Shown here: positions 1 through 64,000 of the stretch, piece after piece | Layout: each line of letters starts with the position of its first letter | Numbering within the stretch: position 1 is the first letter of the stretch | Origin: Clostridia bacterium | GTDB taxonomy: Bacteria; Bacillota; Clostridia; Christensenellales; Aristaeellaceae | DNA length: 64,000 nucleotides | Assembly: GCA_017470145.1 (NCBI GenBank) | Contig: JAFUFB010000013.1 | Coordinates: forward strand, 62,001 to 126,000 | Direction: 5' to 3' | Position numbers and translations under genes: made by a program | Notes under the pieces: model-generated | Seen by the model: only the letters and a program-made list of their open reading frames with translations | What the model was told of the DNA's origin: nothing | Database searches by the model: none

Positions 1-1232
1 TCGCTGCCATCCAGGCCATCAAAAGCATCCGGCTTAAGCGTATAGGCGGCCATCTCTCCCGGGGTAAAGATCATGGCTTTTCGGCGCAGCAGCTCCTTCC
101 CGCCGCAGGAGATCACCGCGGAGGCGTTGCGGAAAACGCCGGAGGGCCGGAACATGAGGGTAACCGCCTCCTGGGGATGCACTTGGATCTTCTGGGGAAC
201 CGTTCCCCGAACGCCTTCGCCGTCCTCCACCCGCAGGAAGGTTTTTTCTTCATGGCTGTCTCGAACGAACCTGGCGGCGGCATGGCCGGCCTGGAAGCTT
301 TCGTTGGATACATGATCTACCAGGTCGTGCACATGCAGCACATTGCCGCAGGCAAACACGCCCGGCACGGAGGTCTCAAAGGTATCCGTCACAACAGCCC
401 CAGAGGTGGCGGGAGAGATCTGAACCCCTGCCCCTTCGCTCAGCTCGTTCTCTGGAATCAAGCCCACAGACAGCAGCAGGGTATCGCATTCAAACACCAT
501 CTCCGTGCCCGGAACGGGGCGGCGCTGGGCATCCACCTGGGATACAGTCACGCTCTCCAGTCGCTCCCGGCCCTGGATATCCGTCACGGTATGGGATAGA
601 TACAAAGGAATATCGTAATCGTTGAGGCACTGGACAATGTTCCGGTTCAGGCCAGAGGAAAAAGGCATAATCTCCACGCAGGCCAGCACCTTCGCCCCCT
701 GCAGGGTCATTCTGCGGGCCATGATCAGCCCGATATCACCGGATCCAAGAATCACCACCCTTTTTCCGGGCATATAGCCCTCCAGGTTGACAAAGCGCTG
801 AGCGGTGCCGGCGGAATAGATGCCTGCGCACCTGGTTCCGGGCGTGCATAGCGCTCCCCGAGGCCGCTCCCGACATCCCATGGCCAGGATAATGGCGCTT
901 GCCTCGATAAAGCGCAATCCCTTTTCCCGGGAAATGCAGGTGACCACCCGGTCCGGAGAAACCGCCAGGACGGTGGTATCACACTCGATATCGATCTCCA
1001 GCTCCTTGGCCCGGTCGATATCCCGCTGCGCGTATTCCGGGCCCGTCAGCTCCTCCTTGAAGCGATGGAGGCCAAAGCCATTATGGATGCACTGCCGAAG
1101 AATACCGCCGGGATTGCTTTCCCGCTCCAGCACCAGCAGGGATTCAATTCCGTCCTCCCGGGCGGCAATGGCTGCCGCCAGCCCAGCTGGACCGGCGCCG
1201 ATAATCAGGATATCCACATGCTGTCGATTCAT
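1..1232 (-). CDS. NAD(P)/FAD-dependent oxidoreductase, 3' end outside window
   Basis: The frame is open from an ATG at 1232 to the left edge, so the C-terminus is missing. The N-terminus has an FAD-binding dinucleotide fold (GAGPAG near residues 12-17), and a second nucleotide-binding glycine motif (VVILGSGDIG) follows mid-protein, as in the pyridine nucleotide-disulfide oxidoreductase fold. The stretch GGILRQCIHNGFGLH is typical of the class that sits beside GlpA-like dehydrogenases in Clostridia, often with a DUF1667 protein; that third gene would lie outside the window. Its start overlaps the stop of the upstream GlpA-like gene by four bases (ATGA), so the two are translationally coupled. 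It probably passes electrons from the partner dehydrogenase to an acceptor. The substrate is not shown by the sequence. Confidence 0.9.
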   Translation of the reverse strand, partial: MNRQHVDILIIGAGPAGLAAAIAAREDGIESLLVLERESNPGGILRQCIHNGFGLHRFKEELTGPEYAQRDIDRAKELEIDIECDTTVLAVSPDRVVTCISREKGLRFIEASAIILAMGCRERPRGALCTPGTRCAGIYSAGTAQRFVNLEGYMPGKRVVILGSGDIGLIMARRMTLQGAKVLACVEIMPFSSGLNRNIVQCLNDYDIPLYLSHTVTDIQGRERLESVTVSQVDAQRRPVPGTEMVFECDTLLLSVGLIPENELSEGAGVQISPATSGAVVTDTFETSVPGVFACGNVLHVHDLVDHVSNESFQAGHAAARFVRDSHEEKTFLRVEDGEGVRGTVPQKIQVHPQEAVTLMFRPSGVFRNASAVISCGGKELLRRKAMIFTPGEMAAYTLKPDAFDGLDGS

Positions 1233-2692
1233 GCCTGCTCCCTCCCTTCGGCTTCTTTCGTCAGGGTTCCAGTCAGCAAATAACTGTTCCCGCCGTTTTT
1301 CGTAATATCCTGCAGCGGGATTCCCGTTTCCCGGGAAATGATGGCGGCGACCCTGGGACTGCAGAAGCCGCCTTGGCATCTTCCCATGCCGGCCCTGGTA
1401 CGCCGCTTCACAGCATCGATATGCGTGGCCGGAACTGGGCGATGGGTCGCGGCCACGATTTCCGCCTCCGTAACCACTTCGCATCGGCAGATGATGCTGC
1501 CGTAGAGGGGATTTTCCGCCAAAGCCTTTTCCTGTTCCTCCGGCGTCATTTCCCGGAAGGGGATCGCGGGCTTCTGATAGGGCGCCAGCTCTGCCTTCGC
1601 GGGGAGACGCTGTTCCCCGGCAATCTGTTCCGCCAGCGCTTTCCCGATGGCCGGAGCGGAGGAAAGGCCAGGGCTTTCAATCCCGACGGCTTCATAAGCC
1701 CCCGGGCAGCCGTCCACAGCCCCCAGGATGAAGTCCCCTCTCTCCTCATGGGCCCGAACGCCGCTGAAATTGGTAATATTGGTTCTCAAGGAAACCTTCG
1801 GCCAGGTAAGCCGTACCTTCTCCATGACGGAATCCAGGCCGGACTGGGTGGTCTCCGTGTTCAGGGGATCGTCGATATCCTCCGCGCTGGGCCCCAGTAG
1901 CACATTTCCATGCACCGTGGGGGAAACCAGCACGCCCTTTCCCATCTTGGAGGGGCACTGGAAAATCGTCCTTTCAAAGGGCGCTTCCTTCGGCCGGTCC
2001 AGAAGATAGTATTGCCCCCGGCGGTGAGTGATATGCATCAGACGGGAGGATAGCTGATTGTGCAGCCTGGCGGAGGAGCTGCCCGCGCAGTTAACCAAAA
2101 TACGGCATCGCCACTCCCCCTTGTTGGTCCGAACCACAAAGCCGCCTTCCGCGTCGCGCTCGATGGCTGATACTTCTTCACCGAAATGGAAGGTCACCCC
2201 GTTCAGGGCCGCGTCATCCGCCAGGGCAAAGGTCAGCTCATAGGGGCTGACAATGCCGCTGGTGGGAACCAGCAGCGCGCAGCAGGCCTGGGGATTCAGG
2301 TTGGGCTCCAGGGATAAAAGCTCCTCCCGCTCAATGATCCGCAGCTCGGGAACACCGTTGGCTACGCCCCGGTCCAGCAGCTCCTGCAGCGTCGGCCGAT
2401 CCTCCTCCGAAAAGCCCACCACCAGCGCGCCACAGCGGCGATAAGGCACGCCCAACTCTTCGCATAGGGTCGGAAAAACATTGGCGCCGGCCACGTTGTA
2501 CTTTGCCTTTAACGTACCAGGAACGGCGTCATATCCAGCATGAACAATACCGCTGTTGGCCTTGGAAGCGCCTTCTGCCACATCCCAGGCCTGATCCACC
2601 ACCGCGATCTTCGCCTCATATCGGCTGAGCTCCCGGGCCAGCGCACAGCCAATGACCCCGCCGCCGATAATCAGGATATCGGTGTTTTTCAT
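1229..2692 (-). CDS. GlpA-like FAD-dependent oxidoreductase with C-terminal BFD-type [2Fe-2S] domain
   Basis: A 487-residue protein. The N-terminus carries the FAD fold (ILIIGGGVIGCALARELSR) of the DAO/GlpA superfamily. The C-terminal ~90 residues hold four cysteines in the pattern CRCE...CQGGFC, which matches the BFD-like [2Fe-2S] domain of anaerobic glycerol-3-phosphate dehydrogenase subunit A and related dehydrogenases. Members oxidise glycerol-3-phosphate or another 2-hydroxyacid or amine and hand electrons to a partner flavoprotein, consistent with the coupled oxidoreductase downstream. The domain order fits a single intact protein. Glycerol-3-phosphate as the substrate is an inference from family resemblance; no glycerol genes are visible. 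It starts 15 bp after dnaX and could be read from the same transcript. Confidence 0.9.
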   Translation of the reverse strand: MKNTDILIIGGGVIGCALARELSRYEAKIAVVDQAWDVAEGASKANSGIVHAGYDAVPGTLKAKYNVAGANVFPTLCEELGVPYRRCGALVVGFSEEDRPTLQELLDRGVANGVPELRIIEREELLSLEPNLNPQACCALLVPTSGIVSPYELTFALADDAALNGVTFHFGEEVSAIERDAEGGFVVRTNKGEWRCRILVNCAGSSSARLHNQLSSRLMHITHRRGQYYLLDRPKEAPFERTIFQCPSKMGKGVLVSPTVHGNVLLGPSAEDIDDPLNTETTQSGLDSVMEKVRLTWPKVSLRTNITNFSGVRAHEERGDFILGAVDGCPGAYEAVGIESPGLSSAPAIGKALAEQIAGEQRLPAKAELAPYQKPAIPFREMTPEEQEKALAENPLYGSIICRCEVVTEAEIVAATHRPVPATHIDAVKRRTRAGMGRCQGGFCSPRVAAIISRETGIPLQDITKNGGNSYLLTGTLTKEAEGREQA

Positions 2693-2707
2693 TGTGAAAA
2701 CCTCCTT

Positions 2708-4360
2708 TTATGCTTGGGGTAACTCATCCACCACATCCACCGGCTCCTCGCCGAAGGTGCTGTAGAGCTCCTCCAGATAAGCCTCATCCGAGGCATCCTC
2801 CGTCTTTTGCTGCTCCTGCGCGCTATCATAGGCGATGAAGGTACAGGGAACCCCCGCCGCTTCTGTGAGCACTTCCTCGATTTTAGTTTTGCGCTGCTCC
2901 ATGTTCAGGCTCTTTGCCACCACATCGAAGGTAGGATTGGCCTTCCAACGATATTCTGTGCCGTCCGAGCCCACATATTGTCCCATCAGAAACATGCCAT
3001 GGATACCCGGCTCTGTCTTTTGCAGCTGTTTCAAGGCTTCCTTCCATATTTCGTCCGCGCCGCGTCCTGTAGGAGTCAAAGTCTTTTGCTTCGGCGCTGT
3101 GGAAGTTTCTTTGGGAGAAACACCTTTCCCAGCGGCTCTCCTCGGCGCTTTCGCGGCCACTGCAGAGGCTTCGGCTTGCACAACAATGCCCTGGGCCAAT
3201 TGATCCTGCAGCTGGGCGATCTTCCCTTCCAGCTCCGCGATCCGGTCGTTCAGCGCCAGCGTATCCGTTTCCTTGGTCCGTAAGCAGCATTTCAGACTCA
3301 CGTTTTCCAGCGCTACGCGGGGAGAACCGGAATACCGAAGATCGGTTTCCAGGCGCATAAACTGATCCAGCATCTCCATTAACCGGGAGGTGGATATTTG
3401 CTCGCTTTCCCGCTGGTATTCTTTTCCGTCTTCCTCCGTCAGATCCAGAATCTCCGCCATTTCTTCGCCGCAGCACTTGGCCAGAATCAGCGATCGCAGA
3501 TGTCCACTGACATCCCGGCTGAAAACCAGCGGATCCTTGCCGCTGTTCATCAGGGCATCCACCAGGCGAAGGGTTTCCGCCGCGTTTTCTTCCGCCAGGG
3601 CCCGGCTGAACTGGAACAGAAAACTACGATCGCTGGTCCCCATCACCTGACGGACCAGCGCCTCGTCGATTTTTCGTCCATATCCCAGGCACATGTCCAG
3701 GATGCTCAGCGCATCCCGCATGCCGCCCTCGGCCGCCCGGGCGATAGCCATCAGCGCGCCGTCCGTCGCTTCCCCGCCTGCGCCATCCGTCGCTTCTTTG
3801 AGCCGGCCTTGAATCTGCCCGGCGGGGATGCGCCCAAAGTCGAAGCGCTGGCATCTGCTCAGGATGGTGGCAGGCAGCTTGTAGGGCTCTGTGGTGGCCA
3901 GGATGAAGACTAGATATTCCGGGGGCTCCTCCAAGGTTTTCAGGAGAGCGTTGAACGCCGAGTTGGACAGCATATGTACTTCATCGATGATGTATACTTT
4001 GTACACGCCGAATTGGGGTGGAAAGTTCACTTTCTCCAGCAGCTCTCGGGCGTCCTCCACCCGGCTGTTGCTGGCAGCGTCGAACTCCAGGATGTCCATA
4101 TAGTCGTCCGCCTGCATTCGGCGGCAAACCTCGCACTCCCCGCAGGGATCCCCCTCCTGAGGGTTGGTACAGTTAATCGCCCGCGCCAGGATCTTCGCGG
4201 TAGAGGTTTTGCCAGTGCCTCGGCTGCCGCAAAACAGGTAGGCGTGGGCGATTCGTCCCGTCTCCACCTGATGCCGCAGGGTCTCGACAATCGCCTCCTG
4301 CCCCACCATATGGGAAAAATCCCGGGGCCGCCATTGACGATACAGCGCCTGATAGGCCAT
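2708..4360 (-). CDS. dnaX: DNA polymerase III subunits gamma and tau
   Basis: A 550-residue clamp-loader ATPase that loads the sliding clamp at the replication fork. Residues 1-60 include the N-terminal sequence MAYQALYRQWRPRDF and a Walker A motif (GSRGTGKT, residues 45-52). Zinc-binding cysteines are at 64, 73, 76 and 79. A DEVHMLS Walker B and an SRC sensor motif follow. After about residue 360 comes a coiled, Lys/Ala-rich linker and a tau-like C-terminal domain. The usual ybaB and recR partners are not beside it. It starts 4 bp after the ComEA-like gene and probably shares the cysS transcript. Confidence 0.98.
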   Translation of the reverse strand: MAYQALYRQWRPRDFSHMVGQEAIVETLRHQVETGRIAHAYLFCGSRGTGKTSTAKILARAINCTNPQEGDPCGECEVCRRMQADDYMDILEFDAASNSRVEDARELLEKVNFPPQFGVYKVYIIDEVHMLSNSAFNALLKTLEEPPEYLVFILATTEPYKLPATILSRCQRFDFGRIPAGQIQGRLKEATDGAGGEATDGALMAIARAAEGGMRDALSILDMCLGYGRKIDEALVRQVMGTSDRSFLFQFSRALAEENAAETLRLVDALMNSGKDPLVFSRDVSGHLRSLILAKCCGEEMAEILDLTEEDGKEYQRESEQISTSRLMEMLDQFMRLETDLRYSGSPRVALENVSLKCCLRTKETDTLALNDRIAELEGKIAQLQDQLAQGIVVQAEASAVAAKAPRRAAGKGVSPKETSTAPKQKTLTPTGRGADEIWKEALKQLQKTEPGIHGMFLMGQYVGSDGTEYRWKANPTFDVVAKSLNMEQRKTKIEEVLTEAAGVPCTFIAYDSAQEQQKTEDASDEAYLEELYSTFGEEPVDVVDELPQA

Positions 4361-4364
4361 TCCT

Positions 4365-4712
4365 CTACTCTCCTTCGCTCATATCCAGCCAGGGCCGAAG
4401 CTCTCTTAGCTTGGCTGGCCCAATCCCTTTGGCCGCCATTAAATCTTCCGCGTAATGATAAGATCCATGTAACTCTTTTTCCGTCAGGATAGCCTGCGCC
4501 AGGGTTTCTCCGATGCCGGGAAGCGCAATCAGGTCCTCCAGCTCGGCGTCGTTGACCCGTATTGTCCCGTCAGGAGGAGCGGGCGTTGAAAAAATGGCCG
4601 CCCGCTCCGTTGCTTCAAAGCGAACTTGATCCCCTCTTGGCAGATTTTTCAGTGTCCATAGGCAGGCGAAAACCGCCAGAACGATCAGCATTCCTCCCGC
4701 GATCCTTTTCAT
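4365..4712 (-). CDS. ComEA-like helix-hairpin-helix protein with N-terminal membrane anchor
   Basis: A 115-residue protein with an N-terminal hydrophobic anchor (residues 5-21) and a C-terminal helix-hairpin-helix pair containing LIALPGIGETLAQAIL and AKGIGPAKLRELRPWL. This is the ComEA-type DNA-binding domain that holds extracellular DNA at the membrane during uptake. The protein is short and lacks the SLBB domain found between anchor and HhH in many ComEA proteins. No comEB or comEC is adjacent, so a competence role is an inference. It overlaps cysS by four bases (ATGA). Confidence 0.8.
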   Translation of the reverse strand: MKRIAGGMLIVLAVFACLWTLKNLPRGDQVRFEATERAAIFSTPAPPDGTIRVNDAELEDLIALPGIGETLAQAILTEKELHGSYHYAEDLMAAKGIGPAKLRELRPWLDMSEGE

Positions 4713-6121
4713 CCTTCCTGACTCTTCCGAACCTTCTGACCCTGCTTGGTGTCCTCCAGAATGTATCCGGCGGCGCGAATCGCGTCCCGCAGCTCATCGC
4801 TGCGCTTCCAATCCTTGTTTTTCCGGGCTTCCGCTCTCTCTGCCACCATCTGGCGCACCTCATCCGTCAGGTCGTCATTTTCCCGGGTCAAAATCCCCAG
4901 CACATCGCAAATGGCCTTCAGGCTGATCAGGGCTTTCGCGGCGGCCTCTTTGGCTACGCCTGCCTGCACCACCACGTTGGCATCCTTCACCAGCTCAAAG
5001 ATCGCGCCTAAGGCATCCGCTGTGTTCAGATCGTCATCCATGGCGGCGTCAAACTTTGCCTCGTACTCCTTCAGCCGGACCACGAAGGCTTCTTCTTCCC
5101 CATTCAGGGGCCGCTCCTCCCCGTTTTCCTGCTGGAAGGCCAAATTGTCCCGAGCGGTATACAGCCGATTCAGGCTGGCGTTGGCAGCCTCGATTTGATC
5201 CCTGCTGAAATTGATGGGGCTGCGATAATGGGCAGAGAGCATGAACAGCCGAACCGCCTCCAGATCGTATTCCTTGGAGATATCCCGAACGGTGAAGAAA
5301 TTGTTTAGGCTCTTGCTCATCTTCTGATTATCCACGTTGATAAACCCATTGTGCATCCAATAGTTCACGAAGGGCTTTCCCGTCGCTCCCTCGCTCTGGG
5401 CGATCTCATTCTCATGGTGCGGGAACAGCAGATCTTTTCCGCCACAATGGATGTCAAAGGTCTCCCCTAAATATTTCATGCTCATGGCGGAGCATTCGAT
5501 ATGCCAGCCCGGCCGGCCCATGCCCCAGGGGCTTTCCCAGGCCGGTTCGCCTGGCTTCTGCGCCTTCCAGAGCGTGAAATCCGCCGGGGCTTCCTTTTCC
5601 GTCTCCACATCCAGCCGCTCGCTGGCACCCATCTCCCGGTCCTCTACGTTTTGGCCGCTGAGCTTCCCGTAGCCAGGGAAAGCGGAAACCCGATAGTACA
5701 CATCTCCGCTGGGGGTGGCATAGGCGTGGCCGTTCTCGATCAGCTTGGATACAAGGTCAATAATTTCCTGAATGTGCTCCGTCGCCTTGGGATGGACAGT
5801 GGCCTTCCGGACTCCCAAAGCGGCGGCGTCGATGAAATACTCCTTGATGAACCGCTCTCCTAATTCCTTGACCGTAATTCCCTCTTCATTGGCCCGCCGA
5901 ATCATCTTGTCATCAATATCGGTAAAATTCTGCACGAAGGTGACTTCGTAGCCTTCCCGCTCCAGCTGGCGACGCAGCACATCGAAGGTGATGAAGGGAC
6001 GGGCGTTGCCGATGTGAAAATAATTATATACCGTGGGGCCGCAGGCATAGATATTGACCTTGCCGGGGTGAATGGGTTTGAATTCTTCCTTTTTGCGGGA
6101 CATGCTGTTGTATATCTGCAT
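4709..6121 (-). CDS. cysS: Cysteinyl-tRNA synthetase
   Basis: A 470-residue class I aminoacyl-tRNA synthetase that charges tRNA-Cys. It has the zinc ligand in CGPTVYNYFHIGNAR (Cys27, HIGN at 36-39), the KMSKS loop at residues 267-271, the zinc-site segment WHIECSAM, and HCGGKDLLFPHHENE. The C-terminal DALR-type helical domain and anticodon-binding region are complete, and the length is normal for the family. It begins 3 bp after the upstream membrane-anchored unknown, so both are probably read from the promoter at 6757-6785. Confidence 0.98.
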   Translation of the reverse strand: MQIYNSMSRKKEEFKPIHPGKVNIYACGPTVYNYFHIGNARPFITFDVLRRQLEREGYEVTFVQNFTDIDDKMIRRANEEGITVKELGERFIKEYFIDAAALGVRKATVHPKATEHIQEIIDLVSKLIENGHAYATPSGDVYYRVSAFPGYGKLSGQNVEDREMGASERLDVETEKEAPADFTLWKAQKPGEPAWESPWGMGRPGWHIECSAMSMKYLGETFDIHCGGKDLLFPHHENEIAQSEGATGKPFVNYWMHNGFINVDNQKMSKSLNNFFTVRDISKEYDLEAVRLFMLSAHYRSPINFSRDQIEAANASLNRLYTARDNLAFQQENGEERPLNGEEEAFVVRLKEYEAKFDAAMDDDLNTADALGAIFELVKDANVVVQAGVAKEAAAKALISLKAICDVLGILTRENDDLTDEVRQMVAERAEARKNKDWKRSDELRDAIRAAGYILEDTKQGQKVRKSQEG

Positions 6122-6124
6122 TTT

Positions 6125-6721
6125 TTATTTCTTTCCTTTCTTTTTTCTATTCAAAATTCCATATCTGATGATCGCCAGCGCCCAGAACGCTGCAGCGCAG
6201 ACGGACAGAATCAGAATGATTCGATCCGCCTTCTTGAGGGGAGAGGAATTCTCCAACTCGGCTTCCACCGTTCGATCCCCGATCTCCAGGGTGGTCTCCG
6301 CCAGAAGCTGACCCTCCTGATCTTCCACCTGCAGCCGAATGGCTGCCCAGGCGATGCCAGCATCCGTATTCTCTGGAAGATTCCATTCCCCCTCAAAGGT
6401 CAAGGGAGTATCTTTTGAAAGATCCGCGACCGTCTCCGGCCCCCTTTTGCGGATTTTCAACTGTTTTCCATCGATGGATAAAAACTGGATCTCTCCAGAA
6501 TCCTCCAGCCTGGTTTCGACCTTTAACCGCAAGGTCGCGTCCGAAAGATCCTGATCCGCCGTAAGCTGCCCATGAAAAGCGGAAATGCCGCTTTCCTCCC
6601 AGGTCCACTCATCGGGAATGATATCTATCTGAAAATCCGCGAAAGCTGTCGCGCTAAAAAGACAGAGCAGCGTACACCATAACGCGAATTTTCGACCCAT
6701 TCTTCGGGTATGCCAATTCAC
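6125..6721 (-). CDS. Predicted exported protein with C-terminal membrane anchor, function unknown
   Basis: I do not recognise this 198-residue protein. It has a signal peptide (basic start, hydrophobic core around residues 12-27, ending in AFA) and a single transmembrane segment near residues 168-190 followed by a basic tail, so the middle ~135 residues should lie outside the cell. That region is predicted to be beta-rich and resembles an Ig-like ectodomain by eye. The start is a GTG at 6721, nine bases after an AAAGGGG Shine-Dalgarno; an ATG seven codons later is an alternative. It is the first gene after the promoter at 6757-6785 and is followed at 3 bp by cysS. Confidence 0.75.
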   Translation of the reverse strand: MNWHTRRMGRKFALWCTLLCLFSATAFADFQIDIIPDEWTWEESGISAFHGQLTADQDLSDATLRLKVETRLEDSGEIQFLSIDGKQLKIRKRGPETVADLSKDTPLTFEGEWNLPENTDAGIAWAAIRLQVEDQEGQLLAETTLEIGDRTVEAELENSSPLKKADRIILILSVCAAAFWALAIIRYGILNRKKKGKK

Positions 6722-6756
6722 AAAGCCATCCCCTTTCCGCTCGTCATATCTCTCGC

Positions 6757-6785
6757 ATTATATCAAATTCATGCCATGAATTCAA
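6757..6785 (-). promoter_or_regulatory. Sigma-A type promoter for the 6721 gene, cysS and dnaX
   Basis: On the minus strand the -35 box TTGAAT (6780-6785) and the -10 box TATAAT (6757-6762) are separated by 17 bp. Transcription should start near 6750, about 30 bases before the GTG start at 6721. The -35 begins only 3 bp after the terminator of the upstream gene. Confidence 0.85.
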
Positions 6786-6787
6786 TC

Positions 6788-6812
6788 AAAAAACCCTCTT
6801 TTCAGAGGGTTT
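6788..6812 (-). terminator. Rho-independent terminator after the acidic unknown gene
   Basis: On the minus strand AAACCCTCT-GAAA-AGAGGGTTT forms a stem with a GAAA loop, and the stem runs straight into a T tract. It separates the 6846-7496 gene from the cysS transcript. Confidence 0.85.
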
Positions 6813-6845
6813 AAAAGAGACTTTGGTTTGTTATACCGAGTTCGA

Positions 6846-7496
6846 TTATTGAGGCAGATCCGAATCAATTCTTTCCGTTAGCTCGTCCAGCTTTTGGTCC
6901 AGATCAGCGCTAAACTCTTTGAGATGATTCTCCAGGGTATCCAGCGTACTGTTCACCTTTTCGGTTTCCTCTTCCACGGTAGGAATATTTTCGAACAGAT
7001 CGTTGATGGCGTCGCTAAACTCAACAGCCGGTTCCGCTTCTGCTTCTGGATTCTCCACCCGAATTACAGGCGGCTCCTCAGTCGTTTCGTCCGCTGCTTC
7101 GTCCGAATCCTGAGTATCGATTGTTTCAACGGACGAAACTTCTTCGACCTCCAGGGCTTCTACCTGAGCTTCTTCCTCTTCTTTGATTTCTGGTTGTTTC
7201 TCCGCGGATTCCACTTTTACACCTGCCAGCCGTTCCGCCCGCAGATCGTTGAGTTGATCATCCAGCTTTTGCAGCTCCTGCAGCTGATTCGCCAGCTCTT
7301 CCGGAAAATGCTCCCCTTTCAGCCACAGGGCATAAGCCTGGTTGCCGAAGTCCTTCAGAATTTCCGCCCGGCGGTTGACCAGATTCATTTCATCCACTTT
7401 GGACTTGGTATTGGTGGCAATGTTGGACGCCGTGTTTCCAATCGCTTCCATGCCCTTCAGCCAAATCCCTTTGATGCTGGAACCTAAATCTGCCAT
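6846..7496 (-). CDS. Acidic coiled-coil protein of unknown function
   Basis: A 216-residue cytoplasmic protein that I do not recognise. Residues 1-40 are small-residue rich (MADLGSSIKGIWLKGMEAIG); residues ~40-90 form a predicted helical zone with leucine-rich heptads (ANQLQELQKLDDQLNDL). Residues ~95-165 are a low-complexity Glu/Val/Thr linker, and the C-terminal ~45 residues form a second coiled coil (LDTLENHLKEFSADLDQKL). No signal peptide or membrane segment is visible. The N-terminal part resembles small zinc-ribbon-associated proteins of Clostridia, but no cysteines are present here. It lies 58 bp downstream of the transketolase pair and ends at a strong terminator. Confidence 0.7.
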   Translation of the reverse strand: MADLGSSIKGIWLKGMEAIGNTASNIATNTKSKVDEMNLVNRRAEILKDFGNQAYALWLKGEHFPEELANQLQELQKLDDQLNDLRAERLAGVKVESAEKQPEIKEEEEAQVEALEVEEVSSVETIDTQDSDEAADETTEEPPVIRVENPEAEAEPAVEFSDAINDLFENIPTVEEETEKVNSTLDTLENHLKEFSADLDQKLDELTERIDSDLPQ

Positions 7497-7554
7497 TTTT
7501 CATTGCCCCCTTTACCTACGCTCAAATTCTCGCAATGCAATCCATTACCATTTA

Positions 7555-8472
7555 TTACAGATGACTTTTGATGTTCTCCGCGATCTGGGGCCCCGTCAGG
7601 CCGTATTCCTTCAGCAGATCCGCCGGCTTGCCGCTTTGGCCGAAAACATCCAGAATACCGATCTTGTGGAAGCTTTCCACTCCATGACCGATAATCGCGG
7701 AGGCCACGGTATCTCCAAGGCCACCGATGACGCTATGCTCCTCCAGGGTGAAGACCTTCTTGTACTTGGCGGCAAATTCCCGGGCCAAGGCTTCGTCAAA
7801 AGGTTTAATAGTGTGGAAATTCACCAGGGACAGGTCGATGCCCTGTCCGGCCAGGATATCCACCGCCTCGATGGCGTGCTCCTTCATGATACCGCAGGTA
7901 AACAGCACGCCGTCCTTCCCTTCCTTCAACACCACCCCCTTGCCTACTTCAAAGGGCTGGGGATCATACACTGGGGAGGGCAGCCGGGAGGTGCGGATAA
8001 ACACGGGGCCATCGATCTTCGCGGCGGCTTCCACGCACTGGTAGCATTCATTGGCGTCGCTGGGTACGAACACAGTCATGTTGGGCAGCACCCGCATCAG
8101 CGCAATATCCTCGATGGCCTGATGGCTGCCACCATCCTCACCCAGGGTGATGCCGGCATGGCTGAATCCGAATTTGACGTTGAATTTGGGATAGCAAACG
8201 CCGTTACGGATTTGGTCATAGCTGCGGCCGGCGAAAACCGCGAAAGTAGAGCAGAAGGGAATCAGCCCCATGGTGCTCATTCCAGCGGCCATGTCCACCA
8301 TATCCGCCTCTGCGATGCCACAGTCGTAGAACCGGTTCGGAAACTGCTTCTTGAATCCGCCCGTCATGGTCGCCGCGGCCAGATCCGCGTCCAGCACGAC
8401 CACCTTGTCATTGGTTTCTCCTAATTTGCAAAGGGCTTCGCCATAGGCGACCCGAACTGCTTTCTTTTCCAT
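7555..8472 (-). CDS. Transketolase, C-terminal (pyrimidine-binding and C-terminal domain) subunit
   Basis: A 305-residue protein that matches the second half of transketolase: the pyrimidine-binding domain (VRVAYGEALCKLGE, AEADMVDMAAGMSTMG, FGFSHAGITLGEDGGSHQ) and the C-terminal domain. With the N-terminal subunit encoded 4 bp upstream it forms the heteromeric enzyme that moves two-carbon units in the non-oxidative pentose phosphate pathway. Split transketolases are common in Clostridia and archaea, so the break between the genes is normal and not a frameshift. A 1-deoxyxylulose-5-phosphate synthase is also two-domain but is a single longer chain and is less likely. Confidence 0.93.
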   Translation of the reverse strand: MEKKAVRVAYGEALCKLGETNDKVVVLDADLAAATMTGGFKKQFPNRFYDCGIAEADMVDMAAGMSTMGLIPFCSTFAVFAGRSYDQIRNGVCYPKFNVKFGFSHAGITLGEDGGSHQAIEDIALMRVLPNMTVFVPSDANECYQCVEAAAKIDGPVFIRTSRLPSPVYDPQPFEVGKGVVLKEGKDGVLFTCGIMKEHAIEAVDILAGQGIDLSLVNFHTIKPFDEALAREFAAKYKKVFTLEEHSVIGGLGDTVASAIIGHGVESFHKIGILDVFGQSGKPADLLKEYGLTGPQIAENIKSHL

Positions 8473-8476
8473 TTTC

Positions 8477-9289
8477 TTAGCCCTCCAGTTCCTTCAAAGC
8501 CTGTTCCGCCTGCTCCGCGTTGGGCGCCTTGCCGTGCCAGCCCACCTGGCCTTCCATAAAGCTGACGCCCTTGCCCTTCAGCGTGTTCAGCAGGATGTAT
8601 CTCGGTTTCCCGGGGCAGGCAGGGGTGTGCAGCGCATCCAGCACCTGCTGCATATCGTTGCCGTCCTCCACCTCGATCACATCGTAGCCGAAGGCCACCG
8701 CCTTGGCCTTAATGTCGCCCAGGCTCATAACCTCGTCATTGGTGCCGTCAATCTGCATACCATTGTGATCCAGAATCACGGTCAAATTGTCCAGCTTGTA
8801 ATGAGCGGCAGCCATGCTGGCCTCCCATACCAGGCCTTCCTGGCTTTCCCCGTCCCCAATGATCGTATACACATGGCAGGGATTCCCCGTGTGCTTCGCC
8901 CCCAGGGCCATGCCTACGGCGATGGAAATCCCCTGTCCCAGGGAACCGGTGGACGCGTCCACGCCGGGGCACTTCTTCACATCCGGATGCCCCTGCAAGA
9001 TGCCATGGAGCTGGCGGAAGCCGTCAAATTCCTCCCGGCCAAAATATCCCCGTTCACACAGTGTCCCGTACAGGGCGGGGGCAGCATGCCCCTTGCTGAG
9101 GACAAACCGATCCCGATTGGGATTCTTTTCATCCTTGGGATCCACGTTCATTACATCAAAGTACAGCGCAACCAGCACGTCCGTGCAGCTCAGAGACCCG
9201 CCCGGATGACCGGCCCCGGCCTTCGCCGTCATCGTAATGATATCCCGGCGCACCTGCCTGGCCTGATCTTTTAAGGTTTGAATATCCAT
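8477..9289 (-). CDS. Transketolase, N-terminal (thiamine diphosphate-binding) subunit
   Basis: A 270-residue protein that holds the diphosphate-binding half of transketolase. It has the GHPGGSLSCTDVLVALYF segment, LSKGHAAPALYGTL, and the ThDP motif GDGESQEG followed ~25 residues later by the magnesium-binding Asn region (DHNGMQIDG). It works as a complex with the C-terminal subunit encoded directly downstream. The start at 9289 follows a GAGGAGG Shine-Dalgarno, and a strong promoter lies at 9326-9355. Confidence 0.95.
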   Translation of the reverse strand: MDIQTLKDQARQVRRDIITMTAKAGAGHPGGSLSCTDVLVALYFDVMNVDPKDEKNPNRDRFVLSKGHAAPALYGTLCERGYFGREEFDGFRQLHGILQGHPDVKKCPGVDASTGSLGQGISIAVGMALGAKHTGNPCHVYTIIGDGESQEGLVWEASMAAAHYKLDNLTVILDHNGMQIDGTNDEVMSLGDIKAKAVAFGYDVIEVEDGNDMQQVLDALHTPACPGKPRYILLNTLKGKGVSFMEGQVGWHGKAPNAEQAEQALKELEG

Positions 9290-9325
9290 GTAAACTCACC
9301 CTCCTCGGAGTTCATTCTTGGTTCT

Positions 9326-9355
9326 ATTATATGGTTTCTTCGCTTTTCTTGTCAA
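9326..9355 (-). promoter_or_regulatory. Promoter of the split transketolase operon
   Basis: Consensus -35 TTGACA (9350-9355) and -10 TATAAT (9326-9331) on the minus strand with an 18-bp spacer. The predicted start near 9319 leaves a short leader before the ATG at 9289. Confidence 0.85.
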
Positions 9356-9377
9356 TGCACGGATTGTTAATTCTGTG

Positions 9378-10625
9378 TTAAATCGCGCCACTGTCCACCA
9401 TGCGCCGCAGCGCCTCTGCCAGGGCGATTCTTCCGTGGGTATAGGTCAATCCGCCCTGCATATAGGCCGTATAGGGAGCCCGCATAGGTCCGTCACAGCT
9501 CAGCTCGATGCTAGCCCCCGCAACGAAGGTGCCTGCCGCCATGACCACCTGATCCTCATATCCCGGCATATCCCAGGGCTCCGGTAAGGCCATGGAATCA
9601 ATAGGGCTGGCCATCTGTATTCCCTGACAGAAGGCCACCAGCCGTTCCGGGGTCTGCATCTGAATCGCCTGAATGATATCTGCCCGGGATTCCGTCGAGG
9701 CGGGAGAAGCCTTCAGCCCCAGATTTTCGAAGAGTCGGGAAGCCAGCAAAGCCGTCTTGATCGCCTGGCAAACCGTATGGGGCGCCATAAAAAGTCCCTG
9801 ATACCAGGGGCGGTAATCCCCTGCGTAGGACCCCAGCTCCCTGCCTAGCCCCGGGGCGGTCAATCGATAGGCCACTCGATCCACGGCGTCCTTTTTGCCG
9901 ACGATATATCCCCCCGTGGGCGCGATGCCCCCACCAGGGTTTTTAATCAGGCTACCTACGCACACATCCGCCCCGAAATCCGTAGGCTCCTTCTCCCGAA
10001 CAAATTCGCCATAGCAATTATCCACCATGACCCGTACGCCGGGAAACTTTTCATGAATCAGCCGCGTTAAGGGCTCGAAGGCTTCCGGCATCAGGCTGGG
10101 CCGCCAGGCATAGCCCCGGCTGCGCTGGGCGATGACCAGGCTGGTCTGGGGAGTCATAGCCCTTTCCACGGCGTCCAGATCAATCTTTCCCTCCGGCGTC
10201 AGCTCCACGCAGTCAAATCCAACCCCCATCTCCTTCAGGGATCCGGGGGGCGTGTCTTCCTCCGTGCCAATGATTCCCAGCAGGGTATCATAGGGCAAGC
10301 CGGTGGCGCTGAGAATCCGCTCCCCCGGCTTGGTCAGCCCGAACAGGGTCAGGCTCAAGGCGGCCGTCCCGCTGGCGATATGGGGCCGCATTAAAGCCGC
10401 CTCCGTATGGAAGATATCAGCGTAAATTTCTTCCAGGGTGTCCCGACCTACGTCGTCATATCCGTATCCCGTGGTAGGAGCAAAATGACGATAGCTCACC
10501 TGATGCTCCCGAAAGACGTCCAGCACCTGGCGGGTGCGTTTTTCCTCGATGGCTTCCAATTCAGAAAAAGCGCCCTTCAGCTCCTCCTCCGCCCTTTGAA
10601 TCATCTGTTCAATCGTGTTCTCCAT
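9378..10625 (-). CDS. PLP-dependent methionine gamma-lyase / aluminium-resistance family protein (YnbB-like)
   Basis: About 415 residues, fold-type I pyridoxal-phosphate enzyme of the family annotated as aluminium resistance or methionine gamma-lyase family (B. subtilis YnbB). Seen here are TTGYGYDDVGRD, the cofactor-binding HIASGTAALSL, and SLIKNPGGGIAPTGGYIVGK with the likely Schiff-base lysine. The true substrate of this family is not settled. The gene follows miaA and overlaps its end, as in many Bacillota where ynbB sits by miaA/hfq; hfq is absent here. The ATG at 10625 is preferred because the earlier ATG at 10637 directly abuts the AAAGGAG sequence. Confidence 0.85.
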   Translation of the reverse strand: MENTIEQMIQRAEEELKGAFSELEAIEEKRTRQVLDVFREHQVSYRHFAPTTGYGYDDVGRDTLEEIYADIFHTEAALMRPHIASGTAALSLTLFGLTKPGERILSATGLPYDTLLGIIGTEEDTPPGSLKEMGVGFDCVELTPEGKIDLDAVERAMTPQTSLVIAQRSRGYAWRPSLMPEAFEPLTRLIHEKFPGVRVMVDNCYGEFVREKEPTDFGADVCVGSLIKNPGGGIAPTGGYIVGKKDAVDRVAYRLTAPGLGRELGSYAGDYRPWYQGLFMAPHTVCQAIKTALLASRLFENLGLKASPASTESRADIIQAIQMQTPERLVAFCQGIQMASPIDSMALPEPWDMPGYEDQVVMAAGTFVAGASIELSCDGPMRAPYTAYMQGGLTYTHGRIALAEALRRMVDSGAI

Positions 10626-11574
10626 GCGTCCAGTCATTCTCCTTTATCATTCCCATCTTTCCGCCAAGCGCATCCTCCGCGTCCGCAACCAGCGTTTCAG
10701 ACCTCGCGTCCAGATAAACCACATTCTTTTCCCGCCGAAGAAAGGTTCCCTGCCGCTTGGCATAATGCCGGGTTCCCTTCTGGATTTCCTCAATGGCTTT
10801 TTCCAGCGTCCATGCTCCCTCCAGATAGAGGATCATCTCCTTATATCCCAGGGCTTGCATGCTTTGAGCGTTGGGGGGGACGCCCTGTCGCAGCAGGCTC
10901 TGCACCTCTTCCAACAGGCCCTGTTGAACCATCTGTCCGACCCGGAGATTGATCCGTTCGTACAGCGTCTCCCGGGGCCAGTCCATGGCCGCCACGCGCC
11001 ATTCAAATTCGGAGGCTTCCTCCCGTGGGGGCTGCTGAGAAAAGGGGATCCCCGTGGCCAGGCTTACCTCGATGGCCCGAATCGTTCTGCGTACATCGTT
11101 CAGCGGCAGCCGCGCCGCGGTTTCTGGATCCAGCTGAACCAGACGTTGGTGCAGCGCTTCCTTTCCCCCCGGCTGTTCCGCCAGCTGGTTCAGCTCCCCG
11201 CGTAACTCCTCATTCGCCGGCACCGCCCCCATCCCCATGGGATGCATTAGTGCCTGCAAATATAAGCCCGTTCCGCCTACAAAAAGGAGTTCTTTGCCTT
11301 CCCTTGCCTTATCCCGGATCAGCTGTTCCGCCATCTCGCGATAGGCGGCGACACTAAAACTGTCCCTGGGGTCACAAAAGTCCAGCAGATGATGGGGTGC
11401 CCGCTCCCGCTCCGTTTCCGTGGGCTTGGCGGTTCCGATATCCATGCCGCGATACACCTGCATGCTGTCCATGCAGGCAATTTCCCATCCGTTTCTTTCC
11501 GCCAAAAACAGGCTCAATTCCGTTTTGCCGCTGGCGGTGGGCCCGGTCAATACTCTGCAAACGATCTTGTCCAT
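10609..11574 (-). CDS. miaA: tRNA dimethylallyltransferase
   Basis: A 321-residue enzyme that transfers a dimethylallyl group to N6 of A37 in tRNAs reading U-starting codons, making the substrate for MiaB. It shows the P-loop GPTASGKTELS near residue 11, the DSMQVYRGMDIGTAKP segment, and FVGGTGLYLQAL. Its ATG overlaps the mutL stop by one base (TAATG), and its end overlaps the YnbB-like gene. MiaB, the next enzyme in the same modification, is encoded in the same run upstream at 16789-18198. Confidence 0.97.
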   Translation of the reverse strand: MDKIVCRVLTGPTASGKTELSLFLAERNGWEIACMDSMQVYRGMDIGTAKPTETERERAPHHLLDFCDPRDSFSVAAYREMAEQLIRDKAREGKELLFVGGTGLYLQALMHPMGMGAVPANEELRGELNQLAEQPGGKEALHQRLVQLDPETAARLPLNDVRRTIRAIEVSLATGIPFSQQPPREEASEFEWRVAAMDWPRETLYERINLRVGQMVQQGLLEEVQSLLRQGVPPNAQSMQALGYKEMILYLEGAWTLEKAIEEIQKGTRHYAKRQGTFLRREKNVVYLDARSETLVADAEDALGGKMGMIKENDWTHGEHD

Positions 11575-13613
11575 TACTGTATCCGTTTAAACTTTTTATC
11601 CAGCTCCCGATGGCTGATGGAAACCACCAGGGGCCGGCCATGGGGGCAGGTGGGTGTAACCTTTTTTTCAATCATCTCTTCCACCAGGCTGCGCAGGATG
11701 TCATCCGTCAGGGGCTCTCCCCCCTTCACAGCGTGCTTGCAGGCCTGCTGCAAAATAGCAGCTCGCTTCTTATCCGCTCCAGGAATCCGGCCATTTTCCA
11801 GTTCATCAATGGCTTCATGCAGGAAATCAGCGGATTCCTGCTGTCCCAGGGTAATGGGCACGGAGCGGATCGCGACTTCATTGGCGCTGAAGGGCTCCAC
11901 CGTCAGCCCGATTTCCTCCAGCAGCTCCCGATATTCCTCCAGGATAGCCATGTCCTTCTGGGTCACCGGCACAATGTAAGGCACCAGCATCTCCTGACCA
12001 GCCCGATCCTCTTCATAGGCCTTCATCATCCGCTCGAACAGCAACCGCTCGTGCACCGCGTGCTGATCCACCAACAACAGATGATCCGCGTATTCGATCA
12101 GGATAAATGTATTGAACACTGCCCCAAAGATTTTCATGGGTTTAGGTAAATCCGTCGGTAAAAAATCCTCCTGAACCACCTGGGCGGCCGGAGCTTCTAC
12201 CGGAACTTCTGCGGTGAAGGCCTCCCGGGACAGCTCTTCCCTCCACGGATCCTTCTGCTTTTCTTCTGTTTGCGAAACAGGCTCATCGAAGGGGCTCGTC
12301 TTTTTCTCTTCCTGTATTGGATCCCTTGTTTCCGAAGCCTGGGAAACCGTCTTCGGAGATTGTGACAGCTGCAACGGCGGCAATGCGGGTTCCGGCTGAA
12401 TTTCTTCCATGGCCGCAGGTTTGATGGCTTCCTTTGCCTCGATGGGCCGATACACCGGCGTTACAGGGGCTTCCCGGAATTTAATGGCCGGCACGGAGGT
12501 GCCGACCTCCACCTGGGCGGAAACCGGAAGCTGGGGAATTCCGCTCTGTTTGGGTACCGCGATTTCCGGCAGCTCCGACGCCTGCTTTTCCTGTAGCGTC
12601 ATGGGAACAGGCCGCTGAAAGGCATCCCGATCCTGCAACGCTTCTTTTACGATGGTATAGACCGCATCTCGTACCTGCTGATCGAAGCGGAATCTGACCT
12701 CCATCTTGTTGGGATGGACGTTTACGTTCACATTTTCATAGGGCATCTCTAAGTACAGGACACAGATGGGAAACTTCCCGATCATAACCCGCTCCCGGCA
12801 TCCGTCCTCCAGCGCGCCGCTAAGCAGGGGGCTGCGCATCATTCGGCCATTGATGAAGAAGCTTTCGCCGCCCCGGTTGTTCCGAGCATTTTCTCCGATG
12901 CCCACATATCCCCGGATCACCACGCCTCCCTGATGCCCCTCCGCTTTCCGCATGGTGCGAACCACCTGACTGCCATAGATGGCCAGAATCGCGGATTCGA
13001 TCTTTCCATCCCCGGGGGAATGATAGATGGTCTTACCATTGGAAACATAGCGAAAACTTACATCCGGCCGGCTCAGGATCAACCGGGTCATCAGATCCGT
13101 AATGGCGTTGGTCTCCGTTACCGGCTTCTTTAGGAAGCCCTTGCGAACCGGCACGTTGAAGAACAGCTCCTTTACCAGGATACTGGTGCCGGGGGCGCAG
13201 GCCGCTTCCGACATGTCCACAATTTGACCGCCTTCGTTCTTCACCCGCAGGCCGGTTTCCCGCTCCCGGGTTCGGGTAGTTAAGGTCACGCGGCCTACTG
13301 CCGCGATGGAGGCCAGTGCCTCTCCCCGGAAGCCCAGGGTGCCGATGGCGTCCAGATCCGCCTCCGAACGAATCTTGCTGGTGGCATGGCGCTCGAAGGC
13401 CATGCGGATATCGCTTTCGTCGATTCCGCTGCCGTCATCCGTCACCCGGAAGGAGGTAATCCCACCCTCCTCAATTTCCACTGTGATCCGCGTCGCCCCC
13501 GCGTCCAAGCTGTTTTCCACCAGCTCCTTGATAGCGGCGGCTGGCCGTTCCACCACCTCACCGGCGGCAATCTTCCCGATCAGATCATCGGAAAGCATTC
13601 TAATCTTTGCCAT
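11574..13613 (-). CDS. mutL: DNA mismatch repair protein MutL
   Basis: A 679-residue GHKL ATPase that links MutS mismatch recognition to strand incision. The N-terminal ATPase motifs are present (ELVENSLDAGAT, DDGSGI, LGFRGEALASI). A long acidic, proline-rich linker spans residues ~340-490. The C-terminal domain carries the endonuclease motif DQHAVHERLLFE beginning at Asp516 and a CPHGRP motif, so this MutL is expected to nick DNA itself, as in bacteria without MutH. It overlaps both mutS and miaA by one base each. Confidence 0.98.
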   Translation of the reverse strand: MAKIRMLSDDLIGKIAAGEVVERPAAAIKELVENSLDAGATRITVEIEEGGITSFRVTDDGSGIDESDIRMAFERHATSKIRSEADLDAIGTLGFRGEALASIAAVGRVTLTTRTRERETGLRVKNEGGQIVDMSEAACAPGTSILVKELFFNVPVRKGFLKKPVTETNAITDLMTRLILSRPDVSFRYVSNGKTIYHSPGDGKIESAILAIYGSQVVRTMRKAEGHQGGVVIRGYVGIGENARNNRGGESFFINGRMMRSPLLSGALEDGCRERVMIGKFPICVLYLEMPYENVNVNVHPNKMEVRFRFDQQVRDAVYTIVKEALQDRDAFQRPVPMTLQEKQASELPEIAVPKQSGIPQLPVSAQVEVGTSVPAIKFREAPVTPVYRPIEAKEAIKPAAMEEIQPEPALPPLQLSQSPKTVSQASETRDPIQEEKKTSPFDEPVSQTEEKQKDPWREELSREAFTAEVPVEAPAAQVVQEDFLPTDLPKPMKIFGAVFNTFILIEYADHLLLVDQHAVHERLLFERMMKAYEEDRAGQEMLVPYIVPVTQKDMAILEEYRELLEEIGLTVEPFSANEVAIRSVPITLGQQESADFLHEAIDELENGRIPGADKKRAAILQQACKHAVKGGEPLTDDILRSLVEEMIEKKVTPTCPHGRPLVVSISHRELDKKFKRIQ

Positions 13614-16210
13614 TATAATTTCCTCGCTTTTTCTCTCAGCAGGAAAAGCTTGTTGATAGCGTCCATGGGCGTCAGCGCCATGACATCAATTTGCTGCAAT
13701 TCGTTGATGATTTCCGTCTTCTGATAGTCAAACAAATCCACCTGTTCGTTTTTCCGGGGTGCTTCGTCCTCCCCCAGAATATTCTGGCCAATGGTGTTCT
13801 GATTGATATCACTGACCTCCAGCCGAGCTTGAATTTCATGGGCCCGAACGATCACCGGATGAGGCACCCCCGCCAACCGGGCCACGTGGACGCCAAAGCT
13901 TTTGTCCGCGCCGCCTCGAAGAATTTTTCGCAGAAAGATGACATCCTCCCCGTGTTCCTTGACGGAGATACAATAATTCTTGACCCCCTCCAGGTGCCCT
14001 TCCAGCTCGCTGAGCTCATGATAATGGGTGGCAAACAGGGTCTTCGCGCCGATATTTTCCTTCTTCGCGATAAATTCCACCACCGCCCAGGCGATGGCCA
14101 GGCCATCGAAGGTGCTGGTTCCCCGGCCAATTTCATCCAGAATGATCAGGCTGGAGGAGGTGGCGTTCCGCAAAATGTAGGCAGTCTCGCTCATCTCCAC
14201 CATAAAGGTGCTCTGCCCGCTGGCCAGATCATCCGATGCCCCCACCCGGGTAAAGATGCGGTCGCACACCGGCAAATGAGCCTCCTGGGCCGGCACAAAG
14301 CTGCCCACCTGGGCCATGAGACAAATCAACGCCACCTGCCGCATATAGGTGCTTTTTCCAGCCATGTTGGGGCCGGTAATGATCATCATTCGGTTTTCAT
14401 CCAGATCCAGCTCGGTATCGTTGGGTACGAATTCCCCGCTGTGCAGGCTGCGCTCCACCACCGGATGCCGCCCCTCCAGAATTTTCAGGCTGCCGTCCTC
14501 GGTCATCTCCGGCCGTACATAGCGGTTTTCCACCGCCACCCGGGCCAGGCTCTGGTAGGCGTCCAGCTTTTTCACCGCGCTGCAGACCCGCTGGATGCGG
14601 CCGATGCTTTCGCTGACCTGGTCCCGCACCTCGTTAAACAGCTGCAGCTCAAGCCGTACGCCCTGCTCCTGGGCCCCGATGATTTTTTGCTCCGTCTCCT
14701 TCAACTCCGGCGTCATGTACCGCTCCGCGTTGGCCAGCGTCTGTTTGCGGGTATACCGCTCCGGCACCAGGCTGAGATAGCTCTTGGTCACCTCGATATA
14801 GTATCCAAAGACCCGGTTGTACTGAATTCGCAGGTTCTTAATCCCTGTCTCTTCCCGCTCCTTCTGCTCCATATCCAGGATCCATTGGCGTCCGCTGGTC
14901 TGAGCCTCCCGATATTCATCCAACAGGGCGGAATATCCATCCCGGATAATGCCGCCCTCTGTAATCACCAGCGGAGCGTCGGGATGGATCGCCCGATCCA
15001 GCAGCTCCGTCAAATCCTCCAGGGGCTCCAGCTCCTGGCAGATCTTTCGCAGCTCCGCGGTTTTTGCCTCCGTGAGCAAATTCCGAATTCCAGGCACCTT
15101 TTTCAAACTGGCACACAGGGCCAGGCAGTCCCGGGCGTTCAGGCTGCGATAAGCCACCTTGCTCAGCAGCCGTTCCATATCGTATACGCCTGTCAGCTCC
15201 TCCTGAATGGAAGCGGTCAACACGGGATTCTCCGCCAGCTCTCCCACCGCATCGTGCCGAACCAGGATGTCTCCCCGCTGCAGCAGGGGCTGCTCCAGCC
15301 AGCTTTTCAGCATCCGTCCGCCCATGGCGGTGGCCGTCTGATCCAGCAGGCCCAGCAGCGTCCCCTTTTTCCCTTTTCCCCGCAGGCTTTCCGTCAGCTC
15401 CAGATTCCGACGGGTGTTAGGGTCCAGCATCATGGTGCGTCCGCTTTCGACGAAGCGCAGGGTCCGCATATGCTCCAGGGAGTTTTTCTGGGTTTCTCGC
15501 AGATATTTCATCAAGGCTCCCGCCGCGGAAACCGCCGCTCGGTGTTCCTCCAACCCCAGGGGTGTCAGCGAGGAAAGATGAAATTGCTCCATCAGCGTGG
15601 CGCCCGCGTTCTTAGGCTGAAACCAGGTTTCGGAGATCTGGGAGCTGAGAGAAATCTCCAGCCCGGTAGCTTCTCGCAGGCGTATGGCATCATTGCAGAG
15701 AATTTCATGGGCGCCGATGCGGCTGATTTCTGCCCGCAGTTCCGCCTCCAGGGGTTCAGACACAAAGAATTCCCCCGTGGAAACATCCGCGAAGGCCAGC
15801 CCAATTTCCTTTTCCTTTACATAGACGCACAGCAGATAGTTATTGCTCTTTTCCTCCAGCATGGAGCTGTCCGTCACCGTACCGGCGGTAATGACCCGCA
15901 CCACGTCCCTTTCCACCAGCCCCTTAGCCAGGGCGGGATCCTCCAGCTGTTCACAGATGGCCACCTTATACCCTTTTTCGATCAGTCGCTCCACATAGGT
16001 GTTCACCGCATGGTAGGGCACGCCGCACATGGGCGCCCGCTCCTCCAGCCCGCAGTCCCGTCCCGTCAAGGTCAATTCCAGCTCCCGGGAAGCGGTTTTC
16101 GCGTCCTCAAAAAACAGCTCGTAAAAATCTCCAAGCCGGAACAGCAGCAGGCAATCCGCGTATTTTTCATGGATATGCATATACTGCTGCATCATGGGTG
16201 ACAGTGCCAT
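13613..16210 (-). CDS. mutS: DNA mismatch repair protein MutS
   Basis: About 865 residues. The N-terminal mismatch-recognition domain contains the LGDFYELFFEDA segment with the conserved Phe-x-Glu. Lever and clamp domains follow, then the ABC-type ATPase with GPNMAGKST near residue 610 and DEIGRGTSTFDG, THYHEL. The ATG at 16210 is chosen because AAGGAG sits nine bases before it; the ATG at 16234 contains that Shine-Dalgarno within its own reading frame. It is separated from ricA by a 167-bp AT-rich gap in which I see no convincing promoter. Confidence 0.98.
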   Translation of the reverse strand: MALSPMMQQYMHIHEKYADCLLLFRLGDFYELFFEDAKTASRELELTLTGRDCGLEERAPMCGVPYHAVNTYVERLIEKGYKVAICEQLEDPALAKGLVERDVVRVITAGTVTDSSMLEEKSNNYLLCVYVKEKEIGLAFADVSTGEFFVSEPLEAELRAEISRIGAHEILCNDAIRLREATGLEISLSSQISETWFQPKNAGATLMEQFHLSSLTPLGLEEHRAAVSAAGALMKYLRETQKNSLEHMRTLRFVESGRTMMLDPNTRRNLELTESLRGKGKKGTLLGLLDQTATAMGGRMLKSWLEQPLLQRGDILVRHDAVGELAENPVLTASIQEELTGVYDMERLLSKVAYRSLNARDCLALCASLKKVPGIRNLLTEAKTAELRKICQELEPLEDLTELLDRAIHPDAPLVITEGGIIRDGYSALLDEYREAQTSGRQWILDMEQKEREETGIKNLRIQYNRVFGYYIEVTKSYLSLVPERYTRKQTLANAERYMTPELKETEQKIIGAQEQGVRLELQLFNEVRDQVSESIGRIQRVCSAVKKLDAYQSLARVAVENRYVRPEMTEDGSLKILEGRHPVVERSLHSGEFVPNDTELDLDENRMMIITGPNMAGKSTYMRQVALICLMAQVGSFVPAQEAHLPVCDRIFTRVGASDDLASGQSTFMVEMSETAYILRNATSSSLIILDEIGRGTSTFDGLAIAWAVVEFIAKKENIGAKTLFATHYHELSELEGHLEGVKNYCISVKEHGEDVIFLRKILRGGADKSFGVHVARLAGVPHPVIVRAHEIQARLEVSDINQNTIGQNILGEDEAPRKNEQVDLFDYQKTEIINELQQIDVMALTPMDAINKLFLLREKARKL

Positions 16211-16377
16211 GTTTTCAAACTCCTTACTTAGCAATGGCTTCTGGCGTTGACTTCTTCTCTATACTACCATTTATACTACGAATCAGCTTTTTCAAATTAC
16301 TGCTTCCAATTTCTCTATTATCTCAGTAATGCGAGTTAAGAATACTTGGAAGTATGTTTTTCAATCCTTGCTCTCAG

Positions 16378-16782
16378 TTATCCGCATCCATTGCAGCCAT
16401 TGCAGTTTCCGCCGCAGCCGCCCTGGAAATCATCCTCCCGGATTTCTCCGGTGATCACCAGCCGTAGCACCCGGTTCACGTTATCCATCATGGCGGAAAA
16501 CTCCTTCCGGGCCGCCTTCAGCTCCATGACCCGGGGATTGGCGTTCATTTCCTTTTCCGCCTGCACCATCTCCAGGTTGGCGCGCTTCAGCTCCTCCGGG
16601 TCCATCCCCTTCTCCGTAAGCAGATCCTCCACCCGCTGCCGCTTGCGCATCATTTGATTGACTGCTTCCGCCGCCTCCGGGTCCTCCTGCATGGCCTCCT
16701 CCAAGGCCTTCATCTTCCGATAGACGTCGCTGGCCACCACCGCGTCCGCCAGCTCCTGGGCTTTTTGCATCACCTGTTTCAT
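16378..16782 (-). CDS. YlbF/YmcA (Ric) family protein with cysteine-rich tail
   Basis: A 134-residue alpha-helical protein of the Com_YlbF family. In B. subtilis, RicA (YmcA), RicF (YlbF) and RicT form an Fe-S complex that steers RNase Y in mRNA maturation and affects competence, biofilm and sporulation. The body is charged helix. The last 12 residues hold four cysteines in a CxxxCxxCxxC arrangement (123, 127, 130, 133) spaced by Gly and Asn, which could bind a cluster or metal. Its place directly after miaB and before mutS matches the miaB-ymcA-mutS order of B. subtilis and favours RicA over RicF. Confidence 0.85.
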   Translation of the reverse strand: MKQVMQKAQELADAVVASDVYRKMKALEEAMQEDPEAAEAVNQMMRKRQRVEDLLTEKGMDPEELKRANLEMVQAEKEMNANPRVMELKAARKEFSAMMDNVNRVLRLVITGEIREDDFQGGCGGNCNGCNGCG

Positions 16783-16788
16783 ATCCCT

Positions 16789-18198
16789 TTATCCGTTCCT
16801 TTCGATTCTTTCCGCCACCAGAGTGTTATTCTTGATCCCTATAATTCTGCAGGGCACGATCTGACCGATATCCGCCATGGAGCCGGGCAGCGTGATGGAT
16901 ACGGCATGGCGCCCCTTACCGGAAACCGCCTCCTGACTCCGCCGGCTGAGGCCTTCCACCAGCACCTGCTCCTCCTGGCCCACAAAACGCTGCAAGGTTT
17001 CCTTCTGGATTTCATCCTGCAGGGCAATCAGCTGCTGGATGCGCCGGCTGGAAACCTCCTCCGGCACCTGATCCGCCATGGAAGCAGCGCGGGTACCCAC
17101 CCGAGGCGAATAGATAAAGGTGAAGGCGCCGTCGTACTTTACCTCCCGCACCAGGCTCATGGTATCCTCAAATTGGGCCTCCGTCTCCCCCGGGAAGCCC
17201 ACGATGATGTCCGTGCTCAGCCCGATTCCCGGAACCGCCTGCCGCAGCTTCCTTACCCGGTCCAAATACTGCTCCCGGGTATAGTGCCGATTCATCCGCT
17301 TCAAGATCTCATCGTTCCCGCTCTGCACCGGCAGGTGGAACTGGGGCAAAATGTGGGGACTTCCCGCCATGGTCTCGATCAACTCATCGCTCAGATCCTT
17401 GGGATGGCTGGTCATGAAGCGAATTCTTGGAATGCCCATTTCATCCAGCCTTTTCAGCAGCTCGGCAAAGCTCATGGGATGTTCCAGCCCTTTGCCATAG
17501 CTGTTCACGTTTTGCCCCAGCAGCATAATCTCCTTCACGCCACTGTCCCGCAGGGCTTCTGCTTCCTGCAGGATATCCTCCGGCTGACGGCTGCGCTCCC
17601 GGCCCCGGACATAGGGAACAATGCAGAAGGAGCAGAAATTGTCGCACCCGTACATAATGGTCAAATAGGCCGCATCCTGCCGCAACCGCCGCATGGGCAG
17701 CCCTTCGGCGATGACGTCGTCCTGCGCCACCTGTACCACGCTGCGGTCGCTGTTCAGCGCCGTATACATAAGCTCCGGAAATTGATGCAGATTGGCGGTG
17801 CCAAAGGCCAGGTCAATAAACTTATACTGCTTCAACACCTTCTCCGCCATGCCCGGCTCCTGAATCATGCATCCGCAAACCGCGATCATCAGGTTGGGAT
17901 GGGTTTTCCGGACCTCCTTCAGCCAGGTTACATTCCCCAGGGCCCGGCGTTCCGCGTTTTCCCGCACACAGCAGGTATTGAACAGCACAAAGTCCGCCTC
18001 CTCCCGCTGAGGCGCCTCCCGCAATCCCATCTCTTCCAGCATCCCCGCGATCTTTTCCGAATCATGGGCGTTCATCTGGCATCCATAGGTCACGACATGA
18101 TAGGTTTGCGGCCGCTGGGGCAGCTCCCGAATCTCTCGGATAAACTCCTCCTGCCGCCTGGCTTCCTCTTCTGCTACATGCACTGCAGTCCTTGTCAT
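16789..18198 (-). CDS. miaB: tRNA-2-methylthio-N6-dimethylallyladenosine synthase
   Basis: A 469-residue radical-SAM methylthiotransferase that adds a methylthio group to i6A37 of tRNA. The N-terminal UPF0004 domain has the three auxiliary-cluster cysteines (YGCQMNAHDSE, NTCCVREN, CGCM). The radical-SAM triad is YGCDNFCSFCIVPY. A C-terminal TRAM domain ends the protein. Its start overlaps the RNase G stop by four bases, and ricA begins 6 bp after it. Confidence 0.97.
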   Translation of the reverse strand: MTRTAVHVAEEEARRQEEFIREIRELPQRPQTYHVVTYGCQMNAHDSEKIAGMLEEMGLREAPQREEADFVLFNTCCVRENAERRALGNVTWLKEVRKTHPNLMIAVCGCMIQEPGMAEKVLKQYKFIDLAFGTANLHQFPELMYTALNSDRSVVQVAQDDVIAEGLPMRRLRQDAAYLTIMYGCDNFCSFCIVPYVRGRERSRQPEDILQEAEALRDSGVKEIMLLGQNVNSYGKGLEHPMSFAELLKRLDEMGIPRIRFMTSHPKDLSDELIETMAGSPHILPQFHLPVQSGNDEILKRMNRHYTREQYLDRVRKLRQAVPGIGLSTDIIVGFPGETEAQFEDTMSLVREVKYDGAFTFIYSPRVGTRAASMADQVPEEVSSRRIQQLIALQDEIQKETLQRFVGQEEQVLVEGLSRRSQEAVSGKGRHAVSITLPGSMADIGQIVPCRIIGIKNNTLVAERIERNG

Positions 18199-19205
18199 AT
18201 GGTCCTTGCCCTCTTTCGTGTCATTTCCATCAATCCCAGGCTGGTATAGCCGTGGATCACCGTTTTTATTCGATCCTGCCCAAAGGCTTCCTTCAGCGTC
18301 TGTTGCACCAGATCTTGGTCTGTTGCCTCGTCCATGTCGATAAAATCAATGATCAGTATGCCCGACAAATTTCGGACTCTGGTCTGGATCGCGATTTCCT
18401 GGCAGGCCTCCAGGTTCGTCCGCAGCGTCGTGGCCCGATGATCTCCGGTCCCGGCATCGGAAGCGCTGTTCACATCGATGACAGTCATGGCTTCACATCG
18501 ATCGATCACGATATTTCCCCCATGGGGCAGCTGAATCCGTCGGTTTTCGCTTTCCTTCCATTGACGAAGCAGATCCGGCGGCAGCGCCTCCTCCCGCCGA
18601 ATTCGTCCAATCCCCCGGGGTCCATAATCCCGCAGCAGTTCGTCCGCCACCGTCAGGGATGAAATTTCCCCGGCCTGAATCTCTTGCCACTGATGAATCA
18701 GCTCCTCCAGCTCCTGCTGCAGGGCATCCCTCTCCTGATGAACCGCAGCTTCCCGCATCACGAGCCCGAACCGCTGTCCCGCCAGCTCCTGCCCCAAAGT
18801 CATCAGCTTGGTTCGCACCTCTGGATCCTCGATCCGGGCGCTAACGCCGATATGCCGATTCCGGGGCATCAGAATCAAATAGCTGCCTGCCAGGCTCAGA
18901 TCCCGGGAAAGATAGGCGCCCTTTTCCCCGATTTCTTCCTTCCGAATCTGAACCAGCACCTTGTCGCCAGATCGGAGGGGGCCCTCCGTAAAGCTTCTGC
19001 TGTTTTCCCGCAAGGGCAGAAAGCCGTCTCTTTTTCGGCCGATATCCACGAAGGCCGCCTCCAGGGCTGGCATCATTCGATTCACCTTGCCCCATAGGAT
19101 CTGGCCGGTTTGATCCCCTGCTCGAAGGGGGATATATTCCACCAGCCGCCCTTCTTCCACCACGGCGCAAAACTCACTGTGCAGATAAATCTCTCTCATA
19201 TCCAT
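18195..19205 (-). CDS. Ribonuclease E/G family protein, minimal form without Zn-link
   Basis: A 336-residue endoribonuclease of the RNase E/G family. The S1-like domain is inserted near the N-terminus (GQILWGKVNRMMPALEAAFV). Both catalytic aspartate motifs are present (VIDVNS and GILIIDFIDM). The protein stops just after LGLMEMTRKRAR, so the zinc-link CPxC and the small domain found in E. coli RNase G (489 residues) are absent. The stop overlaps the miaB start (ATGA), so the end looks genuine. In many Clostridia the gene follows the TIGR03960-TIGR03936 pair, as here. Confidence 0.9.
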   Translation of the reverse strand: MDMREIYLHSEFCAVVEEGRLVEYIPLRAGDQTGQILWGKVNRMMPALEAAFVDIGRKRDGFLPLRENSRSFTEGPLRSGDKVLVQIRKEEIGEKGAYLSRDLSLAGSYLILMPRNRHIGVSARIEDPEVRTKLMTLGQELAGQRFGLVMREAAVHQERDALQQELEELIHQWQEIQAGEISSLTVADELLRDYGPRGIGRIRREEALPPDLLRQWKESENRRIQLPHGGNIVIDRCEAMTVIDVNSASDAGTGDHRATTLRTNLEACQEIAIQTRVRNLSGILIIDFIDMDEATDQDLVQQTLKEAFGQDRIKTVIHGYTSLGLMEMTRKRARTI

Positions 19206-19211
19206 GGATTC

Positions 19212-19892
19212 TTACAGCTCTTCCAGGGGAATCAGCTCTCCGGGCTGCCGTTCCCCCAGCAGCTGGGTTCGAATCACCAGCGTGCGCACCTCTTCCTCCT
19301 CCGGCAGGCCCGCCGCCCGCTTCAGCCCTTCGATGATCATCGCCGGCTTGCAGCTTTCCCGTTCCGTCAGCATCAGGGTCGCATTAATTTTCTGTCCTCC
19401 CCCCCGCAGGGCATAGATCAGCGGCTTCATATCCACGTCCTTGATGCCGGATTTCGTCTTCCGGGGAACCTGAATCTCCTCCTGCGCCATCATCTTGTCG
19501 ATGGCTGGAATCAGCAGCTCCGCCTGGGCTTCCTCTCGCAGAATGATCTCGTACATTCCCGCCTTCAGGCTGGCCATCAGGGCCGGATGCTTATCCTCCA
19601 CGCCCCGGGCCGAGCTCAGCTGCATCTCCGGCGGCATGGCCGCGTTCATCCGGGTCAGGAATTCCTGCTCCGTCACTGGCTCCGCCATCTTCACATCCAT
19701 GATTTCCCGCTTTCCGGCGGCGCCAGTGCTCAGGGCGGAAGCAAAGGTCACCAGAATATGGGGATTGAAACCGTTGGAATAGGCCACGGGTAATCCGCTG
19801 CGGCGAAGCCCCCGCTGCACAGCCCGCTGAATGTCCAAGTGCCCAATATGGCGCACCCGTTCATTTTTCTCAAAAACGCCCAACATCCGCAT
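19212..19892 (-). CDS. TIGR03936/DUF2344 radical-SAM-associated protein
   Basis: A 226-residue protein that starts with MRMLGVFEKNERVRHIGHLD and contains SNGFNPHILVTFASALSTG, the signature of the DUF2344 family. Members are always found next to, or fused with, a TIGR03960 radical-SAM protein, as here. The function is not established; the genomic link to RNase G and ribosomal genes suggests a role in RNA or ribosome modification. It overlaps the radical-SAM gene by one base (TGATG). Confidence 0.9.
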   Translation of the reverse strand: MRMLGVFEKNERVRHIGHLDIQRAVQRGLRRSGLPVAYSNGFNPHILVTFASALSTGAAGKREIMDVKMAEPVTEQEFLTRMNAAMPPEMQLSSARGVEDKHPALMASLKAGMYEIILREEAQAELLIPAIDKMMAQEEIQVPRKTKSGIKDVDMKPLIYALRGGGQKINATLMLTERESCKPAMIIEGLKRAAGLPEEEEVRTLVIRTQLLGERQPGELIPLEEL

Positions 19893-21805
19893 CAGCCCTC
19901 GCCTCCTTCCGCCACATAGGGCACCAAGGAGGGAGAAGGCGCCTTGTTCCGCTTAGGATCCGCGTAGGCGCACAGGCCCTTGATCCGCTGAATGCCGCAG
20001 GCGTTACAGCCCAGCCGACAATCCTTCGTCACCTCTGCCCGATCGCTCTTTTCCTTCTCCCGCCAGAGGAATTCCTTGGTAATGCCGCAGTCCAGGAAAT
20101 CCCAGGGCAGCATCTCATCCCTGTCCCGAACGCGGTTGGCATAGAAAGCCGGATCCAGCCCGCAATCCGCAAATGCTGCCATCCATTCCTCGAATTTAAA
20201 CTGATCGTTCCATCCGTCCAGCATGCATCCCCGTTCATAGGCCCGCTTCAGCACCCGGCCGATCCGGCGATCCCCCCGAGAGAAGCAGGCCTCCAGATAG
20301 CTCAGATGGGGCGCGTGCCAGTTGAAGGTGACGCCCTTGATCTTCAGCACCTCCCGCAGGTGCTCCTGCTTGTCGTTAATAACCGGGATGGTATCCTGGG
20401 CCGCCCATTGGAAGGGGGTATGAGGCTTGGGTACAAAGGTGCTGCAGCTGACGGTGACCCGCAGCCCCTTGGCCCGCTCTCCCTTGGGAACCTTGAAATA
20501 TTCCGCCACCACCTTCTGGGCCAGTTCCGCAATTCCGTCCAGGTCCTCATAGGTTTCGGTGGGCAATCCATCCATGAAATACAGCTTGATGCTGCTCCAG
20601 CCCCCTTGGAACGCGTCCCGAGCCTTTTCGATCAGATCTTCCTCCGTAACCCCTTTGTTGATCACGTCCCGCAGCCGCTGGGTGCCCGCCTCCGGCGCGA
20701 AGGTCAAGCTGCTCTTCTTTACCTGTTGGGTCTCCTCCAGGCTTTCCTTCAGCACACTGTCAATCCGCAGGCTGGGTAGGCTGATTGAAACCCGCTTCTC
20801 CTTCATCCGGCGCATCAGTTCTCGAATCAGCTCCGGCAGGCAGGTATAATCGCCGCTGGAAAGGCTGCTCAGGGAGATTTCTTCATATCCGGTGGCCTCC
20901 ACCAGGGTTTCCGCCTGCTTCACCAGGGTTTCCAGGCTGCGTTCCCGCACTGGGCGATATAGCATGCCCGCCTGGCAAAAACGGCATCCCCGGGTACAGC
21001 CCCGCATGATTTCCAGGGTAATTCGGTCGAAAACCACCTCGGTATAGGGGACAGCCAGCTTCGTAGGAAAATAGGCCTGGTCAAAACTGTCCACATACCG
21101 TTTAACGACCCGGGCCGGCGCTTCCGGACAATTGGGCGTAAAGCTCTTCAGCGTCCCGTCCTCGTGGTATTCCGCGTCGTACAAGGAGGGCACGTAGACC
21201 CCTTCCACCTGGGCCAGCCGCTTCAGGCATTCCTCCCGGGAAAGGCCCTGCTGCTTGCGCTCCAGGATTACCTGGTTCACCTCCAGCATAACTTCCTCCC
21301 CCGCGCCGATCATGAAGGCGTCGATGAAGTCGGAAATCGGCTCTGGATTGGAGGCACAGCCACCCCCGGCTACCACGATGGGGTCCACCTCTCCCCGCTC
21401 CTTCCGTTCGATGGGAATTTCACCCATCTCCAGCATGGCCAGCACGTTGGTGTAGCTCATTTCGTACATCAGCGTAAAGCCCACCACGTCGAAATCCTTC
21501 AAGGGGCGACGGCTTTCCAGGCTAAAAAGGGGCACCTGCTCCTGCTTCATCAGGGTCATCATATCCACCCAGGGCATGAAGCACCGCTCGCACAGGCTCC
21601 AGGGCTGGTCGTTAATCAGCCCGGTCAGAATCTTCATGCCCAGATGGCTCATCCCGACCTCATAGGTGTCCGGAAAGCAGAACACAAAATGCAGCGGCGC
21701 TTCCTCCCATTTCTTGACCTGGGTGTTCATCTCGCCGCCGGTATATCTGGGGGCCTTCTGCACCTTTTCCAGCATGGCCTCAATCTTTTCGTTCATCGTG
21801 TTCAT
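19892..21805 (-). CDS. TIGR03960 family B12-binding-domain radical-SAM protein
   Basis: A 637-residue protein. An N-terminal cobalamin-binding-like Rossmann domain (FVFCFPDTYEVGMSHLG) precedes the radical-SAM core with MRGCTRGCRFCQAGMLYRPV. The C-terminal cysteines (CRLGCNACGI) may hold an additional cluster. Such proteins use S-adenosylmethionine radicals for an unknown modification and are paired with DUF2344 proteins. The cobalamin domain is of the reduced type often lacking the DxHxxG motif, so B12 binding is uncertain. Confidence 0.92.
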   Translation of the reverse strand: MNTMNEKIEAMLEKVQKAPRYTGGEMNTQVKKWEEAPLHFVFCFPDTYEVGMSHLGMKILTGLINDQPWSLCERCFMPWVDMMTLMKQEQVPLFSLESRRPLKDFDVVGFTLMYEMSYTNVLAMLEMGEIPIERKERGEVDPIVVAGGGCASNPEPISDFIDAFMIGAGEEVMLEVNQVILERKQQGLSREECLKRLAQVEGVYVPSLYDAEYHEDGTLKSFTPNCPEAPARVVKRYVDSFDQAYFPTKLAVPYTEVVFDRITLEIMRGCTRGCRFCQAGMLYRPVRERSLETLVKQAETLVEATGYEEISLSSLSSGDYTCLPELIRELMRRMKEKRVSISLPSLRIDSVLKESLEETQQVKKSSLTFAPEAGTQRLRDVINKGVTEEDLIEKARDAFQGGWSSIKLYFMDGLPTETYEDLDGIAELAQKVVAEYFKVPKGERAKGLRVTVSCSTFVPKPHTPFQWAAQDTIPVINDKQEHLREVLKIKGVTFNWHAPHLSYLEACFSRGDRRIGRVLKRAYERGCMLDGWNDQFKFEEWMAAFADCGLDPAFYANRVRDRDEMLPWDFLDCGITKEFLWREKEKSDRAEVTKDCRLGCNACGIQRIKGLCAYADPKRNKAPSPSLVPYVAEGGEG

Positions 21806-21806
21806 T

Positions 21807-22364
21807 TCAGGGAATCAGCTCCTCATGGTCTTCTGCATTCTCTCCGTCCTCCCCCTCCGGCTCCGGCAGGGGCGGCAGATTTTCCAAGCTTTCAATGCCA
21901 AAGCGGCTCAAAAATTCATCCGTGGTTCCAAAGAGGATGGGGCGACCAATGGTTTCCTTCCGCCCTACCTCCTGTATCAGCCCTTTGGCGGTCAGGCTTT
22001 GCAGGCTGTAATCGCATTTCACTCCGCGAATCTGCTCTACCTCCGCCCGGGTGACGGGCTGCTTATATGCCACCACCGCCAGGGTTTCCATGGCTGCCTG
22101 GCTCAGGCTCTGGCGCTGCACCGGCTGCAACAGGCGAACCACGTCCTCCGCGTACAGGGGCCTGGTAGCCAGCTGCACCTTGGTGCCAAAGCGCTTCAGC
22201 AAGAAACCCCGCTGGTTGAAATCATATTCGCTTTCCAGCTCGTTCAGTGTTTTTCGAACCTGCTTTTCCTCCTGCCCCAGTGCTCTGGCCAGCTCCCGAA
22301 TTTCGACGGCCTCTCCCGCCACAAACAGGATGGCTTCGATTCGTCCCTTCTCGTTTCCCTCCAA
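21807..22364 (-). CDS. scpB: Segregation and condensation protein B
   Basis: About 186 residues, winged-helix kleisin-associated subunit of the Smc-ScpAB condensin. It contains IEAILFVAGEAVEIRELARAL and ALNELESEY-like helices, then the second winged helix (VAYKQPVTRAEVEQIRGVKCD). The TTG at 22364 is chosen because an AGGA-rich Shine-Dalgarno lies 4-9 bases upstream and the start then falls eight residues before the conserved IEAIL, as in B. subtilis ScpB. In-frame ATGs at 22406 and 22427 would overlap scpA and have poorer spacing. Confidence 0.93.
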   Translation of the reverse strand: MEGNEKGRIEAILFVAGEAVEIRELARALGQEEKQVRKTLNELESEYDFNQRGFLLKRFGTKVQLATRPLYAEDVVRLLQPVQRQSLSQAAMETLAVVAYKQPVTRAEVEQIRGVKCDYSLQSLTAKGLIQEVGRKETIGRPILFGTTDEFLSRFGIESLENLPPLPEPEGEDGENAEDHEELIP

Positions 22365-22383
22365 TGGTTCCTGTCCTTCCTTC

Positions 22384-23301
22384 TTACCCGTGATTGTATT
22401 TGCCATACATGGTGTCCAGCTCCTCATTGGTCATGCTGTCCGGCGAAGCCGCAACCGTTTCCAGCGCCTCCAGCTCTGCCATGGCCATCTGTTCAGTCTC
22501 CGGCTCGTTTTCCGGCTTTTTCTTTCTCCGGCGCTTTCCCTGAGGCAGCTCCTCCGGCTCCTCCACAAAGGGGGCTTTTCCGGAGATCAGGAGAATTTCT
22601 CCATAGACCCCTTCCTGCCGGGTGTGCATCTGCCCCAGCTTCAGCAATTCCAGCACCGCCAGGAAATAGGTGACCACCTCTTCCCGGGTGGGCGCGTCAG
22701 AGAAGGCCTCCTCGAATCGAATTTGCTTCTGCTTGCGAATCCGGTGCATCAGGTGCAGCATGCATTCCTGCACCGTGTGCTGATCCCGGTGAATGTCCCG
22801 AGGGGCGTAATGGTTGACCGCCTCCTCCTCTGTCTCCGGCTTCCGGGCCCAGATGCGCAGGAAAGCCTCCGTTAGCCCTTCCAGCGTCAGCCCGGTCAGC
22901 TCCACCTCCTGGGGCGGCAGGGGATATTCCTCCGGCAGCTTGGTAAAGACGTTTCGGGCCGCCGCTTCAAAATCCCGCAGCTCCTCCGCGCTTTCCTTGA
23001 ATCGCTTGTATTCCTCCAGGCGACGGATCAGCTCCGTCTCCGGGTCCTCTTCCCCCTCCTCCGGGGCCGGGGGCCGTGGCAGCATGGCGCGGCTCTTAAT
23101 CTCCACCAGCGTGGCCGCCATCACCAAGAAATCGCTGGCTTCATCCATGTCCAGATCCTCGGCGCTGCGCACCAGGGAAAGGTACTGGTCCGTAATATCG
23201 CTGACAAAGATTTCCCGAATGTCGATTTGTGCCTTGCCGATCAGCGTCAGCAGCAAATCCAGCGGCCCGTCGAAATCCTTCAGCCGAAAGTTCATCGTCA
23301 T
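22384..23301 (-). CDS. scpA: Segregation and condensation protein A
   Basis: A 305-residue kleisin that bridges the Smc heads. The N-terminal FDGPLDLLLTLIGKAQIDIREI and ITDQYL are diagnostic, and the C-terminal winged-helix region (REEVVTYFLAVLELLKLGQM) is present. A charged Lys/Arg/Glu tail extends ~50 residues beyond the usual end. It overlaps the upstream protease gene by four bases, and scpB follows. Confidence 0.96.
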   Translation of the reverse strand: MTMNFRLKDFDGPLDLLLTLIGKAQIDIREIFVSDITDQYLSLVRSAEDLDMDEASDFLVMAATLVEIKSRAMLPRPPAPEEGEEDPETELIRRLEEYKRFKESAEELRDFEAAARNVFTKLPEEYPLPPQEVELTGLTLEGLTEAFLRIWARKPETEEEAVNHYAPRDIHRDQHTVQECMLHLMHRIRKQKQIRFEEAFSDAPTREEVVTYFLAVLELLKLGQMHTRQEGVYGEILLISGKAPFVEEPEELPQGKRRRKKKPENEPETEQMAMAELEALETVAASPDSMTNEELDTMYGKYNHG

Positions 23302-23993
23302 ACGAATTTAAACCCTAAATTCAACATCCCGGCAAACAGGTTTGCCGCGTTGATCATGAAAAAATTGCATACCCGGCTGAAGGTGCTGCTCAGCACCCCA
23401 CTCAGGCAAAGGAACAAAAAGCCGTAGTGAATGATCTGCATGGTCTGGGCGTTCGTGGAATAGTCCAGCCGGCCCTTGAAGAAAATCTGATTCACCAGCC
23501 GGTATCCGTCCAGCGGAGGCACAGGCACCAGATTGAAAACCGCCAGAGAGATATTGTAGCTCAGCAGGATCATCAGGAATTCCTGCACATAGCTGACCAC
23601 CAGGCCGCCGCTGCGATACAGCAGCACATACAGGAAGGTGGAAAATAAAAACAGTATCAGGTTGACAAAGATCCCCGCGAAGGACACCAGAATCATGTCC
23701 CTTTCCCGATGGCGGAAATTATAGGGGTTAATGGGTACAGGCTTCGCCCAGCCAATTCCCAGAAAAAACATGCTGATCATGCCGATGGGATCCAGATGCT
23801 TTCTGGGATCCAGCGAAATGCGGCCCATCATCTTGGCCGTAGGGTCGCCACATTTCAGCGCGACGACGGCGTGGCCCATTTCATGCAGAATCAGGCTCAG
23901 CAGCAGCGCCGCGATCATCATGATGATTTCGATCAGCGTCCCCAGCGGATTCCGCTGAAAGCTGCTAATCCAGGAAGAAATGTTCCGAAACAT
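23298..23993 (-). CDS. Site-2 protease (M50) family membrane protein
   Basis: A 231-residue polytopic membrane protein with the zinc-metalloprotease motif HEMGHAVVA in an early membrane segment and the second metal-ligand motif NLVPVPPLDGYR downstream. This is the rhomboid-like S2P family often found just before scpA in Bacillota. The substrate is unknown. The gene begins 13 bp after ligA and overlaps scpA. Confidence 0.92.
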   Translation of the reverse strand: MFRNISSWISSFQRNPLGTLIEIIMMIAALLLSLILHEMGHAVVALKCGDPTAKMMGRISLDPRKHLDPIGMISMFFLGIGWAKPVPINPYNFRHRERDMILVSFAGIFVNLILFLFSTFLYVLLYRSGGLVVSYVQEFLMILLSYNISLAVFNLVPVPPLDGYRLVNQIFFKGRLDYSTNAQTMQIIHYGFLFLCLSGVLSSTFSRVCNFFMINAANLFAGMLNLGFKFV

Positions 23994-24006
23994 ATTGACT
24001 CCTTAT

Positions 24007-25971
24007 TTATCCATTGGTTCTCCGAAGAAATTCCGCCTCGTCCACCGTCTCGATACCCAGGGTTTGCGCCTTGGTCAGCTTGCTGCCGGCGTCCTCTCCT
24101 ACGACGACGAAGGCCGTTTTCTTGCTGACGGAGCTGGCGGCCGTCCCTCCATGCTGCCGGATCAGCTCCTCTGCCTGCTTCCGGCTCAGGTTCGGCAGCG
24201 TCCCTGTCACGACAATGCTCATCCCCTGGAAGGGCCCATCCGCCGCGCCTTGGGCTTCCCGCGGGGACACTCCTGCCTCCAGCAGCTTCCGGATAAGGGC
24301 TCGGTTTTCCTCGAAGCTGAAGAATTCCACGACGCTCTGGGCCACAATTTCGCCCACGTCCGGAATGGTCATCAGCTCCTCCAGGGAAGCGGCCTGTACC
24401 TTCTCCAAGGTTTTGAAATAATTCGCCAGATCCCGGGCGGTTTTCCGGCCGATATTGGGAATCCCCAGGGCGAAGAGGAAGGCGTCCAGCTCGCAGCGCT
24501 TGCTCTTGTCTAGAGCCTGCAGAAGATTCATGGCCTTCTTTTCTTTAAAGCCCTCCAACCCCAGCAGATCCATGGGTAAAATTCCATACAGGTCGGAAGG
24601 TACCCGTACATGGCAGGCATCGTACAGCTGTTCTGCCGTTTTTTCACTGAACCCGTCAATGTCCATGGCCTCCCGCCCTGCGAAATGAGCGAGGCGCGCC
24701 ACCGCCTGGGGCTTGCAGCTTTCCCGATTCATGCAAAATAGATGGGCCCCCCGTTCCACCAGCGGGGAACCACAGGCAGGACAAACCGTGGGCGGCTGAA
24801 TGGGCGTTTCATTTTCCCCAGGCTCTCCTGCCCGGCCCATAATCTCCGGAATCACATCATTGCTCCGCCGGATCCATACATCGCAGCCCACCGCCACATC
24901 CTTGCGGCGTATGTCTCCCAAGTTGTTCAGCGTTGCCTTTCGCACCGTCACGCCATAGAAATCAACCGGCGCCACATGGGCCAGAGGGGTCAGCTTTCCT
25001 GTGCGGCCCAGCTCCCAGGTAACCTTTTCCAATCGAGTGACGCATTCCTCCGCTTCGAACTTATAGGCCACGGCCCACCGGGGAAATTTCTCCGTAAAGC
25101 CCATTTGCTCCCGCAGGCGGTGCTCCCCCACCTTGATCACCACGCCGTCGATCAGCCAATCCAGGCTGGAGCGAGCCGCTCCGATTTCCCGGATGCGGGC
25201 TTCGAGTTCTTCCCGCCCTACGCCGCTGCCCAGATAGGGGCTGACCTGGAAACCATTCTGCCGAATGAATTCGATCATCTCCGGCTGAGTTTCATAGGGT
25301 GGATTCTCGATGGTCCCGATCTGATAGAAGAAGGCGTCCAAATGCCGGGCGGCCGTCACCGCCGGGTCCAGATTCCGCAGGGCCCCGGCCGCCGCGTTTC
25401 TGGCATTCTTGAGAGGAACTTTTGCAGTTTTGTTGTATTTTTCCAGGGTGCTGAGCCGCATGATGCACTCCCCCTGAATCTCCATCAGCCCCTGATAAGG
25501 AATCTCCCGGGGGATGGAATGAATGGTCAGCGCCTGGGGTAAAATCGCTTCCCCTGTAATCCCATTGCCCCGGGTGGCGGCCTGAATCAGCTTCCCTCCC
25601 TGGTAGGTCAGGTTCAGGGTCAGTCCATCAAACTTGTACTCCACATAGTATTGCAGGCCTGTCTTTCCCGCCAGCTTTTCCGTCCGGGCGATCCAGGCGT
25701 CCAGAGCTTCGAAGTTCTGCACCTTGTCCATGCTCCAAAGCCGGGTCAGATGGGTATGGGGCGCGAACCCCTGTAGGGGCTCCCCGCCCACCTGGCGCGT
25801 CGGCGAATCCGGCAGCACAGTCCCCGTCTCTGCCTCCAAAACCCTCAGCTCGTCATATAGCTGATCCCATTGCATGTCGGAGATGATGGGATTGTCCAGC
25901 ACGTAATAGGCATAGCTGGCTTTTTGAATCCGGTCAATCAGCTCCCGCATCCGGGACTGGACATCCTGCAT
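24007..25971 (-). CDS. ligA: NAD-dependent DNA ligase
   Basis: A 654-residue ligase sealing nicks in replication and repair. The nucleotidyl-transfer lysine is Lys113 in EYKFDG. The zinc finger has four cysteines (CPACGS...CMNRESC). Four helix-hairpin-helix units and a C-terminal BRCT domain follow. Domain Ia aligns without gaps to E. coli LigA, but His23 is Tyr and Tyr35 is Trp here, while Tyr22, Asp32 and Asp36 are kept. These residues contact the NMN half of NAD in E. coli. The pcrA-ligA order is conserved in Bacillota. Confidence 0.97.
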   Translation of the reverse strand: MQDVQSRMRELIDRIQKASYAYYVLDNPIISDMQWDQLYDELRVLEAETGTVLPDSPTRQVGGEPLQGFAPHTHLTRLWSMDKVQNFEALDAWIARTEKLAGKTGLQYYVEYKFDGLTLNLTYQGGKLIQAATRGNGITGEAILPQALTIHSIPREIPYQGLMEIQGECIMRLSTLEKYNKTAKVPLKNARNAAAGALRNLDPAVTAARHLDAFFYQIGTIENPPYETQPEMIEFIRQNGFQVSPYLGSGVGREELEARIREIGAARSSLDWLIDGVVIKVGEHRLREQMGFTEKFPRWAVAYKFEAEECVTRLEKVTWELGRTGKLTPLAHVAPVDFYGVTVRKATLNNLGDIRRKDVAVGCDVWIRRSNDVIPEIMGRAGEPGENETPIQPPTVCPACGSPLVERGAHLFCMNRESCKPQAVARLAHFAGREAMDIDGFSEKTAEQLYDACHVRVPSDLYGILPMDLLGLEGFKEKKAMNLLQALDKSKRCELDAFLFALGIPNIGRKTARDLANYFKTLEKVQAASLEELMTIPDVGEIVAQSVVEFFSFEENRALIRKLLEAGVSPREAQGAADGPFQGMSIVVTGTLPNLSRKQAEELIRQHGGTAASSVSKKTAFVVVGEDAGSKLTKAQTLGIETVDEAEFLRRTNG

Positions 25972-26058
25972 GAAACAACCTCCAAATAAATTCCGAAAAT
26001 ACCGATTGATTTGAATCAGCGTGAAAGCATTTCGCTCTTCCGCTCCGCGTTGAAGCTT

Positions 26059-28356
26059 TTAATCTTCCAGCTTCACGATGGGTGCGATGCTCAGGGAAAA
26101 CTCTTTTTCTCCATAGGCTGTAAAGGCGATCACAATTCGCGCGTCCGCCCCCGTGCCATGAATCTCCCGCACCACACCGGCGCCGAATTTCCGATGCAGC
26201 ACCCGCTCTCCGGCCTGGAAAAGGCGGCTCATAGCGCTGTCCGCCCCCTCCCGGGCTTTGCTGGGCGCGAAGCCCTTGCTGACCCCGGGAATCTGATCCA
26301 GGTTCTTCCCCTGGAAGGTCAGCTTCGGTTTTCCGATCTGGCTCATGGGCATCTGGGGCCGGGGCGCGCTCATGGATCGACCGCTGTACCCCGTCCGGGT
26401 CTGGGTCAGGGGCGTTTTTCCGAAGGCCGCTTCCCGCCGGCTGATCCCCGCATCCAGCAGCCGATCCGGGATCTCGCTCAGGAAACGACTGGGGGGATTG
26501 AAGTTGACTTGATTATAGATGGTCCGGTTTCTGGCCCTTGACAGGAACAGCCGTTGCCTGGCCCGGGTAATGCCTACGTACATCAGCCGCCGCTCTTCCT
26601 CCAGCCGGGCATCTTCATTTACACTGCGGCTGCTGGGGAAGATGTTTTCCTCCACCCCGGCGATAAACACGTTCCTGAATTCCAGTCCCTTGGCAGAATG
26701 GAGCGTCATCAGGGTTACATATCCCCGGTCATCCTCCGCCCGGTCCAGATCCGTCACCAAAGCCACGTTTTCCAGATAGCTTTCCAGCGTCGGGTTTTCC
26801 GTCATCTGGGCGAATTCATGAATAGCGCCCATGAATTCGTCCATGTTCTCGATACGGGTCTGGGCTTCATCGCTGTTTTCTCGGACATACTGCTCCCGCA
26901 GGCCCGTTTGCTGAATCAAAGCCTGCACAAATTCCTCCAGGGGCAGGCTGTCCTTCAAGGCGCTGAGCAGGGTCATGGTGGTGAAGAAATCCGTCACGCA
27001 CTTGCGGGGGCGGCTGCCCAGCCCCGCGGGCAAATCGCTGAGGGCGCTGTAAAGGGGCATGTCGTTTTTCTCCGCATGGCTCGCCAGCTCCTGCACCGTG
27101 CTGTCCCCGATGGAACGCCGGGGTACATTGATGATTCGCCGCAGGCTGATGTCATCCGAGGGGTTCACGATGACCCGCAGATAGGCGATGATGTCCTTGA
27201 TTTCCTTCCGATCGTAGAACTTTTGTCCGCCAAAGACCTTGTAGGGAATGCTGGCCCGCATCAACATTTCTTCCAGCACACGGCTCTGGGCATTGGTCCG
27301 ATACAGAATCGCCACATCGCCCATTTTCTCGCCGCCCCGGGTTAAGCTCCGAATGCTGTCCGCGATCCAGGCCGCTTCGTCCCGCTCATCGTCCGCCGCG
27401 AATACCTTGATCTTCTCCCCTTCGCTGATCTGGGTCCACAACTGCTTGTCCTTCCGGTCAGTGTTGTGGGCGATGACCTGGTTCGCCGCGTCCAGGATAG
27501 TGGAGGTGCTGCGATAATTCTGTTCCAGCTTGATAACCTGAGCATCGGGGTAGTCCTTCTCAAAATCCAGGATATTCCGGATGTCCGCCCCGCGCCAGCC
27601 GTAGATGCTCTGATCGTCATCGCCTACGACGCACAGATTCCGACTTTTCTCCGTCAGCAGGCGCACCAGTTCATACTGGGCTTTGTTGGTATCCTGATAC
27701 TCGTCCACCAGAACATATTGAAATCTTTGCCGATAGCTTTCCAGCACCGGGGGATGATCCGCCAGCAGCTCCAGGGTCTTGATCAGCAAATCGTCAAAAT
27801 CCAGCGCGTTCAGGCTCTTGAGGCGCTTCTCATATTCCACCATAATGTCGTGGATCTGGGAGGAGCGATGATCCCGAGGGGATTGCATAAACCATTCGTC
27901 CGGGGAAAACAGCTTGTTCTTCGCGTCGCTGATCTTCCCCTTCACCTCCCGAATGGGGATGTATTTATCGTCGATGTTCAGCCGCTTCAAGATTTCCTTC
28001 AGCACCGTGGTCTGATCATCATCATCGTAGATGCCGAAGGACCGAGCGTAGCCCAGCTTCTCAATATCCCTGCGCAGAATTCGAGCGCAGGTGGAGTGAA
28101 AGGTGCTGATCCAGGCGTCGTCCGCCGCCTCGTTGCCCACCAATTGGGCAATCCGGGTCTTCATTTCCTTGGCTGCTTTATTCGTAAAGGTCAGGGCCAG
28201 TATATTCCAGGCTCGCACCCCGTGATCAATCAAATTTGCCACCCGGGCGGTCAGGGCTCTGGTTTTCCCGCTGCCCGCACCCGCCAGAATCAATACCGGG
28301 CCTTCCAGTGTCTCTACCGCTAACCGTTGTTCCCTGTTCAGTCCGCTTAAATCCAT
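26059..28356 (-). CDS. pcrA: ATP-dependent DNA helicase PcrA (UvrD family)
   Basis: A 765-residue superfamily 1A helicase acting in repair and in clearing recombination intermediates. Motif I is GAGSGKTRALTARV, motif II is VDEYQDTN, motif IV includes LEQNYRST, and motif VI is VGITRARQRLFLS. The C-terminus ends in a Tudor-like domain (GERVLHRKFGAGVV) that in PcrA contacts RNA polymerase. It lies 87 bp upstream of ligA and 97 bp downstream of the YerC-like gene. Confidence 0.97.
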   Translation of the reverse strand: MDLSGLNREQRLAVETLEGPVLILAGAGSGKTRALTARVANLIDHGVRAWNILALTFTNKAAKEMKTRIAQLVGNEAADDAWISTFHSTCARILRRDIEKLGYARSFGIYDDDDQTTVLKEILKRLNIDDKYIPIREVKGKISDAKNKLFSPDEWFMQSPRDHRSSQIHDIMVEYEKRLKSLNALDFDDLLIKTLELLADHPPVLESYRQRFQYVLVDEYQDTNKAQYELVRLLTEKSRNLCVVGDDDQSIYGWRGADIRNILDFEKDYPDAQVIKLEQNYRSTSTILDAANQVIAHNTDRKDKQLWTQISEGEKIKVFAADDERDEAAWIADSIRSLTRGGEKMGDVAILYRTNAQSRVLEEMLMRASIPYKVFGGQKFYDRKEIKDIIAYLRVIVNPSDDISLRRIINVPRRSIGDSTVQELASHAEKNDMPLYSALSDLPAGLGSRPRKCVTDFFTTMTLLSALKDSLPLEEFVQALIQQTGLREQYVRENSDEAQTRIENMDEFMGAIHEFAQMTENPTLESYLENVALVTDLDRAEDDRGYVTLMTLHSAKGLEFRNVFIAGVEENIFPSSRSVNEDARLEEERRLMYVGITRARQRLFLSRARNRTIYNQVNFNPPSRFLSEIPDRLLDAGISRREAAFGKTPLTQTRTGYSGRSMSAPRPQMPMSQIGKPKLTFQGKNLDQIPGVSKGFAPSKAREGADSAMSRLFQAGERVLHRKFGAGVVREIHGTGADARIVIAFTAYGEKEFSLSIAPIVKLED

Positions 28357-28401
28357 GTTTGATCAATTTCCTCTTCTGTTCTGCTCTGCTCTGGTACATC
28401 C

Positions 28402-28423
28402 GGTGATATCAATTGCTATCACC
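28402..28423. promoter_or_regulatory. Inverted repeat upstream of pcrA
   Basis: GGTGATA and TATCACC form a perfect 7-bp inverted repeat around an 8-bp spacer in the yerC-pcrA gap. It resembles an operator more than a terminator, since no T tract follows on the minus strand. The binder is unknown; the adjacent TrpR-like protein is one candidate. Confidence 0.4.
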
Positions 28424-28452
28424 TGTCCATCGGTCTATCCCGAAGGCCAGCT

Positions 28453-28755
28453 TTATTTCTCCGTATCTCCCTTAATCTTCCCCAGCACCCGATCATACCC
28501 ATCGGCGCCATAGCTGAGGGAGCGCTTCACCCGGGAAATCGTGGCGCTGGAGGCTCCTGTCTCGTCCGCGATTTTCTGATAGGTTTCCTTCTGGCGCAAA
28601 AGATACGCCACCTCCAGCCGCTGGGCGATGCTTCGAATTTCAGGGATTGTGCACAGGTCCTCAAAAAAGCGGTAGGCGTCCTCCTCCGTCTCCAACGCGA
28701 GCACCGCCTGCATCAGCATATCCGTCTGCCTGTTGCGAATCTTCGGCTCAAACAT
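28453..28755 (-). CDS. YerC/YecD family TrpR-like DNA-binding protein
   Basis: A 100-residue protein of the TrpR superfamily. The helix-turn-helix reads ETYQKIADETGASSATISRVKRSL, split by two helices, and the upstream helix FFEDLCTIPEIRSIAQRLEVA is typical. B. subtilis YerC sits in the pcrB-pcrA region, so the context is conserved. The regulator's target is not known. It has its own promoter at 28810-28838. Confidence 0.9.
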   Translation of the reverse strand: MFEPKIRNRQTDMLMQAVLALETEEDAYRFFEDLCTIPEIRSIAQRLEVAYLLRQKETYQKIADETGASSATISRVKRSLSYGADGYDRVLGKIKGDTEK

Positions 28756-28809
28756 CTTTGTTCCACTCCCCTTTTATCAAGGCAATTTCACGCTTTACCT
28801 TGCGACAAT

Positions 28810-28838
28810 ATGATACACCAAAACCCTGGAAAAGACAA
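28810..28838 (-). promoter_or_regulatory. Promoter before the YerC-like gene
   Basis: Minus-strand -35 TTGTCT (28833-28838) and -10 TATCAT (28810-28815) with 17-bp spacing. It lies just after the glutamine synthetase terminator, so it could drive the long downstream run of genes. Confidence 0.6.
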
Positions 28839-28854
28839 ATGAAAAAAGTGTTTC

Positions 28855-28881
28855 AAAAAAGCCTCCCAGGAAGGGAAGCTT
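28855..28881 (-). terminator. Terminator of glutamine synthetase III
   Basis: On the minus strand AAGCTTCCC and GGGAGGCTT form a 9-bp stem (one G-U pair) followed by TTTTTT. Confidence 0.85.
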
Positions 28882-28941
28882 CATGAAAAAATCGGCGCGG
28901 GACGGGTTCTGGAGTGGATCTCCTCCCACGGCTTATATCGG

Positions 28942-31032
28942 TTAAATGTTGAACAGCAATTCATCGTAGGTCGGGAAGGGCCAGGCCTTTCGATCCGTGA
29001 TGGTTTCCAGCTCATCCGCCGCCTTCCGCAGCTCCGCCATCTTTGCCATCACCACGTCCCGCATGTACCGGGCATGCTCCAGGGGCTCTCCTTCCTTGGG
29101 CTGGTTCTCCAGGGCCCGGGCCAGGTGATCAATCCCCTGATTCAGCCCATCGCATCCGGCGCACAGCTTTTCCACCAGCTCGTCGGCAGCGGTGTGGGGC
29201 AGCATCTGTCCAAACTGCAGAATCTGATTCCCTGCCGCAGCCATCTCTCCTGTATATTTCAGAACCGCAGGCAGAATCTCCCGCCGGGCCATCATCAGCA
29301 TGGTCTTGGCTTCGATCCCAATCATCTTGGCATAAGCGTCCAGCCCGATATCCCGACGGCTCCGCAGCTCGTTTTCCGTCAGCACCTTATGGGTGGCAAA
29401 CAGCTGAATTGTGTTCTCCTCCGTGTAGCAGGGCAGCGCATCCACGGTGGTGTCCAGCTTCCGAAGTCCCCGTCGGGCCGCTTCCTCCACCCACTCGGCG
29501 GAGTAATTATTTCCGTTGAAGATGATGCGCTTATGCTCCCGAATGTTCCGAACGATCAAATCGTGCAGGGTTTCCTGGAAATTCTCCGCCCCCTCCAGCT
29601 CGTCCGCGAATTGACGCAGGCTTTCCGCCACAATGGTATTCAGCACCACGTTTGCCGTGGAGATGGAGGCGCTGGAGCCCAGGGACCGGAATTCGAATTT
29701 GTTTCCAGTAAAGGCGAAGGGCGAGGTCCGGTTCCGGTCCGTCGTATCCTTGGGGAACTTGGGCAGCATATGGACGCCCACCGTCATTTCGGACTTCTCT
29801 CTTCCGCTGTAATCCGTCCCCTTTTCAATGGATTCAAGGATCTCCGTCAGCTCGTCCCCCAGGAAAATGGAAATAATCGCTGGCGGCGCCTCGAATCCGC
29901 CCAGCCGGTGGTCATTTCCTGCGCTGGCCACGGAGGCCCGCAGCATGCCCTGGTTTTCGTCCACCGCCTTGATGACGCTCATGAGGAACAGCAGGAACTG
30001 GGCGCTTTCATGGGGGCTATCCCCCGGCTCCAGCAGGTTGTATCCTGTGTTCGTAGTCAGGCTCCAGTTATTGTGTTTGCCGCTGCCATTAACCCCTTCG
30101 AAGGGCTTTTCGTTCAGCAGGCACATGAGCCCGTGCCGTCCAGCCACCTTTTTCATGATTTCCATGGTCAGCTGGTTATGGTCGCAGGCCACGTTGACCG
30201 TGGAGTAGATGGGCGCCATCTCGTGCTGGGCGGGGGCCGTCTCGTTGTGCTCCGTCTTCGCCAGCACCCCCAGCTTCCACAGCTCCTCGTTCAGCTCGGT
30301 CATAAAGGCCTGGACCCGGGGCTTAATGGTGCCAAAGAAATGATCCCCCAGCTCCTGTCCCTTGGGGGCCAGAGCGCCAAAGAGGGTCCGCCCGGCAAAG
30401 ATCAGGTCGCTGCGCTGGTCGTATAGCTTTTTGTCCACCAGGAAGTATTCCTGCTCGGGGCCCACGCTGGGCATGACCCGGGTGGCGTCCTCCCGGCCGA
30501 ACAACTTCAGGATGCGAACCGCTTGACGGCTCACCGCCTCCATGGAGCGCAGCAGGGGCGTTTTTTTATCCAGAGCTTCCCCGCTGTAGGAGCAATAAGC
30601 TGTAGGGATGCAAAGGGTGTGCTCCTTGATGAAGGCGTAGGAGGTAGGATCCCACGCGGTATATCCTCTGGCCTCAAAGGTGGACCGCAGGCCGCCGCTG
30701 GGCAGGCTGCTGGCGTCCGCCTCCCCTCGAACCAATTCCTTCCCGCTGAATTCGTTGATAATCTTCCCCCCGCCTACTGGGGTAATAAAGGCGTCATGCT
30801 TTTCCGCCGTGACGCTGTTCAGGGGCTGAAACCAATGGGTATAGTGGGTGGCGCCTTTTTCCATGGCCCAATCCTTCATGGCGTTGGCCACCACGCTGGC
30901 CACCTGGGCGTCCAGCCGCCGCCCATCGTCGATGGTCTTGTGCAGCGCCTTGTAGGTTTCCTTCGGCAACCTCTCCCGCATCACATCGTCATTGAAGACA
31001 CTGATTCCAAACAACTCATTTACAGAACCCAT
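28942..31032 (-). CDS. glnN: Type III glutamine synthetase
   Basis: A 696-residue enzyme that assimilates ammonium into glutamine. It belongs to the GSIII family of anaerobes and cyanobacteria, about 250 residues longer than GSI. It starts MGSVNELFGISVFND, and includes GGLRSTFEARGYTAWD, VGPEQEYFLV, TEHNETAPAQHEMAP and NRTSPFAFTGNKFEFR. The ATG at 31032 follows GGGAGG by ten bases. An upstream in-frame ATG at 31104 lies inside the -35 box of the promoter and cannot be used. No GlnR or nitrogen-sensing site was recognised. Confidence 0.96.
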   Translation of the reverse strand: MGSVNELFGISVFNDDVMRERLPKETYKALHKTIDDGRRLDAQVASVVANAMKDWAMEKGATHYTHWFQPLNSVTAEKHDAFITPVGGGKIINEFSGKELVRGEADASSLPSGGLRSTFEARGYTAWDPTSYAFIKEHTLCIPTAYCSYSGEALDKKTPLLRSMEAVSRQAVRILKLFGREDATRVMPSVGPEQEYFLVDKKLYDQRSDLIFAGRTLFGALAPKGQELGDHFFGTIKPRVQAFMTELNEELWKLGVLAKTEHNETAPAQHEMAPIYSTVNVACDHNQLTMEIMKKVAGRHGLMCLLNEKPFEGVNGSGKHNNWSLTTNTGYNLLEPGDSPHESAQFLLFLMSVIKAVDENQGMLRASVASAGNDHRLGGFEAPPAIISIFLGDELTEILESIEKGTDYSGREKSEMTVGVHMLPKFPKDTTDRNRTSPFAFTGNKFEFRSLGSSASISTANVVLNTIVAESLRQFADELEGAENFQETLHDLIVRNIREHKRIIFNGNNYSAEWVEEAARRGLRKLDTTVDALPCYTEENTIQLFATHKVLTENELRSRRDIGLDAYAKMIGIEAKTMLMMARREILPAVLKYTGEMAAAGNQILQFGQMLPHTAADELVEKLCAGCDGLNQGIDHLARALENQPKEGEPLEHARYMRDVVMAKMAELRKAADELETITDRKAWPFPTYDELLFNI

Positions 31033-31075
31033 CCGGGGTCGTCCTCCCTCTGCCGCCCTTCTGGCAACGCTTGCA

Positions 31076-31104
31076 AGTTTAGAGGATGCGGCCTTCCTTG
31101 TCAA
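31076..31104 (-). promoter_or_regulatory. Promoter of glnN
   Basis: Minus-strand TTGACA (31099-31104), 17-bp spacer, TAAACT (31076-31081). The start site near 31069 leaves a ~37-base leader before the ATG at 31032. Confidence 0.8.
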
Positions 31105-31150
31105 GGGACTTGGCTGCTTCTTCCCTGCATTTTTTGAGGCCGTTTTCGGT

Positions 31151-31588
31151 TCATTCCGCCTCCAAAAGGAAACTCAGCTCCTGAATCCTTTCCCGCTTAG
31201 GCATCCGAATCAAGCCAAAGCTGGCAAAGATGGGATAGATGTAACTGGCGCCAAAGGCGATTAGCTTCTTTGGCCCTGAAACCAGTGGAACTTCCTCGCC
31301 CTGTTCTTCCTGGAAGACGCGCACCTGCTCCAGCGCAATGTCCACGGAGGCCCGGGTGATGCTCTTGCCCTTCTTCCGGTCGATGACCATTTCATTGGCC
31401 CATCCGGGCACCTCCTGCCCTTGATAGTGCTTCCCGCTTTTTCCCACATCCTGCCGAACAGTGTAGGAAAAAGGCACTCCCGGCGCGCGGCCCCGGCCGC
31501 TGGTTTCAAAGGTCTCTCCCTGGTGCTCAATGATCATTTTCCAAACCGCAAAGGATGGATCCTCCTGCGTCCAAATACTTTCAGCCAT
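31151..31588 (-). CDS. Conserved-looking hypothetical protein
   Basis: I do not recognise this 145-residue protein. It is probably cytoplasmic, without a signal peptide. Residues 1-75 are mixed with a Gly/Arg-rich stretch (ETSGRGRAPGVPFSYTVR) and a basic turn (VIDRKKGKSITRASVDIALEQV), followed by a hydrophobic patch (FGASYIYPIFASFGL). The start ATG at 31588 has GGGAG 5 bases upstream. It lies between the rubrerythrin terminator and the glnN promoter, and no clear promoter of its own is visible. An Arg/Lys-rich helix could contact nucleic acid, but that is speculation. Confidence 0.65.
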   Translation of the reverse strand: MAESIWTQEDPSFAVWKMIIEHQGETFETSGRGRAPGVPFSYTVRQDVGKSGKHYQGQEVPGWANEMVIDRKKGKSITRASVDIALEQVRVFQEEQGEEVPLVSGPKKLIAFGASYIYPIFASFGLIRMPKRERIQELSFLLEAE

Positions 31589-31611
31589 CTATACTCCCTG
31601 CCTCCCATTAG

Positions 31612-31646
31612 AAAAAGGGGAATTACCCTTTTCGAGCAATTCCCCC
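31612..31646 (-). terminator. Terminator of rubrerythrin
   Basis: GGGGAATT and AATTCCCC pair around a 13-base loop, and the minus strand continues with CTTTTTC. Confidence 0.75.
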
Positions 31647-31676
31647 AGATTGGTTCATTCCGACCAATTCTGCCAA

Positions 31677-32222
31677 TTACTTGTCCCCGAAGTACCGCTT
31701 CAGCAGGCCGGCGAAAGCCTTGCCGTGGCGAGCTTCGTCCCGGGCCATTTCATGCACGGTGTCGTGGATGGCATCCAGGTTCAGGGCCTTGGCGCGCTTG
31801 GCCAGATCGGTCTTCCCGGCGGTAGCGCCGTTTTCAGCTTCCACGCGCATCCGCAGATTCTTCTCCGTGGAATCCGTCAGCTTCTCGCCCAGCAGCTCTG
31901 CGAACTTGGCGGCATGCTCCGCTTCTTCGAAAGCGGCGGTCTTCCAGTATTCCGCGATTTCGGGATATCCTTCCCGAGCGGCTACGCGGCCCATGGCCAG
32001 ATACATTCCCACCTCAGAGCATTCGCCCTCAAAGTTGGAACGCAGATCCTCCAGAATGTCTTCCGGCGCGCCCTGCGCCACGCCCAGCACATGCTCGGCC
32101 GCCCAGGTCATCTCTTCTTCCTGCTTGATGAACTTGCTGGCAGGCGCCTTACAAACCGGGCACTTTTCCGGCGCTTCGGGACCTTCATGCACATAACCGC
32201 ATACGCTGCAAACCCACTTCAT
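31677..32222 (-). CDS. Rubrerythrin with N-terminal rubredoxin (NADH peroxidase type)
   Basis: A 181-residue di-iron protein that reduces hydrogen peroxide in anaerobes. The rubredoxin domain is at the N-terminus (Cys5, Cys8, Cys21, Cys24), the reverse of classical rubrerythrin and matching the reverse rubrerythrin (Rbr3A/NADH peroxidase) group of Clostridia. The ferritin-like four-helix bundle follows with [18 protein letters not shown] and [15 protein letters not shown] carrying Glu/His iron ligands. It is monocistronic, with a promoter at 32279-32308 and its own terminator. Confidence 0.95.
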
Positions 32223-32278
32223 AATACATACACCTCCGATAAAAATTTCTGTCGGAATTGTTCTTCCTCACATCGGGA

Positions 32279-32308
32279 AGTATACCATATTCTCCCCCAG
32301 AAAAGCAA
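32279..32308 (-). promoter_or_regulatory. Promoter of rubrerythrin
   Basis: Minus-strand -35 TTGCTT (32303-32308), 18-bp spacer, -10 TATACT (32279-32284). The ~50-base leader ends in GGAGGTG before the ATG at 32222. No PerR-like box was identified with confidence. Confidence 0.6.
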
Positions 32309-32391
32309 CCTCTCTTTGCAGAGTATTTTGTTGCCTGAGTGCAACATTTTCAACGCTTCTCTGCCTCTGGGGAAGACCTTCGCGAAGCTTT

Positions 32392-33501
32392 CTAATCGCT
32401 GAAATTGTTATCAAAATTGATGTCCGAGTGATACCCTGGCAGATACTCCTGTATATGCCCTTCCAGATCCTCCTTCAGGGCTGGCCGATCCACGTTGAAA
32501 TCCGTCATGACATCGATAGTAATATACTTCGCCCGGTCGTCGATGTAGATGGCGTGGGTACCTAGTACCCCCGCGTGCTCCATAGCCGTTTTGTGGATGC
32601 TCTCCCGCAGCTCACGATGCTCCTGGTCTATGGCATAAATGCCGATGGTCAGAATCACCTTGTATTTCGCCATGACCTCTTCTGAAATCGCTCGCGACAG
32701 CAGATGAATCTGATCCGCCTTGAGGTCCGCGGGAATTTCGATGTGCACCGAGCCGATGGCGTAATCCGGGCCGTAATCATGCAGCACCAGATCGTAAGCG
32801 CCCAGCACTTGATCAAAGCTGCATACCGTTTCCCGAATCGCCTTGGAAACCTCGCTGTCCGGCCGGTTACCGATGACGCTGGAGATGGATTCCATTAGCA
32901 TCTCCCATCCGGCCTTGATGATGAAAATCGCGATGATCGTACCGATCCATCCGTCCAGGGTGATGTGAAACAGCAGCGTGATTCCAATTCCCACCAGGGT
33001 GGAGGCGGAAAGAATCGCGTCAAAGCTGGCGTCAGAGCCGGAGGCAATCAGCGCTTCAGACTGATATTTTTCCCCCTGTCCCTTCACAAATCGGCCAAGA
33101 ACGATCTTGACCACCACCGCCACGGCAACGATCACAATGCTGGCGATGGAATAATCCGGCATTTCCGGCTGAAAGATTTTCTGCAGGGATTCCCATAGCG
33201 CGGTGACGCCGGCGGCGATCACGATCCCCGCCACGATGATGGCGCTGAAATACTCAATTCTCCCGTGGCCAAAGGGATGCTTCTCGTCCGGCTTTTTACG
33301 GGCCAGTTTGATCCCAATAATGGTCACGATGGAGGAAATCGCGTCCGTCAGGTTGTTCACCGCGTCCAGCACGATGGAAATAGACCCGGCGATCAGCCCC
33401 ACCATGGCTTTAAATCCGCTGAGCAATAAATTGACGATCACCCCGATGATGCTGGTCCTGGTAATCCCCTGCTCCCGAGTAAGGTTTGACATATGTGTCA
33501 T
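32392..33501 (-). CDS. Cation diffusion facilitator family transporter
   Basis: About 370 residues. Six membrane segments begin near residue 16 (SIIGVIVNLLLSGFKAMVGL), with the metal-site motif VLDAVNNLTDA and the HPFGHGRIEY segment after TM2. A cytoplasmic C-terminal domain contains the CDF dimerisation fold. The family exports Zn, Co, Fe or Mn in exchange for protons; the ion cannot be read from the sequence. The ATG at 33537 lies before the predicted transcription start, so a start at 33501 (or 33492) is used; the GAAAGGGGG run just upstream is the likely ribosome site. It is divergent from the riboswitch gene. Confidence 0.92.
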   Translation of the reverse strand: MTHMSNLTREQGITRTSIIGVIVNLLLSGFKAMVGLIAGSISIVLDAVNNLTDAISSIVTIIGIKLARKKPDEKHPFGHGRIEYFSAIIVAGIVIAAGVTALWESLQKIFQPEMPDYSIASIVIVAVAVVVKIVLGRFVKGQGEKYQSEALIASGSDASFDAILSASTLVGIGITLLFHITLDGWIGTIIAIFIIKAGWEMLMESISSVIGNRPDSEVSKAIRETVCSFDQVLGAYDLVLHDYGPDYAIGSVHIEIPADLKADQIHLLSRAISEEVMAKYKVILTIGIYAIDQEHRELRESIHKTAMEHAGVLGTHAIYIDDRAKYITIDVMTDFNVDRPALKEDLEGHIQEYLPGYHSDINFDNNFSD

Positions 33502-33538
33502 AGCCCCCTTTCTCTCGCCTGCTTGATCTGCTGCCATG

Positions 33539-33568
33539 ATTATATATGACCAAAGTTTTGTTAGTCAA
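33539..33568 (-). promoter_or_regulatory. Promoter of the CDF transporter
   Basis: Minus-strand -35 TTGACT (33563-33568), 18-bp spacer, -10 TATAAT (33539-33544). Its -35 box is immediately adjacent to that of the divergent promoter. Confidence 0.8.
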
Positions 33569-33597
33569 TTGCACTTCCCATCTTATTTTGGTATACT
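33569..33597 (+). promoter_or_regulatory. Promoter of the cobalamin riboswitch transcript
   Basis: Plus-strand -35 TTGCAC (33569-33574), 17-bp spacer, -10 TATACT (33592-33597). The transcript should start near 33604, at the riboswitch. Confidence 0.8.
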
Positions 33598-33602
33598 TTG
33601 AC

Positions 33603-33780
33603 GGCTCTGGGAAGGAAGCAGGTCCAAGGCCTGCGCGAGCCCGTCGCCGTAGGGCGGATCAATCCCTCTGTCTTACTCCCTGCCGCAAGGGAGGAAAACT
33701 GCCATTGGCCTCTTCTTCAGAAACAGGCTGAGAAGGCTGGGCAAAGGCCGCCGAGCCGGAATATTTCCCTGAGCTGGAAG
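33603..33780 (+). ncRNA. Cobalamin (B12) riboswitch
   Basis: The element shows the conserved parts of the cobalamin family in order: a GGGAA segment with paired CAGGTCC...GGCCTG (33610-33632), the CCCGTCGCCGTAGGGCGG core (33640-33657), a GCCATTGG box at 33701-33708, GGGCAAAGGC (33739-33748) and GAGCCGGAATA (33753-33763), which corresponds to the 3' B12-box. A further stem (33784-33791 with 33821-33828) lies before the ribosome site and has no T tract, so control is probably at translation. I judged this by motif, not by covariance search. Confidence 0.82.
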
Positions 33781-33868
33781 AAAGCTTCTCCTGTATGCGC
33801 GAGCGCCGCGGGGGTTCCCGGGAGAAGCCGATGGTAACCTAAAATCAATAAAGGAGATGCAAAGTACA

Positions 33869-34324
33869 ATGAGAAAGTCTAATTTCAAAAAATGGCTTTC
33901 GCTGGTCCTTTGCCTTGCGCTGCTTGCGGCAGCGGCGCTGAGCACTGCGGCCTTTGCGGAAACCGCAACGGAAACCGAGGAAGTCGTTATCCTCATGACC
34001 GGCACCCAGGAAGAACCTGTGGAACTGGGAGAAGGCGAAGTTTCGTTCCTTTTCCAGGTCATCGACACGGAAGGCGCGGAAGCCTGGTTCAAGGTGAACA
34101 CCGACGCGGAGACCGTCGGCGCGGCCCTGCTGGAGAATGAGCTGGTGAACGGTTCCGAAAGCGAGTATGGTCTGTATGTTACCTCCGTCTGCGGCATCGA
34201 GCTGATTTGGTCCGAAGAGAATCCCCACTACTGGGCCTTCTACATCAATGGCGAATATGCCCAGACCGGCGTGGATACCACTCCCATCGAAGCAGATACC
34301 GTGTATCTGTTCAAGGCGGAGTAA
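33869..34324 (+). CDS. Secreted DUF4430 (transcobalamin-like C-terminal domain) protein
   Basis: A 151-residue protein with a Sec signal peptide (MRKSNFKKWLSLVLCLALL, cleavage after AFA near residue 29) and one DUF4430 domain. Recognised features are TVGAALLENELV, YGLYVTSVCGIE and YWAFYINGEYAQTGVDTTPI, as in the beta domain of transcobalamin and intrinsic factor and in bacterial DUF4430 proteins. The riboswitch upstream makes a role in cobalamin binding or uptake likely. There is no lipobox, LPxTG or membrane anchor, so it should be free outside the cell. The ATG at 33857 sits in the GGAG sequence and is not used; 33869 is. Confidence 0.88.
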   Translation: MRKSNFKKWLSLVLCLALLAAAALSTAAFAETATETEEVVILMTGTQEEPVELGEGEVSFLFQVIDTEGAEAWFKVNTDAETVGAALLENELVNGSESEYGLYVTSVCGIELIWSEENPHYWAFYINGEYAQTGVDTTPIEADTVYLFKAE

Positions 34325-34345
34325 TCCTCACCCAATAATCTTCCT

Positions 34346-34372
34346 CCCGGAGCGAAAGCTCCGGGATTTTGT
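34346..34372 (+). terminator. Terminator of the DUF4430 gene
   Basis: CCCGGAGC-GAAA-GCTCCGGG (34346-34365) followed by ATTTTGTT. Confidence 0.85.
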
Positions 34373-34461
34373 TGTCAGATAGACTTTTCAGGGCGTGAAA
34401 TCAAACCGCCAGATCATAACCTGACGTTTGAGGCTCTATAATTACTTCAAACAAAATAGAT

Positions 34462-34487
34462 CCCGGAGCGAAGGCTCCGGGAAGTTT
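34462..34487 (-). terminator. Terminator of the metal operon
   Basis: On the minus strand CCCGGAGC-CTTC-GCTCCGGG is followed by a loose T-rich tract (TCTATTTTGTTT). The stem is identical to that of the plus-strand terminator 100 bp to the left. Confidence 0.65.
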
Positions 34488-34796
34488 TCAGTCTGTTAGT
34501 TTTGCTTTTTCCTTTGGAATCCAGCGGATAATCATGTCCCACATGCTGGGTTCAATGTGCACATAGTTCGGACGAAAATGCACATCATATCCCTGGGCTT
34601 CATACAGCTCGATAAATCGCTGCTGATGCCTGGCGACGTAGCTGCGGGCCGAAAAACGAGCCTTGGCCTCATACTGCCCTTTTTCTACCGCGTCCTCAAT
34701 CTTCTGATTGATAATCCCGCAGTACCAGGTTTCCGCCAGGAAATTCTTCCCTCTGCCAGCGGTCTGGGTTCTGTTCTCCGCTTCTTCCCGAATCAT
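34488..34796 (-). CDS. Small protein of unknown function at the end of the metal operon
   Basis: A 102-residue protein that I do not recognise. It has one internal cysteine (TWYCGIINQK), basic helix content (KARFSARSYVARHQQRFIEL) and ends in IIRWIPKEKAKLTD. There is no signal peptide. The ATG at 34796 is chosen because AGGAGA sits four bases before it, while the longer upstream reading frame would overlap the GTPase gene. It overlaps or abuts the stop of the upstream GTPase (34813) and lies before the terminator, so it is likely the last gene of the metal unit; the function is unknown. Confidence 0.65.
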   Translation of the reverse strand: MIREEAENRTQTAGRGKNFLAETWYCGIINQKIEDAVEKGQYEAKARFSARSYVARHQQRFIELYEAQGYDVHFRPNYVHIEPSMWDMIIRWIPKEKAKLTD

Positions 34797-34812
34797 CTTG
34801 TCTCCTGTGAAC

Positions 34813-35766
34813 TTAATAGAACGTAGCCACCGGATCCTCCGGTTCGATGGCCGGCTGAACATCCAGCACATCCATGACCGGAACCTTCTCGCTGAACAGC
34901 CGGTTCCGCTGCAGGCGAATCTTCCCTTTCACCCGGAACCAGGAGCCAGGCGTCGGCTTTGCAACCTTCCCCCGATAGCAGGCCATGCCCGCAAACTGGG
35001 TATCCGCCGCGCAGCAATTCATCAGCATCCGCCCAGCCGCGAAAACGCTGTCCGGCATGGGCTTGGTGGTCTCCGGGTACATGGCGGTAAAGGATACCGT
35101 CTTCCCTTCATACTGATCGCTGTTTTCCATCAGGTCGGAGAAGAAATAGGCATAATCCCGATCCTCAATCTCCACCACCGGGGCGTTGATATCGAAGGGC
35201 AGCGGATCCACGGTTTCATCCATTTCGCTGCGGCCATCCGGATACTCATAGAAGATATTGCACCGGCGATTAGCCTGGCGAACGATCTTATGCAGTGCGT
35301 CCAGATCGCTCTGGTCGCTGCAGCGGTTAAAGACCACCACGTCGGCGGTTTGCAGTTTATCAAACACCAGATTCCGCATATTGGCGTTGAACACCATGAA
35401 GGTGGAGCACTCCGCGAAGCAGATTTCCTGGGCGATGATCCAATTCTCCGGAATCTCATCAAAGAGCCGTTGCATGGGCCACATGCCATTATATTCGATG
35501 ATGACCCGCTCGCAGTCCGTTTCCTTTTCCGCGGCCTGCAGCGCGGCCTCGTTGAATTCTTCCTCCTCTTCCATGGCCCGGAGAAATACATTCTCCCCGC
35601 TGAAGGCGGAGAAATCGTATTCCACTTCGCCCTCCTCGCAGCGGATCAGCAGGGTCTTCTCCCCGCTGTTAAACCGACGATCCTCCAGCGTGCTCTGAAC
35701 GAAGGTGCTTTTCCCTCCGTCCAGAAAGCCGGTAAACAGATAAACTGGTACTTCTTTGGCTGCCAT
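34813..35766 (-). CDS. P-loop GTPase (COG0523-like) fused to a DUF1980/YcgQ-type C-terminal domain
   Basis: A 317-residue protein. The first ~210 residues are a P-loop GTPase with GFLDGGKST (13-21) and NRCS, in the CobW/ZNG1 relatives but without the CxCC motif. The last ~100 residues begin YFFSDLMENSDQYEGKTVSF and contain RMLMNCCAADTQFAGMACYR and PGSWFRVKGKI, which look like the C-terminal domain of TIGR03943/DUF1980 (B. subtilis YcgQ) proteins. YcgQ-YcgR are linked to zinc starvation in B. subtilis. The fusion is unusual. It follows the His-rich GTPase by 3 bp and so is co-expressed. A metal-trafficking role is inferred. Confidence 0.8.
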   Translation of the reverse strand: MAAKEVPVYLFTGFLDGGKSTFVQSTLEDRRFNSGEKTLLIRCEEGEVEYDFSAFSGENVFLRAMEEEEEFNEAALQAAEKETDCERVIIEYNGMWPMQRLFDEIPENWIIAQEICFAECSTFMVFNANMRNLVFDKLQTADVVVFNRCSDQSDLDALHKIVRQANRRCNIFYEYPDGRSEMDETVDPLPFDINAPVVEIEDRDYAYFFSDLMENSDQYEGKTVSFTAMYPETTKPMPDSVFAAGRMLMNCCAADTQFAGMACYRGKVAKPTPGSWFRVKGKIRLQRNRLFSEKVPVMDVLDVQPAIEPEDPVATFY

Positions 35767-35769
35767 ATT

Positions 35770-36948
35770 TTACACTCCAAACAGGGTCTTCAAATTCTCC
35801 TCGTCAATCTTGGAACCGATGACGCACAGCCGACCGGTAACTTCCGCGCTGCCCCGTCTCACATCCGTCTCGCCGGGAGTATAGTCGAAATGAATCCAAC
35901 CGCCATCCTTCGCCGGCACGATGCCCTTGGCCCGCAGAATGATGCCATAGGAAATGGCGTCCGTCAGCTGGCCCAGGATGTCGCGGATTTCGTCATCCGT
36001 GAACTGCTTCGGCGTCTCCACTCCCCAGCTGGTGAACACTTCGTCCGCGTCATGGTGGGGGTGATGATGGTGGTGATGATGCTCATGATCGTGATGATCA
36101 TGTTCATCGTGATCATGATGATGCTCGTGTTCCTCCTCCTCATGGTCATGATGGTGATGATGTTCGTGTTCATCTTCGTCATCATCATCGTCGTCATGAT
36201 CATGATGATGGTGCTCATGTTCGTCATGATCATCGTGATGATGCTCATGTTCATGATCATGGTCATGGTGATGATGGCATTCGCAGTCGGGATCGTCGCA
36301 CTCGTCATCCTCTTCCACTTCCGCCAGAATCTGCGCCATCTCCTGCTCCAGGGTGTCCGCCTTTTCCATGGCGCTCATGATCTGCTTGCCATCCAACTGA
36401 TCCGCAGGGGTGGTAATGACCGTGGCGTTCTGGTTATGCTCCCGAATCAGCTTGACAGCGTCCTCGATCTTCTGCTGGCTGGCGATATCCGTCCGGCTGA
36501 GGATGATGGTAGCCGCGTGCTCAATCTGATTCAAGAAGAATTCGCCAAAGTTCTTCACATAGATCTTGCACTTGCTGGCATCCACCACCGCCACCAGGGC
36601 GCCAATCTGGCAATCCTCGCCGCAAACGGCGTTGGCCGCCCGTACCACGTCGCTCAGCTTGCCTACGCCGCTGGGCTCAATCAGGATCCGATCCGGATGA
36701 TAGGTATCCAGCACCTGCTGCAGAGCTTCGCCAAAATCACCTACCAAGCTGCAGCAAATGCAGCCGCTGTTCATCTCGGTCACCTGGATGCCGGCCTCCT
36801 TCATGAAGCCGCCGTCAATCCCAATCTCTCCGAATTCGTTCTCGATCAGCACCACCTTCTGGCCCGCGTAGGCGTCCTTCAGCAGCTTCTTGATCAGCGT
36901 GGTTTTCCCAGCGCCCAGGAACCCGGAAAATACATCAATCTTCGTCAT
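35770..36948 (-). CDS. COG0523 (CobW/ZNG1-type) GTPase with long histidine-rich loop
   Basis: A 392-residue metal-chaperone GTPase. The Walker A is GFLGAGKT (9-16), and the metal motif GCICC is at 62-66. The CobW C-terminal domain is at the end (GIVPAKDGGWIHFDYTPGE). Between them, residues ~213-301 are almost entirely His, Asp and Glu, which could bind many metal ions. The family delivers Zn, Co or Ni to client enzymes or stores metal. The DNA of the loop is an imperfect repeat of CAT/GAT-type triplets (36050-36290). It has its own promoter, separate from that of the ATPase. Confidence 0.93.
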   Translation of the reverse strand: MTKIDVFSGFLGAGKTTLIKKLLKDAYAGQKVVLIENEFGEIGIDGGFMKEAGIQVTEMNSGCICCSLVGDFGEALQQVLDTYHPDRILIEPSGVGKLSDVVRAANAVCGEDCQIGALVAVVDASKCKIYVKNFGEFFLNQIEHAATIILSRTDIASQQKIEDAVKLIREHNQNATVITTPADQLDGKQIMSAMEKADTLEQEMAQILAEVEEDDECDDPDCECHHHHDHDHEHEHHHDDHDEHEHHHHDHDDDDDDEDEHEHHHHHDHEEEEHEHHHDHDEHDHHDHEHHHHHHHPHHDADEVFTSWGVETPKQFTDDEIRDILGQLTDAISYGIILRAKGIVPAKDGGWIHFDYTPGETDVRRGSAEVTGRLCVIGSKIDEENLKTLFGV

Positions 36949-36991
36949 GGCAAAATTTCCTCTCTTTCTTGCAATCCCTTTGCCGTCAGGT

Positions 36992-37020
36992 ATTGTACTC
37001 TTTCAAAAACACCTGGTCAA
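36992..37020 (-). promoter_or_regulatory. Promoter before the His-rich GTPase
   Basis: Minus-strand -35 TTGACC (37015-37020), 17-bp spacer, -10 TACAAT (36992-36997), inside the 131-bp gap after the ATPase gene. Confidence 0.7.
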
Positions 37021-37079
37021 GGATTTTCTTCTATGATCAGATCCCTGCTCAGCAGGGAAGCTTTTATCACCTTTTCTCA

Positions 37080-39140
37080 TTACCTCATGGCGTTCACAAT
37101 GGCCAGGAGGCAGACCCCCACGTCGGAAAAGACAGCCAGCCACAGGGGCACAACGCCAAAGGCGCCGAGAATCATAACAGCCACCTTGATCGCGATGGAA
37201 AAAACAATATTCTCCGTCACAATCTTCTGGGTTCGCCGGGCAATCCGAATGGCCATAGCCAGCTTCACCGGATCATCATCAATCAGCACAATATCCGCCG
37301 CCTCCACTGCCGCGTCGGAGCCCGCGCCGCCCATGGCTACGCCCAGATCCGCCGTCGCCAGCACAGGCGCGTCATTGATGCCATCGCCCACGAACACCAC
37401 GGTCTCCTTGTCGTTCTTCCGTCCCGCCATCAGGCGGTAGATGTGGTTCACCTTGTCTTCCGGCTTCAGCTCCGCGTGGGCTTCATCCACGCCCACTCTG
37501 GATCGGATGTCCTCCGCCGCGCTCCGGCGATCGCCCGTAAGCATCACCGTCTTTTGGATGCCCAGCTCCTTTAGCTGTCGAATGGCCTCCGCGGCGCTGT
37601 CCTTCAGCACATCAGCAATGACCAGATGGCCTTCATACTTCCCGTCGATGGCAATGTGCACGATGGTCCCCGCCACGTGACAGTCGTGCTCCTCCACGCC
37701 TTCCGCCTTCATCAATCGATCATTGCCCGCAGCCACTCTCCGGCCATTGACCTGGGTAATGACGCCCTGGCCGGCAATCTCCTGGCTATCCCCGATCTCC
37801 AGGTCTTCCCAGCCCAGATAGCTGCCTCGAATCGCGTCCGCGATGGGATGGGTGCTGTATTTTTCCGCCGCAGCGGCATACTGGATCAACTTTTCCTCTT
37901 CCATCTCCTCCGGATGCACCGCCACCACTTCGAAGACGCCCTTGGTCACCGTTCCCGTCTTATCCAGCGCCACCATCGTGGTCCGGCTCATCTGCTCCAG
38001 GATATTGTTGCCCTTCACCAGGATGCCCTGCCGGCTGGCCCGGCCAATCCCGTTAAAATAGCTCAACGGCACGGAGATCACCAGGGCGCAGGGACAACTG
38101 ATCACCAGGAAGGTCAGGCTGCGGCGCAACCATTCCGCCCAGTTCCCGGTCACCGCGCCGGCAATCAGCAGCAGGGCTGCCGCCGCGCCCACCACCACTG
38201 GCGTATAGATCCGGGCAAAACGGGTAATGAACTTATCCGCGTGGCTCTTATGCTCCGTGGCATTCTCCACCAGCTCCAGAATCCGGCTGACTGCCGAATC
38301 ATGGGCCAACCTGTCCACTCGAATTTTCAGCACACCCCGCTGGTTCACACATCCGCTCAGGGCTTCATCCCCGGCTCGTACCGCCCGAGGCACGCTTTCT
38401 CCCGTCAAGGCTACCGTATCGAGGAAGCTTTCCCCTTCCATTACCGTGCCGTCCAGCGGAATCCGCTCTCCGGGCTTCACCAGGATGATTTCGCCAACCT
38501 GAACCTTTTCCGGAGAAACGGTTACTTCCTCTCCATCCCGGAGCACGGTTGCTGCCTCCGGCCGGATATCCATCAGTGCGCTGATGGAATCTCGGCTCCG
38601 ATCCACCGCCAGATCCTGCAGGAATTCTCCCAGCTGGAACAGCAGCATCACCATGGCGCCCTCTGTGAATTCTCCCAGAATGAAGGCGCCGACACAGGCC
38701 AGGGTCATGAGGAAGGTTTCATCCAGCAGCTCCCGATGGGCGATGTTTCGAATCGCGCCTAAGATGACATCATAGCCAATGGTCACCGCGGACAGGAAGG
38801 AGAAGATAAACCTGCCCCATCCGCCTTCCGGGAAAAACAGCCCGATGATCAGCAGCACAGCGGAGGAAATCAGCCTTCCGATCATCACGGCGCGGTTTTC
38901 CTCTCCCCCATGCTCATGATCATGATGGCAATGGTTGCACCCGCAGCTGAGTCCATCGTGGCCATGATCATGGTGATGTTCATGGCCGTGGCCATGTTCG
39001 TGGTGATGCTCATGGCTGTACTCATGGTGATGATCGTGGTGATGTTCATGTTCATGTTCGTGCTCATGATCATGTTCGTGTTCCATTTCCAAGGCTTCCT
39101 GCAATTCGGATTCCTGATGCTTTCCCATTGCTTTGTCCAT
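37080..39140 (-). CDS. Heavy-metal P1B-type ATPase with His-rich N-terminus
   Basis: A 686-residue efflux pump for Zn, Cd, Co or similar ions. Motifs include TGES, CPC (349-351), the phosphorylated DKTGT (Asp393), THPIADAI and GDGINDAP. The usual HMA metal-binding domain is absent; residues 18-82 are His/Glu/Asp-rich with CGCNHC near their end. The CPC plus the His-rich head suggests Zn/Co-type transport. It is the second gene after the ArsR-family regulator and starts 29 bp after it, so it is controlled by the palindrome at 39507-39528. Confidence 0.95.
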   Translation of the reverse strand: MDKAMGKHQESELQEALEMEHEHDHEHEHEHEHHHDHHHEYSHEHHHEHGHGHEHHHDHGHDGLSCGCNHCHHDHEHGGEENRAVMIGRLISSAVLLIIGLFFPEGGWGRFIFSFLSAVTIGYDVILGAIRNIAHRELLDETFLMTLACVGAFILGEFTEGAMVMLLFQLGEFLQDLAVDRSRDSISALMDIRPEAATVLRDGEEVTVSPEKVQVGEIILVKPGERIPLDGTVMEGESFLDTVALTGESVPRAVRAGDEALSGCVNQRGVLKIRVDRLAHDSAVSRILELVENATEHKSHADKFITRFARIYTPVVVGAAAALLLIAGAVTGNWAEWLRRSLTFLVISCPCALVISVPLSYFNGIGRASRQGILVKGNNILEQMSRTTMVALDKTGTVTKGVFEVVAVHPEEMEEEKLIQYAAAAEKYSTHPIADAIRGSYLGWEDLEIGDSQEIAGQGVITQVNGRRVAAGNDRLMKAEGVEEHDCHVAGTIVHIAIDGKYEGHLVIADVLKDSAAEAIRQLKELGIQKTVMLTGDRRSAAEDIRSRVGVDEAHAELKPEDKVNHIYRLMAGRKNDKETVVFVGDGINDAPVLATADLGVAMGGAGSDAAVEAADIVLIDDDPVKLAMAIRIARRTQKIVTENIVFSIAIKVAVMILGAFGVVPLWLAVFSDVGVCLLAIVNAMR

Positions 39141-39169
39141 CCTTTCCTTCGAAACTGCTTTAAATCCAG

Positions 39170-39478
39170 TCAGGAATGTTTTCCTTCCTCCAAATGCTCC
39201 ATCCCCATGTCTAGAATGGTCCGCACATGATCGTCCGCCAGGGAATAGATGATTCCCTTGCCGTCCCGGCGGGCCCGGATCAGCCTGGCATCCTTCAGGG
39301 TACGCAGCTGATGGGAAATGGCGGAGGTCGTCATCTGCAGCTCGTTAGCCAGCTCCGTCACCCCGACTTCCCTTTTTCTCAGCTCGTTTAGCACTCGAAC
39401 CCTTGTACTGTCTGCAAACATGCGAAAAAGATCCGCCAAATCATACAAAATCTCGTCATCCTGTTTCAGCTCACTCAT
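39170..39478 (-). CDS. ArsR/SmtB-type metal-sensing repressor
   Basis: A 102-residue winged-helix repressor. The C-terminal helix carries Asp82, His84, His95 and Glu98, spaced exactly as the alpha-5 zinc site of SmtB/CzrA (D, H+2, H+11, E+3). The alpha-3 Cys site of ArsR/CadC is absent (KREVGVTELAN). It therefore most likely senses Zn or Co and releases the operator when loaded. The helix-turn-helix is TELANELQMTTSAISHQLRTL. It heads the metal operon. Confidence 0.93.
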   Translation of the reverse strand: MSELKQDDEILYDLADLFRMFADSTRVRVLNELRKREVGVTELANELQMTTSAISHQLRTLKDARLIRARRDGKGIIYSLADDHVRTILDMGMEHLEEGKHS

Positions 39479-39506
39479 GGGGGATCTCCCTCGCTTTCAT
39501 AGTTCT

Positions 39507-39528
39507 CATTTGAACAATTGTTCAAATG
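39507..39528. promoter_or_regulatory. SmtB/CzrA-type operator
   Basis: CATTTGAACAA followed by its reverse complement forms a perfect 22-bp palindrome. It contains the TGAACA...TGTTCA core typical of SmtB/CzrA operators and lies just downstream of the predicted start site, where repressor would block elongation or initiation. Confidence 0.85.
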
Positions 39529-39537
39529 TATGATGAC

Positions 39538-39565
39538 ATTATACACCTTTCTATCCACCTGTCAA
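39538..39565 (-). promoter_or_regulatory. Promoter of the metal operon
   Basis: Minus-strand -35 TTGACA (39560-39565) and -10 TATAAT (39538-39543) with a 16-bp spacer. Confidence 0.85.
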
Positions 39566-39577
39566 TAGGAGCAGGTT

Positions 39578-39611
39578 AAAAAAATCCCGGATCAACTTTC
39601 GTCGATCCGGG
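39578..39611 (-). terminator. Terminator of the GH3 gene
   Basis: CCCGGATC...GATCCGGG with a 10-base loop, followed on the minus strand by ATTTTTTT. Confidence 0.9.
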
Positions 39612-39664
39612 GTTGAATTCTCCCTTCCCCCGCACCGCGGGCGGGAGCTTCAGTCTATGTTTTT

Positions 39665-41734
39665 TCAGCACACAATCTCCAAGGGACGATTTCCTGTCAG
39701 GGAAACGCTGAATTCATCCGGCTGGTTCAGCCCTACAAACAGTTTCCCGTGGGCCACGCGCTGCCGTTCGCCTTCCTCATCCACCACGGTCCAGGTCAGG
39801 GCGTCCAGCTTCACTTCCACGGTCTTTGCCTCGCCCTTGTCCAGGGCGACCCTTCGAAAGCCGCACAACCGGGGATTTGTGGGAGCCAGGGGGCTTTCCG
39901 GCGCCACATAAACCTGTATCACGGTTTCGCCATCCCGCTCTCCCGCATTCCGCACCTGGATGGAAACTTTCCCGTCCTCGGCCCTCACGTCGGAAATTTC
40001 GAATTTCGTATAGCTGAGGCCAAATCCGAAGGGGTACAGGGGCTTACCCTCAAAATAACGATAGGTGCGATTCGCCATGGCGTAATCTTCGAAATCCGGC
40101 AGCTCGCTGACATCATGGTAGAAGGTCAGGGGCAGCTTTCCGCTGGGGTTCACCTCACCAAAGAGGATTTCCGCCAGAGCGGTACCGCCGGCCTGACCAG
40201 GATACCAGGCAAAAATCTTGGCATTTCCTTCCGCCACATTCAGGTTGGACCCCGCCGCGATGACGGTCACCAGCTTCTTCGCCTTTTTCTCCAGCAGGGC
40301 CAGCAGCTTCCGCTGGCTTTCCGGAATCAGCAGGTCATTCTTATCTCCGCTGAAATACTCGTTCCCCGTATCTCCCTCTTCGCCTTCCAGCCCGGCGTCC
40401 AGACCTACGCAGGCGATGGTCACGTCCGCGGCCTCTGCGTACATAGCAGCTTCCGCCAGCCGGTCATCCGCCTGAGCCAGCCCGGAGGTCCGATCTTTGA
40501 ACAGGTGACATCCCAGGCTGTAGAGCACCCGGATGCCATGGGCCGCCGCGTAGGCGCGGATGCCCTCCAGGAAGGTTACATATCGGCTGCTGGTGCCATT
40601 GTAATTCCCCTCCAGGGCCATGACGCTGTCCGCGTTGGGCCCGATCACCGCGATGGTCTTCACCTTGTCAGGGTCCAGGGGCAGAACGCCGTCGTTCTCC
40701 AACAGCACCATGCTCTTCTCTGCCGCCCACAGCGCCAGGGCTTGATGGGCGTCCGTATCCACGGCCGTCACCGGAATCTGGTCATATTCGCAATCCTCAT
40801 CAAACAAGCCCAGCAGATACCGGGTTGTCATCAGCCGCACGCAGGCCTGGGTGATCTGCTCCTCGGAAACCAGCCCTTCCTGATAGGCCTCCAGCATATG
40901 CAGGTAAGTATTGCCGCAGTTCAGGTCACAACCGTTTTCGATGGCCAGAGCCGCGCTTTCCGGCGCGGTGGCGGTCACCATATGATTCTCGTGGAAATCC
41001 CGCACCGCCCAGCAGTCGCTAACCACATGACCCTGGAAGCCCCATTTTTCCCGAAGGATCTTCTTCAGCAGGGTTTTGGACCCGCAGGCCGGCTCCCCAT
41101 TGACCCGGTTGTAAGCGCCCATGACGCTTTCCACCCCCGCCTCCTTCACCGTTGCTTCGAAAGCAGGCAGATAGGTCTCGAACATATCCTTCTTGCTGGC
41201 CTTGGCGTCAAACTGATGCCGCAGCGCCTCCGGCCCGGAATGGACGGCGAAATGCTTGCTGCAGGCGGCCGTCTTTAAATACCTCCCGTCCCCCTGCAGG
41301 CCCTGAATAAAGCGTACGCCCAACCGACTGGTCAGATAGGGATCCTCTCCATAGGTTTCATGGCCCCGGCCCCAGCGAGGGTCTCGGAAGATATTGATGT
41401 TCGGGCTCCAAACCGTCAAGCCCTTATAGATGTCCCGATCCCCGTGGCTGCTCTGGCCATTGTACTTGGCCCGGGCTTCCTCGGCGATGACGGCGGCAAT
41501 CTCCTCCTGCATGTCCTCGTCAAACATGGCAGCCAGGCCGATGGCCTGGGGAAAAACGGTGGCGGTGCCTGCCCGAGCCACGCCGTGGAGCACCTCATTC
41601 CACCAGTTGTAGGCCGGAATCCCCAGCCGGGGAATTGCCGGCGCATCGTACTTCAACTGGCTGGCCTTTTCCTCCAGGGTCATCTGGGCCACCAGCGCCT
41701 CCGCCTTTTGTCTCGCTTCTTCTCTGTTTCTCAT
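39665..41734 (-). CDS. GH3 glycoside hydrolase, beta-xylosidase/beta-glucosidase type
   Basis: A 689-residue enzyme that cleaves beta-linked sugars. It has the GH3 N-terminal barrel (YNWWNEVLHGVARAG, FPQAIGLAAMFD), the nucleophile Asp240 in VVSDCWA, the (alpha/beta)6 sandwich domain and a C-terminal fibronectin-III-like domain. NWWNE and SDC are typical of xylosidase-type members. There is no signal peptide, so it should act inside the cell on imported oligosaccharides. The start overlaps the stop of the upstream membrane protein by four bases (ATGA), with AGGAGGG inside that gene. Confidence 0.93.
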   Translation of the reverse strand: MRNREEARQKAEALVAQMTLEEKASQLKYDAPAIPRLGIPAYNWWNEVLHGVARAGTATVFPQAIGLAAMFDEDMQEEIAAVIAEEARAKYNGQSSHGDRDIYKGLTVWSPNINIFRDPRWGRGHETYGEDPYLTSRLGVRFIQGLQGDGRYLKTAACSKHFAVHSGPEALRHQFDAKASKKDMFETYLPAFEATVKEAGVESVMGAYNRVNGEPACGSKTLLKKILREKWGFQGHVVSDCWAVRDFHENHMVTATAPESAALAIENGCDLNCGNTYLHMLEAYQEGLVSEEQITQACVRLMTTRYLLGLFDEDCEYDQIPVTAVDTDAHQALALWAAEKSMVLLENDGVLPLDPDKVKTIAVIGPNADSVMALEGNYNGTSSRYVTFLEGIRAYAAAHGIRVLYSLGCHLFKDRTSGLAQADDRLAEAAMYAEAADVTIACVGLDAGLEGEEGDTGNEYFSGDKNDLLIPESQRKLLALLEKKAKKLVTVIAAGSNLNVAEGNAKIFAWYPGQAGGTALAEILFGEVNPSGKLPLTFYHDVSELPDFEDYAMANRTYRYFEGKPLYPFGFGLSYTKFEISDVRAEDGKVSIQVRNAGERDGETVIQVYVAPESPLAPTNPRLCGFRRVALDKGEAKTVEVKLDALTWTVVDEEGERQRVAHGKLFVGLNQPDEFSVSLTGNRPLEIVC

Positions 41735-43722
41735 GGTCTTCCCTCCTGTTTTACTTGATATATATTTGCTTCGCTGTTACTGAAAATCAAGTCATAATTC
41801 CTCTCCAGCGCCGCCTCATCCACCTCATAGCTGCTACGCTCATAGGAGGATACATAGATGTAATCCACGCCATACTTTTCAATCACATCCTGGTTTTCCT
41901 CCGGCGCTTCATAGAATCTTGTCAAATCCATCTGCCGCTCCCAGGTGTCGAAGCCATGCCAGTACAGCCAGAGATCCGGCCCGCAGACGATGGTCCTTCC
42001 GGCGATGGAGGCGATGGGATTCAGGTGCTGCGTTCCCGTCAGGAACGTGGCCTCCGGTTCCGTCTCCTCCCGGGCATAGACCCCCGCGGCCACGGCGCTG
42101 GCGTTGAAGGCCTGATAGGTGGAAACCCATTCCCGGGCAATCGTCAGCGCCGGGCTCAGAAAAAGGACCACCGCCAAGCCCGCGGCCATCCAGCCCCGGC
42201 CCCGTAGGCCCTTTAGCATCCGCCACACCCGGGCTGCCCAGTTGCTGACGATCATGCAGCCAAACATCCAGGCCAGATAAAGCAGCTTATTGTTGTCATA
42301 TTCGTTGGGCTGGAAGCGGATCAACTCCGCCGCCAGCACGATCAGAATCATCCCGCTGAACAGCCGCCGCTGCTTTGAGTCCTTCTCCGCCGCCGCCAAC
42401 AGGAGCATCAGGAAGGGCAGGCCGATGTTCTTCACATAGAACCAAATATAAAAATCCCGCATGCCATTACCGGAGGGATTATTCACCCAGTTGAACTGGA
42501 ATTGAATAAAGCTGGGATGACTATCCCCCGGCTGGAAGGCCTGGGAGAAGGTAAAGCCGATCAATTGAGGCAGCGCCAGCACCGCGGCCAGGCATCCATA
42601 GATCAGGTATCTCCGGAGAATCTCCCCTCGTGTCCATCCCTGGGCCTTCCCGCCGCGAATCAAATCATAGCCCATGATGCCCATGGAGCTCAGCGCCAAC
42701 GCCACAAAGGTATGGGTGTGAATCAGCGGCAGCGCCCCAGCCCAAATTCCCAGCAGCAGCAAGCCCCGCAGATCCCCCCGCTTGTTTCGCAGATCGGGGC
42801 GGAAAAGGGTCTCCAGCAGGTAGAAGCAGGGCAGCCCCATGGCCCATCCGCCCAGCAGCGTCCGCTGGGGGATCATCAGATCCGCGATCACGTTACTCCA
42901 TCTCAGGTTGTTGGGCTCCGGCTGATTCGTAGGGGTTTTATAATATCCCTCCAGGATGTTCCGCAGCCGGTCCAGCACTCGCAGCCCGCCGGTGGCGTTG
43001 TATCCCGCCGCCTGATCAAAATCGTAGAGGAAGCCCAGCCCCCCGTTGAAGAAGAACAGCGCCGCCGCCAACAGAATGGTCTTCTTTCCCGTAGTCATCT
43101 CCCGGCCCAGGATCAGCACCCCTGCGTAACACAGCGCCATCAGATAGGTCCCCGGCAGCGTGGTCGCTGCCTGCAGGGTGCACCCCATCAGATAGAAGCT
43201 GGAGCTCAGGCTGTCCGCCAGAAAGGGGTAGCTCAGCCGATGCCCCGGATAGAAGGGATAATCCGCGGGAAAATGCTTCCCCAGCAGCCCGGTGATGAAG
43301 CTGAGATGCATGGGTAAATCCCCATAGGTGCTTTGCCCCACGTTCCAGTTGCCATAATCGTCCACCCGCATCACGTGGGTATACTGCAAATAGCCCCCCA
43401 GGATGGTCATAGGCAGAACGAACCAGAGCATCTGGCGGAAAAGGGCGCTTTCCGTTTCATCCCATCCCCGCAGGGAGCGTCGATCCCGCAGGAGCCAGCA
43501 AAGCAGCGCGATCCCTCCACCAACAGCCAGCGCCAGCATATGAGCCCAGGCGTCGAATTTTCCGAAGAAGGCGAAGCCGGCGGGCAGCCACATCATCTCC
43601 AGCGTCCCGAAGCTCAGGCCCAGCCAAATCCGATCCAACGGCCGCCGCCGAGGCAGCAGCCATCGAACGCTTACGAGCCCCAGAATCTGGAAGCATATAA
43701 AGTATCCAACCGCCAGCAGCAT
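41731..43722 (-). CDS. Large polytopic membrane protein, GT-C-like
   Basis: A 663-residue protein with about twelve predicted membrane segments, from LLAVGYFICFQILGL to a region near residue 495. Extracytoplasmic motifs RVDDYGNWNVGQST and NPSGNGMRDFYIWF and a soluble C-terminal domain of ~150 residues resemble GT-C fold glycosyltransferases (ArnT/PMT-like), with an acidic DD-type motif in the first loop. The donor and acceptor are unknown. It starts 3 bp after whiA and is coupled to GH3. I assign it to the GT-C group by topology only. Confidence 0.6.
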   Translation of the reverse strand: MLLAVGYFICFQILGLVSVRWLLPRRRPLDRIWLGLSFGTLEMMWLPAGFAFFGKFDAWAHMLALAVGGGIALLCWLLRDRRSLRGWDETESALFRQMLWFVLPMTILGGYLQYTHVMRVDDYGNWNVGQSTYGDLPMHLSFITGLLGKHFPADYPFYPGHRLSYPFLADSLSSSFYLMGCTLQAATTLPGTYLMALCYAGVLILGREMTTGKKTILLAAALFFFNGGLGFLYDFDQAAGYNATGGLRVLDRLRNILEGYYKTPTNQPEPNNLRWSNVIADLMIPQRTLLGGWAMGLPCFYLLETLFRPDLRNKRGDLRGLLLLGIWAGALPLIHTHTFVALALSSMGIMGYDLIRGGKAQGWTRGEILRRYLIYGCLAAVLALPQLIGFTFSQAFQPGDSHPSFIQFQFNWVNNPSGNGMRDFYIWFYVKNIGLPFLMLLLAAAEKDSKQRRLFSGMILIVLAAELIRFQPNEYDNNKLLYLAWMFGCMIVSNWAARVWRMLKGLRGRGWMAAGLAVVLFLSPALTIAREWVSTYQAFNASAVAAGVYAREETEPEATFLTGTQHLNPIASIAGRTIVCGPDLWLYWHGFDTWERQMDLTRFYEAPEENQDVIEKYGVDYIYVSSYERSSYEVDEAALERNYDLIFSNSEANIYQVKQEGRP

Positions 43723-43725
43723 TTT

Positions 43726-44688
43726 TTACTCCAATCCCTCCGCGATTTCCATCAATCGTCTCATGCGATGATTCACCGCGCTTTTGCTCAGCTTCGGTTC
43801 CATCATCTCTCCTAATTCCGTCAAACTCATGTCCGGGTTTTCCATCCGGGCCCGGGCCATCTCCCGCAAGGCCGGCGGCAGCGTGAACAGGCCCTGCTGC
43901 AGGCTGATGTTTCGGCAGGCTTCCGCCTGCTTTTGTGCCGCGTCCAGCATCCGTTCGCTGTTATGCTCGTCGCAATTGGCCGCCCGGGTGGCCTGCAGTC
44001 TGGTTTGCTTGCGCACGCGGATATTTTCCATCTTCAGCACGCTGCCGGAGGCCCCCATCAAGGCTAACGCGGCCGCGATCTGGTCCGCTTCCTTCAGATA
44101 AACCACCCGCAGCCCCTTGCGCTCATAGCTGTGGAAGGGCAAGTCGCTTTTCTCGATCAGCTTCTGCAGGGTATCCAGCAGCCGGTCATCCTCCGACTTC
44201 CATTCCAGATGGTACCCTTTTTCCGGATTCGACATGGTCCCAGCCCCCAAGAACGCACCCCGCAGGAAAGCCCGCCGGCAGCACTGTCTGGTCAGGGGGT
44301 GGCGAGGCACCGTGCGCCGCAGGGTGACCTCCCCCTCCTCGTCTGTCTCGATCATGTGCAGGGCGGTGAGCAGCACCCGGGAATCCGCCTCGTTCAGTGT
44401 GAGCACCCAGGTCCGCCTTCCCCCTAACTTCTTCGTTTGCGTGTAATGCAGCAGGGGGCTGACGCCGATCCGGGTTTTCAGCAATTGGAAAAGCCGCCGG
44501 GCAGCGCCGGTGTTCTCCATTCGGTAATGAACCGTGATACGCCCCCGTCCCCGGAAGGACAGATGTCCAGAGGTCTGGGTCAAGGCGCCGATTTCGCTCA
44601 GCTGACAGCAGCTTTTCCCCAGGGGCAGTCGAACCAGCTCCTCCTTCACCCGGGAGGAAAAGCTAAGCCCTTCTTCTCGCCTGGCCAT
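43726..44688 (-). CDS. whiA: DNA-binding protein WhiA
   Basis: A 320-residue protein with an N-terminal LAGLIDADG-like domain (LPLGKSCCQLSEIGAL, GRGRITVHYRMEN) and a C-terminal helix-turn-helix (PDMSLTELGEMM...SKSAVNHRMRRL). It acts in cell division and chromosome segregation in Gram-positive bacteria. It follows rapZ by 3 bp; yvcK, normally between them, is absent. Confidence 0.96.
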   Translation of the reverse strand: MARREEGLSFSSRVKEELVRLPLGKSCCQLSEIGALTQTSGHLSFRGRGRITVHYRMENTGAARRLFQLLKTRIGVSPLLHYTQTKKLGGRRTWVLTLNEADSRVLLTALHMIETDEEGEVTLRRTVPRHPLTRQCCRRAFLRGAFLGAGTMSNPEKGYHLEWKSEDDRLLDTLQKLIEKSDLPFHSYERKGLRVVYLKEADQIAAALALMGASGSVLKMENIRVRKQTRLQATRAANCDEHNSERMLDAAQKQAEACRNISLQQGLFTLPPALREMARARMENPDMSLTELGEMMEPKLSKSAVNHRMRRLMEIAEGLE

Positions 44689-44691
44689 GGG

Positions 44692-45594
44692 TTAATCCTC
44701 CATCGTTGTTTCCCACCGGGCCTGCTCCAGCTGCATGTCTCGATGGCTAACCTCCGTGGGCATACCGCTTTGGCGTAGAAATTCGCCGATGGCCTCCGCG
44801 ATGGCCACGGAGCGATGGGCGCCCCCGGTGCATCCCACGGCGATTACCAGCCGATGCTTCCCTTCCTCCTGATAATGAGGGATCAGGAAATTCAGCATGT
44901 TCTTCCACTGCGCCACAAATTCCTGAGTCAGGGGATTATCCATGACATAATCCCGCACATCCGCGTCCAAGCCGCTGTGAGTCCGCAGGCTTTCGATATA
45001 AAAGGGGTTGGGCAGGAACCGAACGTCCATCACCAGATCCGCCTGCCGGGGCAGCCCCCGTTTGAATCCAAAGCTCATGACCTCCGCCCGCATGGAGGGA
45101 GTCTCCGCCTCGTCCAGCTTGCCCAGCGTCTTCTTCAGCAAGGACACCATGGCCCGAGAGCGCATTCCAGTGGTATCGATGACATAATTCGCCGTTTCCC
45201 GCAGGGGCTGCAGCCGGGTCCGCTCCTCCGCGATGGCTTCCATCAACGTCAAGCCTTCCTGAGTCAGGGGATGATCCCGTCTGCTCTCTTTATACCTGTC
45301 CAGCAGGGTTTCATCGCTGGCTTCCAAAAAGATGATATCCATCCGATGGCCCATTTTTCTCAATTCACTGATCATCCCCGCCACCGCGTCCGCGTCGAAG
45401 AATTCTCCGCTGCGAACGTCCATAGCGATGGTCACCGTGCTTTGCCGAATGGGCGCGGCTGAAAAAGCCTCCACCAGTTTAGGCAGCATCATCGGCGGCA
45501 TGTTATCCATGCAGAAGCTGCCCTGATCCTCCAAAAAATGCACGCAGGCCGTTTTCCCTGCGCCGCTTTGCCCCGTCACGATCAAATACCTCAT
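44692..45594 (-). CDS. rapZ: RNase adapter / nucleotide-binding protein RapZ (YvcJ)
   Basis: A 300-residue protein with a P-loop GQSGAGKT at residues 8-15 and a C-terminal domain with VAVGCTGGAHRSVAIAE. In E. coli RapZ adapts RNase E to GlmZ; in B. subtilis YvcJ affects competence. It lies between murB and whiA. Confidence 0.96.
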   Translation of the reverse strand: MRYLIVTGQSGAGKTACVHFLEDQGSFCMDNMPPMMLPKLVEAFSAAPIRQSTVTIAMDVRSGEFFDADAVAGMISELRKMGHRMDIIFLEASDETLLDRYKESRRDHPLTQEGLTLMEAIAEERTRLQPLRETANYVIDTTGMRSRAMVSLLKKTLGKLDEAETPSMRAEVMSFGFKRGLPRQADLVMDVRFLPNPFYIESLRTHSGLDADVRDYVMDNPLTQEFVAQWKNMLNFLIPHYQEEGKHRLVIAVGCTGGAHRSVAIAEAIGEFLRQSGMPTEVSHRDMQLEQARWETTMED

Positions 45595-45615
45595 GAATGA
45601 TGATCCTCCTTGGAC

Positions 45616-46497
45616 TTATTTAATGTCTTCCCCCATGATTTTGATCTCCGGTTCCAAATGAATCCCTGTTTTTTCCTCCACGATGCGCTGTACGCTTTTC
45701 ATAAGCTCTAAAAAATCCTGGGCGCTGTCCCCCGTGTTCACCAGAAATCCTGCATGCTTGGTGCTGACCCTGGCACCGCCCACGGCATAGCCCTTTAGCC
45801 CGCACTGATCGATCAGCGCCGCGGCGAAGGCCCCTTCCGGCCGCTTAAAGGCGCTGCCGGCGCTGGGCACATCCAGGGGCTGCTTATCCCTCCGCTGGCG
45901 GTTCAGCTCGCTCATTTTTTCCCGAATGGCCGCCATATCGCCGGTATTTAGTCTCATGGTCACCTGGCAGACGATATCCTCCCCCGCCTGCAGGGCGCTG
46001 GCCCGGTATCCAAAGGCCAGGGCATCCTTCTCCCTGGTTTCCAGGGTGCCATCCCGATGGGCAATGGTCACCTCCTGAACGATCTGGCTCATCTCTCCGC
46101 CATAGGCGCCGGCGTTCATGAGGACGCCGCCCCCTACAGTGCCGGGAATGCCGGAGGCAAACTCCAGCCCGCTGAGGCCCTTCTCCGCCGCCAGGTTCGC
46201 CGCGGCGCCCATCATGACTCCCGCCTCCGCCACCAGGAGTTTCCCCTGCACGAAGCAGTCTCGCAGGCCCTGGGCCATGCGAATCACCAGCCCGCGAATT
46301 CCGCCATCCAGCACCAGCAGATTGCTGCCATGACCGATGACGGTCACCGGCAAGTCCGCCTCCCGAGCTTCCGATAAAACCTGAATCAGCTCCCGGGTGG
46401 ACCGGGGCGTCACCAGCCAGTCCGCTGGCCCGCCCAGCCGCAGGGTGGTATACTCACGCATGGGCGCGTGTTCAATTGTCTGAAAGCGTTCAAACAA
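45616..46497 (-). CDS. murB: UDP-N-acetylenolpyruvoylglucosamine reductase
   Basis: A 293-residue FAD enzyme that makes UDP-MurNAc. It shows TTLRLGGPADWLV, GHGSNLLVLDGGIRG, FASGIPGTVGGGVLMNAGAYGGE and PSAGSAFKRPEGAFA; these form the FAD site and catalytic residues of the type II enzyme. The start is a TTG at 46497, ~10 bases after AGAGGAGA. A promoter lies at 46545-46573. Confidence 0.95.
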   Translation of the reverse strand: MFERFQTIEHAPMREYTTLRLGGPADWLVTPRSTRELIQVLSEAREADLPVTVIGHGSNLLVLDGGIRGLVIRMAQGLRDCFVQGKLLVAEAGVMMGAAANLAAEKGLSGLEFASGIPGTVGGGVLMNAGAYGGEMSQIVQEVTIAHRDGTLETREKDALAFGYRASALQAGEDIVCQVTMRLNTGDMAAIREKMSELNRQRRDKQPLDVPSAGSAFKRPEGAFAAALIDQCGLKGYAVGGARVSTKHAGFLVNTGDSAQDFLELMKSVQRIVEEKTGIHLEPEIKIMGEDIK

Positions 46498-46544
46498 AGC
46501 CTACTCTCTCCTCTAAAACGCAAAAATCCTCTTCGCTTCGACTC

Positions 46545-46573
46545 ATTATACCTCACAAATTTCCCCTGCTCAA
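46545..46573 (-). promoter_or_regulatory. Promoter of murB-rapZ-whiA
   Basis: Minus-strand -35 TTGAGC (46568-46573), 17-bp spacer, -10 TATAAT (46545-46550). It begins 3 bp after the secG terminator. Confidence 0.8.
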
Positions 46574-46575
46574 CT

Positions 46576-46601
46576 AAAAAAATGCCCCGAAGGGCATTTT
46601 T
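46576..46601 (-). terminator. Terminator of secG
   Basis: AATGCCC and GGGCATT form a 7-bp stem with a four-base loop, flanked by A and T tracts on both sides; it serves the minus strand. Confidence 0.85.
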
Positions 46602-46614
46602 ATGACCGGCTGTC

Positions 46615-46845
46615 TTATTTGATCAGCAGCACCAGCAGGCTCAGAACTACAAAAATCGCCGCGGCAATCTTCGTCCCCAAAGCCAGGCGAGCTTCCATCG
46701 TCTTGGCCTTGCTCTTGCTGAAATAGCTGTCGCTGGAGCGGCCGGACAGCGCGCCCATGCCATCGTCATCAGAGCTCTGGAGCAGCACCGTCACGATCAT
46801 GAACAGGGCGTCAATAATCAACAGGATGGATAACACTGTACTCAT
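46615..46845 (-). CDS. secG: Preprotein translocase subunit SecG
   Basis: A 76-residue protein with two transmembrane helices (STVLSILLIIDALFMIVTVLL; IAAAIFVVLSLLVLLI) joined by DDDGMGALSGRSSDSYF, as in SecG. The ATG at 46845 follows GAGGAGG by ten bases; an ATG 14 codons upstream is not used. It supports SecYEG export. Confidence 0.92.
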   Translation of the reverse strand: MSTVLSILLIIDALFMIVTVLLQSSDDDGMGALSGRSSDSYFSKSKAKTMEARLALGTKIAAAIFVVLSLLVLLIK

Positions 46846-46877
46846 ACCAAACAAACCTCCTCGTCTGTAGCCCGAAT

Positions 46878-46906
46878 AGTCTATCATACCGGGCGATAAA
46901 ATGCAA
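46878..46906 (-). promoter_or_regulatory. Promoter of secG
   Basis: Minus-strand -35 TTGCAT (46901-46906), 17-bp spacer, -10 TAGACT (46878-46883). Confidence 0.6.
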
Positions 46907-46913
46907 GAAGAAA

Positions 46914-47600
46914 TTAGATTTCTCTGTTCTGTTTTTGCGCTGCCAAGGCGGTGAGGCAGTTTTCCATGCTGCGCTCAATATGCTTCCGCGTCAACTCCGT
47001 GAAATTGTCCAAATCCTTGGCTTCCACGTAGTCCACCAGCAGATGGTGCTCCTGATGGGCCGCAGGCCGGCGGCTCTCCCGATGAATGGACATGGCGGAG
47101 AAGCGGCGGATATATTCGTCCTGCCCCTCAATCACCCGCAGAATTCGCTTCTGCTGGCTGATGGAGGTCAGCTGCCAGTGGAATTCCCGGGCCAGGGGGC
47201 TCAGCCCCTCCACATCGTCCTTCTCCTGCAGCCGGTCCATCTCCGCCAGCTTTTCCCGCAGGGAGGCGATGTCCTCCGCTGTGGCGTTTTCAATAATGCT
47301 GGGCAGGGTCAGCATCTCCAGGGCGTTCCGAATGGTATAAATCTCCCGCACATCCTCGATGGTAAAGGCGCGAACCACCACGCCCCGGCGCATGACATAT
47401 TCCACCAGCCCATCCCGCTCCAGCTTCCGCAGGGCCTCCCGCAGGGGCGTCCGCGAAATATGAAGCCGATCGGCATAATCCGTCTCCACGATGCGTTCCC
47501 CTGCGGGAATCTCCCCGGTAATGATCGCCTTTTTCAATACCTCGTAGGCGATCTCGCGAATCGGGCGGCTCTCCATCATCGGCTGAAAGGTCAAAGACAT
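46914..47600 (-). CDS. GntR family (FadR/FCD-type) transcriptional regulator
   Basis: A 228-residue regulator with an N-terminal winged helix (AYEVLKKAIITGEIPAGERI, ISRTPLREALRKLERDGLVE) and an all-helical FCD domain whose Asp/His ligands suggest metal-assisted binding of a small acid. The ATG at 47600 follows AAAGGAGG by nine bases. No catabolic gene lies beside it, so the ligand is unknown. A dyad at its start site suggests self-control. Confidence 0.92.
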   Translation of the reverse strand: MSLTFQPMMESRPIREIAYEVLKKAIITGEIPAGERIVETDYADRLHISRTPLREALRKLERDGLVEYVMRRGVVVRAFTIEDVREIYTIRNALEMLTLPSIIENATAEDIASLREKLAEMDRLQEKDDVEGLSPLAREFHWQLTSISQQKRILRVIEGQDEYIRRFSAMSIHRESRRPAAHQEHHLLVDYVEAKDLDNFTELTRKHIERSMENCLTALAAQKQNREI

Positions 47601-47640
47601 CCACAACATCCTCCTTTAAGGAGCTTCATTCAACGATTCT

Positions 47641-47673
47641 AAAGTGCAACAAAATGCTTTTTCGCTGCACTTT
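47641..47673. promoter_or_regulatory. Dyad at the GntR promoter, probable operator
   Basis: AAAGTGCA and TGCACTTT are perfect 8-bp arms separated by 17 bp. The site begins at the predicted start of transcription, which fits autorepression by the GntR protein. No T tract follows. Confidence 0.5.
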
Positions 47674-47679
47674 GGATAC

Positions 47680-47708
47680 AATCTACACCGAAAATACAAA
47701 AAAGTCAA
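47680..47708 (-). promoter_or_regulatory. Promoter of the GntR gene
   Basis: Minus-strand -35 TTGACT (47703-47708), 17-bp spacer, -10 TAGATT (47680-47685). Confidence 0.65.
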
Positions 47709-47840
47709 GAGTCCAGATTGTCGTATTTTCGTCAATCTGCCACCCCTGACTTTCATTTTCTTCTATTTCATAGGGAATTCGCCGCGGAAAGGAAAGCTCC
47801 TTTGTGGATCACTCTGCTCTTCTGCGCTGAGCAAGATATT

Positions 47841-48080
47841 TCATTCCTCGATTCCGTTGATTTTGAAGCGCAACCGCCGGGCAGGAATTCCCTTCTCCGC
47901 CCCCAGGCTGTACATCATCTCCATGAGCCGGGCTTTGGCCACCCGTTCCGTCACCTCGGCGCTGCTGATGCTGACCACCAGATCGGGATAATCCGGATGC
48001 TGGCTCACCAGCATATACTCGCAGGGATCCTTCTCCCTGTCCACATGCCATCGAATCCGGATCAGCTCTTCTTCCGCCAT
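47841..48080 (-). CDS. Small conserved-looking protein of unknown function
   Basis: A 79-residue cytoplasmic protein that I do not recognise (MAEEELIRIRWHVDREKD start, basic ARRLRFKINGIEE end). It overlaps the end of the AlaX gene by 19 bases, and its codons look like coding sequence. It is probably co-translated with AlaX. The ATG at 48080 is used because upstream sequence lies in the AlaX gene. Confidence 0.6.
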   Translation of the reverse strand: MAEEELIRIRWHVDREKDPCEYMLVSQHPDYPDLVVSISSAEVTERVAKARLMEMMYSLGAEKGIPARRLRFKINGIEE

Positions 48081-49267
48081 GTTTTGCCCTTTCCTTCCGT
48101 AATCAAAATCTTTTTCGCCACCTCCGCGCAAGTGGAAATGCCCGCTCCGCTGGCCAGTTCCGGCCGGCCGCCACCCCGGGCCACCCGGCGAATCAGCTCG
48201 TTCATATCGATGTCCACATCCTGGCTGCGGGCGAAGGTCAGCCTTTCCCCAAAGCTCAGCAGCAGCGCCTTGCCATCCTCCGCGATGTATTTGCTTACAG
48301 CTTCTGCCACGGGTTTGCTATCTGCCGGATCCATCATCACGAGGCTTAGCGCGACTCCCTTCAGGCTCTCCGTCTCCTCCGCCTCGTATATCCGATTCAG
48401 AATGCGTTCCGTTTCAAATCGGTTCACCTGTCTTTCTGCCTCCGCCAGCCTGGCTTTCAGCTCTCCAGCGCTGGAGGCCAGCTTCTCCACAGGGCAGCTA
48501 AGCACATTTCCCGCTTTATGGGCGAAGCGCATGTACACCTGAAACAGCTTCTCCGCCCGCTGTCCGCAGACGAAGGTCACCCGAATTTTCCCTTTGCTGG
48601 GGATAGCGCTCAGAATCTTGATCTGTCCAATCCTACCCGTGCTGGAGGGATGGGTTCCCCCGCAGGCTACCATCTCAAAATCCCCCATGGCGACGATGCG
48701 AACATGCTCCGTGACGGTAGGGGCCTTTCGCAGCGGAAGAGTCCGCAATTCCTCCTCCGAAGGGAACCAGCATCGGATGGGAGTGTCCAGCCGGATTCGG
48801 TCGTTCACCGTATCCTCCAGCATCAGGATCTCATCCTCCGTCAAATGGGTTCGCCCGTCCGGCATCTGCACGTCAATGCTGCTATCTTCCTTCCCCAGAT
48901 GCAGGCCGATGGTGGTACCCCCCAGCTTTTCCCAGATGGCGCCAGCCAGCATGTGCTCTCCCCCGTGCTGCTCCATATGATCCCGTCGCCGATCCGCGTC
49001 GATGCGGCCCTGAACCGTTTCTCCCTCTGGGATTTTGTCCGTCACTCGGTGCCAGACGATCCCCTCTTGATCCACCTCCACGTCCATCACCTGAACAGCG
49101 CCCCCTGGCCACCGGATTTCTCCCGTATCGTAGGGCTGGCCCCCGGAGGTGGGATAGAAGGCGGAACGATCCAATGCCAGCCAGATCCCTTTCTCCTCTC
49201 GTTGCGCGATCACCTTCCCCTCGAATTGAAGAAGATAGGCGTCCTCGTAATATAATCTATCCGTCAT
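48062..49267 (-). CDS. Alanyl-tRNA editing protein (AlaX-L type) with DHHA1 domain
   Basis: A 401-residue deacylase that removes mischarged Ser or Gly from tRNA-Ala. Zinc-site motifs are QHGGEHML (HxxxH) and VACGGTHP (CxxxH). A C-terminal DHHA1 domain (RRVARGGGRPELASGAGIS) completes the AlaX-L architecture, which resembles AlaRS without the synthetase core. The N-terminus AFYPTSGGQPYDTG is typical. Confidence 0.92.
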   Translation of the reverse strand: MTDRLYYEDAYLLQFEGKVIAQREEKGIWLALDRSAFYPTSGGQPYDTGEIRWPGGAVQVMDVEVDQEGIVWHRVTDKIPEGETVQGRIDADRRRDHMEQHGGEHMLAGAIWEKLGGTTIGLHLGKEDSSIDVQMPDGRTHLTEDEILMLEDTVNDRIRLDTPIRCWFPSEEELRTLPLRKAPTVTEHVRIVAMGDFEMVACGGTHPSSTGRIGQIKILSAIPSKGKIRVTFVCGQRAEKLFQVYMRFAHKAGNVLSCPVEKLASSAGELKARLAEAERQVNRFETERILNRIYEAEETESLKGVALSLVMMDPADSKPVAEAVSKYIAEDGKALLLSFGERLTFARSQDVDIDMNELIRRVARGGGRPELASGAGISTCAEVAKKILITEGKGKTWRKKS

Positions 49268-49356
49268 CGGCTTCCGTCCTTTCCGGTGGTATTGCCCTCA
49301 TCTTATCGCACTTTTCCCTTGGATTCAAGTTATCCTTTCTTTTTCTCCGGGGATTA

Positions 49357-49365
49357 TGATATACT
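49357..49365 (+). promoter_or_regulatory. Extended -10 promoter of cca
   Basis: TGATATACT combines an extended -10 TG with TATACT (49360-49365). No good -35 is visible. The leader of ~65 bases precedes the ATG at 49436. Confidence 0.5.
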
Positions 49366-49435
49366 CATTCCAGGATCAGTTTCCGTACGCGACCGGGTCT
49401 TATGCGCCTGCGTGACGATATTTGGGAGGGATACC

Positions 49436-50746
49436 ATGATTCTGCCGTCCCCTGTCCAATCGATTCTTTCCCGGCTCCATGCCGCGGGGTTCACCGCTTA
49501 CGCCGTCGGCGGCTGTGTTCGCGATACCCTTCTGGGCGTCCCGCCCAAGGATTGGGATATCTGCACTTCCGCCCTTCCCGCCCAGATGAAGGAGGTTTTT
49601 GCCGGAGAGCACGTGGTGGAAACCGGGCTGCAGCATGGAACGCTGACCGTGGTGCTGAATCATGTTCCCTATGAGATTACCACCTATCGGGTGGATGGGG
49701 CTTATACGGATCATCGGCATCCAGATTCCGTTTCCTTCGTGGATCAGATTGATCAGGATCTGTCCCGGCGGGATTTCACCATCAACGCCATGGCTATCGG
49801 CAATCAGGGGGAATTGATCGACCTTTTTCAAGGCCGGCAGGACCTGTCGGATCATCTAATTCGCTGCGTAGGCAACCCCTCCCAGCGTTTTGAGGAGGAT
49901 GCCCTGCGGATTCTTCGGGCCCTTCGCTTCGCCTCCGTGCTGGATTTTTCCATCGCGCCTGAGACCGCTGAGGCGATTCGGAAGCTCTATCCCACCCTGG
50001 AAAAGGTCGCCGCGGAACGAATTCGGGTCGAGCTGGTGAAGCTTCTTTGCGGCCCCGGCGTGGGCCGAATTCTCCGGGAGTTTACGGAAATGATCGTCTA
50101 CCTGATCCCCTGCCTCCAACCCGCCGTCGGATATCAGCAGGATAACCCCCATCATCTGTACACCGTTTGGGAACATACCGTCCGGGCGGTGGAAAATGTC
50201 CCGCCGGAGCCGGCCCTCCGGTTAACCATGCTCCTGCACGACAGCGGCAAACCCTTCACCCGGACGACGGATGAGCAGGGCGTCGGGCACTATTATGGTC
50301 ACCAGGCCTATTCTGCTCGCTTAGCCGAAGAGGTGCTGGAAAAGCTGCGGTTCGACCGCGCGCTTTCCGACCGCGTCATCCGCCTGGTGGAGGCCCATGA
50401 CATCCCCCTCAGCACGGATCGTAAAATTCTTCTCCGGCGGCTCAACCAATTTGGGGAGCAGGATCTTCGGGCCCTGTTCCAGATCCACCAGGCGGACCGG
50501 ATCGCCACAGGTACTCGAAACCCAGCCCATGCCCGGCAGCACTGCGAGGAATTGAACGCCGCTCTGGACGAGCTCCTGGCCCAGAACCCCTGCTTTACCT
50601 TGAAGGATCTGGCCGTGAACGGGAAAGACCTGTTAGCCCTGGGCTTCCAGGGGAAGGAAATTGGCGATCGATTGAATTCCCTTTTGAATCAGGTCATGGA
50701 TGGCCAAGTGATTAATCAGCGGGAAGCGCTGCTCCAGCTGCTTTGA
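49436..50746 (+). CDS. cca: CCA tRNA nucleotidyltransferase with HD domain
   Basis: A 436-residue class II nucleotidyltransferase that adds the 3' CCA to tRNA. It has GGCVRDTLLGVPPKDWDICT with the catalytic aspartates, RRDFTINAMA, the neck domain, and a metal-dependent HD domain (LTMLLHDSGKPFTR) as in many bacterial enzymes. Poly(A) polymerase is a related alternative, but a single copy with this HD arrangement fits CCA addition. The ATG at 49436 follows GGGAGG; upstream in-frame ATGs lie ahead of the promoter. Confidence 0.92.
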   Translation: MILPSPVQSILSRLHAAGFTAYAVGGCVRDTLLGVPPKDWDICTSALPAQMKEVFAGEHVVETGLQHGTLTVVLNHVPYEITTYRVDGAYTDHRHPDSVSFVDQIDQDLSRRDFTINAMAIGNQGELIDLFQGRQDLSDHLIRCVGNPSQRFEEDALRILRALRFASVLDFSIAPETAEAIRKLYPTLEKVAAERIRVELVKLLCGPGVGRILREFTEMIVYLIPCLQPAVGYQQDNPHHLYTVWEHTVRAVENVPPEPALRLTMLLHDSGKPFTRTTDEQGVGHYYGHQAYSARLAEEVLEKLRFDRALSDRVIRLVEAHDIPLSTDRKILLRRLNQFGEQDLRALFQIHQADRIATGTRNPAHARQHCEELNAALDELLAQNPCFTLKDLAVNGKDLLALGFQGKEIGDRLNSLLNQVMDGQVINQREALLQLL

Positions 50747-50756
50747 GCCGAAGAAA

Positions 50757-50787
50757 AATCCCCTCCATTGTGCGGATGGAGGGGATT
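50757..50787. terminator. Shared bidirectional terminator of cca and the alpha operon
   Basis: AATCCCCTCCAT and ATGGAGGGGATT form a 12-bp stem with a 7-base loop. T-rich sequence follows on both strands (CCTTTT plus; TTTTTC minus), so it can end both convergent transcripts. Confidence 0.88.
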
Positions 50788-50834
50788 CCTTTTGCTTGAT
50801 TGTGCGTTTCCTAATTATTATTTTTCTGGCGATC

Positions 50835-51347
50835 TTACACCAGTTCCAATACGACCATTTCGGCAGCGTCGCCGCGGCGCGGACCAAGCTTATAGATCCG
50901 GGTATATCCGCCGGAGCAGTTCTTTTCCGCGTTGCGGGCCTTGTACTTGGGCCCAATTTCACGGAACAGCTTCTCCACCACGGGATGCTTGTTGTCCTTG
51001 GTGCGTTCCTTGTATTCGGCCTTGTTCTCGTCGTCCTTCTTGGGCTCCTTCAGGTCGTACAGGTACGCCATCATGATGCGACGGGCATGCAGCTTGCTGG
51101 GAGCGTCGTTCTGTACTTCCAGGGTGATCAGCTGGCCCTTGTCGTTGTGGGTCTCCTTGGTGGCCGAGACCGTGTTGTCGCATTCGCGAATAGCCAGCGT
51201 GATCATCTTATCAGCGATCCGGCGGACTTCCTTCGCCTTGCTCTCGGTGGTCTCAATCCGGCCATACCAGATCAGATTGGTCACCTGGTTGCGCAGCAGC
51301 GCCTTGCGCTGATCAGCCGTGCGACCCAGCTTACGTTGGTTAGCCAT
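50835..51347 (-). CDS. rplQ: Ribosomal protein L17, enlarged
   Basis: A 170-residue large-subunit protein. It keeps the conserved start [18 protein letters not shown] and end [19 protein letters not shown]. Most bacterial L17 proteins have ~115-125 residues. Extra segments lie near residues 58-87 ([20 protein letters not shown]) and 99-121 (a Lys/Asp/Glu-rich stretch), which would extend the surface. It is the last gene of the alpha operon. Confidence 0.95.
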
Positions 51348-51403
51348 GGGATGTTCCTCCTTCTGGTAATGCGCTCAGGAAACAACTCCTTCGCGCCTGA
51401 CAA

Positions 51404-52351
51404 TTATTCTTCAATGGGGCGCAGGCCCAGCCCGAGGCCTTCCAGCTTCTGCTGTACTTCCTCCAGGCTCTTGCGGCCAAGATTGCGAACCTTCATCATG
51501 TCGTCCTCGTTCTTCTGAACCAGCTCGGCGACGCTGTTGATGCCAGCCCGCTTCAGGCAATTATAAGCCCGAACAGAAAGATCCAGTTCCTCGATGGTCA
51601 TCTCCAGAACCTTGTCCTTCTTATCCTCTTCCGGCTGCACCAGGCTCACCGGAATGACCTGATCCGTCAGGCCCACGAACAGCTCCAGATGCTCCATCAG
51701 GATCTTAGCGGCGCCGCTGATGGCCTCTTCCGGCTTCAGGGTTCCGTTGGTCCACAGTTCCAGGGTCAGTCGGTCATAGTCCGTAATCTGGCCTACACGG
51801 GTATCTTCTACGGTGTAGTTCACCTTGCGAACCGGGGTAAAGATGGAGTCGATGGGAATCACGCCGATGGGCATGCTCGGATTCTTATTCTTATCCGCAC
51901 TTACATATCCACGGCCCCGCTCCAGGGTCAATTGCATCTGCAGATGAGCGTCCTCGTTCAGGGTGGCGATATGCAAATCTTTATTTATAATCTCGACTTC
52001 GTCATCCGTCTTAATGTCCCCCGCGGTCAGTTCCATGGGGCCCTTGAAGTCAATGACTACCTGTTTCGGCCCTTCGGCAAACATCTGGCAAGCCATGCTC
52101 TTCAGGTTCAGGATGATCTCCGTCACATCTTCCTTCACACCAGGAATGGTGGAAAACTCATGCTGCACACCTTCAATGTGCACCGAGCTGACAGCCACGC
52201 CCGGCAGGGAGGACAGAAGTACACGGCGCATGGAGTTACCCAGCGTATGTCCGAAACCACGTTCCAGCGGCTCGATGACAAACTTGCCATACTGACCGTT
52301 CTGGCCCACTTCGGCGCATTCAATCCGTGCCTTTTCGATTTCAACGATCAT
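51404..52351 (-). CDS. rpoA: RNA polymerase alpha subunit
   Basis: A 315-residue subunit that nucleates polymerase assembly and contacts promoters and activators. The N-terminal domain has [14 protein letters not shown], and the C-terminal domain has [16 protein letters not shown] and [12 protein letters not shown]. The ATG at 52351 follows GAGGAGG; the longer upstream frame overlaps the rpsD stop. Confidence 0.97.
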
Positions 52352-52401
52352 TGGTACCCTCCTCAATTGCTTTCTGATAAGGCGGCCAAAGCCGCTTATC
52401 A

Positions 52402-52998
52402 TTAACGGCTGTAGTACTCGACGATCATGTTCTCCGCCACTTCCAGGTCGATATCTTCCCGGGTGGGCAGAGCGGCAACATTGCCGGTCAGATTGGGAGC
52501 GTCAAAGCTCAGCCACTTGGGAGTCAACGTCGTCGTGCCCTCCCGCAGGCCCTTGAACAGCTCGCTCTCCGCGGAGCGGGGACGCAGGGTAATCACATCG
52601 CCCACCTTCACCTGATAGGAAGGAATGTCCACCTTCTGTCCGTTCACACGGATGTGTCCATGACCCACCACCTGGCGAGCCATCCGGCGGGTCTTGGCCA
52701 GGCCCAGACGGAACACCACGTTGTCCAGCCTCAGCTCCAGCAGCTTCAGCATGTTTTCACCGGTGATGCCCTTCATGTTGGAGGCCTTCAGATAGTACTT
52801 GTGGAACTGCTTCTCCTGCACGCCGTACACAAACTTGACCTTCTGCTTTTCCTTCAGCTGTGCGCCGTACTCGGAAACCTTTTTCCGGCGATTGCCGCCG
52901 GGATTGCGGGTAGATTTTTTATTGCTATAGCCCATGACGGCCGGAGAAATGTCAAAGCTCCGGCACTTCTTGGCAATAGGATCCTTATTGACAGCCAT
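52402..52998 (-). CDS. rpsD: Ribosomal protein S4
   Basis: A 198-residue 16S rRNA-binding protein that starts small-subunit assembly and in several bacteria represses its own operon. It has the S4 RNA-binding domain ([35 protein letters not shown]). A zinc-binding form is not indicated: only one Cys is near the N-terminus. Confidence 0.97.
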
Positions 52999-53019
52999 TC
53001 TTGCTTGTCCTCCTTCACA

Positions 53020-53421
53020 TTAAACGCGACGGCGCTTGGGCGGACGGCAGCCATTGTGCGGAATGGGGGTGACGTCCTTAATCATGTTCACGTCCAGACC
53101 GGCGGCCTGCAGGGAACGAATCGCGGCTTCACGGCCGGACCCGGGGCCATTGACGTAAACTTCTACGGTCTTCAGACCATATTCCATCGCGGCTTTGGCG
53201 GCGGTTTCCGCAGCCATCTGGGCGGCGAAGGGCGTGCTCTTCTTGCTTCCGCGGAAGCCCAGCCCGCCGGCGCTGGCCCAGCTCAGGGCGTTGCCCTGGG
53301 TGTCAGTAATGGTCACGATGGTATTGTTGAAAGAAGACTTAATATGGGCGGCGCCGCGCTCGACCAGTTTGCGCTCACGGCGTTTCCGCGAAACCTTCTT
53401 AAGCTTTTGCTTAGGTGCCAT
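53020..53421 (-). CDS. rpsK: Ribosomal protein S11
   Basis: A 133-residue platform protein of the 30S subunit with [38 protein letters not shown] and [12 protein letters not shown]. Confidence 0.98.
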
Positions 53422-53470
53422 GAATTTTTCTCCCTCCGTAACCCATCCTTTGGACGGGTTCTCAATCTAA

Positions 53471-53848
53471 TTACTTGGTAGCCTTCTTCTTTCCGGCAAT
53501 GGTCTTCTTGGGGCCCTTGCGGGTACGAGCGTTCTGCTTCGTATTCTGTCCGCGGACGGGAAGGCCATGACGATGACGAACGCCACGGTAGCAGCCGATT
53601 TCGATCAGGCGCTTGATATTGAGGGACACCTCGCGGCGAAGATCGCCTTCCACCTTCAGGTGATGCTCAATGTATTCACGCAGCTTGCTGATTTCAGTCT
53701 CGGAGAGATCCTTCACCCGGGTGTCCGGATTGATGCCGACTTCCGCCAGCAGCTTCTGCGACGTGGTCAGACCGATGCCATAAATGTAGGTCAGGCCGAT
53801 CTCCACGCGCTTTTCTCTGGGCAGGTCAACGCCTGCAATGCGTGCCAT
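53471..53848 (-). CDS. rpsM: Ribosomal protein S13
   Basis: A 125-residue head protein of the 30S subunit with [21 protein letters not shown] at its start and [20 protein letters not shown] near its end. It is the first gene of the alpha operon here; infA and rpmJ, often directly before it, are absent. A GGAGG sequence lies 12 bases before its ATG. Confidence 0.98.
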
Positions 53849-54175
53849 GTGTGTCTTACACCTCCATAAATTCTTGACCTGTGGTCAAATGGGGAAACAT
53901 CGCGACCTCTCCCATAAGCCCTGTCCGGAGAGACCGCTGGACTGCACCCCTTCCCAGGGGCTCAATCCGCCGCCCCCAACCCTCGCGGCAACCCACCGCT
54001 CGAAATCGAGGCTCAGCACCTGTCGCCGCCTGGTGAAAGCAGGCGCACGACAACGCCACCCAGCCGCTTATGGAAGGCGCGGCCAGAAAGCGCATCAAAG
54101 AGACGTAGAGACCAGCCTTCGGAACACATACTCTTTGAAGCACATGCAGCCGCCCGAAAGCCGACCGGGCCTAAC
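53849..54175 (-). ncRNA. Long structured leader RNA of the alpha operon, unidentified
   Basis: About 330 bases between the promoter at 54182-54210 and rpsM, GC-rich and without a plausible reading frame. Stems visible on the minus strand include TGTCG-TG-CGCCTG...CAGGCG-G-CGACA (54021-54052), a 9-bp stem with two G-U pairs (53904-53935), a CAAAGAG/CTCTTTG pair around 54098-54140, and a TTGACC/GGTCAA hairpin at 53874-53888 just before the ribosome site. A 10-nt region (54066-54075) pairs with 53910-53919. The G-U pairs work only if the minus strand is the RNA. It does not match RNase P, tmRNA, SRP or a T-box by eye. Confidence 0.6.
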
Positions 54176-54181
54176 CACTGA

Positions 54182-54210
54182 ATCTTATCACAGCCGATGG
54201 AGAAATGCAA
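54182..54210 (-). promoter_or_regulatory. Promoter of the alpha operon
   Basis: Minus-strand -35 TTGCAT (54205-54210), 17-bp spacer, -10 TAAGAT (54182-54187). Transcription should start near 54175. Confidence 0.75.
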
Positions 54211-54219
54211 TCCTTTTCT

Positions 54220-54245
54220 TTAACAAAATCTAACAATTTTGTTAA
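54220..54245. promoter_or_regulatory. AT-rich inverted repeat between divergent promoters
   Basis: TTAACAAAAT and ATTTTGTTAA are perfect 10-bp arms around a 6-bp loop. It lies upstream of both the alpha-operon and 54324 promoters. It could be an operator or UP-type element; C and then TTTTT follows on the plus strand, so a weak terminator is another reading. Confidence 0.45.
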
Positions 54246-54256
54246 CTTTTTGATCC

Positions 54257-54285
54257 TTGCCATTCCTATTCCCATCTGTTACAAT
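54257..54285 (+). promoter_or_regulatory. Promoter of the small membrane protein
   Basis: Plus-strand -35 TTGCCA (54257-54262), 17-bp spacer, -10 TACAAT (54280-54285). Confidence 0.7.
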
Positions 54286-54323
54286 GGCTCCGTTGATTTC
54301 ATTTCAAGAAAGGGGTCTTCCTC

Positions 54324-54815
54324 GTGCATGCTTTATATACGGAGCAGGATCTTACCGCTCTTCGTAAGCAGATTAAAAATCGTTGGTTTGGCTTTCTGGC
54401 CATTTTTCTGGTTGCAGTGGTCGTCCTGGCCCTGCTCCTGATTTCCGATAATCATAAGGAGAATCGTCCGGAGCTGATTACCACCCTGGTACTGATTCTG
54501 TCCGGCGGTCTTCTTATCTTTTACTATGATCTTTTGATCCGCCCCCTGCGGGCCTATGAGCGCCATATGGATACCGCCCTGCATGGCCGCTCCCATCAGG
54601 TGACGGTGCTTTTCGACCATTTGAACGAGGAATCTTCCCTGGTGGAGGGCGTTACCTATCGAGATCTGATCTTTCTGGGAGAAGCGGACAAGCATGGGGA
54701 CCGGGAGCGGATGTTCTACTGGGATATGGAGCTGCCCCTGCCTGAATTCAAGAAGGGACAGGAGATCACCCTGACTTATTTCGACCGCTTTATTACCGCT
54801 TATTCTCTCGCCTGA
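54324..54815 (+). CDS. Small two-helix membrane protein of unknown function
   Basis: A 163-residue protein that I do not recognise. It starts at a GTG (54324) eight bases after AAAGGGG. Two transmembrane helices (WFGFLAIFLVAVVVLALLLI; LITTLVLILSGGLLIFYYDL) are followed by a ~95-residue cytoplasmic domain with VTVLFDHLNEESSLVEGV and acidic turns. Its divergence from the ribosomal operon and the dyad between them suggest shared control, but the function is unknown. Confidence 0.75.
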   Translation: MHALYTEQDLTALRKQIKNRWFGFLAIFLVAVVVLALLLISDNHKENRPELITTLVLILSGGLLIFYYDLLIRPLRAYERHMDTALHGRSHQVTVLFDHLNEESSLVEGVTYRDLIFLGEADKHGDRERMFYWDMELPLPEFKKGQEITLTYFDRFITAYSLA

Positions 54816-54841
54816 AAACAAGGAACTGACCTAATTTTTCG

Positions 54842-54866
54842 CTCCCCTTTCATGGGGAGTTTTTTG
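54842..54866 (+). terminator. Terminator of the small membrane protein
   Basis: CTCCCC-TTTCAT-GGGGAG followed by TTTTTT on the plus strand. Confidence 0.9.
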
Positions 54867-54871
54867 TTTCC

Positions 54872-56374
54872 CTATGGCATCTCTGGAAAGCTGTTCTTAA
54901 TTAAGTAGTACAATGTTCGACCATCCACGGTCACCGCGTCGTGCAATCCATCAAAATCACTCATTTCGACGGTATGGGTTTTTCCGGCCAGTGTTCGGAA
55001 AGCATAGCTTATTTCCGTGCTTTTCTTTTGCCATCCCGCTGGCAGCGTACCGCTGACATTGATCACCAGCCATCTTTCATAGGCCGCTTCAAAGACGGAA
55101 TAGGGGATTTCTTCCCCATCCTTTCGGCAGCTGATCACGACCTGGTCCGCCTCCCCTTCCACCTCTGCGGAAACGGTGCTTCGCTGAAGCTCATAGGAAG
55201 TGATCGTGCCGTCCGCGTGGTGAATTTCCATGCTGCTCAAATTTTCAAGCGCCACCAACACCGGATATCTGGCGGTGGTATCCTTGGAACGCGTCTCCGT
55301 CAGGGGGGCGGTGGTAAAATGATTCATGGTATAGATGGTTCCCTGATAAAGGGCATAATCCGTCATATCATTCCGGGATGAACCGATGTCGAAAGTCAGG
55401 CATTCCTCTTCCCAATCCTTCACATCATAGGCCCCTTCTGACAGAATTTGTCCCGTGGTTCCCGCAGCCAGATGGATTTCGATTCGGTATCTCGGCTGGG
55501 ATAACCCATATTGGACCAGGTTTTCCTCCGTTCCCTCCGCCACATACAGGCCAAGCCGGAGGTTCCCCGCGTTCTTCTTCAAATTGGACATCTGGTCCTG
55601 ATCCGCCGGATAGGTGATCCAAGCCCTCTCCTCTTCCCACCCGGCCAGCCAGTTGCCCGCTGCGTCCGCGTCTGTAATCTGCCCCTCCAGGGTCCACTCA
55701 TTGATTTTCTTCCCATCTTTATCCCATACAGTGATGCGATCCAACCGGCTGATCTGGATTTCCGGCTGCACTACTGGATGCAGCACCTCATGCTCGATGG
55801 TCAGGTCTTCCATCAGGCTCCCCGCCACCGCAAACAGTCGATCATCCCCGTCGATCAGCATGAATCGAAGATCCTGATCAGCGATTTCGCTTTTATCTCC
55901 AATTCGAATGGTTTTCTCTGTGCCATCCGTATACCTGACCTCCGCAATCAGCGCCGGCTCCGCAAGCCCGAATTCCGCCAATCGCTGCTGATAGTCCGTC
56001 GCGTCCTCCGTCAGAATTTCTTCATACACCATGTTGGCCAGGGCATCCAGCATTTGGTCTCCCAGAACTTCATCCAGCACCCAGTCCTCAGCGTTTTCCC
56101 TTTCCGTAGCCGCGGCCTGCGTCACCATTTCCCCTGCTTCATTCCGCTCCGCGATCCAGGCATTTCTGCCCTTCACCTGGATTTTCATCCATTCGATCTC
56201 TCCCGGGTCCCTTTGCCATAAGCTGCCCCTGGTATCTATCCTTACAGGAAACGGCTCTTGAGGCTGGAGCGCGATATAGGCCAGTATTCCGCTGCCCAGG
56301 AGCAGCAGGAAAAAGCCCCCAAAGATGACCTTTTTCCCGGGCCCTTTCTTTTGCTTCTTTTCCACCTTCAGCAT
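54872..56374 (-). CDS. DUF4340 domain-containing membrane-anchored protein
   Basis: A 500-residue protein with an N-terminal anchor (VIFGGFFLLLLGSGILAYIAL) and an extracytoplasmic beta-rich domain of the DUF4340 family (ATDYQQRLAEFGLAEPAL, IRIGDKSEI). Such proteins occur with GldG-like ABC genes and may be a periplasmic or surface component of the exporter. It lies 3 bp after the GldG-like gene. The role is unknown. Confidence 0.88.
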   Translation of the reverse strand: MLKVEKKQKKGPGKKVIFGGFFLLLLGSGILAYIALQPQEPFPVRIDTRGSLWQRDPGEIEWMKIQVKGRNAWIAERNEAGEMVTQAAATERENAEDWVLDEVLGDQMLDALANMVYEEILTEDATDYQQRLAEFGLAEPALIAEVRYTDGTEKTIRIGDKSEIADQDLRFMLIDGDDRLFAVAGSLMEDLTIEHEVLHPVVQPEIQISRLDRITVWDKDGKKINEWTLEGQITDADAAGNWLAGWEEERAWITYPADQDQMSNLKKNAGNLRLGLYVAEGTEENLVQYGLSQPRYRIEIHLAAGTTGQILSEGAYDVKDWEEECLTFDIGSSRNDMTDYALYQGTIYTMNHFTTAPLTETRSKDTTARYPVLVALENLSSMEIHHADGTITSYELQRSTVSAEVEGEADQVVISCRKDGEEIPYSVFEAAYERWLVINVSGTLPAGWQKKSTEISYAFRTLAGKTHTVEMSDFDGLHDAVTVDGRTLYYLIKNSFPEMP

Positions 56375-56377
56375 TTT

Positions 56378-57832
56378 TTATAAATTCCTTCTTCTGATCA
56401 ATACCACCAAGGCCACCAGTAGCACGCTCAAGGGCAATACCGTAACCATCAAGCTGCCCAATCCATTCCCCCGGGCGCTGATTCCTGGACGAAGAGCGTT
56501 TCTGGCCATAATCTCCAGATTCGTGTTGCTCTCCCCTAACAGATATTCCACCATGCGAATCATCAGCTGCTGCACATCCGTCATGGCGTAAATCTGCTCC
56601 TCCGTCATCGCGCCGCTGCTGCCGATGATGAAGGCCCGGCTGATATATCCCCCCGAGGTCACCCGCTGCGCCTGCAGCGCCAGAGCAAAGGGACCAGTTT
56701 CATCCCCCTCTTCCTTTTCCACGTTAGTCATGCTGGCGCTCAGCTTCTTCAGGTAGGACTTTTCCCCACTTGCTAGCACGGGAAGCACCGTCAGGTTTCG
56801 ATCCGTCTCCCCCGGGGTCTCGAAGGCTCGGCTGCCCGGCAAAAGCACGGTATCCGCGCCGGAGGCCACCAATTCCATGGTCACGTCCGTCCGCTGCATC
56901 TCCGGAATCAGATCGATGCGGATATTATTATAGTAGCTATTGGTGTCCTCCCGATCCGCGATCACAATCCCTTCCTTGGGCAGGAACCCATAGGAGCGCA
57001 GCAGCGCCAAATAGTTCGGCATCTCCTCCACCGGATCCGTGTAATCGCAGGTAAACAGCAGACATCCGCCTTGGTCAATAAAGCTGTTCAGCTTCGACAG
57101 CTCCACCTCCGTCAAGTCCCGCATGGGGCTGAAGAAAATGATCAGCTCCGATGGATCCGGGTTATATTCCGCATCGGAGAGGTCCTGATAGGTGACCTCA
57201 TAATGGTTTTCCGTCAGAAAGCGATCAAAGGCGCTGATGGTTTCCCCATCCAGTTCGCCATGTCCCTGCAGGATGCTTACCCGGGGAATCTCCTCCCGGG
57301 TCACATAAAGGATGGCGCTGGTGATCGCTCGCTCATAGGTATATCCGGCATAGGTGTAAGTCCCTGTTTCCTCGTCCATGCTCAGGCTGATGAAGTCCGT
57401 CGGGTTGAGAATCCGCCAGCGGTTGGTTTCCCCGCAATAGACGATCAGGCTGTCGGAAGTGACGCTCTCCGTCCCCGTGGAAAAGCGAGTCACCAGCGCA
57501 GGATTCAGGCTGGGATCCGCCTGCTCCCAGGTCACTTGATCCGAAGCCGCCGCGTATCTGTCCAGCAGCTCCATCAGCGGAGCATCCTCCTGCCCTTTCG
57601 AGAAGAAGGCGTAGATATGTACGGCTTTATCCAACTGCTGAAGCGCGAGCTGGGTTGTTTCGCTTTGGGTCGTAATTCCGTTGAAGGAATAGTCCACCCG
57701 CCAGCCCTTTTTCTTCTCCAGGGCCGTGATTCCGATGTTCAGCCCGATCACCGCCGCCATCAGCAGGATGAGCATGCCCGTGCCTGCCCGCTTCCGCCAA
57801 AACCGGCGGCCCTTGTTTCCGTCTTTTTTCAT
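56378..57832 (-). CDS. GldG-like (auxiliary) ABC component, DUF7088/ABC_transp_aux type
   Basis: A 484-residue protein with an N-terminal anchor (GMLILLMAAVIGLNIGI), an extracytoplasmic domain of the ABC_transp_aux/GldG family (VHIYAFFSKGQEDAPLMELL, ILQGHGELDGETISAFDRFL, LIIFFSPMRDLTEVELSKL) and a C-terminal TM helix (LPLSVLLVALVVLI). It overlaps the permease gene by four bases and is expected to work with it. Confidence 0.88.
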   Translation of the reverse strand: MKKDGNKGRRFWRKRAGTGMLILLMAAVIGLNIGITALEKKKGWRVDYSFNGITTQSETTQLALQQLDKAVHIYAFFSKGQEDAPLMELLDRYAAASDQVTWEQADPSLNPALVTRFSTGTESVTSDSLIVYCGETNRWRILNPTDFISLSMDEETGTYTYAGYTYERAITSAILYVTREEIPRVSILQGHGELDGETISAFDRFLTENHYEVTYQDLSDAEYNPDPSELIIFFSPMRDLTEVELSKLNSFIDQGGCLLFTCDYTDPVEEMPNYLALLRSYGFLPKEGIVIADREDTNSYYNNIRIDLIPEMQRTDVTMELVASGADTVLLPGSRAFETPGETDRNLTVLPVLASGEKSYLKKLSASMTNVEKEEGDETGPFALALQAQRVTSGGYISRAFIIGSSGAMTEEQIYAMTDVQQLMIRMVEYLLGESNTNLEIMARNALRPGISARGNGLGSLMVTVLPLSVLLVALVVLIRRRNL

Positions 57833-58533
57833 CCTCTCCGCCTTCTTTCCAAATGATGAACCGTCATCCCAAGGAAAATCAGTACGAAGCTGATTTCATA
57901 GAGCACCCCCGCCCAGCTGAATTGTCCCATCAGGAAGGGCTCGTTTCGATGATACAGGCTGATGAAATTGATGCACTCGGAAAGCCAGGCCATGCTGACC
58001 TGGCCCTCCAGCAGATCGATCATCCAGATCAGGAAATTGGCGCCAAAGGCCATGACCGCGGCGGTCACCGGGGTGCCCGCGCATCCGCTGATGTACAGAT
58101 CCAGCGCCACGAAGGCGCATCCCTGCAGCAGGAAGCCTAAATAATTCACCAGCAGCTCGGCGAGATAGATTTTGCCATAGATCGCCACCACAGCGACATA
58201 GAGCAGCGTGGCTCCAGCGGTAATGACCAGCATGGTCACCGCGGCCAGGTATTTCCCTACTGCGATCCCCACCTGATTCACTGGGCTGGTCACCAGCAGC
58301 TGATCCGTCTTTTTTTGATGCTCCTCCGCCAGCAGTCGCATGGTCAGCACCGGACTCAGCAGCATCCAGAGATAGCTCATCTGCCCGATGAAGGTGGGCA
58401 GATCCCCGCTGTGCTGCCGCAATATGGATAAAAAGAACAGCACAGAGGAAATCAGCAAAAACACGCCCAGAAACACGTATCCCACCGGCGTGTAAAAATA
58501 GCTTTGCAGCTCCCGTTTCCAAATGGCTTTCAC
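57829..58533 (-). CDS. ABC-2 type transporter permease (GldF-like)
   Basis: A 234-residue permease with six predicted helices, beginning MKAIWKRELQSYFYTPVGYV as in GldF/ABC-2 membrane proteins. The cognate ATPase is not upstream: the neighbour there is a PHP hydrolase. It should pair with an ATPase encoded elsewhere. An extended -10 promoter lies at 58588-58593. Confidence 0.9.
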   Translation of the reverse strand: MKAIWKRELQSYFYTPVGYVFLGVFLLISSVLFFLSILRQHSGDLPTFIGQMSYLWMLLSPVLTMRLLAEEHQKKTDQLLVTSPVNQVGIAVGKYLAAVTMLVITAGATLLYVAVVAIYGKIYLAELLVNYLGFLLQGCAFVALDLYISGCAGTPVTAAVMAFGANFLIWMIDLLEGQVSMAWLSECINFISLYHRNEPFLMGQFSWAGVLYEISFVLIFLGMTVHHLERRRRG

Positions 58534-58553
58534 TTGCGCATCCTCGATGTCAG

Positions 58554-58585
58554 ATAAAAATCTCGCGGCGGATTTCCCGCCGCGA
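58554..58585 (-). terminator. Terminator after the PHP gene, overlapping the next transcription start
   Basis: On the minus strand TCGCGGCGG and CCGCCGCGA (58563-58571 with 58577-58585) form a 9-bp stem followed by GATTTTTATC. It ends transcription coming from the PHP gene. Confidence 0.85.
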
Positions 58586-58587
58586 TG

Positions 58588-58596
58588 ATTATATCA
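58588..58596 (-). promoter_or_regulatory. Extended -10 promoter of the GldF-GldG-DUF4340 genes
   Basis: TGATATAAT on the minus strand is an extended -10 (TG-N-TATAAT). The predicted start near 58581 falls inside the terminator stem. No -35 of good quality is present. Confidence 0.5.
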
Positions 58597-58657
58597 TATC
58601 TTTTCCTGGGGATATGTGAACATCCGGTAAATTAAACTATGCTGAATACCCCCATTT

Positions 58658-59434
58658 TCAATTCCAAGGAGCGCCCATCAGTACCTCTTCTTCATTCTCA
58701 TTCAGCCAGTAGGCCAGATGCCGCTCATCAATCGCTTCCTCCGGCATGGTCCATCTCTCCTTAGGCACGTGCAGTCCAATAGGGCCGCCCTGGCGGATCA
58801 GACTTACATAATCGTAAATATCGTTGAGCTTATTCTCCAGCTCCACGCCGAATAGCTTTTCCGTCGGGGAATGATGGTTATCGCTGCCCGCGGTCATCAG
58901 TAGCCCTTTGGCCTGCCCATAGGCCAGGGCCCGTGCGTCGTCCAGAGGCGTGTTGCCGGCGTTGGCCCCTTCGATGCCATCGGCGAACAGCTCCCCTACC
59001 CGAATGATATCCACATAGTCCCGCAGGCGGAAGGGATGAGCCTGAATCACAGCGCCCCCGGCCCGGTGAACCTCCTCCAACTGCTGCCGGCGGGTCCAGT
59101 GCTCCATCTCTGGATGATCCTTCATGTAGTCCTTCGTTAGCCCATAGACCAGGAACTCATCATGGATGAAGTTCTGCTCCAGCCCGAAGAACACATCCAG
59201 CCCCACCTTCTGCCCTTCCTCCCAGGCGTCCTCATATCCCCGGAAGAACAGATCGATCCGCTCCTCCCAGGGCAGATTCCGGGGCACGGCGGTGTTTCCG
59301 CCGAAGAAATGATCCGTAATAATGATCCCGGCGTATCCCCGTTCCTTATAAAAGCGCACATGCTCCTTCCCCGTGCTGACGCCGCAGGCGCTGGACAGGC
59401 AGGTATGCATATGAGTCTCATACAGATAGCTCAT
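58658..59434 (-). CDS. PHP domain phosphoesterase-like protein
   Basis: A 258-residue protein with PHP metal-site motifs (ETHMHTCLSSACG, ITDHFFGG, HDEFLVYGLT, VIQAHPFR and GSDNHHSP). Members hydrolyse phosphoesters or act in DNA and histidine metabolism; the substrate is unknown here. It is distinct from the histidinol-phosphatase next to it. The ATG at 59434 follows GGAGGG by nine bases; that sequence is the 3' arm of a terminator hairpin. It has its own promoter. Confidence 0.85.
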   Translation of the reverse strand: MSYLYETHMHTCLSSACGVSTGKEHVRFYKERGYAGIIITDHFFGGNTAVPRNLPWEERIDLFFRGYEDAWEEGQKVGLDVFFGLEQNFIHDEFLVYGLTKDYMKDHPEMEHWTRRQQLEEVHRAGGAVIQAHPFRLRDYVDIIRVGELFADGIEGANAGNTPLDDARALAYGQAKGLLMTAGSDNHHSPTEKLFGVELENKLNDIYDYVSLIRQGGPIGLHVPKERWTMPEEAIDERHLAYWLNENEEEVLMGAPWN

Positions 59435-59435
59435 C

Positions 59436-59463
59436 GAAAAATTCCCTCCGTTTCCGGAGGGAA
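59436..59463 (-). terminator. Terminator of the histidine operon, overlapping the PHP ribosome site
   Basis: On the minus strand TTCCCTCCG-GAAA-CGGAGGGAA is followed by TTTTT and then, two bases later, the PHP ATG. The 3' arm contains the Shine-Dalgarno. Confidence 0.85.
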
Positions 59464-59491
59464 TGATACCACGATTGTTTCCGGGAGGCAA
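59463..59491 (-). promoter_or_regulatory. Promoter of the PHP gene
   Basis: Minus-strand -35 TTGCCT (59486-59491), 17-bp spacer, -10 TATCAT (59463-59468). The start near 59456 lies in the hairpin's first arm, so this transcript should have a free Shine-Dalgarno. Confidence 0.6.
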
Positions 59492-59493
59492 CA

Positions 59494-60234
59494 TCAGATT
59501 TCCGCCGCAAATCGATCAAACTGGAAACAGATATTCTCCTTCTGATGGGCATCGCTGGAGAGGATCAGCTTTGCTCCTCGCTCCTTTAGGTAAGTCCGGA
59601 TTTCCTTCGCGGGATAGGCGTCCGTCCGATATCCCCGGGAGATGGCGCCGGTGTTGACCTCGAAGGTCTTTCCCGTACGCAGCAGCGTCTCCGCCGCCCC
59701 CTGCCAGGCTGCCCGGTATCGGGGATGGGCTGGATCGAACCATCTCCGCTGTTCGTTGAATTTTGACACCAGGTCAAAATGGCCGATGATGTCGCATTTC
59801 GTCTGTCGAACCACATCCGCCTCCAGCTGGAAAAAGGCTTCCGTCAGGGCGTACCAGTCCCCGCCGAAATAGGTTTCGCAGTCCCGCTCCATCCGCTCCG
59901 GCATCCAGTCCACGCACAGATAATAGCCATCCGGCATGCGCATGGCGTGCACCGACCCAATGACATAATCATACTCGGAAAAATCATCGGAGTAGTAGTC
60001 CCGCTCCAGCCCGCATTTGATCTCGATTTGCCCGGCATAGGCCTCCTTCAGCCGGCGCAATTCCTGATGATAGGCGGGAATGTTTTCTGCCGGCATGCAG
60101 ACCTCGTCCCAGTCCGCGTGGGAGTGGTCAGAAATACCGTACTGGTGCAGGCCTTTGGCGATGGCCTCTTGCACCATCTCCTCCGGGGAATGGGCGCCGT
60201 CGGAAAAGGAGGAATGGGTATGCAAATCCATCAT
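59494..60234 (-). CDS. hisJ: Histidinol-phosphatase, PHP (HisJ) type
   Basis: A 246-residue PHP-family phosphatase that makes histidinol from histidinol phosphate. It shows [53 protein letters not shown] and SSDAHQKEN. It begins 4 bases before the hisIE stop and is the last gene of the operon, so the assignment fits both sequence and context. Confidence 0.93.
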
Positions 60235-60884
60235 TTCGCCGTCATCTTCTCCTGCTTTACTTTGTGATCGATCACATGCCGGCCAGCCAGCTCGTTCCGA
60301 ATCTCCTCCAGGCTGATGCCCGCTTCCACCATCAGCACCATCACGTGATAGGCCAGGTCCGCAATTTCATAAATGGTTTCCTTCTTGTCCTGGTCCTTGG
60401 CGGCGATGATCACCTCCGTGGATTCCTCTCCCACCTTTTTCAGGATCTTATCCAGCCCCTTCTCGAAAAGATAGGTGGTATAGGAGCCCTCCTTCTTTTC
60501 CGCCTTCCGGCCCTGCAGCAGCTCGTACAGCCCCTGATAGGTAAAATCCTGCCTGGATTCGCTGATATACAGGGGATCATTGAAGCAGCTGTCCGTCCCC
60601 AAATGGCAGGCCGGGCCGTCCTTTTCCACCAGCACCACCAGGGCGTCCCGGTCACAGTCAGCGGTGATGGACACGATGTGCTGATAGTTCCCGCTGGTTT
60701 CCCCCTTCAGCCACAGCTCCTGCCTGCTACGGCTCCAGAAGCAGGTCAGCCCCTTTTCCAGGGAAATAGCCAGGCTCTCCCGGTTCATGTAAGCCAGGGT
60801 CAGCACTTTGCGGCTCTTTGCGTCCACCACAATAGCGGGAATCAAGCCCTTTTCGTCGAATTTCAAATCCTCAATTGTTAACAT
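60231..60884 (-). CDS. hisIE: Phosphoribosyl-AMP cyclohydrolase / phosphoribosyl-ATP diphosphatase
   Basis: A 217-residue bifunctional enzyme for steps 2 and 3 of histidine synthesis. The HisI half has [16 protein letters not shown] and [19 protein letters not shown] with its metal-binding Cys and Asp residues; the HisE half has [22 protein letters not shown]-type helices and [10 protein letters not shown]. Confidence 0.96.
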
Positions 60885-60896
60885 GCTTTTCTCCTT

Positions 60897-61655
60897 TTAT
60901 ACTCTGGCGGGAATGCCCGCCGCTTTCATCGCCTGTTTCAAATCGCTGATGCTGACCTCTCCGAAATGAAAGATGGAAGCGGCCAGCCCGGCGTCCACCC
61001 CGGGAATGGACTGGAACAGCGTCAGAAAATCCTGAATTTTCCCCGCGCCGCCGCTGGCGATGACGGGCACCTTCGCCACTTCGCATACCTTTTCCAGCAT
61101 CTCCAGGTCAAAGCCCTGCTTTACGCCGTCGGTGTCGATGGAGTTGACCACCACTTCTCCCGCGCCGTCTCCCACGCCCCGGCGAATCCATTCCAGGGCT
61201 TCCAGGCCCGTGTTTTCCCTGCCGCCCTTGGCAAACACCCGGAAAACGCCGTCCACCCGTTTCACGTCCACGCTCAGCACCACGCACTGGTCGCCATATT
61301 TCTTCGCCGCCTGACCGATGAGGGAGGGATCGCGAATGGCCCCGGAATTCACCGACACCTTGTCTGCCCCGCATTTTAACACCCGGTCAAAGTCCCCCAC
61401 GGTGTTGATGCCGCCCCCCACCGTCAGGGGGATAAACACCTGCCGGGCCGTTTCCGTCAGGATGTCTGTAAACAGGGCCCGGCCCTCCGCAGAGGCGGTA
61501 ATATCGTAGAACACCAGCTCGTCCGCCCCTCGCTCGGAGTACATTTTCGCCAGCCGCACCGGGCTGTCCACGTCCCCCAGGCCTTGAAAATTGACGCCCT
61601 TCACTACCCGGCCGTTCTTTACATCCAGGCAGGGAATAATCCGTTTTGTAATCAT
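60897..61655 (-). CDS. hisF: Imidazole glycerol phosphate synthase, cyclase subunit
   Basis: A 252-residue (beta/alpha)8 barrel that works with HisH. It begins MITKRIIPCLDVKNGRVVKG, with the catalytic Asp11, and has LTVGGGINTVGDFDRVL and VIASGGAGKIQDF. Confidence 0.97.
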   Translation of the reverse strand: MITKRIIPCLDVKNGRVVKGVNFQGLGDVDSPVRLAKMYSERGADELVFYDITASAEGRALFTDILTETARQVFIPLTVGGGINTVGDFDRVLKCGADKVSVNSGAIRDPSLIGQAAKKYGDQCVVLSVDVKRVDGVFRVFAKGGRENTGLEALEWIRRGVGDGAGEVVVNSIDTDGVKQGFDLEMLEKVCEVAKVPVIASGGAGKIQDFLTLFQSIPGVDAGLAASIFHFGEVSISDLKQAMKAAGIPARV

Positions 61656-62365
61656 TCTGCCTCCTTCATGGCCGCCCGCAGGTCGATGGCCCCGGTGTAC
61701 CAGGCTTTGCCGATGATGGCGCCATACAGGTTCATCGCCCGCAGGGCCCGCACATCCTCCAGGGTGGATACGCCGCCGCTGGCGGTGATCTGCAGGCTCA
61801 GCTCCTGGCTCAGCTGGCGGTACAGCTCCCGATTGGTCCCCCGCATAGCCCCGTCTCGGCTGATGTCGGTGCAGATTAGGGTTTTCACCCCCTGCCGAGC
61901 CATCTTTTCGCAGAATTCCAGGAAGGGATAGGCGGAGTTTTCCGTCCAGCCCCGGATGGAAACATATCCATCCCGGATGTCCACCCCCACGGCGATGCGC
62001 TCGCCGTATTGGTCCAGGGCCTCCGCCAGAAAGTCCGGATCCTGCACCGCGGCCGTGCCCAGGATGACCCGGTCAAGCCCATTGTCCAGATAAGTCCGAA
62101 CCGTGTCCATTCCCCGGATGCCGCCGCCAATTTCACAAAACAGACCGGTTTCTTCTTTGAGTTGCAGCACCGTTTTCAGGTTGGGAGCGGTGCCCTCCCG
62201 GGCGCCCTCCAGGTCCACCAGGTGCACGTGGGTGGCCCCCTGGGCCACGAACTGCCGCCCCACTTCCGCCGGGCGCTCGCTGTACACTGTCATCTGGGTG
62301 TAGTCCCCCTTCAGCAGGCGAACCGCCTTCCCTTCGTAGAGGTCAATGGCCGGAAAAATGATCAT
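61652..62365 (-). CDS. hisA: Phosphoribosylformimino-5-aminoimidazole carboxamide ribotide isomerase
   Basis: A 237-residue barrel with IFPAIDLYEGKAVRLLKGDY at the start, EIGGGIRGMDTVRTYL and TASGGVSTLEDVRAL, as in HisA. It overlaps hisF by four bases. Confidence 0.96.
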   Translation of the reverse strand: MIIFPAIDLYEGKAVRLLKGDYTQMTVYSERPAEVGRQFVAQGATHVHLVDLEGAREGTAPNLKTVLQLKEETGLFCEIGGGIRGMDTVRTYLDNGLDRVILGTAAVQDPDFLAEALDQYGERIAVGVDIRDGYVSIRGWTENSAYPFLEFCEKMARQGVKTLICTDISRDGAMRGTNRELYRQLSQELSLQITASGGVSTLEDVRALRAMNLYGAIIGKAWYTGAIDLRAAMKEAE

Positions 62366-62371
62366 CTTTTC

Positions 62372-63010
62372 TCATTCCCTCTCCATTTCGCAAAATGCTT
62401 GCAGGATTCGCAGTCCCGTCTGGCCGCTCTTCTCCGGATGGAACTGACAGCCCATCACGTTCCCTTTTCCGACGCAGGCGGTCAGGGAAGCCCCGTATTC
62501 CGTATCCGCGATCAGGGAATCCTCGCAGCCCGTGGCGGCGTAGGAGTGGACGAAGTACACATACTCCCCTTCTCGTAGATACTTCATCAGCGGGCTTTCC
62601 CGCCGGAAGCGCAGGGCATTCCATCCCATTTGAGGGATTTTCAACTGCTCCTCCGGGTCGGCGCCTGCCTCCGTCAGGATCTCCCGAATGGGACGCACCG
62701 TTCCCGCCAGCAGACCCAGCCCCGAGTGTTCCCCGTATTCCATGCTCTTTTCGAACAGCAGCTGCATGCCCAGACAGATGCCCAGCAGCGGGCGCCCCGC
62801 AGCGGCGGCATCCTTCACCACCAGATCCAATCCCGTAGCCCGCAGCTTCTCCGCCGCGTCGGCAAAGGCCCCCACTCCAGGCAGAATCACCCGATCCGCC
62901 TGCAAAATCTCCGCCGGATCAGCGGTAATCCTGGGCGCATCCCCCAGGGCTTCTAGGCTGCTGCGCAGGGAAAACAAATTCCCCACGCCGTAATCCACAA
63001 TGGCTGTCAT
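62372..63010 (-). CDS. hisH: Imidazole glycerol phosphate synthase, glutaminase subunit
   Basis: A 212-residue class I amidotransferase subunit with the nucleophile in GICLGMQLLFE and the His/Glu pair in CQFHPEKSG. It feeds ammonia to HisF. Confidence 0.96.
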   Translation of the reverse strand: MTAIVDYGVGNLFSLRSSLEALGDAPRITADPAEILQADRVILPGVGAFADAAEKLRATGLDLVVKDAAAAGRPLLGICLGMQLLFEKSMEYGEHSGLGLLAGTVRPIREILTEAGADPEEQLKIPQMGWNALRFRRESPLMKYLREGEYVYFVHSYAATGCEDSLIADTEYGASLTACVGKGNVMGCQFHPEKSGQTGLRILQAFCEMERE

Positions 63011-63014
63011 GGCT

Positions 63015-63602
63015 TTATAGCATTCCTTTCGTCGACGGAATTTCCCCGGCCAGGGTGGGATCGATCTCCACCGCTTCCTTCAAGGCCCGGGCCACGCTTT
63101 TGAAGGTTCCCTCCAGAATGTGATGACTGTTGGCGCCGGCCAGCTGACGAATGTGCAGGGTGCACCGGGCATGGCGAACAAACCCCTGAAAGAATTCCTC
63201 CCCCAGCTCCGTATCAAAGGTGCCCACCTTTTCCGTAGGAATCTGCAGGCTGTAACCCAGATAGCTGCGGCCGCTGAGATCCACCGCCGAGAGGATCAGG
63301 GTTTCGTCCATGGGCAACAGCCGCTGCCCATAGCGACGGATGCCCTTCTTCTCTCCCAAGGCCTGGTCGAAGGCCTGGCCCAGGGCAATGCCGATATCCT
63401 CTACGCTGTGGTGGTCGTCCACCCAGGTGTCCCCCTTGCAGGAAACCTGCAGATCAAACCGACCGTGGCGGGCGAAAAGCTCCAGCATGTGGTTCAAAAA
63501 GCCCACTCCGGTGTCGATTTCACATTTTCCGGCGCCGTCCAGGTTCAGGGCGACCCGGATGTCCGTCTCTCCTGTTTTTCGGATGATTTCCGCTGTCCGC
63601 AT
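63015..63602 (-). CDS. hisB: Imidazoleglycerol-phosphate dehydratase
   Basis: A 195-residue dehydratase with DTGVGFLNHMLELFARH, HHSVEDIGIALGQA and the second His-rich motif HHILEGTFKSVARALK. The ATG at 63602 follows GGAGG; the longer upstream frame lies in hisC and is not used. It is monofunctional, without the phosphatase fused in enterobacteria, consistent with the separate hisJ. Confidence 0.96.
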   Translation of the reverse strand: MRTAEIIRKTGETDIRVALNLDGAGKCEIDTGVGFLNHMLELFARHGRFDLQVSCKGDTWVDDHHSVEDIGIALGQAFDQALGEKKGIRRYGQRLLPMDETLILSAVDLSGRSYLGYSLQIPTEKVGTFDTELGEEFFQGFVRHARCTLHIRQLAGANSHHILEGTFKSVARALKEAVEIDPTLAGEIPSTKGML

Positions 63603-63604
63603 CT

Positions 63605-64000
63605 TTATTCCTCCAGCAGCTGTTGAACCGCGTGAACCAGGGTTTCCATTTCCTCCTGGGCGCCGATGGTGATCCGGCTCCAATCCCGAATCCGCTCCTG
63701 ATCGAACCAGCGAATCAGGATTCCCTTCTCCCGCAGAGCGTCCCGCAGCCGGGAGCCCGGGAAGGCGGGATGCCGGACGAAGAGGAAATTTGTTCGGCTG
63801 TCCGTCATTTCGAAGCCCATCTCCTCCAACCGGGCCCGGGTCCAGCTTCGGGTTTCGCACACCTTTTTCACGTTTTCTAAATTGTATTCGTCCGCCTCCA
63901 GGCAGGCGATCCCCGCGGCCTGGGCCAGCCGGTCCACGTTGTAAGGATTGGTGGAATACTGCATGGTCTTCATTTCCTGAATCCGCTCCGGAGCCGCCGC
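63605..64000 (-). CDS. hisC: Histidinol-phosphate aminotransferase, 5' end outside window
   Basis: The frame is open to the right edge, so the N-terminus and catalytic lysine are missing. What remains (PYNVDRLAQAAGIA, TDSRTNFLFVRHPAFPGSRL, GILIRWFD, RITIGAQEEMETLVHAV) is the C-terminal part of the fold-type I aminotransferase HisC. It ends 2 bases before hisB. Confidence 0.92.
   Translation of the reverse strand, partial: AAAPERIQEMKTMQYSTNPYNVDRLAQAAGIACLEADEYNLENVKKVCETRSWTRARLEEMGFEMTDSRTNFLFVRHPAFPGSRLRDALREKGILIRWFDQERIRDWSRITIGAQEEMETLVHAVQQLLEE

What the first reader, a model, noticed from the sequence alone, without database searches (positions are those of the whole stretch)
53849..54175. 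Unidentified structured RNA leader before the ribosomal alpha operon
Between a good promoter and rpsM lie ~330 bases with several stable stems. A 10-nt segment (54066-54075) is complementary to 53910-53919, and both sit mostly in hairpin loops, so a kissing interaction or pseudoknot, or a two-state switch, is possible. A 9-bp stem has two G-U pairs and the 10-bp pairing has one G-U pair; these become mismatches on the plus strand, so the strand is supported. A further hairpin (53874-53888) sits just before the ribosome site. S4 or another product of the operon could be the ligand. It resembles no alpha-operon leader that I know.
Basis: partly seen in the sequence, partly recalled or inferred. 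Interest (0 to 1): 0.72.

Follow-up and report, generated by a model that had tools for sequence, protein, structure and literature searches.

The report
New ribosomal-protein operon control RNA
The stretch in front of this bacterium's ribosomal alpha operon is a real, folded control RNA, built around a seven-letter bulge (GCGGCUG) that recurs in front of the same operon in many Clostridia and matched no catalogued RNA family here; it most likely lets a ribosomal protein, probably S4, shut off its own production.

Summary
A plausible promoter is followed by a ~327-nt minus-strand leader that ends at rpsM. Its first ~200 nt fold into a covarying structure kept in 73 of 308 genomes of the host's family. 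In 70 of the 73 the rpsM start follows; G203 ends at its contig, G256 shows it by eye, G042 was not fetched. Double changes affect 28 of 58 pairs in one set and 47 of 53 in other genera.

The core is a hairpin with an unpaired GCGGCUG bulge. That 7-mer is in 22 of 43 long rpsM spacers from a wide set (shuffles: mean 0.57) and in 16 of 28 held-out spacers (mean 0.19). No Rfam 15 family matched. The known rpsM leader of Clostridia, RF03140, is a different RNA.

Most likely it is an autoregulatory ribosomal-protein leader. S4 is favoured: the motif is in 36 of 110 operons with rpsD and 0 of 23 without, though phylogeny confounds this. Repression may hide the Shine-Dalgarno, which the P3 loop (CUUCC) can pair with.

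Ligand and switching are inferred.

The parts
54182..54210 (-). plausible promoter: -35 TTGCAT (54210-54205), 17-nt spacer, -10 TAAGAT (54187-54182) within TGTGATAAG; start expected near 54175
   Evidence: read from sequence; similar elements before the leader in relatives; below the cut-off of the promoter scan; no 5'-end mapping
53849..54175 (-). whole leader (5' UTR) of rpsM-rpsK-rpsD-rpoA-rplQ
54110..54166 (-). P2 domain: outer stem 54166-54154 / 54122-54110, inner stem P2b 54147-54138 / 54133-54124
   Evidence: covariation; in some other genera this domain alone is recognisable
54147..54153 (-). bulge GCGGCUG, putative protein-binding site (its last G may pair G-U in the window's genus)
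54054..54094 (-). P3 hairpin (54094-54079 / 54067-54054) with loop CCUUCCAUAA (54077-54068)
   Evidence: covariation; CUUCC in the loop in 59 of 60 distinct sequences; complementary to the Shine-Dalgarno sequence
54022..54053 (-). P4 hairpin with bulged U and loop CUUUCACC (54039-54032)
53985..53999 (-). P5 hairpin with loop GGGUUG (53994-53989)
   Evidence: absent in L008
54167..54171 (-). 5' strand GGCCC of a proposed pseudoknot with GGGUU of the P5 loop (53994-53990)
   Evidence: 5 pairs possible in 29 of 29 sequences of A1 by a permissive test; on the alignment itself this helix shows no change on both sides, so weak
53859..53897 (-). pyrimidine tract UUUCCCC (53897-53891), hairpin 53888-53874, Shine-Dalgarno GGAGGUG (53865-53859); the tract can pair with the Shine-Dalgarno across the hairpin
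   Evidence: inferred pairing, covariation cannot test a constant Shine-Dalgarno
53471..53848 (-). rpsM (S13)
   Evidence: Pfam PF00416
53020..53421 (-). rpsK (S11)
   Evidence: Pfam PF00411
52402..52998 (-). rpsD (S4), favoured ligand
   Evidence: Pfam PF00163 and PF01479
51404..52402 (-). rpoA
   Evidence: Pfam PF01000, PF01193 and PF03118
50835..51347 (-). rplQ (L17)
   Evidence: Pfam PF01196

Best explanation
This is a ribosomal-protein leader: a cis-acting RNA at the 5' end of the alpha-operon message. A ribosomal protein made from the operon, most likely S4, binds the P2 hairpin at the conserved GCGGCUG bulge when it is in excess over its rRNA site. Binding favours a fold in which the Shine-Dalgarno sequence is hidden: the P3 loop (CUUCC) pairs with GGAGG, helped by a pyrimidine tract (UUUCC) that can also pair with it. 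Translation of rpsM and the coupled genes then falls. The window's family has, it seems, enlarged an older, short clostridial hairpin into a ~200-nt multi-domain RNA.

Shown by sequence comparison: the conserved structure, its place before rpsM, the recurrence of the core across Clostridia, and the conservation of a P3 loop complementary to the Shine-Dalgarno. Inferred: which protein binds, that binding represses, which fold is the off state, and the direction of evolution.
For: Covariation: 58 pairs, 28 with changes on both sides against 17.5 in shuffles, 0 of 500 shuffles as high on any of five measures, and slid partners far lower (29 sequences, L008 left out because it lacks the P5 loop). 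In 32 sequences, 31 of them new and from other genera, 47 of 53 pairs changed on both sides and 306 cells against 94.9 (alignment fitted to the model; L144, L160, L165 and L166 left out by me). For P2 alone, 97% of cells are paired in 47 sequences and 85 cells have double changes against 26.4, but the count of pairs with double changes is not above shuffles (6 against 5.2; 47 of the 61 segments, which were picked by the motif).

Location: rpsM start after the core in 37 of 37 close loci. Of 35 distant strong matches, 33 have rpsM downstream by tblastn, L159 shows its start by eye, and L166 ends at its contig.

Core: GCGGCTG in 22 of 43 spacers and in 16 of 28 held-out spacers. Of these 38, 28 form the bulged hairpin against a mean of 7.65 (maximum 13) with shuffled flanks.

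Ligand: motif in 36 of 110 operons with rpsD and 0 of 23 without, Fisher p = 4.9e-4; spacers of 60 nt or more in 65 of 110 against 1 of 23.

Mechanism: CUUCC, complementary to GGAGG, in the P3 loop of 59 of 60 distinct sequences.
Against: No binding or expression data exist here. The rpsD association is confounded by phylogeny: of the 23 operons without rpsD, 19 bear Bacilli genus names, one is Synergistales and three are unnamed. Among spacers of 60 nt or more only one lacks rpsD, so there is no discrimination within leaders. 29 operons with rpsD and a long spacer lack the exact motif, and 10 of 38 motif-bearing spacers do not form the hairpin by my scan.

The Shine-Dalgarno is constant, so its pairing cannot be tested by covariation. 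In one search the 5-bp pairing in 58 of 58 scored leaders is there by construction (the script looked for CCTTCC and GGAGG; in three, L006, L010 and L168, it took a CCTTCC outside the loop; 7 of 65 were not scored). Only the extension beyond 5 bp is a test there, and it is barely better than permuted partners (6.17 against 6.01, p = 0.039, relatedness ignored). L162 lacks CUUCC in the loop.

Minimal leaders show no P3, so Shine-Dalgarno hiding by P3 cannot be a mechanism shared by all. S13 or S11 could be the ligand instead.
Confidence: 0.55

Rival explanations
1. Same kind of leader, but the ligand is S13 or S11 (or L17) rather than S4.
For: rpsM is the gene next to the element wherever it could be read. 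The exact GCGGCUG occurs once in the 16S rRNA of a close relative, in the 3' strand of helix 45 beside the anti-Shine-Dalgarno (helix name recalled); the platform protein S11 lies near there (recalled).
Against: The motif was not seen in 23 operons that keep rpsM and rpsK but lack rpsD. A given 7-mer hits a 16S rRNA by chance in about 9% of cases (my arithmetic), and there it is helical, not a bulge. S4 is the confirmed target of leaders in Gammaproteobacteria and Firmicutes (PMC7247131, section 10 read).
Confidence: 0.25
2. The leader is a riboswitch or other sensor of a small molecule or of temperature, not of a ribosomal protein.
For: The RNA is large, with several conserved single-stranded stretches and a possible pseudoknot, which is unusual for a simple protein site.
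Against: It stands before rpsM in every readable case, although the loci beyond the family were drawn by rpsM and so do not test this. A metabolite sensor would normally recur before other genes, but family-wide genome scans gave one strong match per genome. Of three order-level matches outside the family none has rpsM nearby; two share a coding frame that looks like NuoF.
Confidence: 0.07
3. An independent small RNA gene that merely sits upstream of rpsM.
For: It begins at what looks like its own promoter and has a compact ~200-nt conserved core followed by variable sequence.
Against: The terminator scan found none on this strand of the region; the spacing to rpsM is short (54-184 nt); in several genera the minimal hairpin lies, by eye, inside the rpmJ-rpsM spacer.
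Confidence: 0.06
4. Two-state kissing switch: the P3 loop pairs either with 53919-53909 (open) or with the Shine-Dalgarno (closed).
For: Both pairings exist in the window: 11 bp and 10 bp with the same strand.
Against: Complements of at least 10 bp number 6 against 5.7 in shuffles; the upstream partner exists only in the long-leader species of the genus.
Confidence: 0.15

Closest known systems
RF03140 S4-Clostridia ribosomal protein leader (Eckert and Weinberg 2020, PMC7247131)
   Same: Stands before rpsM-rpsK-rpsD-rpoA-rplQ in Clostridia; proposed S4 leader.
   Different: 55 positions, two small tandem hairpins, starts with GAAAGG, no GCGGCUG bulge. In 291 class genomes three matches pass the cut-off and one more falls below it before rpsM; none of these four has GCGGCTG within 260 nt upstream of rpsM. 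The window's leader does not match it at E <= 10.
RF00140 Alpha_RBS (E. coli alpha-operon leader, S4 pseudoknot)
   Same: Same operon, same likely ligand, hairpin just before the ribosome site.
   Different: 16.3 bits against a cut-off of 38, and the match rests mainly on the rpsM coding start and a 7-bp hairpin. The ~200-nt core lies outside it.
Firmicutes and Fusobacteriales S4 leaders (conserved GUAA)
   Same: Proposed or shown S4 leaders.
   Different: They are described with a GUAA that imitates rRNA (PMC7247131 section 10). Their alignments were not seen; no Rfam family matched here.

Membership tests
ribosomal-protein leader (functional kind) | conserved structured RNA supported by covariation | tested here: met
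ribosomal-protein leader (functional kind) | consistently upstream of ribosomal-protein genes | tested here: met
   (searches by the RNA or within the family); started from rpsM
ribosomal-protein leader (functional kind) | bound by a product of the operon, which lowers expression | not testable with these tools
   only the indirect rpsD association
RF03140 S4-Clostridia | matches the covariance model over its cut-off | tested here: not met
   window: no match at E <= 10; relatives: none at E <= 2 in 17 loci; own genome: none at E <= 1
RF03140 S4-Clostridia | GAAAGG plus two tandem hairpins | tested here: not met
   consensus shown differs from the P2 bulged hairpin
RF00140 Alpha_RBS | matches the covariance model over its cut-off (38 bits) | tested here: not met
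   16.3 bits
RF00140 Alpha_RBS | nested double pseudoknot that entraps the ribosome | not tested
   no structure probing; recalled feature
Firmicutes S4 leader | GUAA element imitating 16S rRNA | tested here: inconclusive
   GGUAAA occurs in some relatives (e.g. L013, L014) but is not conserved; the published alignment was not seen

The most novel reading that the evidence does not exclude
The conserved GCGGCUG bulge works through RNA, not protein. It is the exact complement of CAGCCGC in the highly conserved 530 loop of 16S rRNA (and the same as the 3' strand of helix 45). The leader would thus sense free or unfinished 16S rRNA directly, so that alpha-operon translation follows the supply of assembling 30S subunits, with S4 (which binds next to helix 18) competing for the same ground.
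Probability: 0.06. Interest if true: 0.88.

Novelty: new variant of a known kind. Interest (0 to 1): 0.66.

Why it matters
Eckert and Weinberg state that the previously known Firmicutes S4 leader is absent from Clostridia, and their own S4-Clostridia model passed its cut-off in 3 of 291 class genomes here (strict filters). The GCGGCUG 7-mer may fill much of that gap: it is in 38 of 71 rpsM spacers of 60 nt or more, which is 38 of all 137 rpsM loci examined, including Clostridium, Lachnospiraceae and Alicyclobacillus. It offers a simple, testable binding site (seven bases in a bulge) and a natural series from a ~50-nt hairpin to a ~200-nt multi-domain RNA at one operon. That is useful for studying how regulatory RNAs grow and how lineages solve the same regulatory problem.

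Tried and rejected
Rfam: whole window at gathering (only a cobalamin riboswitch elsewhere); leader at E <= 10 (four weak matches, all under their cut-offs); 17 relatives at E <= 2 (none); 20 wider rpsM loci at gathering (none); 12 at E <= 10 (nine weak matches, all under their cut-offs); 12 at E <= 10 (RF03140 only in loci that had been fetched by it; the rest weak).

Order-wide search with the P2 model (14 of 396 genomes, 11 of them in the family; strict filters): the three matches outside the family (L193-L195) were rejected, as none has rpsM. L193 lies in a long reading frame that looks like NuoF (name recalled) and L194 is nearly the same sequence. L195's frame was not examined.

Weak R1 matches: L179 and L180 were rejected, no rpsM. 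L178 and L181 were kept as probable short forms.

Considered and dropped: RNase P, tmRNA, SRP and 6S RNA (no Rfam match); a transcription terminator before rpsM (none on this strand). Mimicry of 16S helix 45: kept only as a lead, since one exact 7-mer in 16S is expected in about 9% of cases. GAAA just 5' of the hairpin (as in S4-Clostridia): 10 of 39 against 5.8 in shuffles, p = 0.037; no basis for joining the two families.

Against my reading: the z-score of the single-sequence fold is only -1.94; 21 of 43 long spacers lack the exact 7-mer; 8 of 45 same-genus genomes gave no R1 match, of which two were looked at: in G029 the rpsM start lies off the contig, and in G038 no rpsM was found.

Corrected while checking: my first anchor for rpsM in L023 was tens of bases off; one search finds the start after the core. 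The CUUCC count is now taken from the loop columns of the alignments, not.

Full report
WHAT IS THERE. On the minus strand a plausible promoter (TTGCAT, 17 nt, TAAGAT; 54210-54182) is followed by 327 nt and then rpsM (53848-53471) in the order rpsM-rpsK-rpsD-rpoA-rplQ; all five proteins are confirmed by Pfam. The promoter is weak by consensus and not listed by the scan, but similar elements recur at that place in relatives. The reading frame on the other side (54324-54815) diverges and matches no Pfam family. No Rfam 15 family reaches its cut-off in the leader. At E <= 10 four families appeared, all under their cut-offs; the only alpha-operon one, Alpha_RBS, has 16.3 bits against 38 and rests mainly on the rpsM start. 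The single-sequence fold is only moderately better than shuffles (z = -1.94), so the case rests on relatives.

CONSERVATION. A DNA search of 308 genomes of the host's family found matches in 68. Of the 30 loci kept (L002-L031: the window itself, 28 others of its genus and one of another genus) all have an rpsM match, and the rpsM start follows the core in all 30. Aligned from the expected transcript start (A1: 29 sequences; L001 is the window again and L008 lacks the P5 loop, so both were left out), the RNA shows: a long stem P2 with an inner hairpin and a GGGCGGCUGCA...UGUUCC internal loop invariant in this set; P3 with loop CCUUCCA; P4 with loop CUUUCACC; and P5 with loop GGGUUG. Of 58 pairs, 28 change on both sides against a shuffled mean of 17.5. 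None of 500 shuffles reaches any of the five observed measures, and slid partners fall from 89% to at most 46% paired. Relatedness is not controlled by the shuffles, but is by the slides.

WIDER FAMILY. A covariance model (R1) gave matches in 85 of 308 genomes at E <= 0.01. By my count of the listing 73 of these are stronger than 1e-12 and span the model (G123 is cut by its contig end), 37 of them in the window's genus of 45. For 36 of those 37 the locus was read and rpsM follows (G042 was not fetched). I fetched all 36 strong ones outside the genus plus four weak ones. Of 35 of these strong ones examined, 33 have rpsM downstream by tblastn, L159 shows the rpsM start by eye, and L166 ends at its contig; the 36th (L177) is the same locus as L028. 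The distance from the match to the start codon is 54-184 nt. In 32 of these sequences (31 new, plus L028, which was in A1; L144, L160, L165 and L166 left out) 47 of 53 pairs change on both sides; that alignment was fitted to the model and leans towards it.

THE CORE. In one genus (L181) only P2 is recognisable, 57 nt before rpsM. I then searched for rpsM in 30 family genomes chosen because they had given no or weak matches; 25 gave 26 loci. 24 of these include the rpsM start and 23 of the 24 carry GCGGCTG within 420 nt upstream; L208 does not, and in L199 it does not look like the hairpin. In many of these the surrounding helices differ completely (for example CCAAA-GCGGCUG-CCCGC...GCGGG-UU-UUGG) while GCGGCUG stays. 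A structural count on 47 P2 sequences gives 97% paired cells and 85 double-changed cells against 26.4. Those 47 come from 61 segments picked by a pattern holding GGGCGGCTG, so the constancy of the motif there is by construction; the count of pairs with double changes (6 against 5.2) is not above shuffles.

BEYOND THE FAMILY. Among 79 rpsM loci found by protein similarity (mostly Firmicutes; not filtered for the window's own family: L034 is the same contig as family locus L208), 43 have a spacer of at least 60 nt. GCGGCTG is in 22 of them, level with the Shine-Dalgarno 7-mer, against a shuffled mean of 0.57 and maximum 4. As a held-out test I drew rpsM from 60 class and 81 phylum genomes and kept the 58 best-scoring loci other than the window's, none from its order. 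They gave 28 long spacers, of which 16 carry the 7-mer: 13 of 20 from the class and 3 of 8 from the phylum (shuffled mean 0.19, maximum 2). Of the 38 motif-bearing spacers, 28 form helix-bulge-hairpin-helix with both helices of at least 4 bp, against a mean of 7.65 (maximum 13) when the flanks are shuffled; 20 reach 11 bp in all against 1.17 (maximum 4). Named bearers of the 7-mer include Clostridium rhizosphaerae (L105), two Alicyclobacillus (L051, L076) and Christensenella sp. UBA1385 (L038).

IS IT KNOWN? Eckert and Weinberg 2020 (PMC7247131; abstract, sections 5, 9, 10 and passages read; figures and supplements not seen) list an S4 leader in Clostridia before the same operon. The Rfam 14 paper (PMC7779021, passages read) names it RF03140. 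Searched over 291 class genomes with strict filters, RF03140 passes its cut-off in 3, all in one family, plus one below the cut-off in that same family before rpsM; the ten other matches listed are weak and have no rpsM. None of the four has GCGGCTG within 260 nt upstream of rpsM. Its consensus, GAAAGG followed by two tandem hairpins, is not this element. Text searches listed no paper that, by title, abstract or the passages I opened (also PMC11109978), describes a GCGGCUG leader; the library is open-access only and most subscription papers are not in it.

LIGAND. If S4 is the ligand, the motif should need rpsD in the operon. Of 133 operons with enough downstream sequence (5 others were too short), 36 of 110 with rpsD carry the motif and 0 of 23 without rpsD do (Fisher 4.9e-4). 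Long spacers show the same: 65 of 110 against 1 of 23. The test is not corrected for phylogeny: 19 of the 23 bear Bacilli genus names. It supports S4 without proving it.

MECHANISM. The P3 loop holds CUUCC, complementary to the Shine-Dalgarno GGAGG, in 29 of 29 sequences of A1 and 31 of 32 of A4 (59 of 60 distinct; L162 lacks it). Complements of this length are not rarer in shuffles (6 against 5.7), and the upstream partner is confined to long-leader species. The extension of the loop/Shine-Dalgarno pairing beyond five pairs is barely better than with permuted partners (6.17 against 6.01, p = 0.039). A pyrimidine tract before the last hairpin can also cover the Shine-Dalgarno. I therefore favour translational repression by hiding the ribosome site, set by protein binding at the bulge; these steps are inferred. 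In A1 the 5' end (AGCCC or similar) can pair with GGGUU of the P5 loop in 29 of 29 by a permissive test, but without double changes; in some other genera the 5' end appears by eye to pair with the segment after P2 instead.

rRNA RESEMBLANCE. In the 16S rRNA of a close relative GCGGCUG occurs once, in helix 45, and its complement CAGCCGC is in the 530 loop (helix names recalled). A single 7-mer match is expected in roughly one case in eleven, so this is only a lead.

VERDICT. A real, conserved leader RNA of a known functional kind, with a core hairpin that no Rfam 15 family matched in the calls above. In the window's family it exists in a large multi-domain form.

Noticed in passing
window 33572-33786 (+): Cobalamin riboswitch (RF00174, 43 bits) followed by a 155-aa secreted-looking reading frame (33857-34324) and, further on, CobW-like frames on the other strand, one with a His/Asp-rich stretch (names by eye); no family search was run on these proteins.
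   Followed up: no
window 54067-54061 (-): A second GCGGCTG lies in the 3' strand of P3 in the window; by eye many relatives read GCGGCCG there, so it looks like chance.
   Followed up: partly
L033 and L207 upstream of rpsM: A hairpin with loop UGGGUUG, like P5, stands downstream of the GCGGCUG hairpin in leaders that otherwise look unrelated; it may be a second old recognition element.
   Followed up: no
L198, L181 (minimal leaders): The hairpin loop reads AUCACC or UUUCACC, like the P4 loop of the large form and like the 16S 3' end GAUCACCUCC.
   Followed up: no
L036, L041, L042, L047, L048, L053 upstream of rpsM: Long rpsM spacers without GCGGCTG share, by eye, CAUUCCA or UUUUCCAC-like segments; possibly yet another leader type.
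   Followed up: no
39 motif places in wider rpsM loci, 3' of the bulged hairpin: AU-rich ATATA/ATAGA/ATACA/ATACG segments follow the hairpin more often than in shuffles (26 of 39 against a mean of 12.2, maximum 20).
   Followed up: partly
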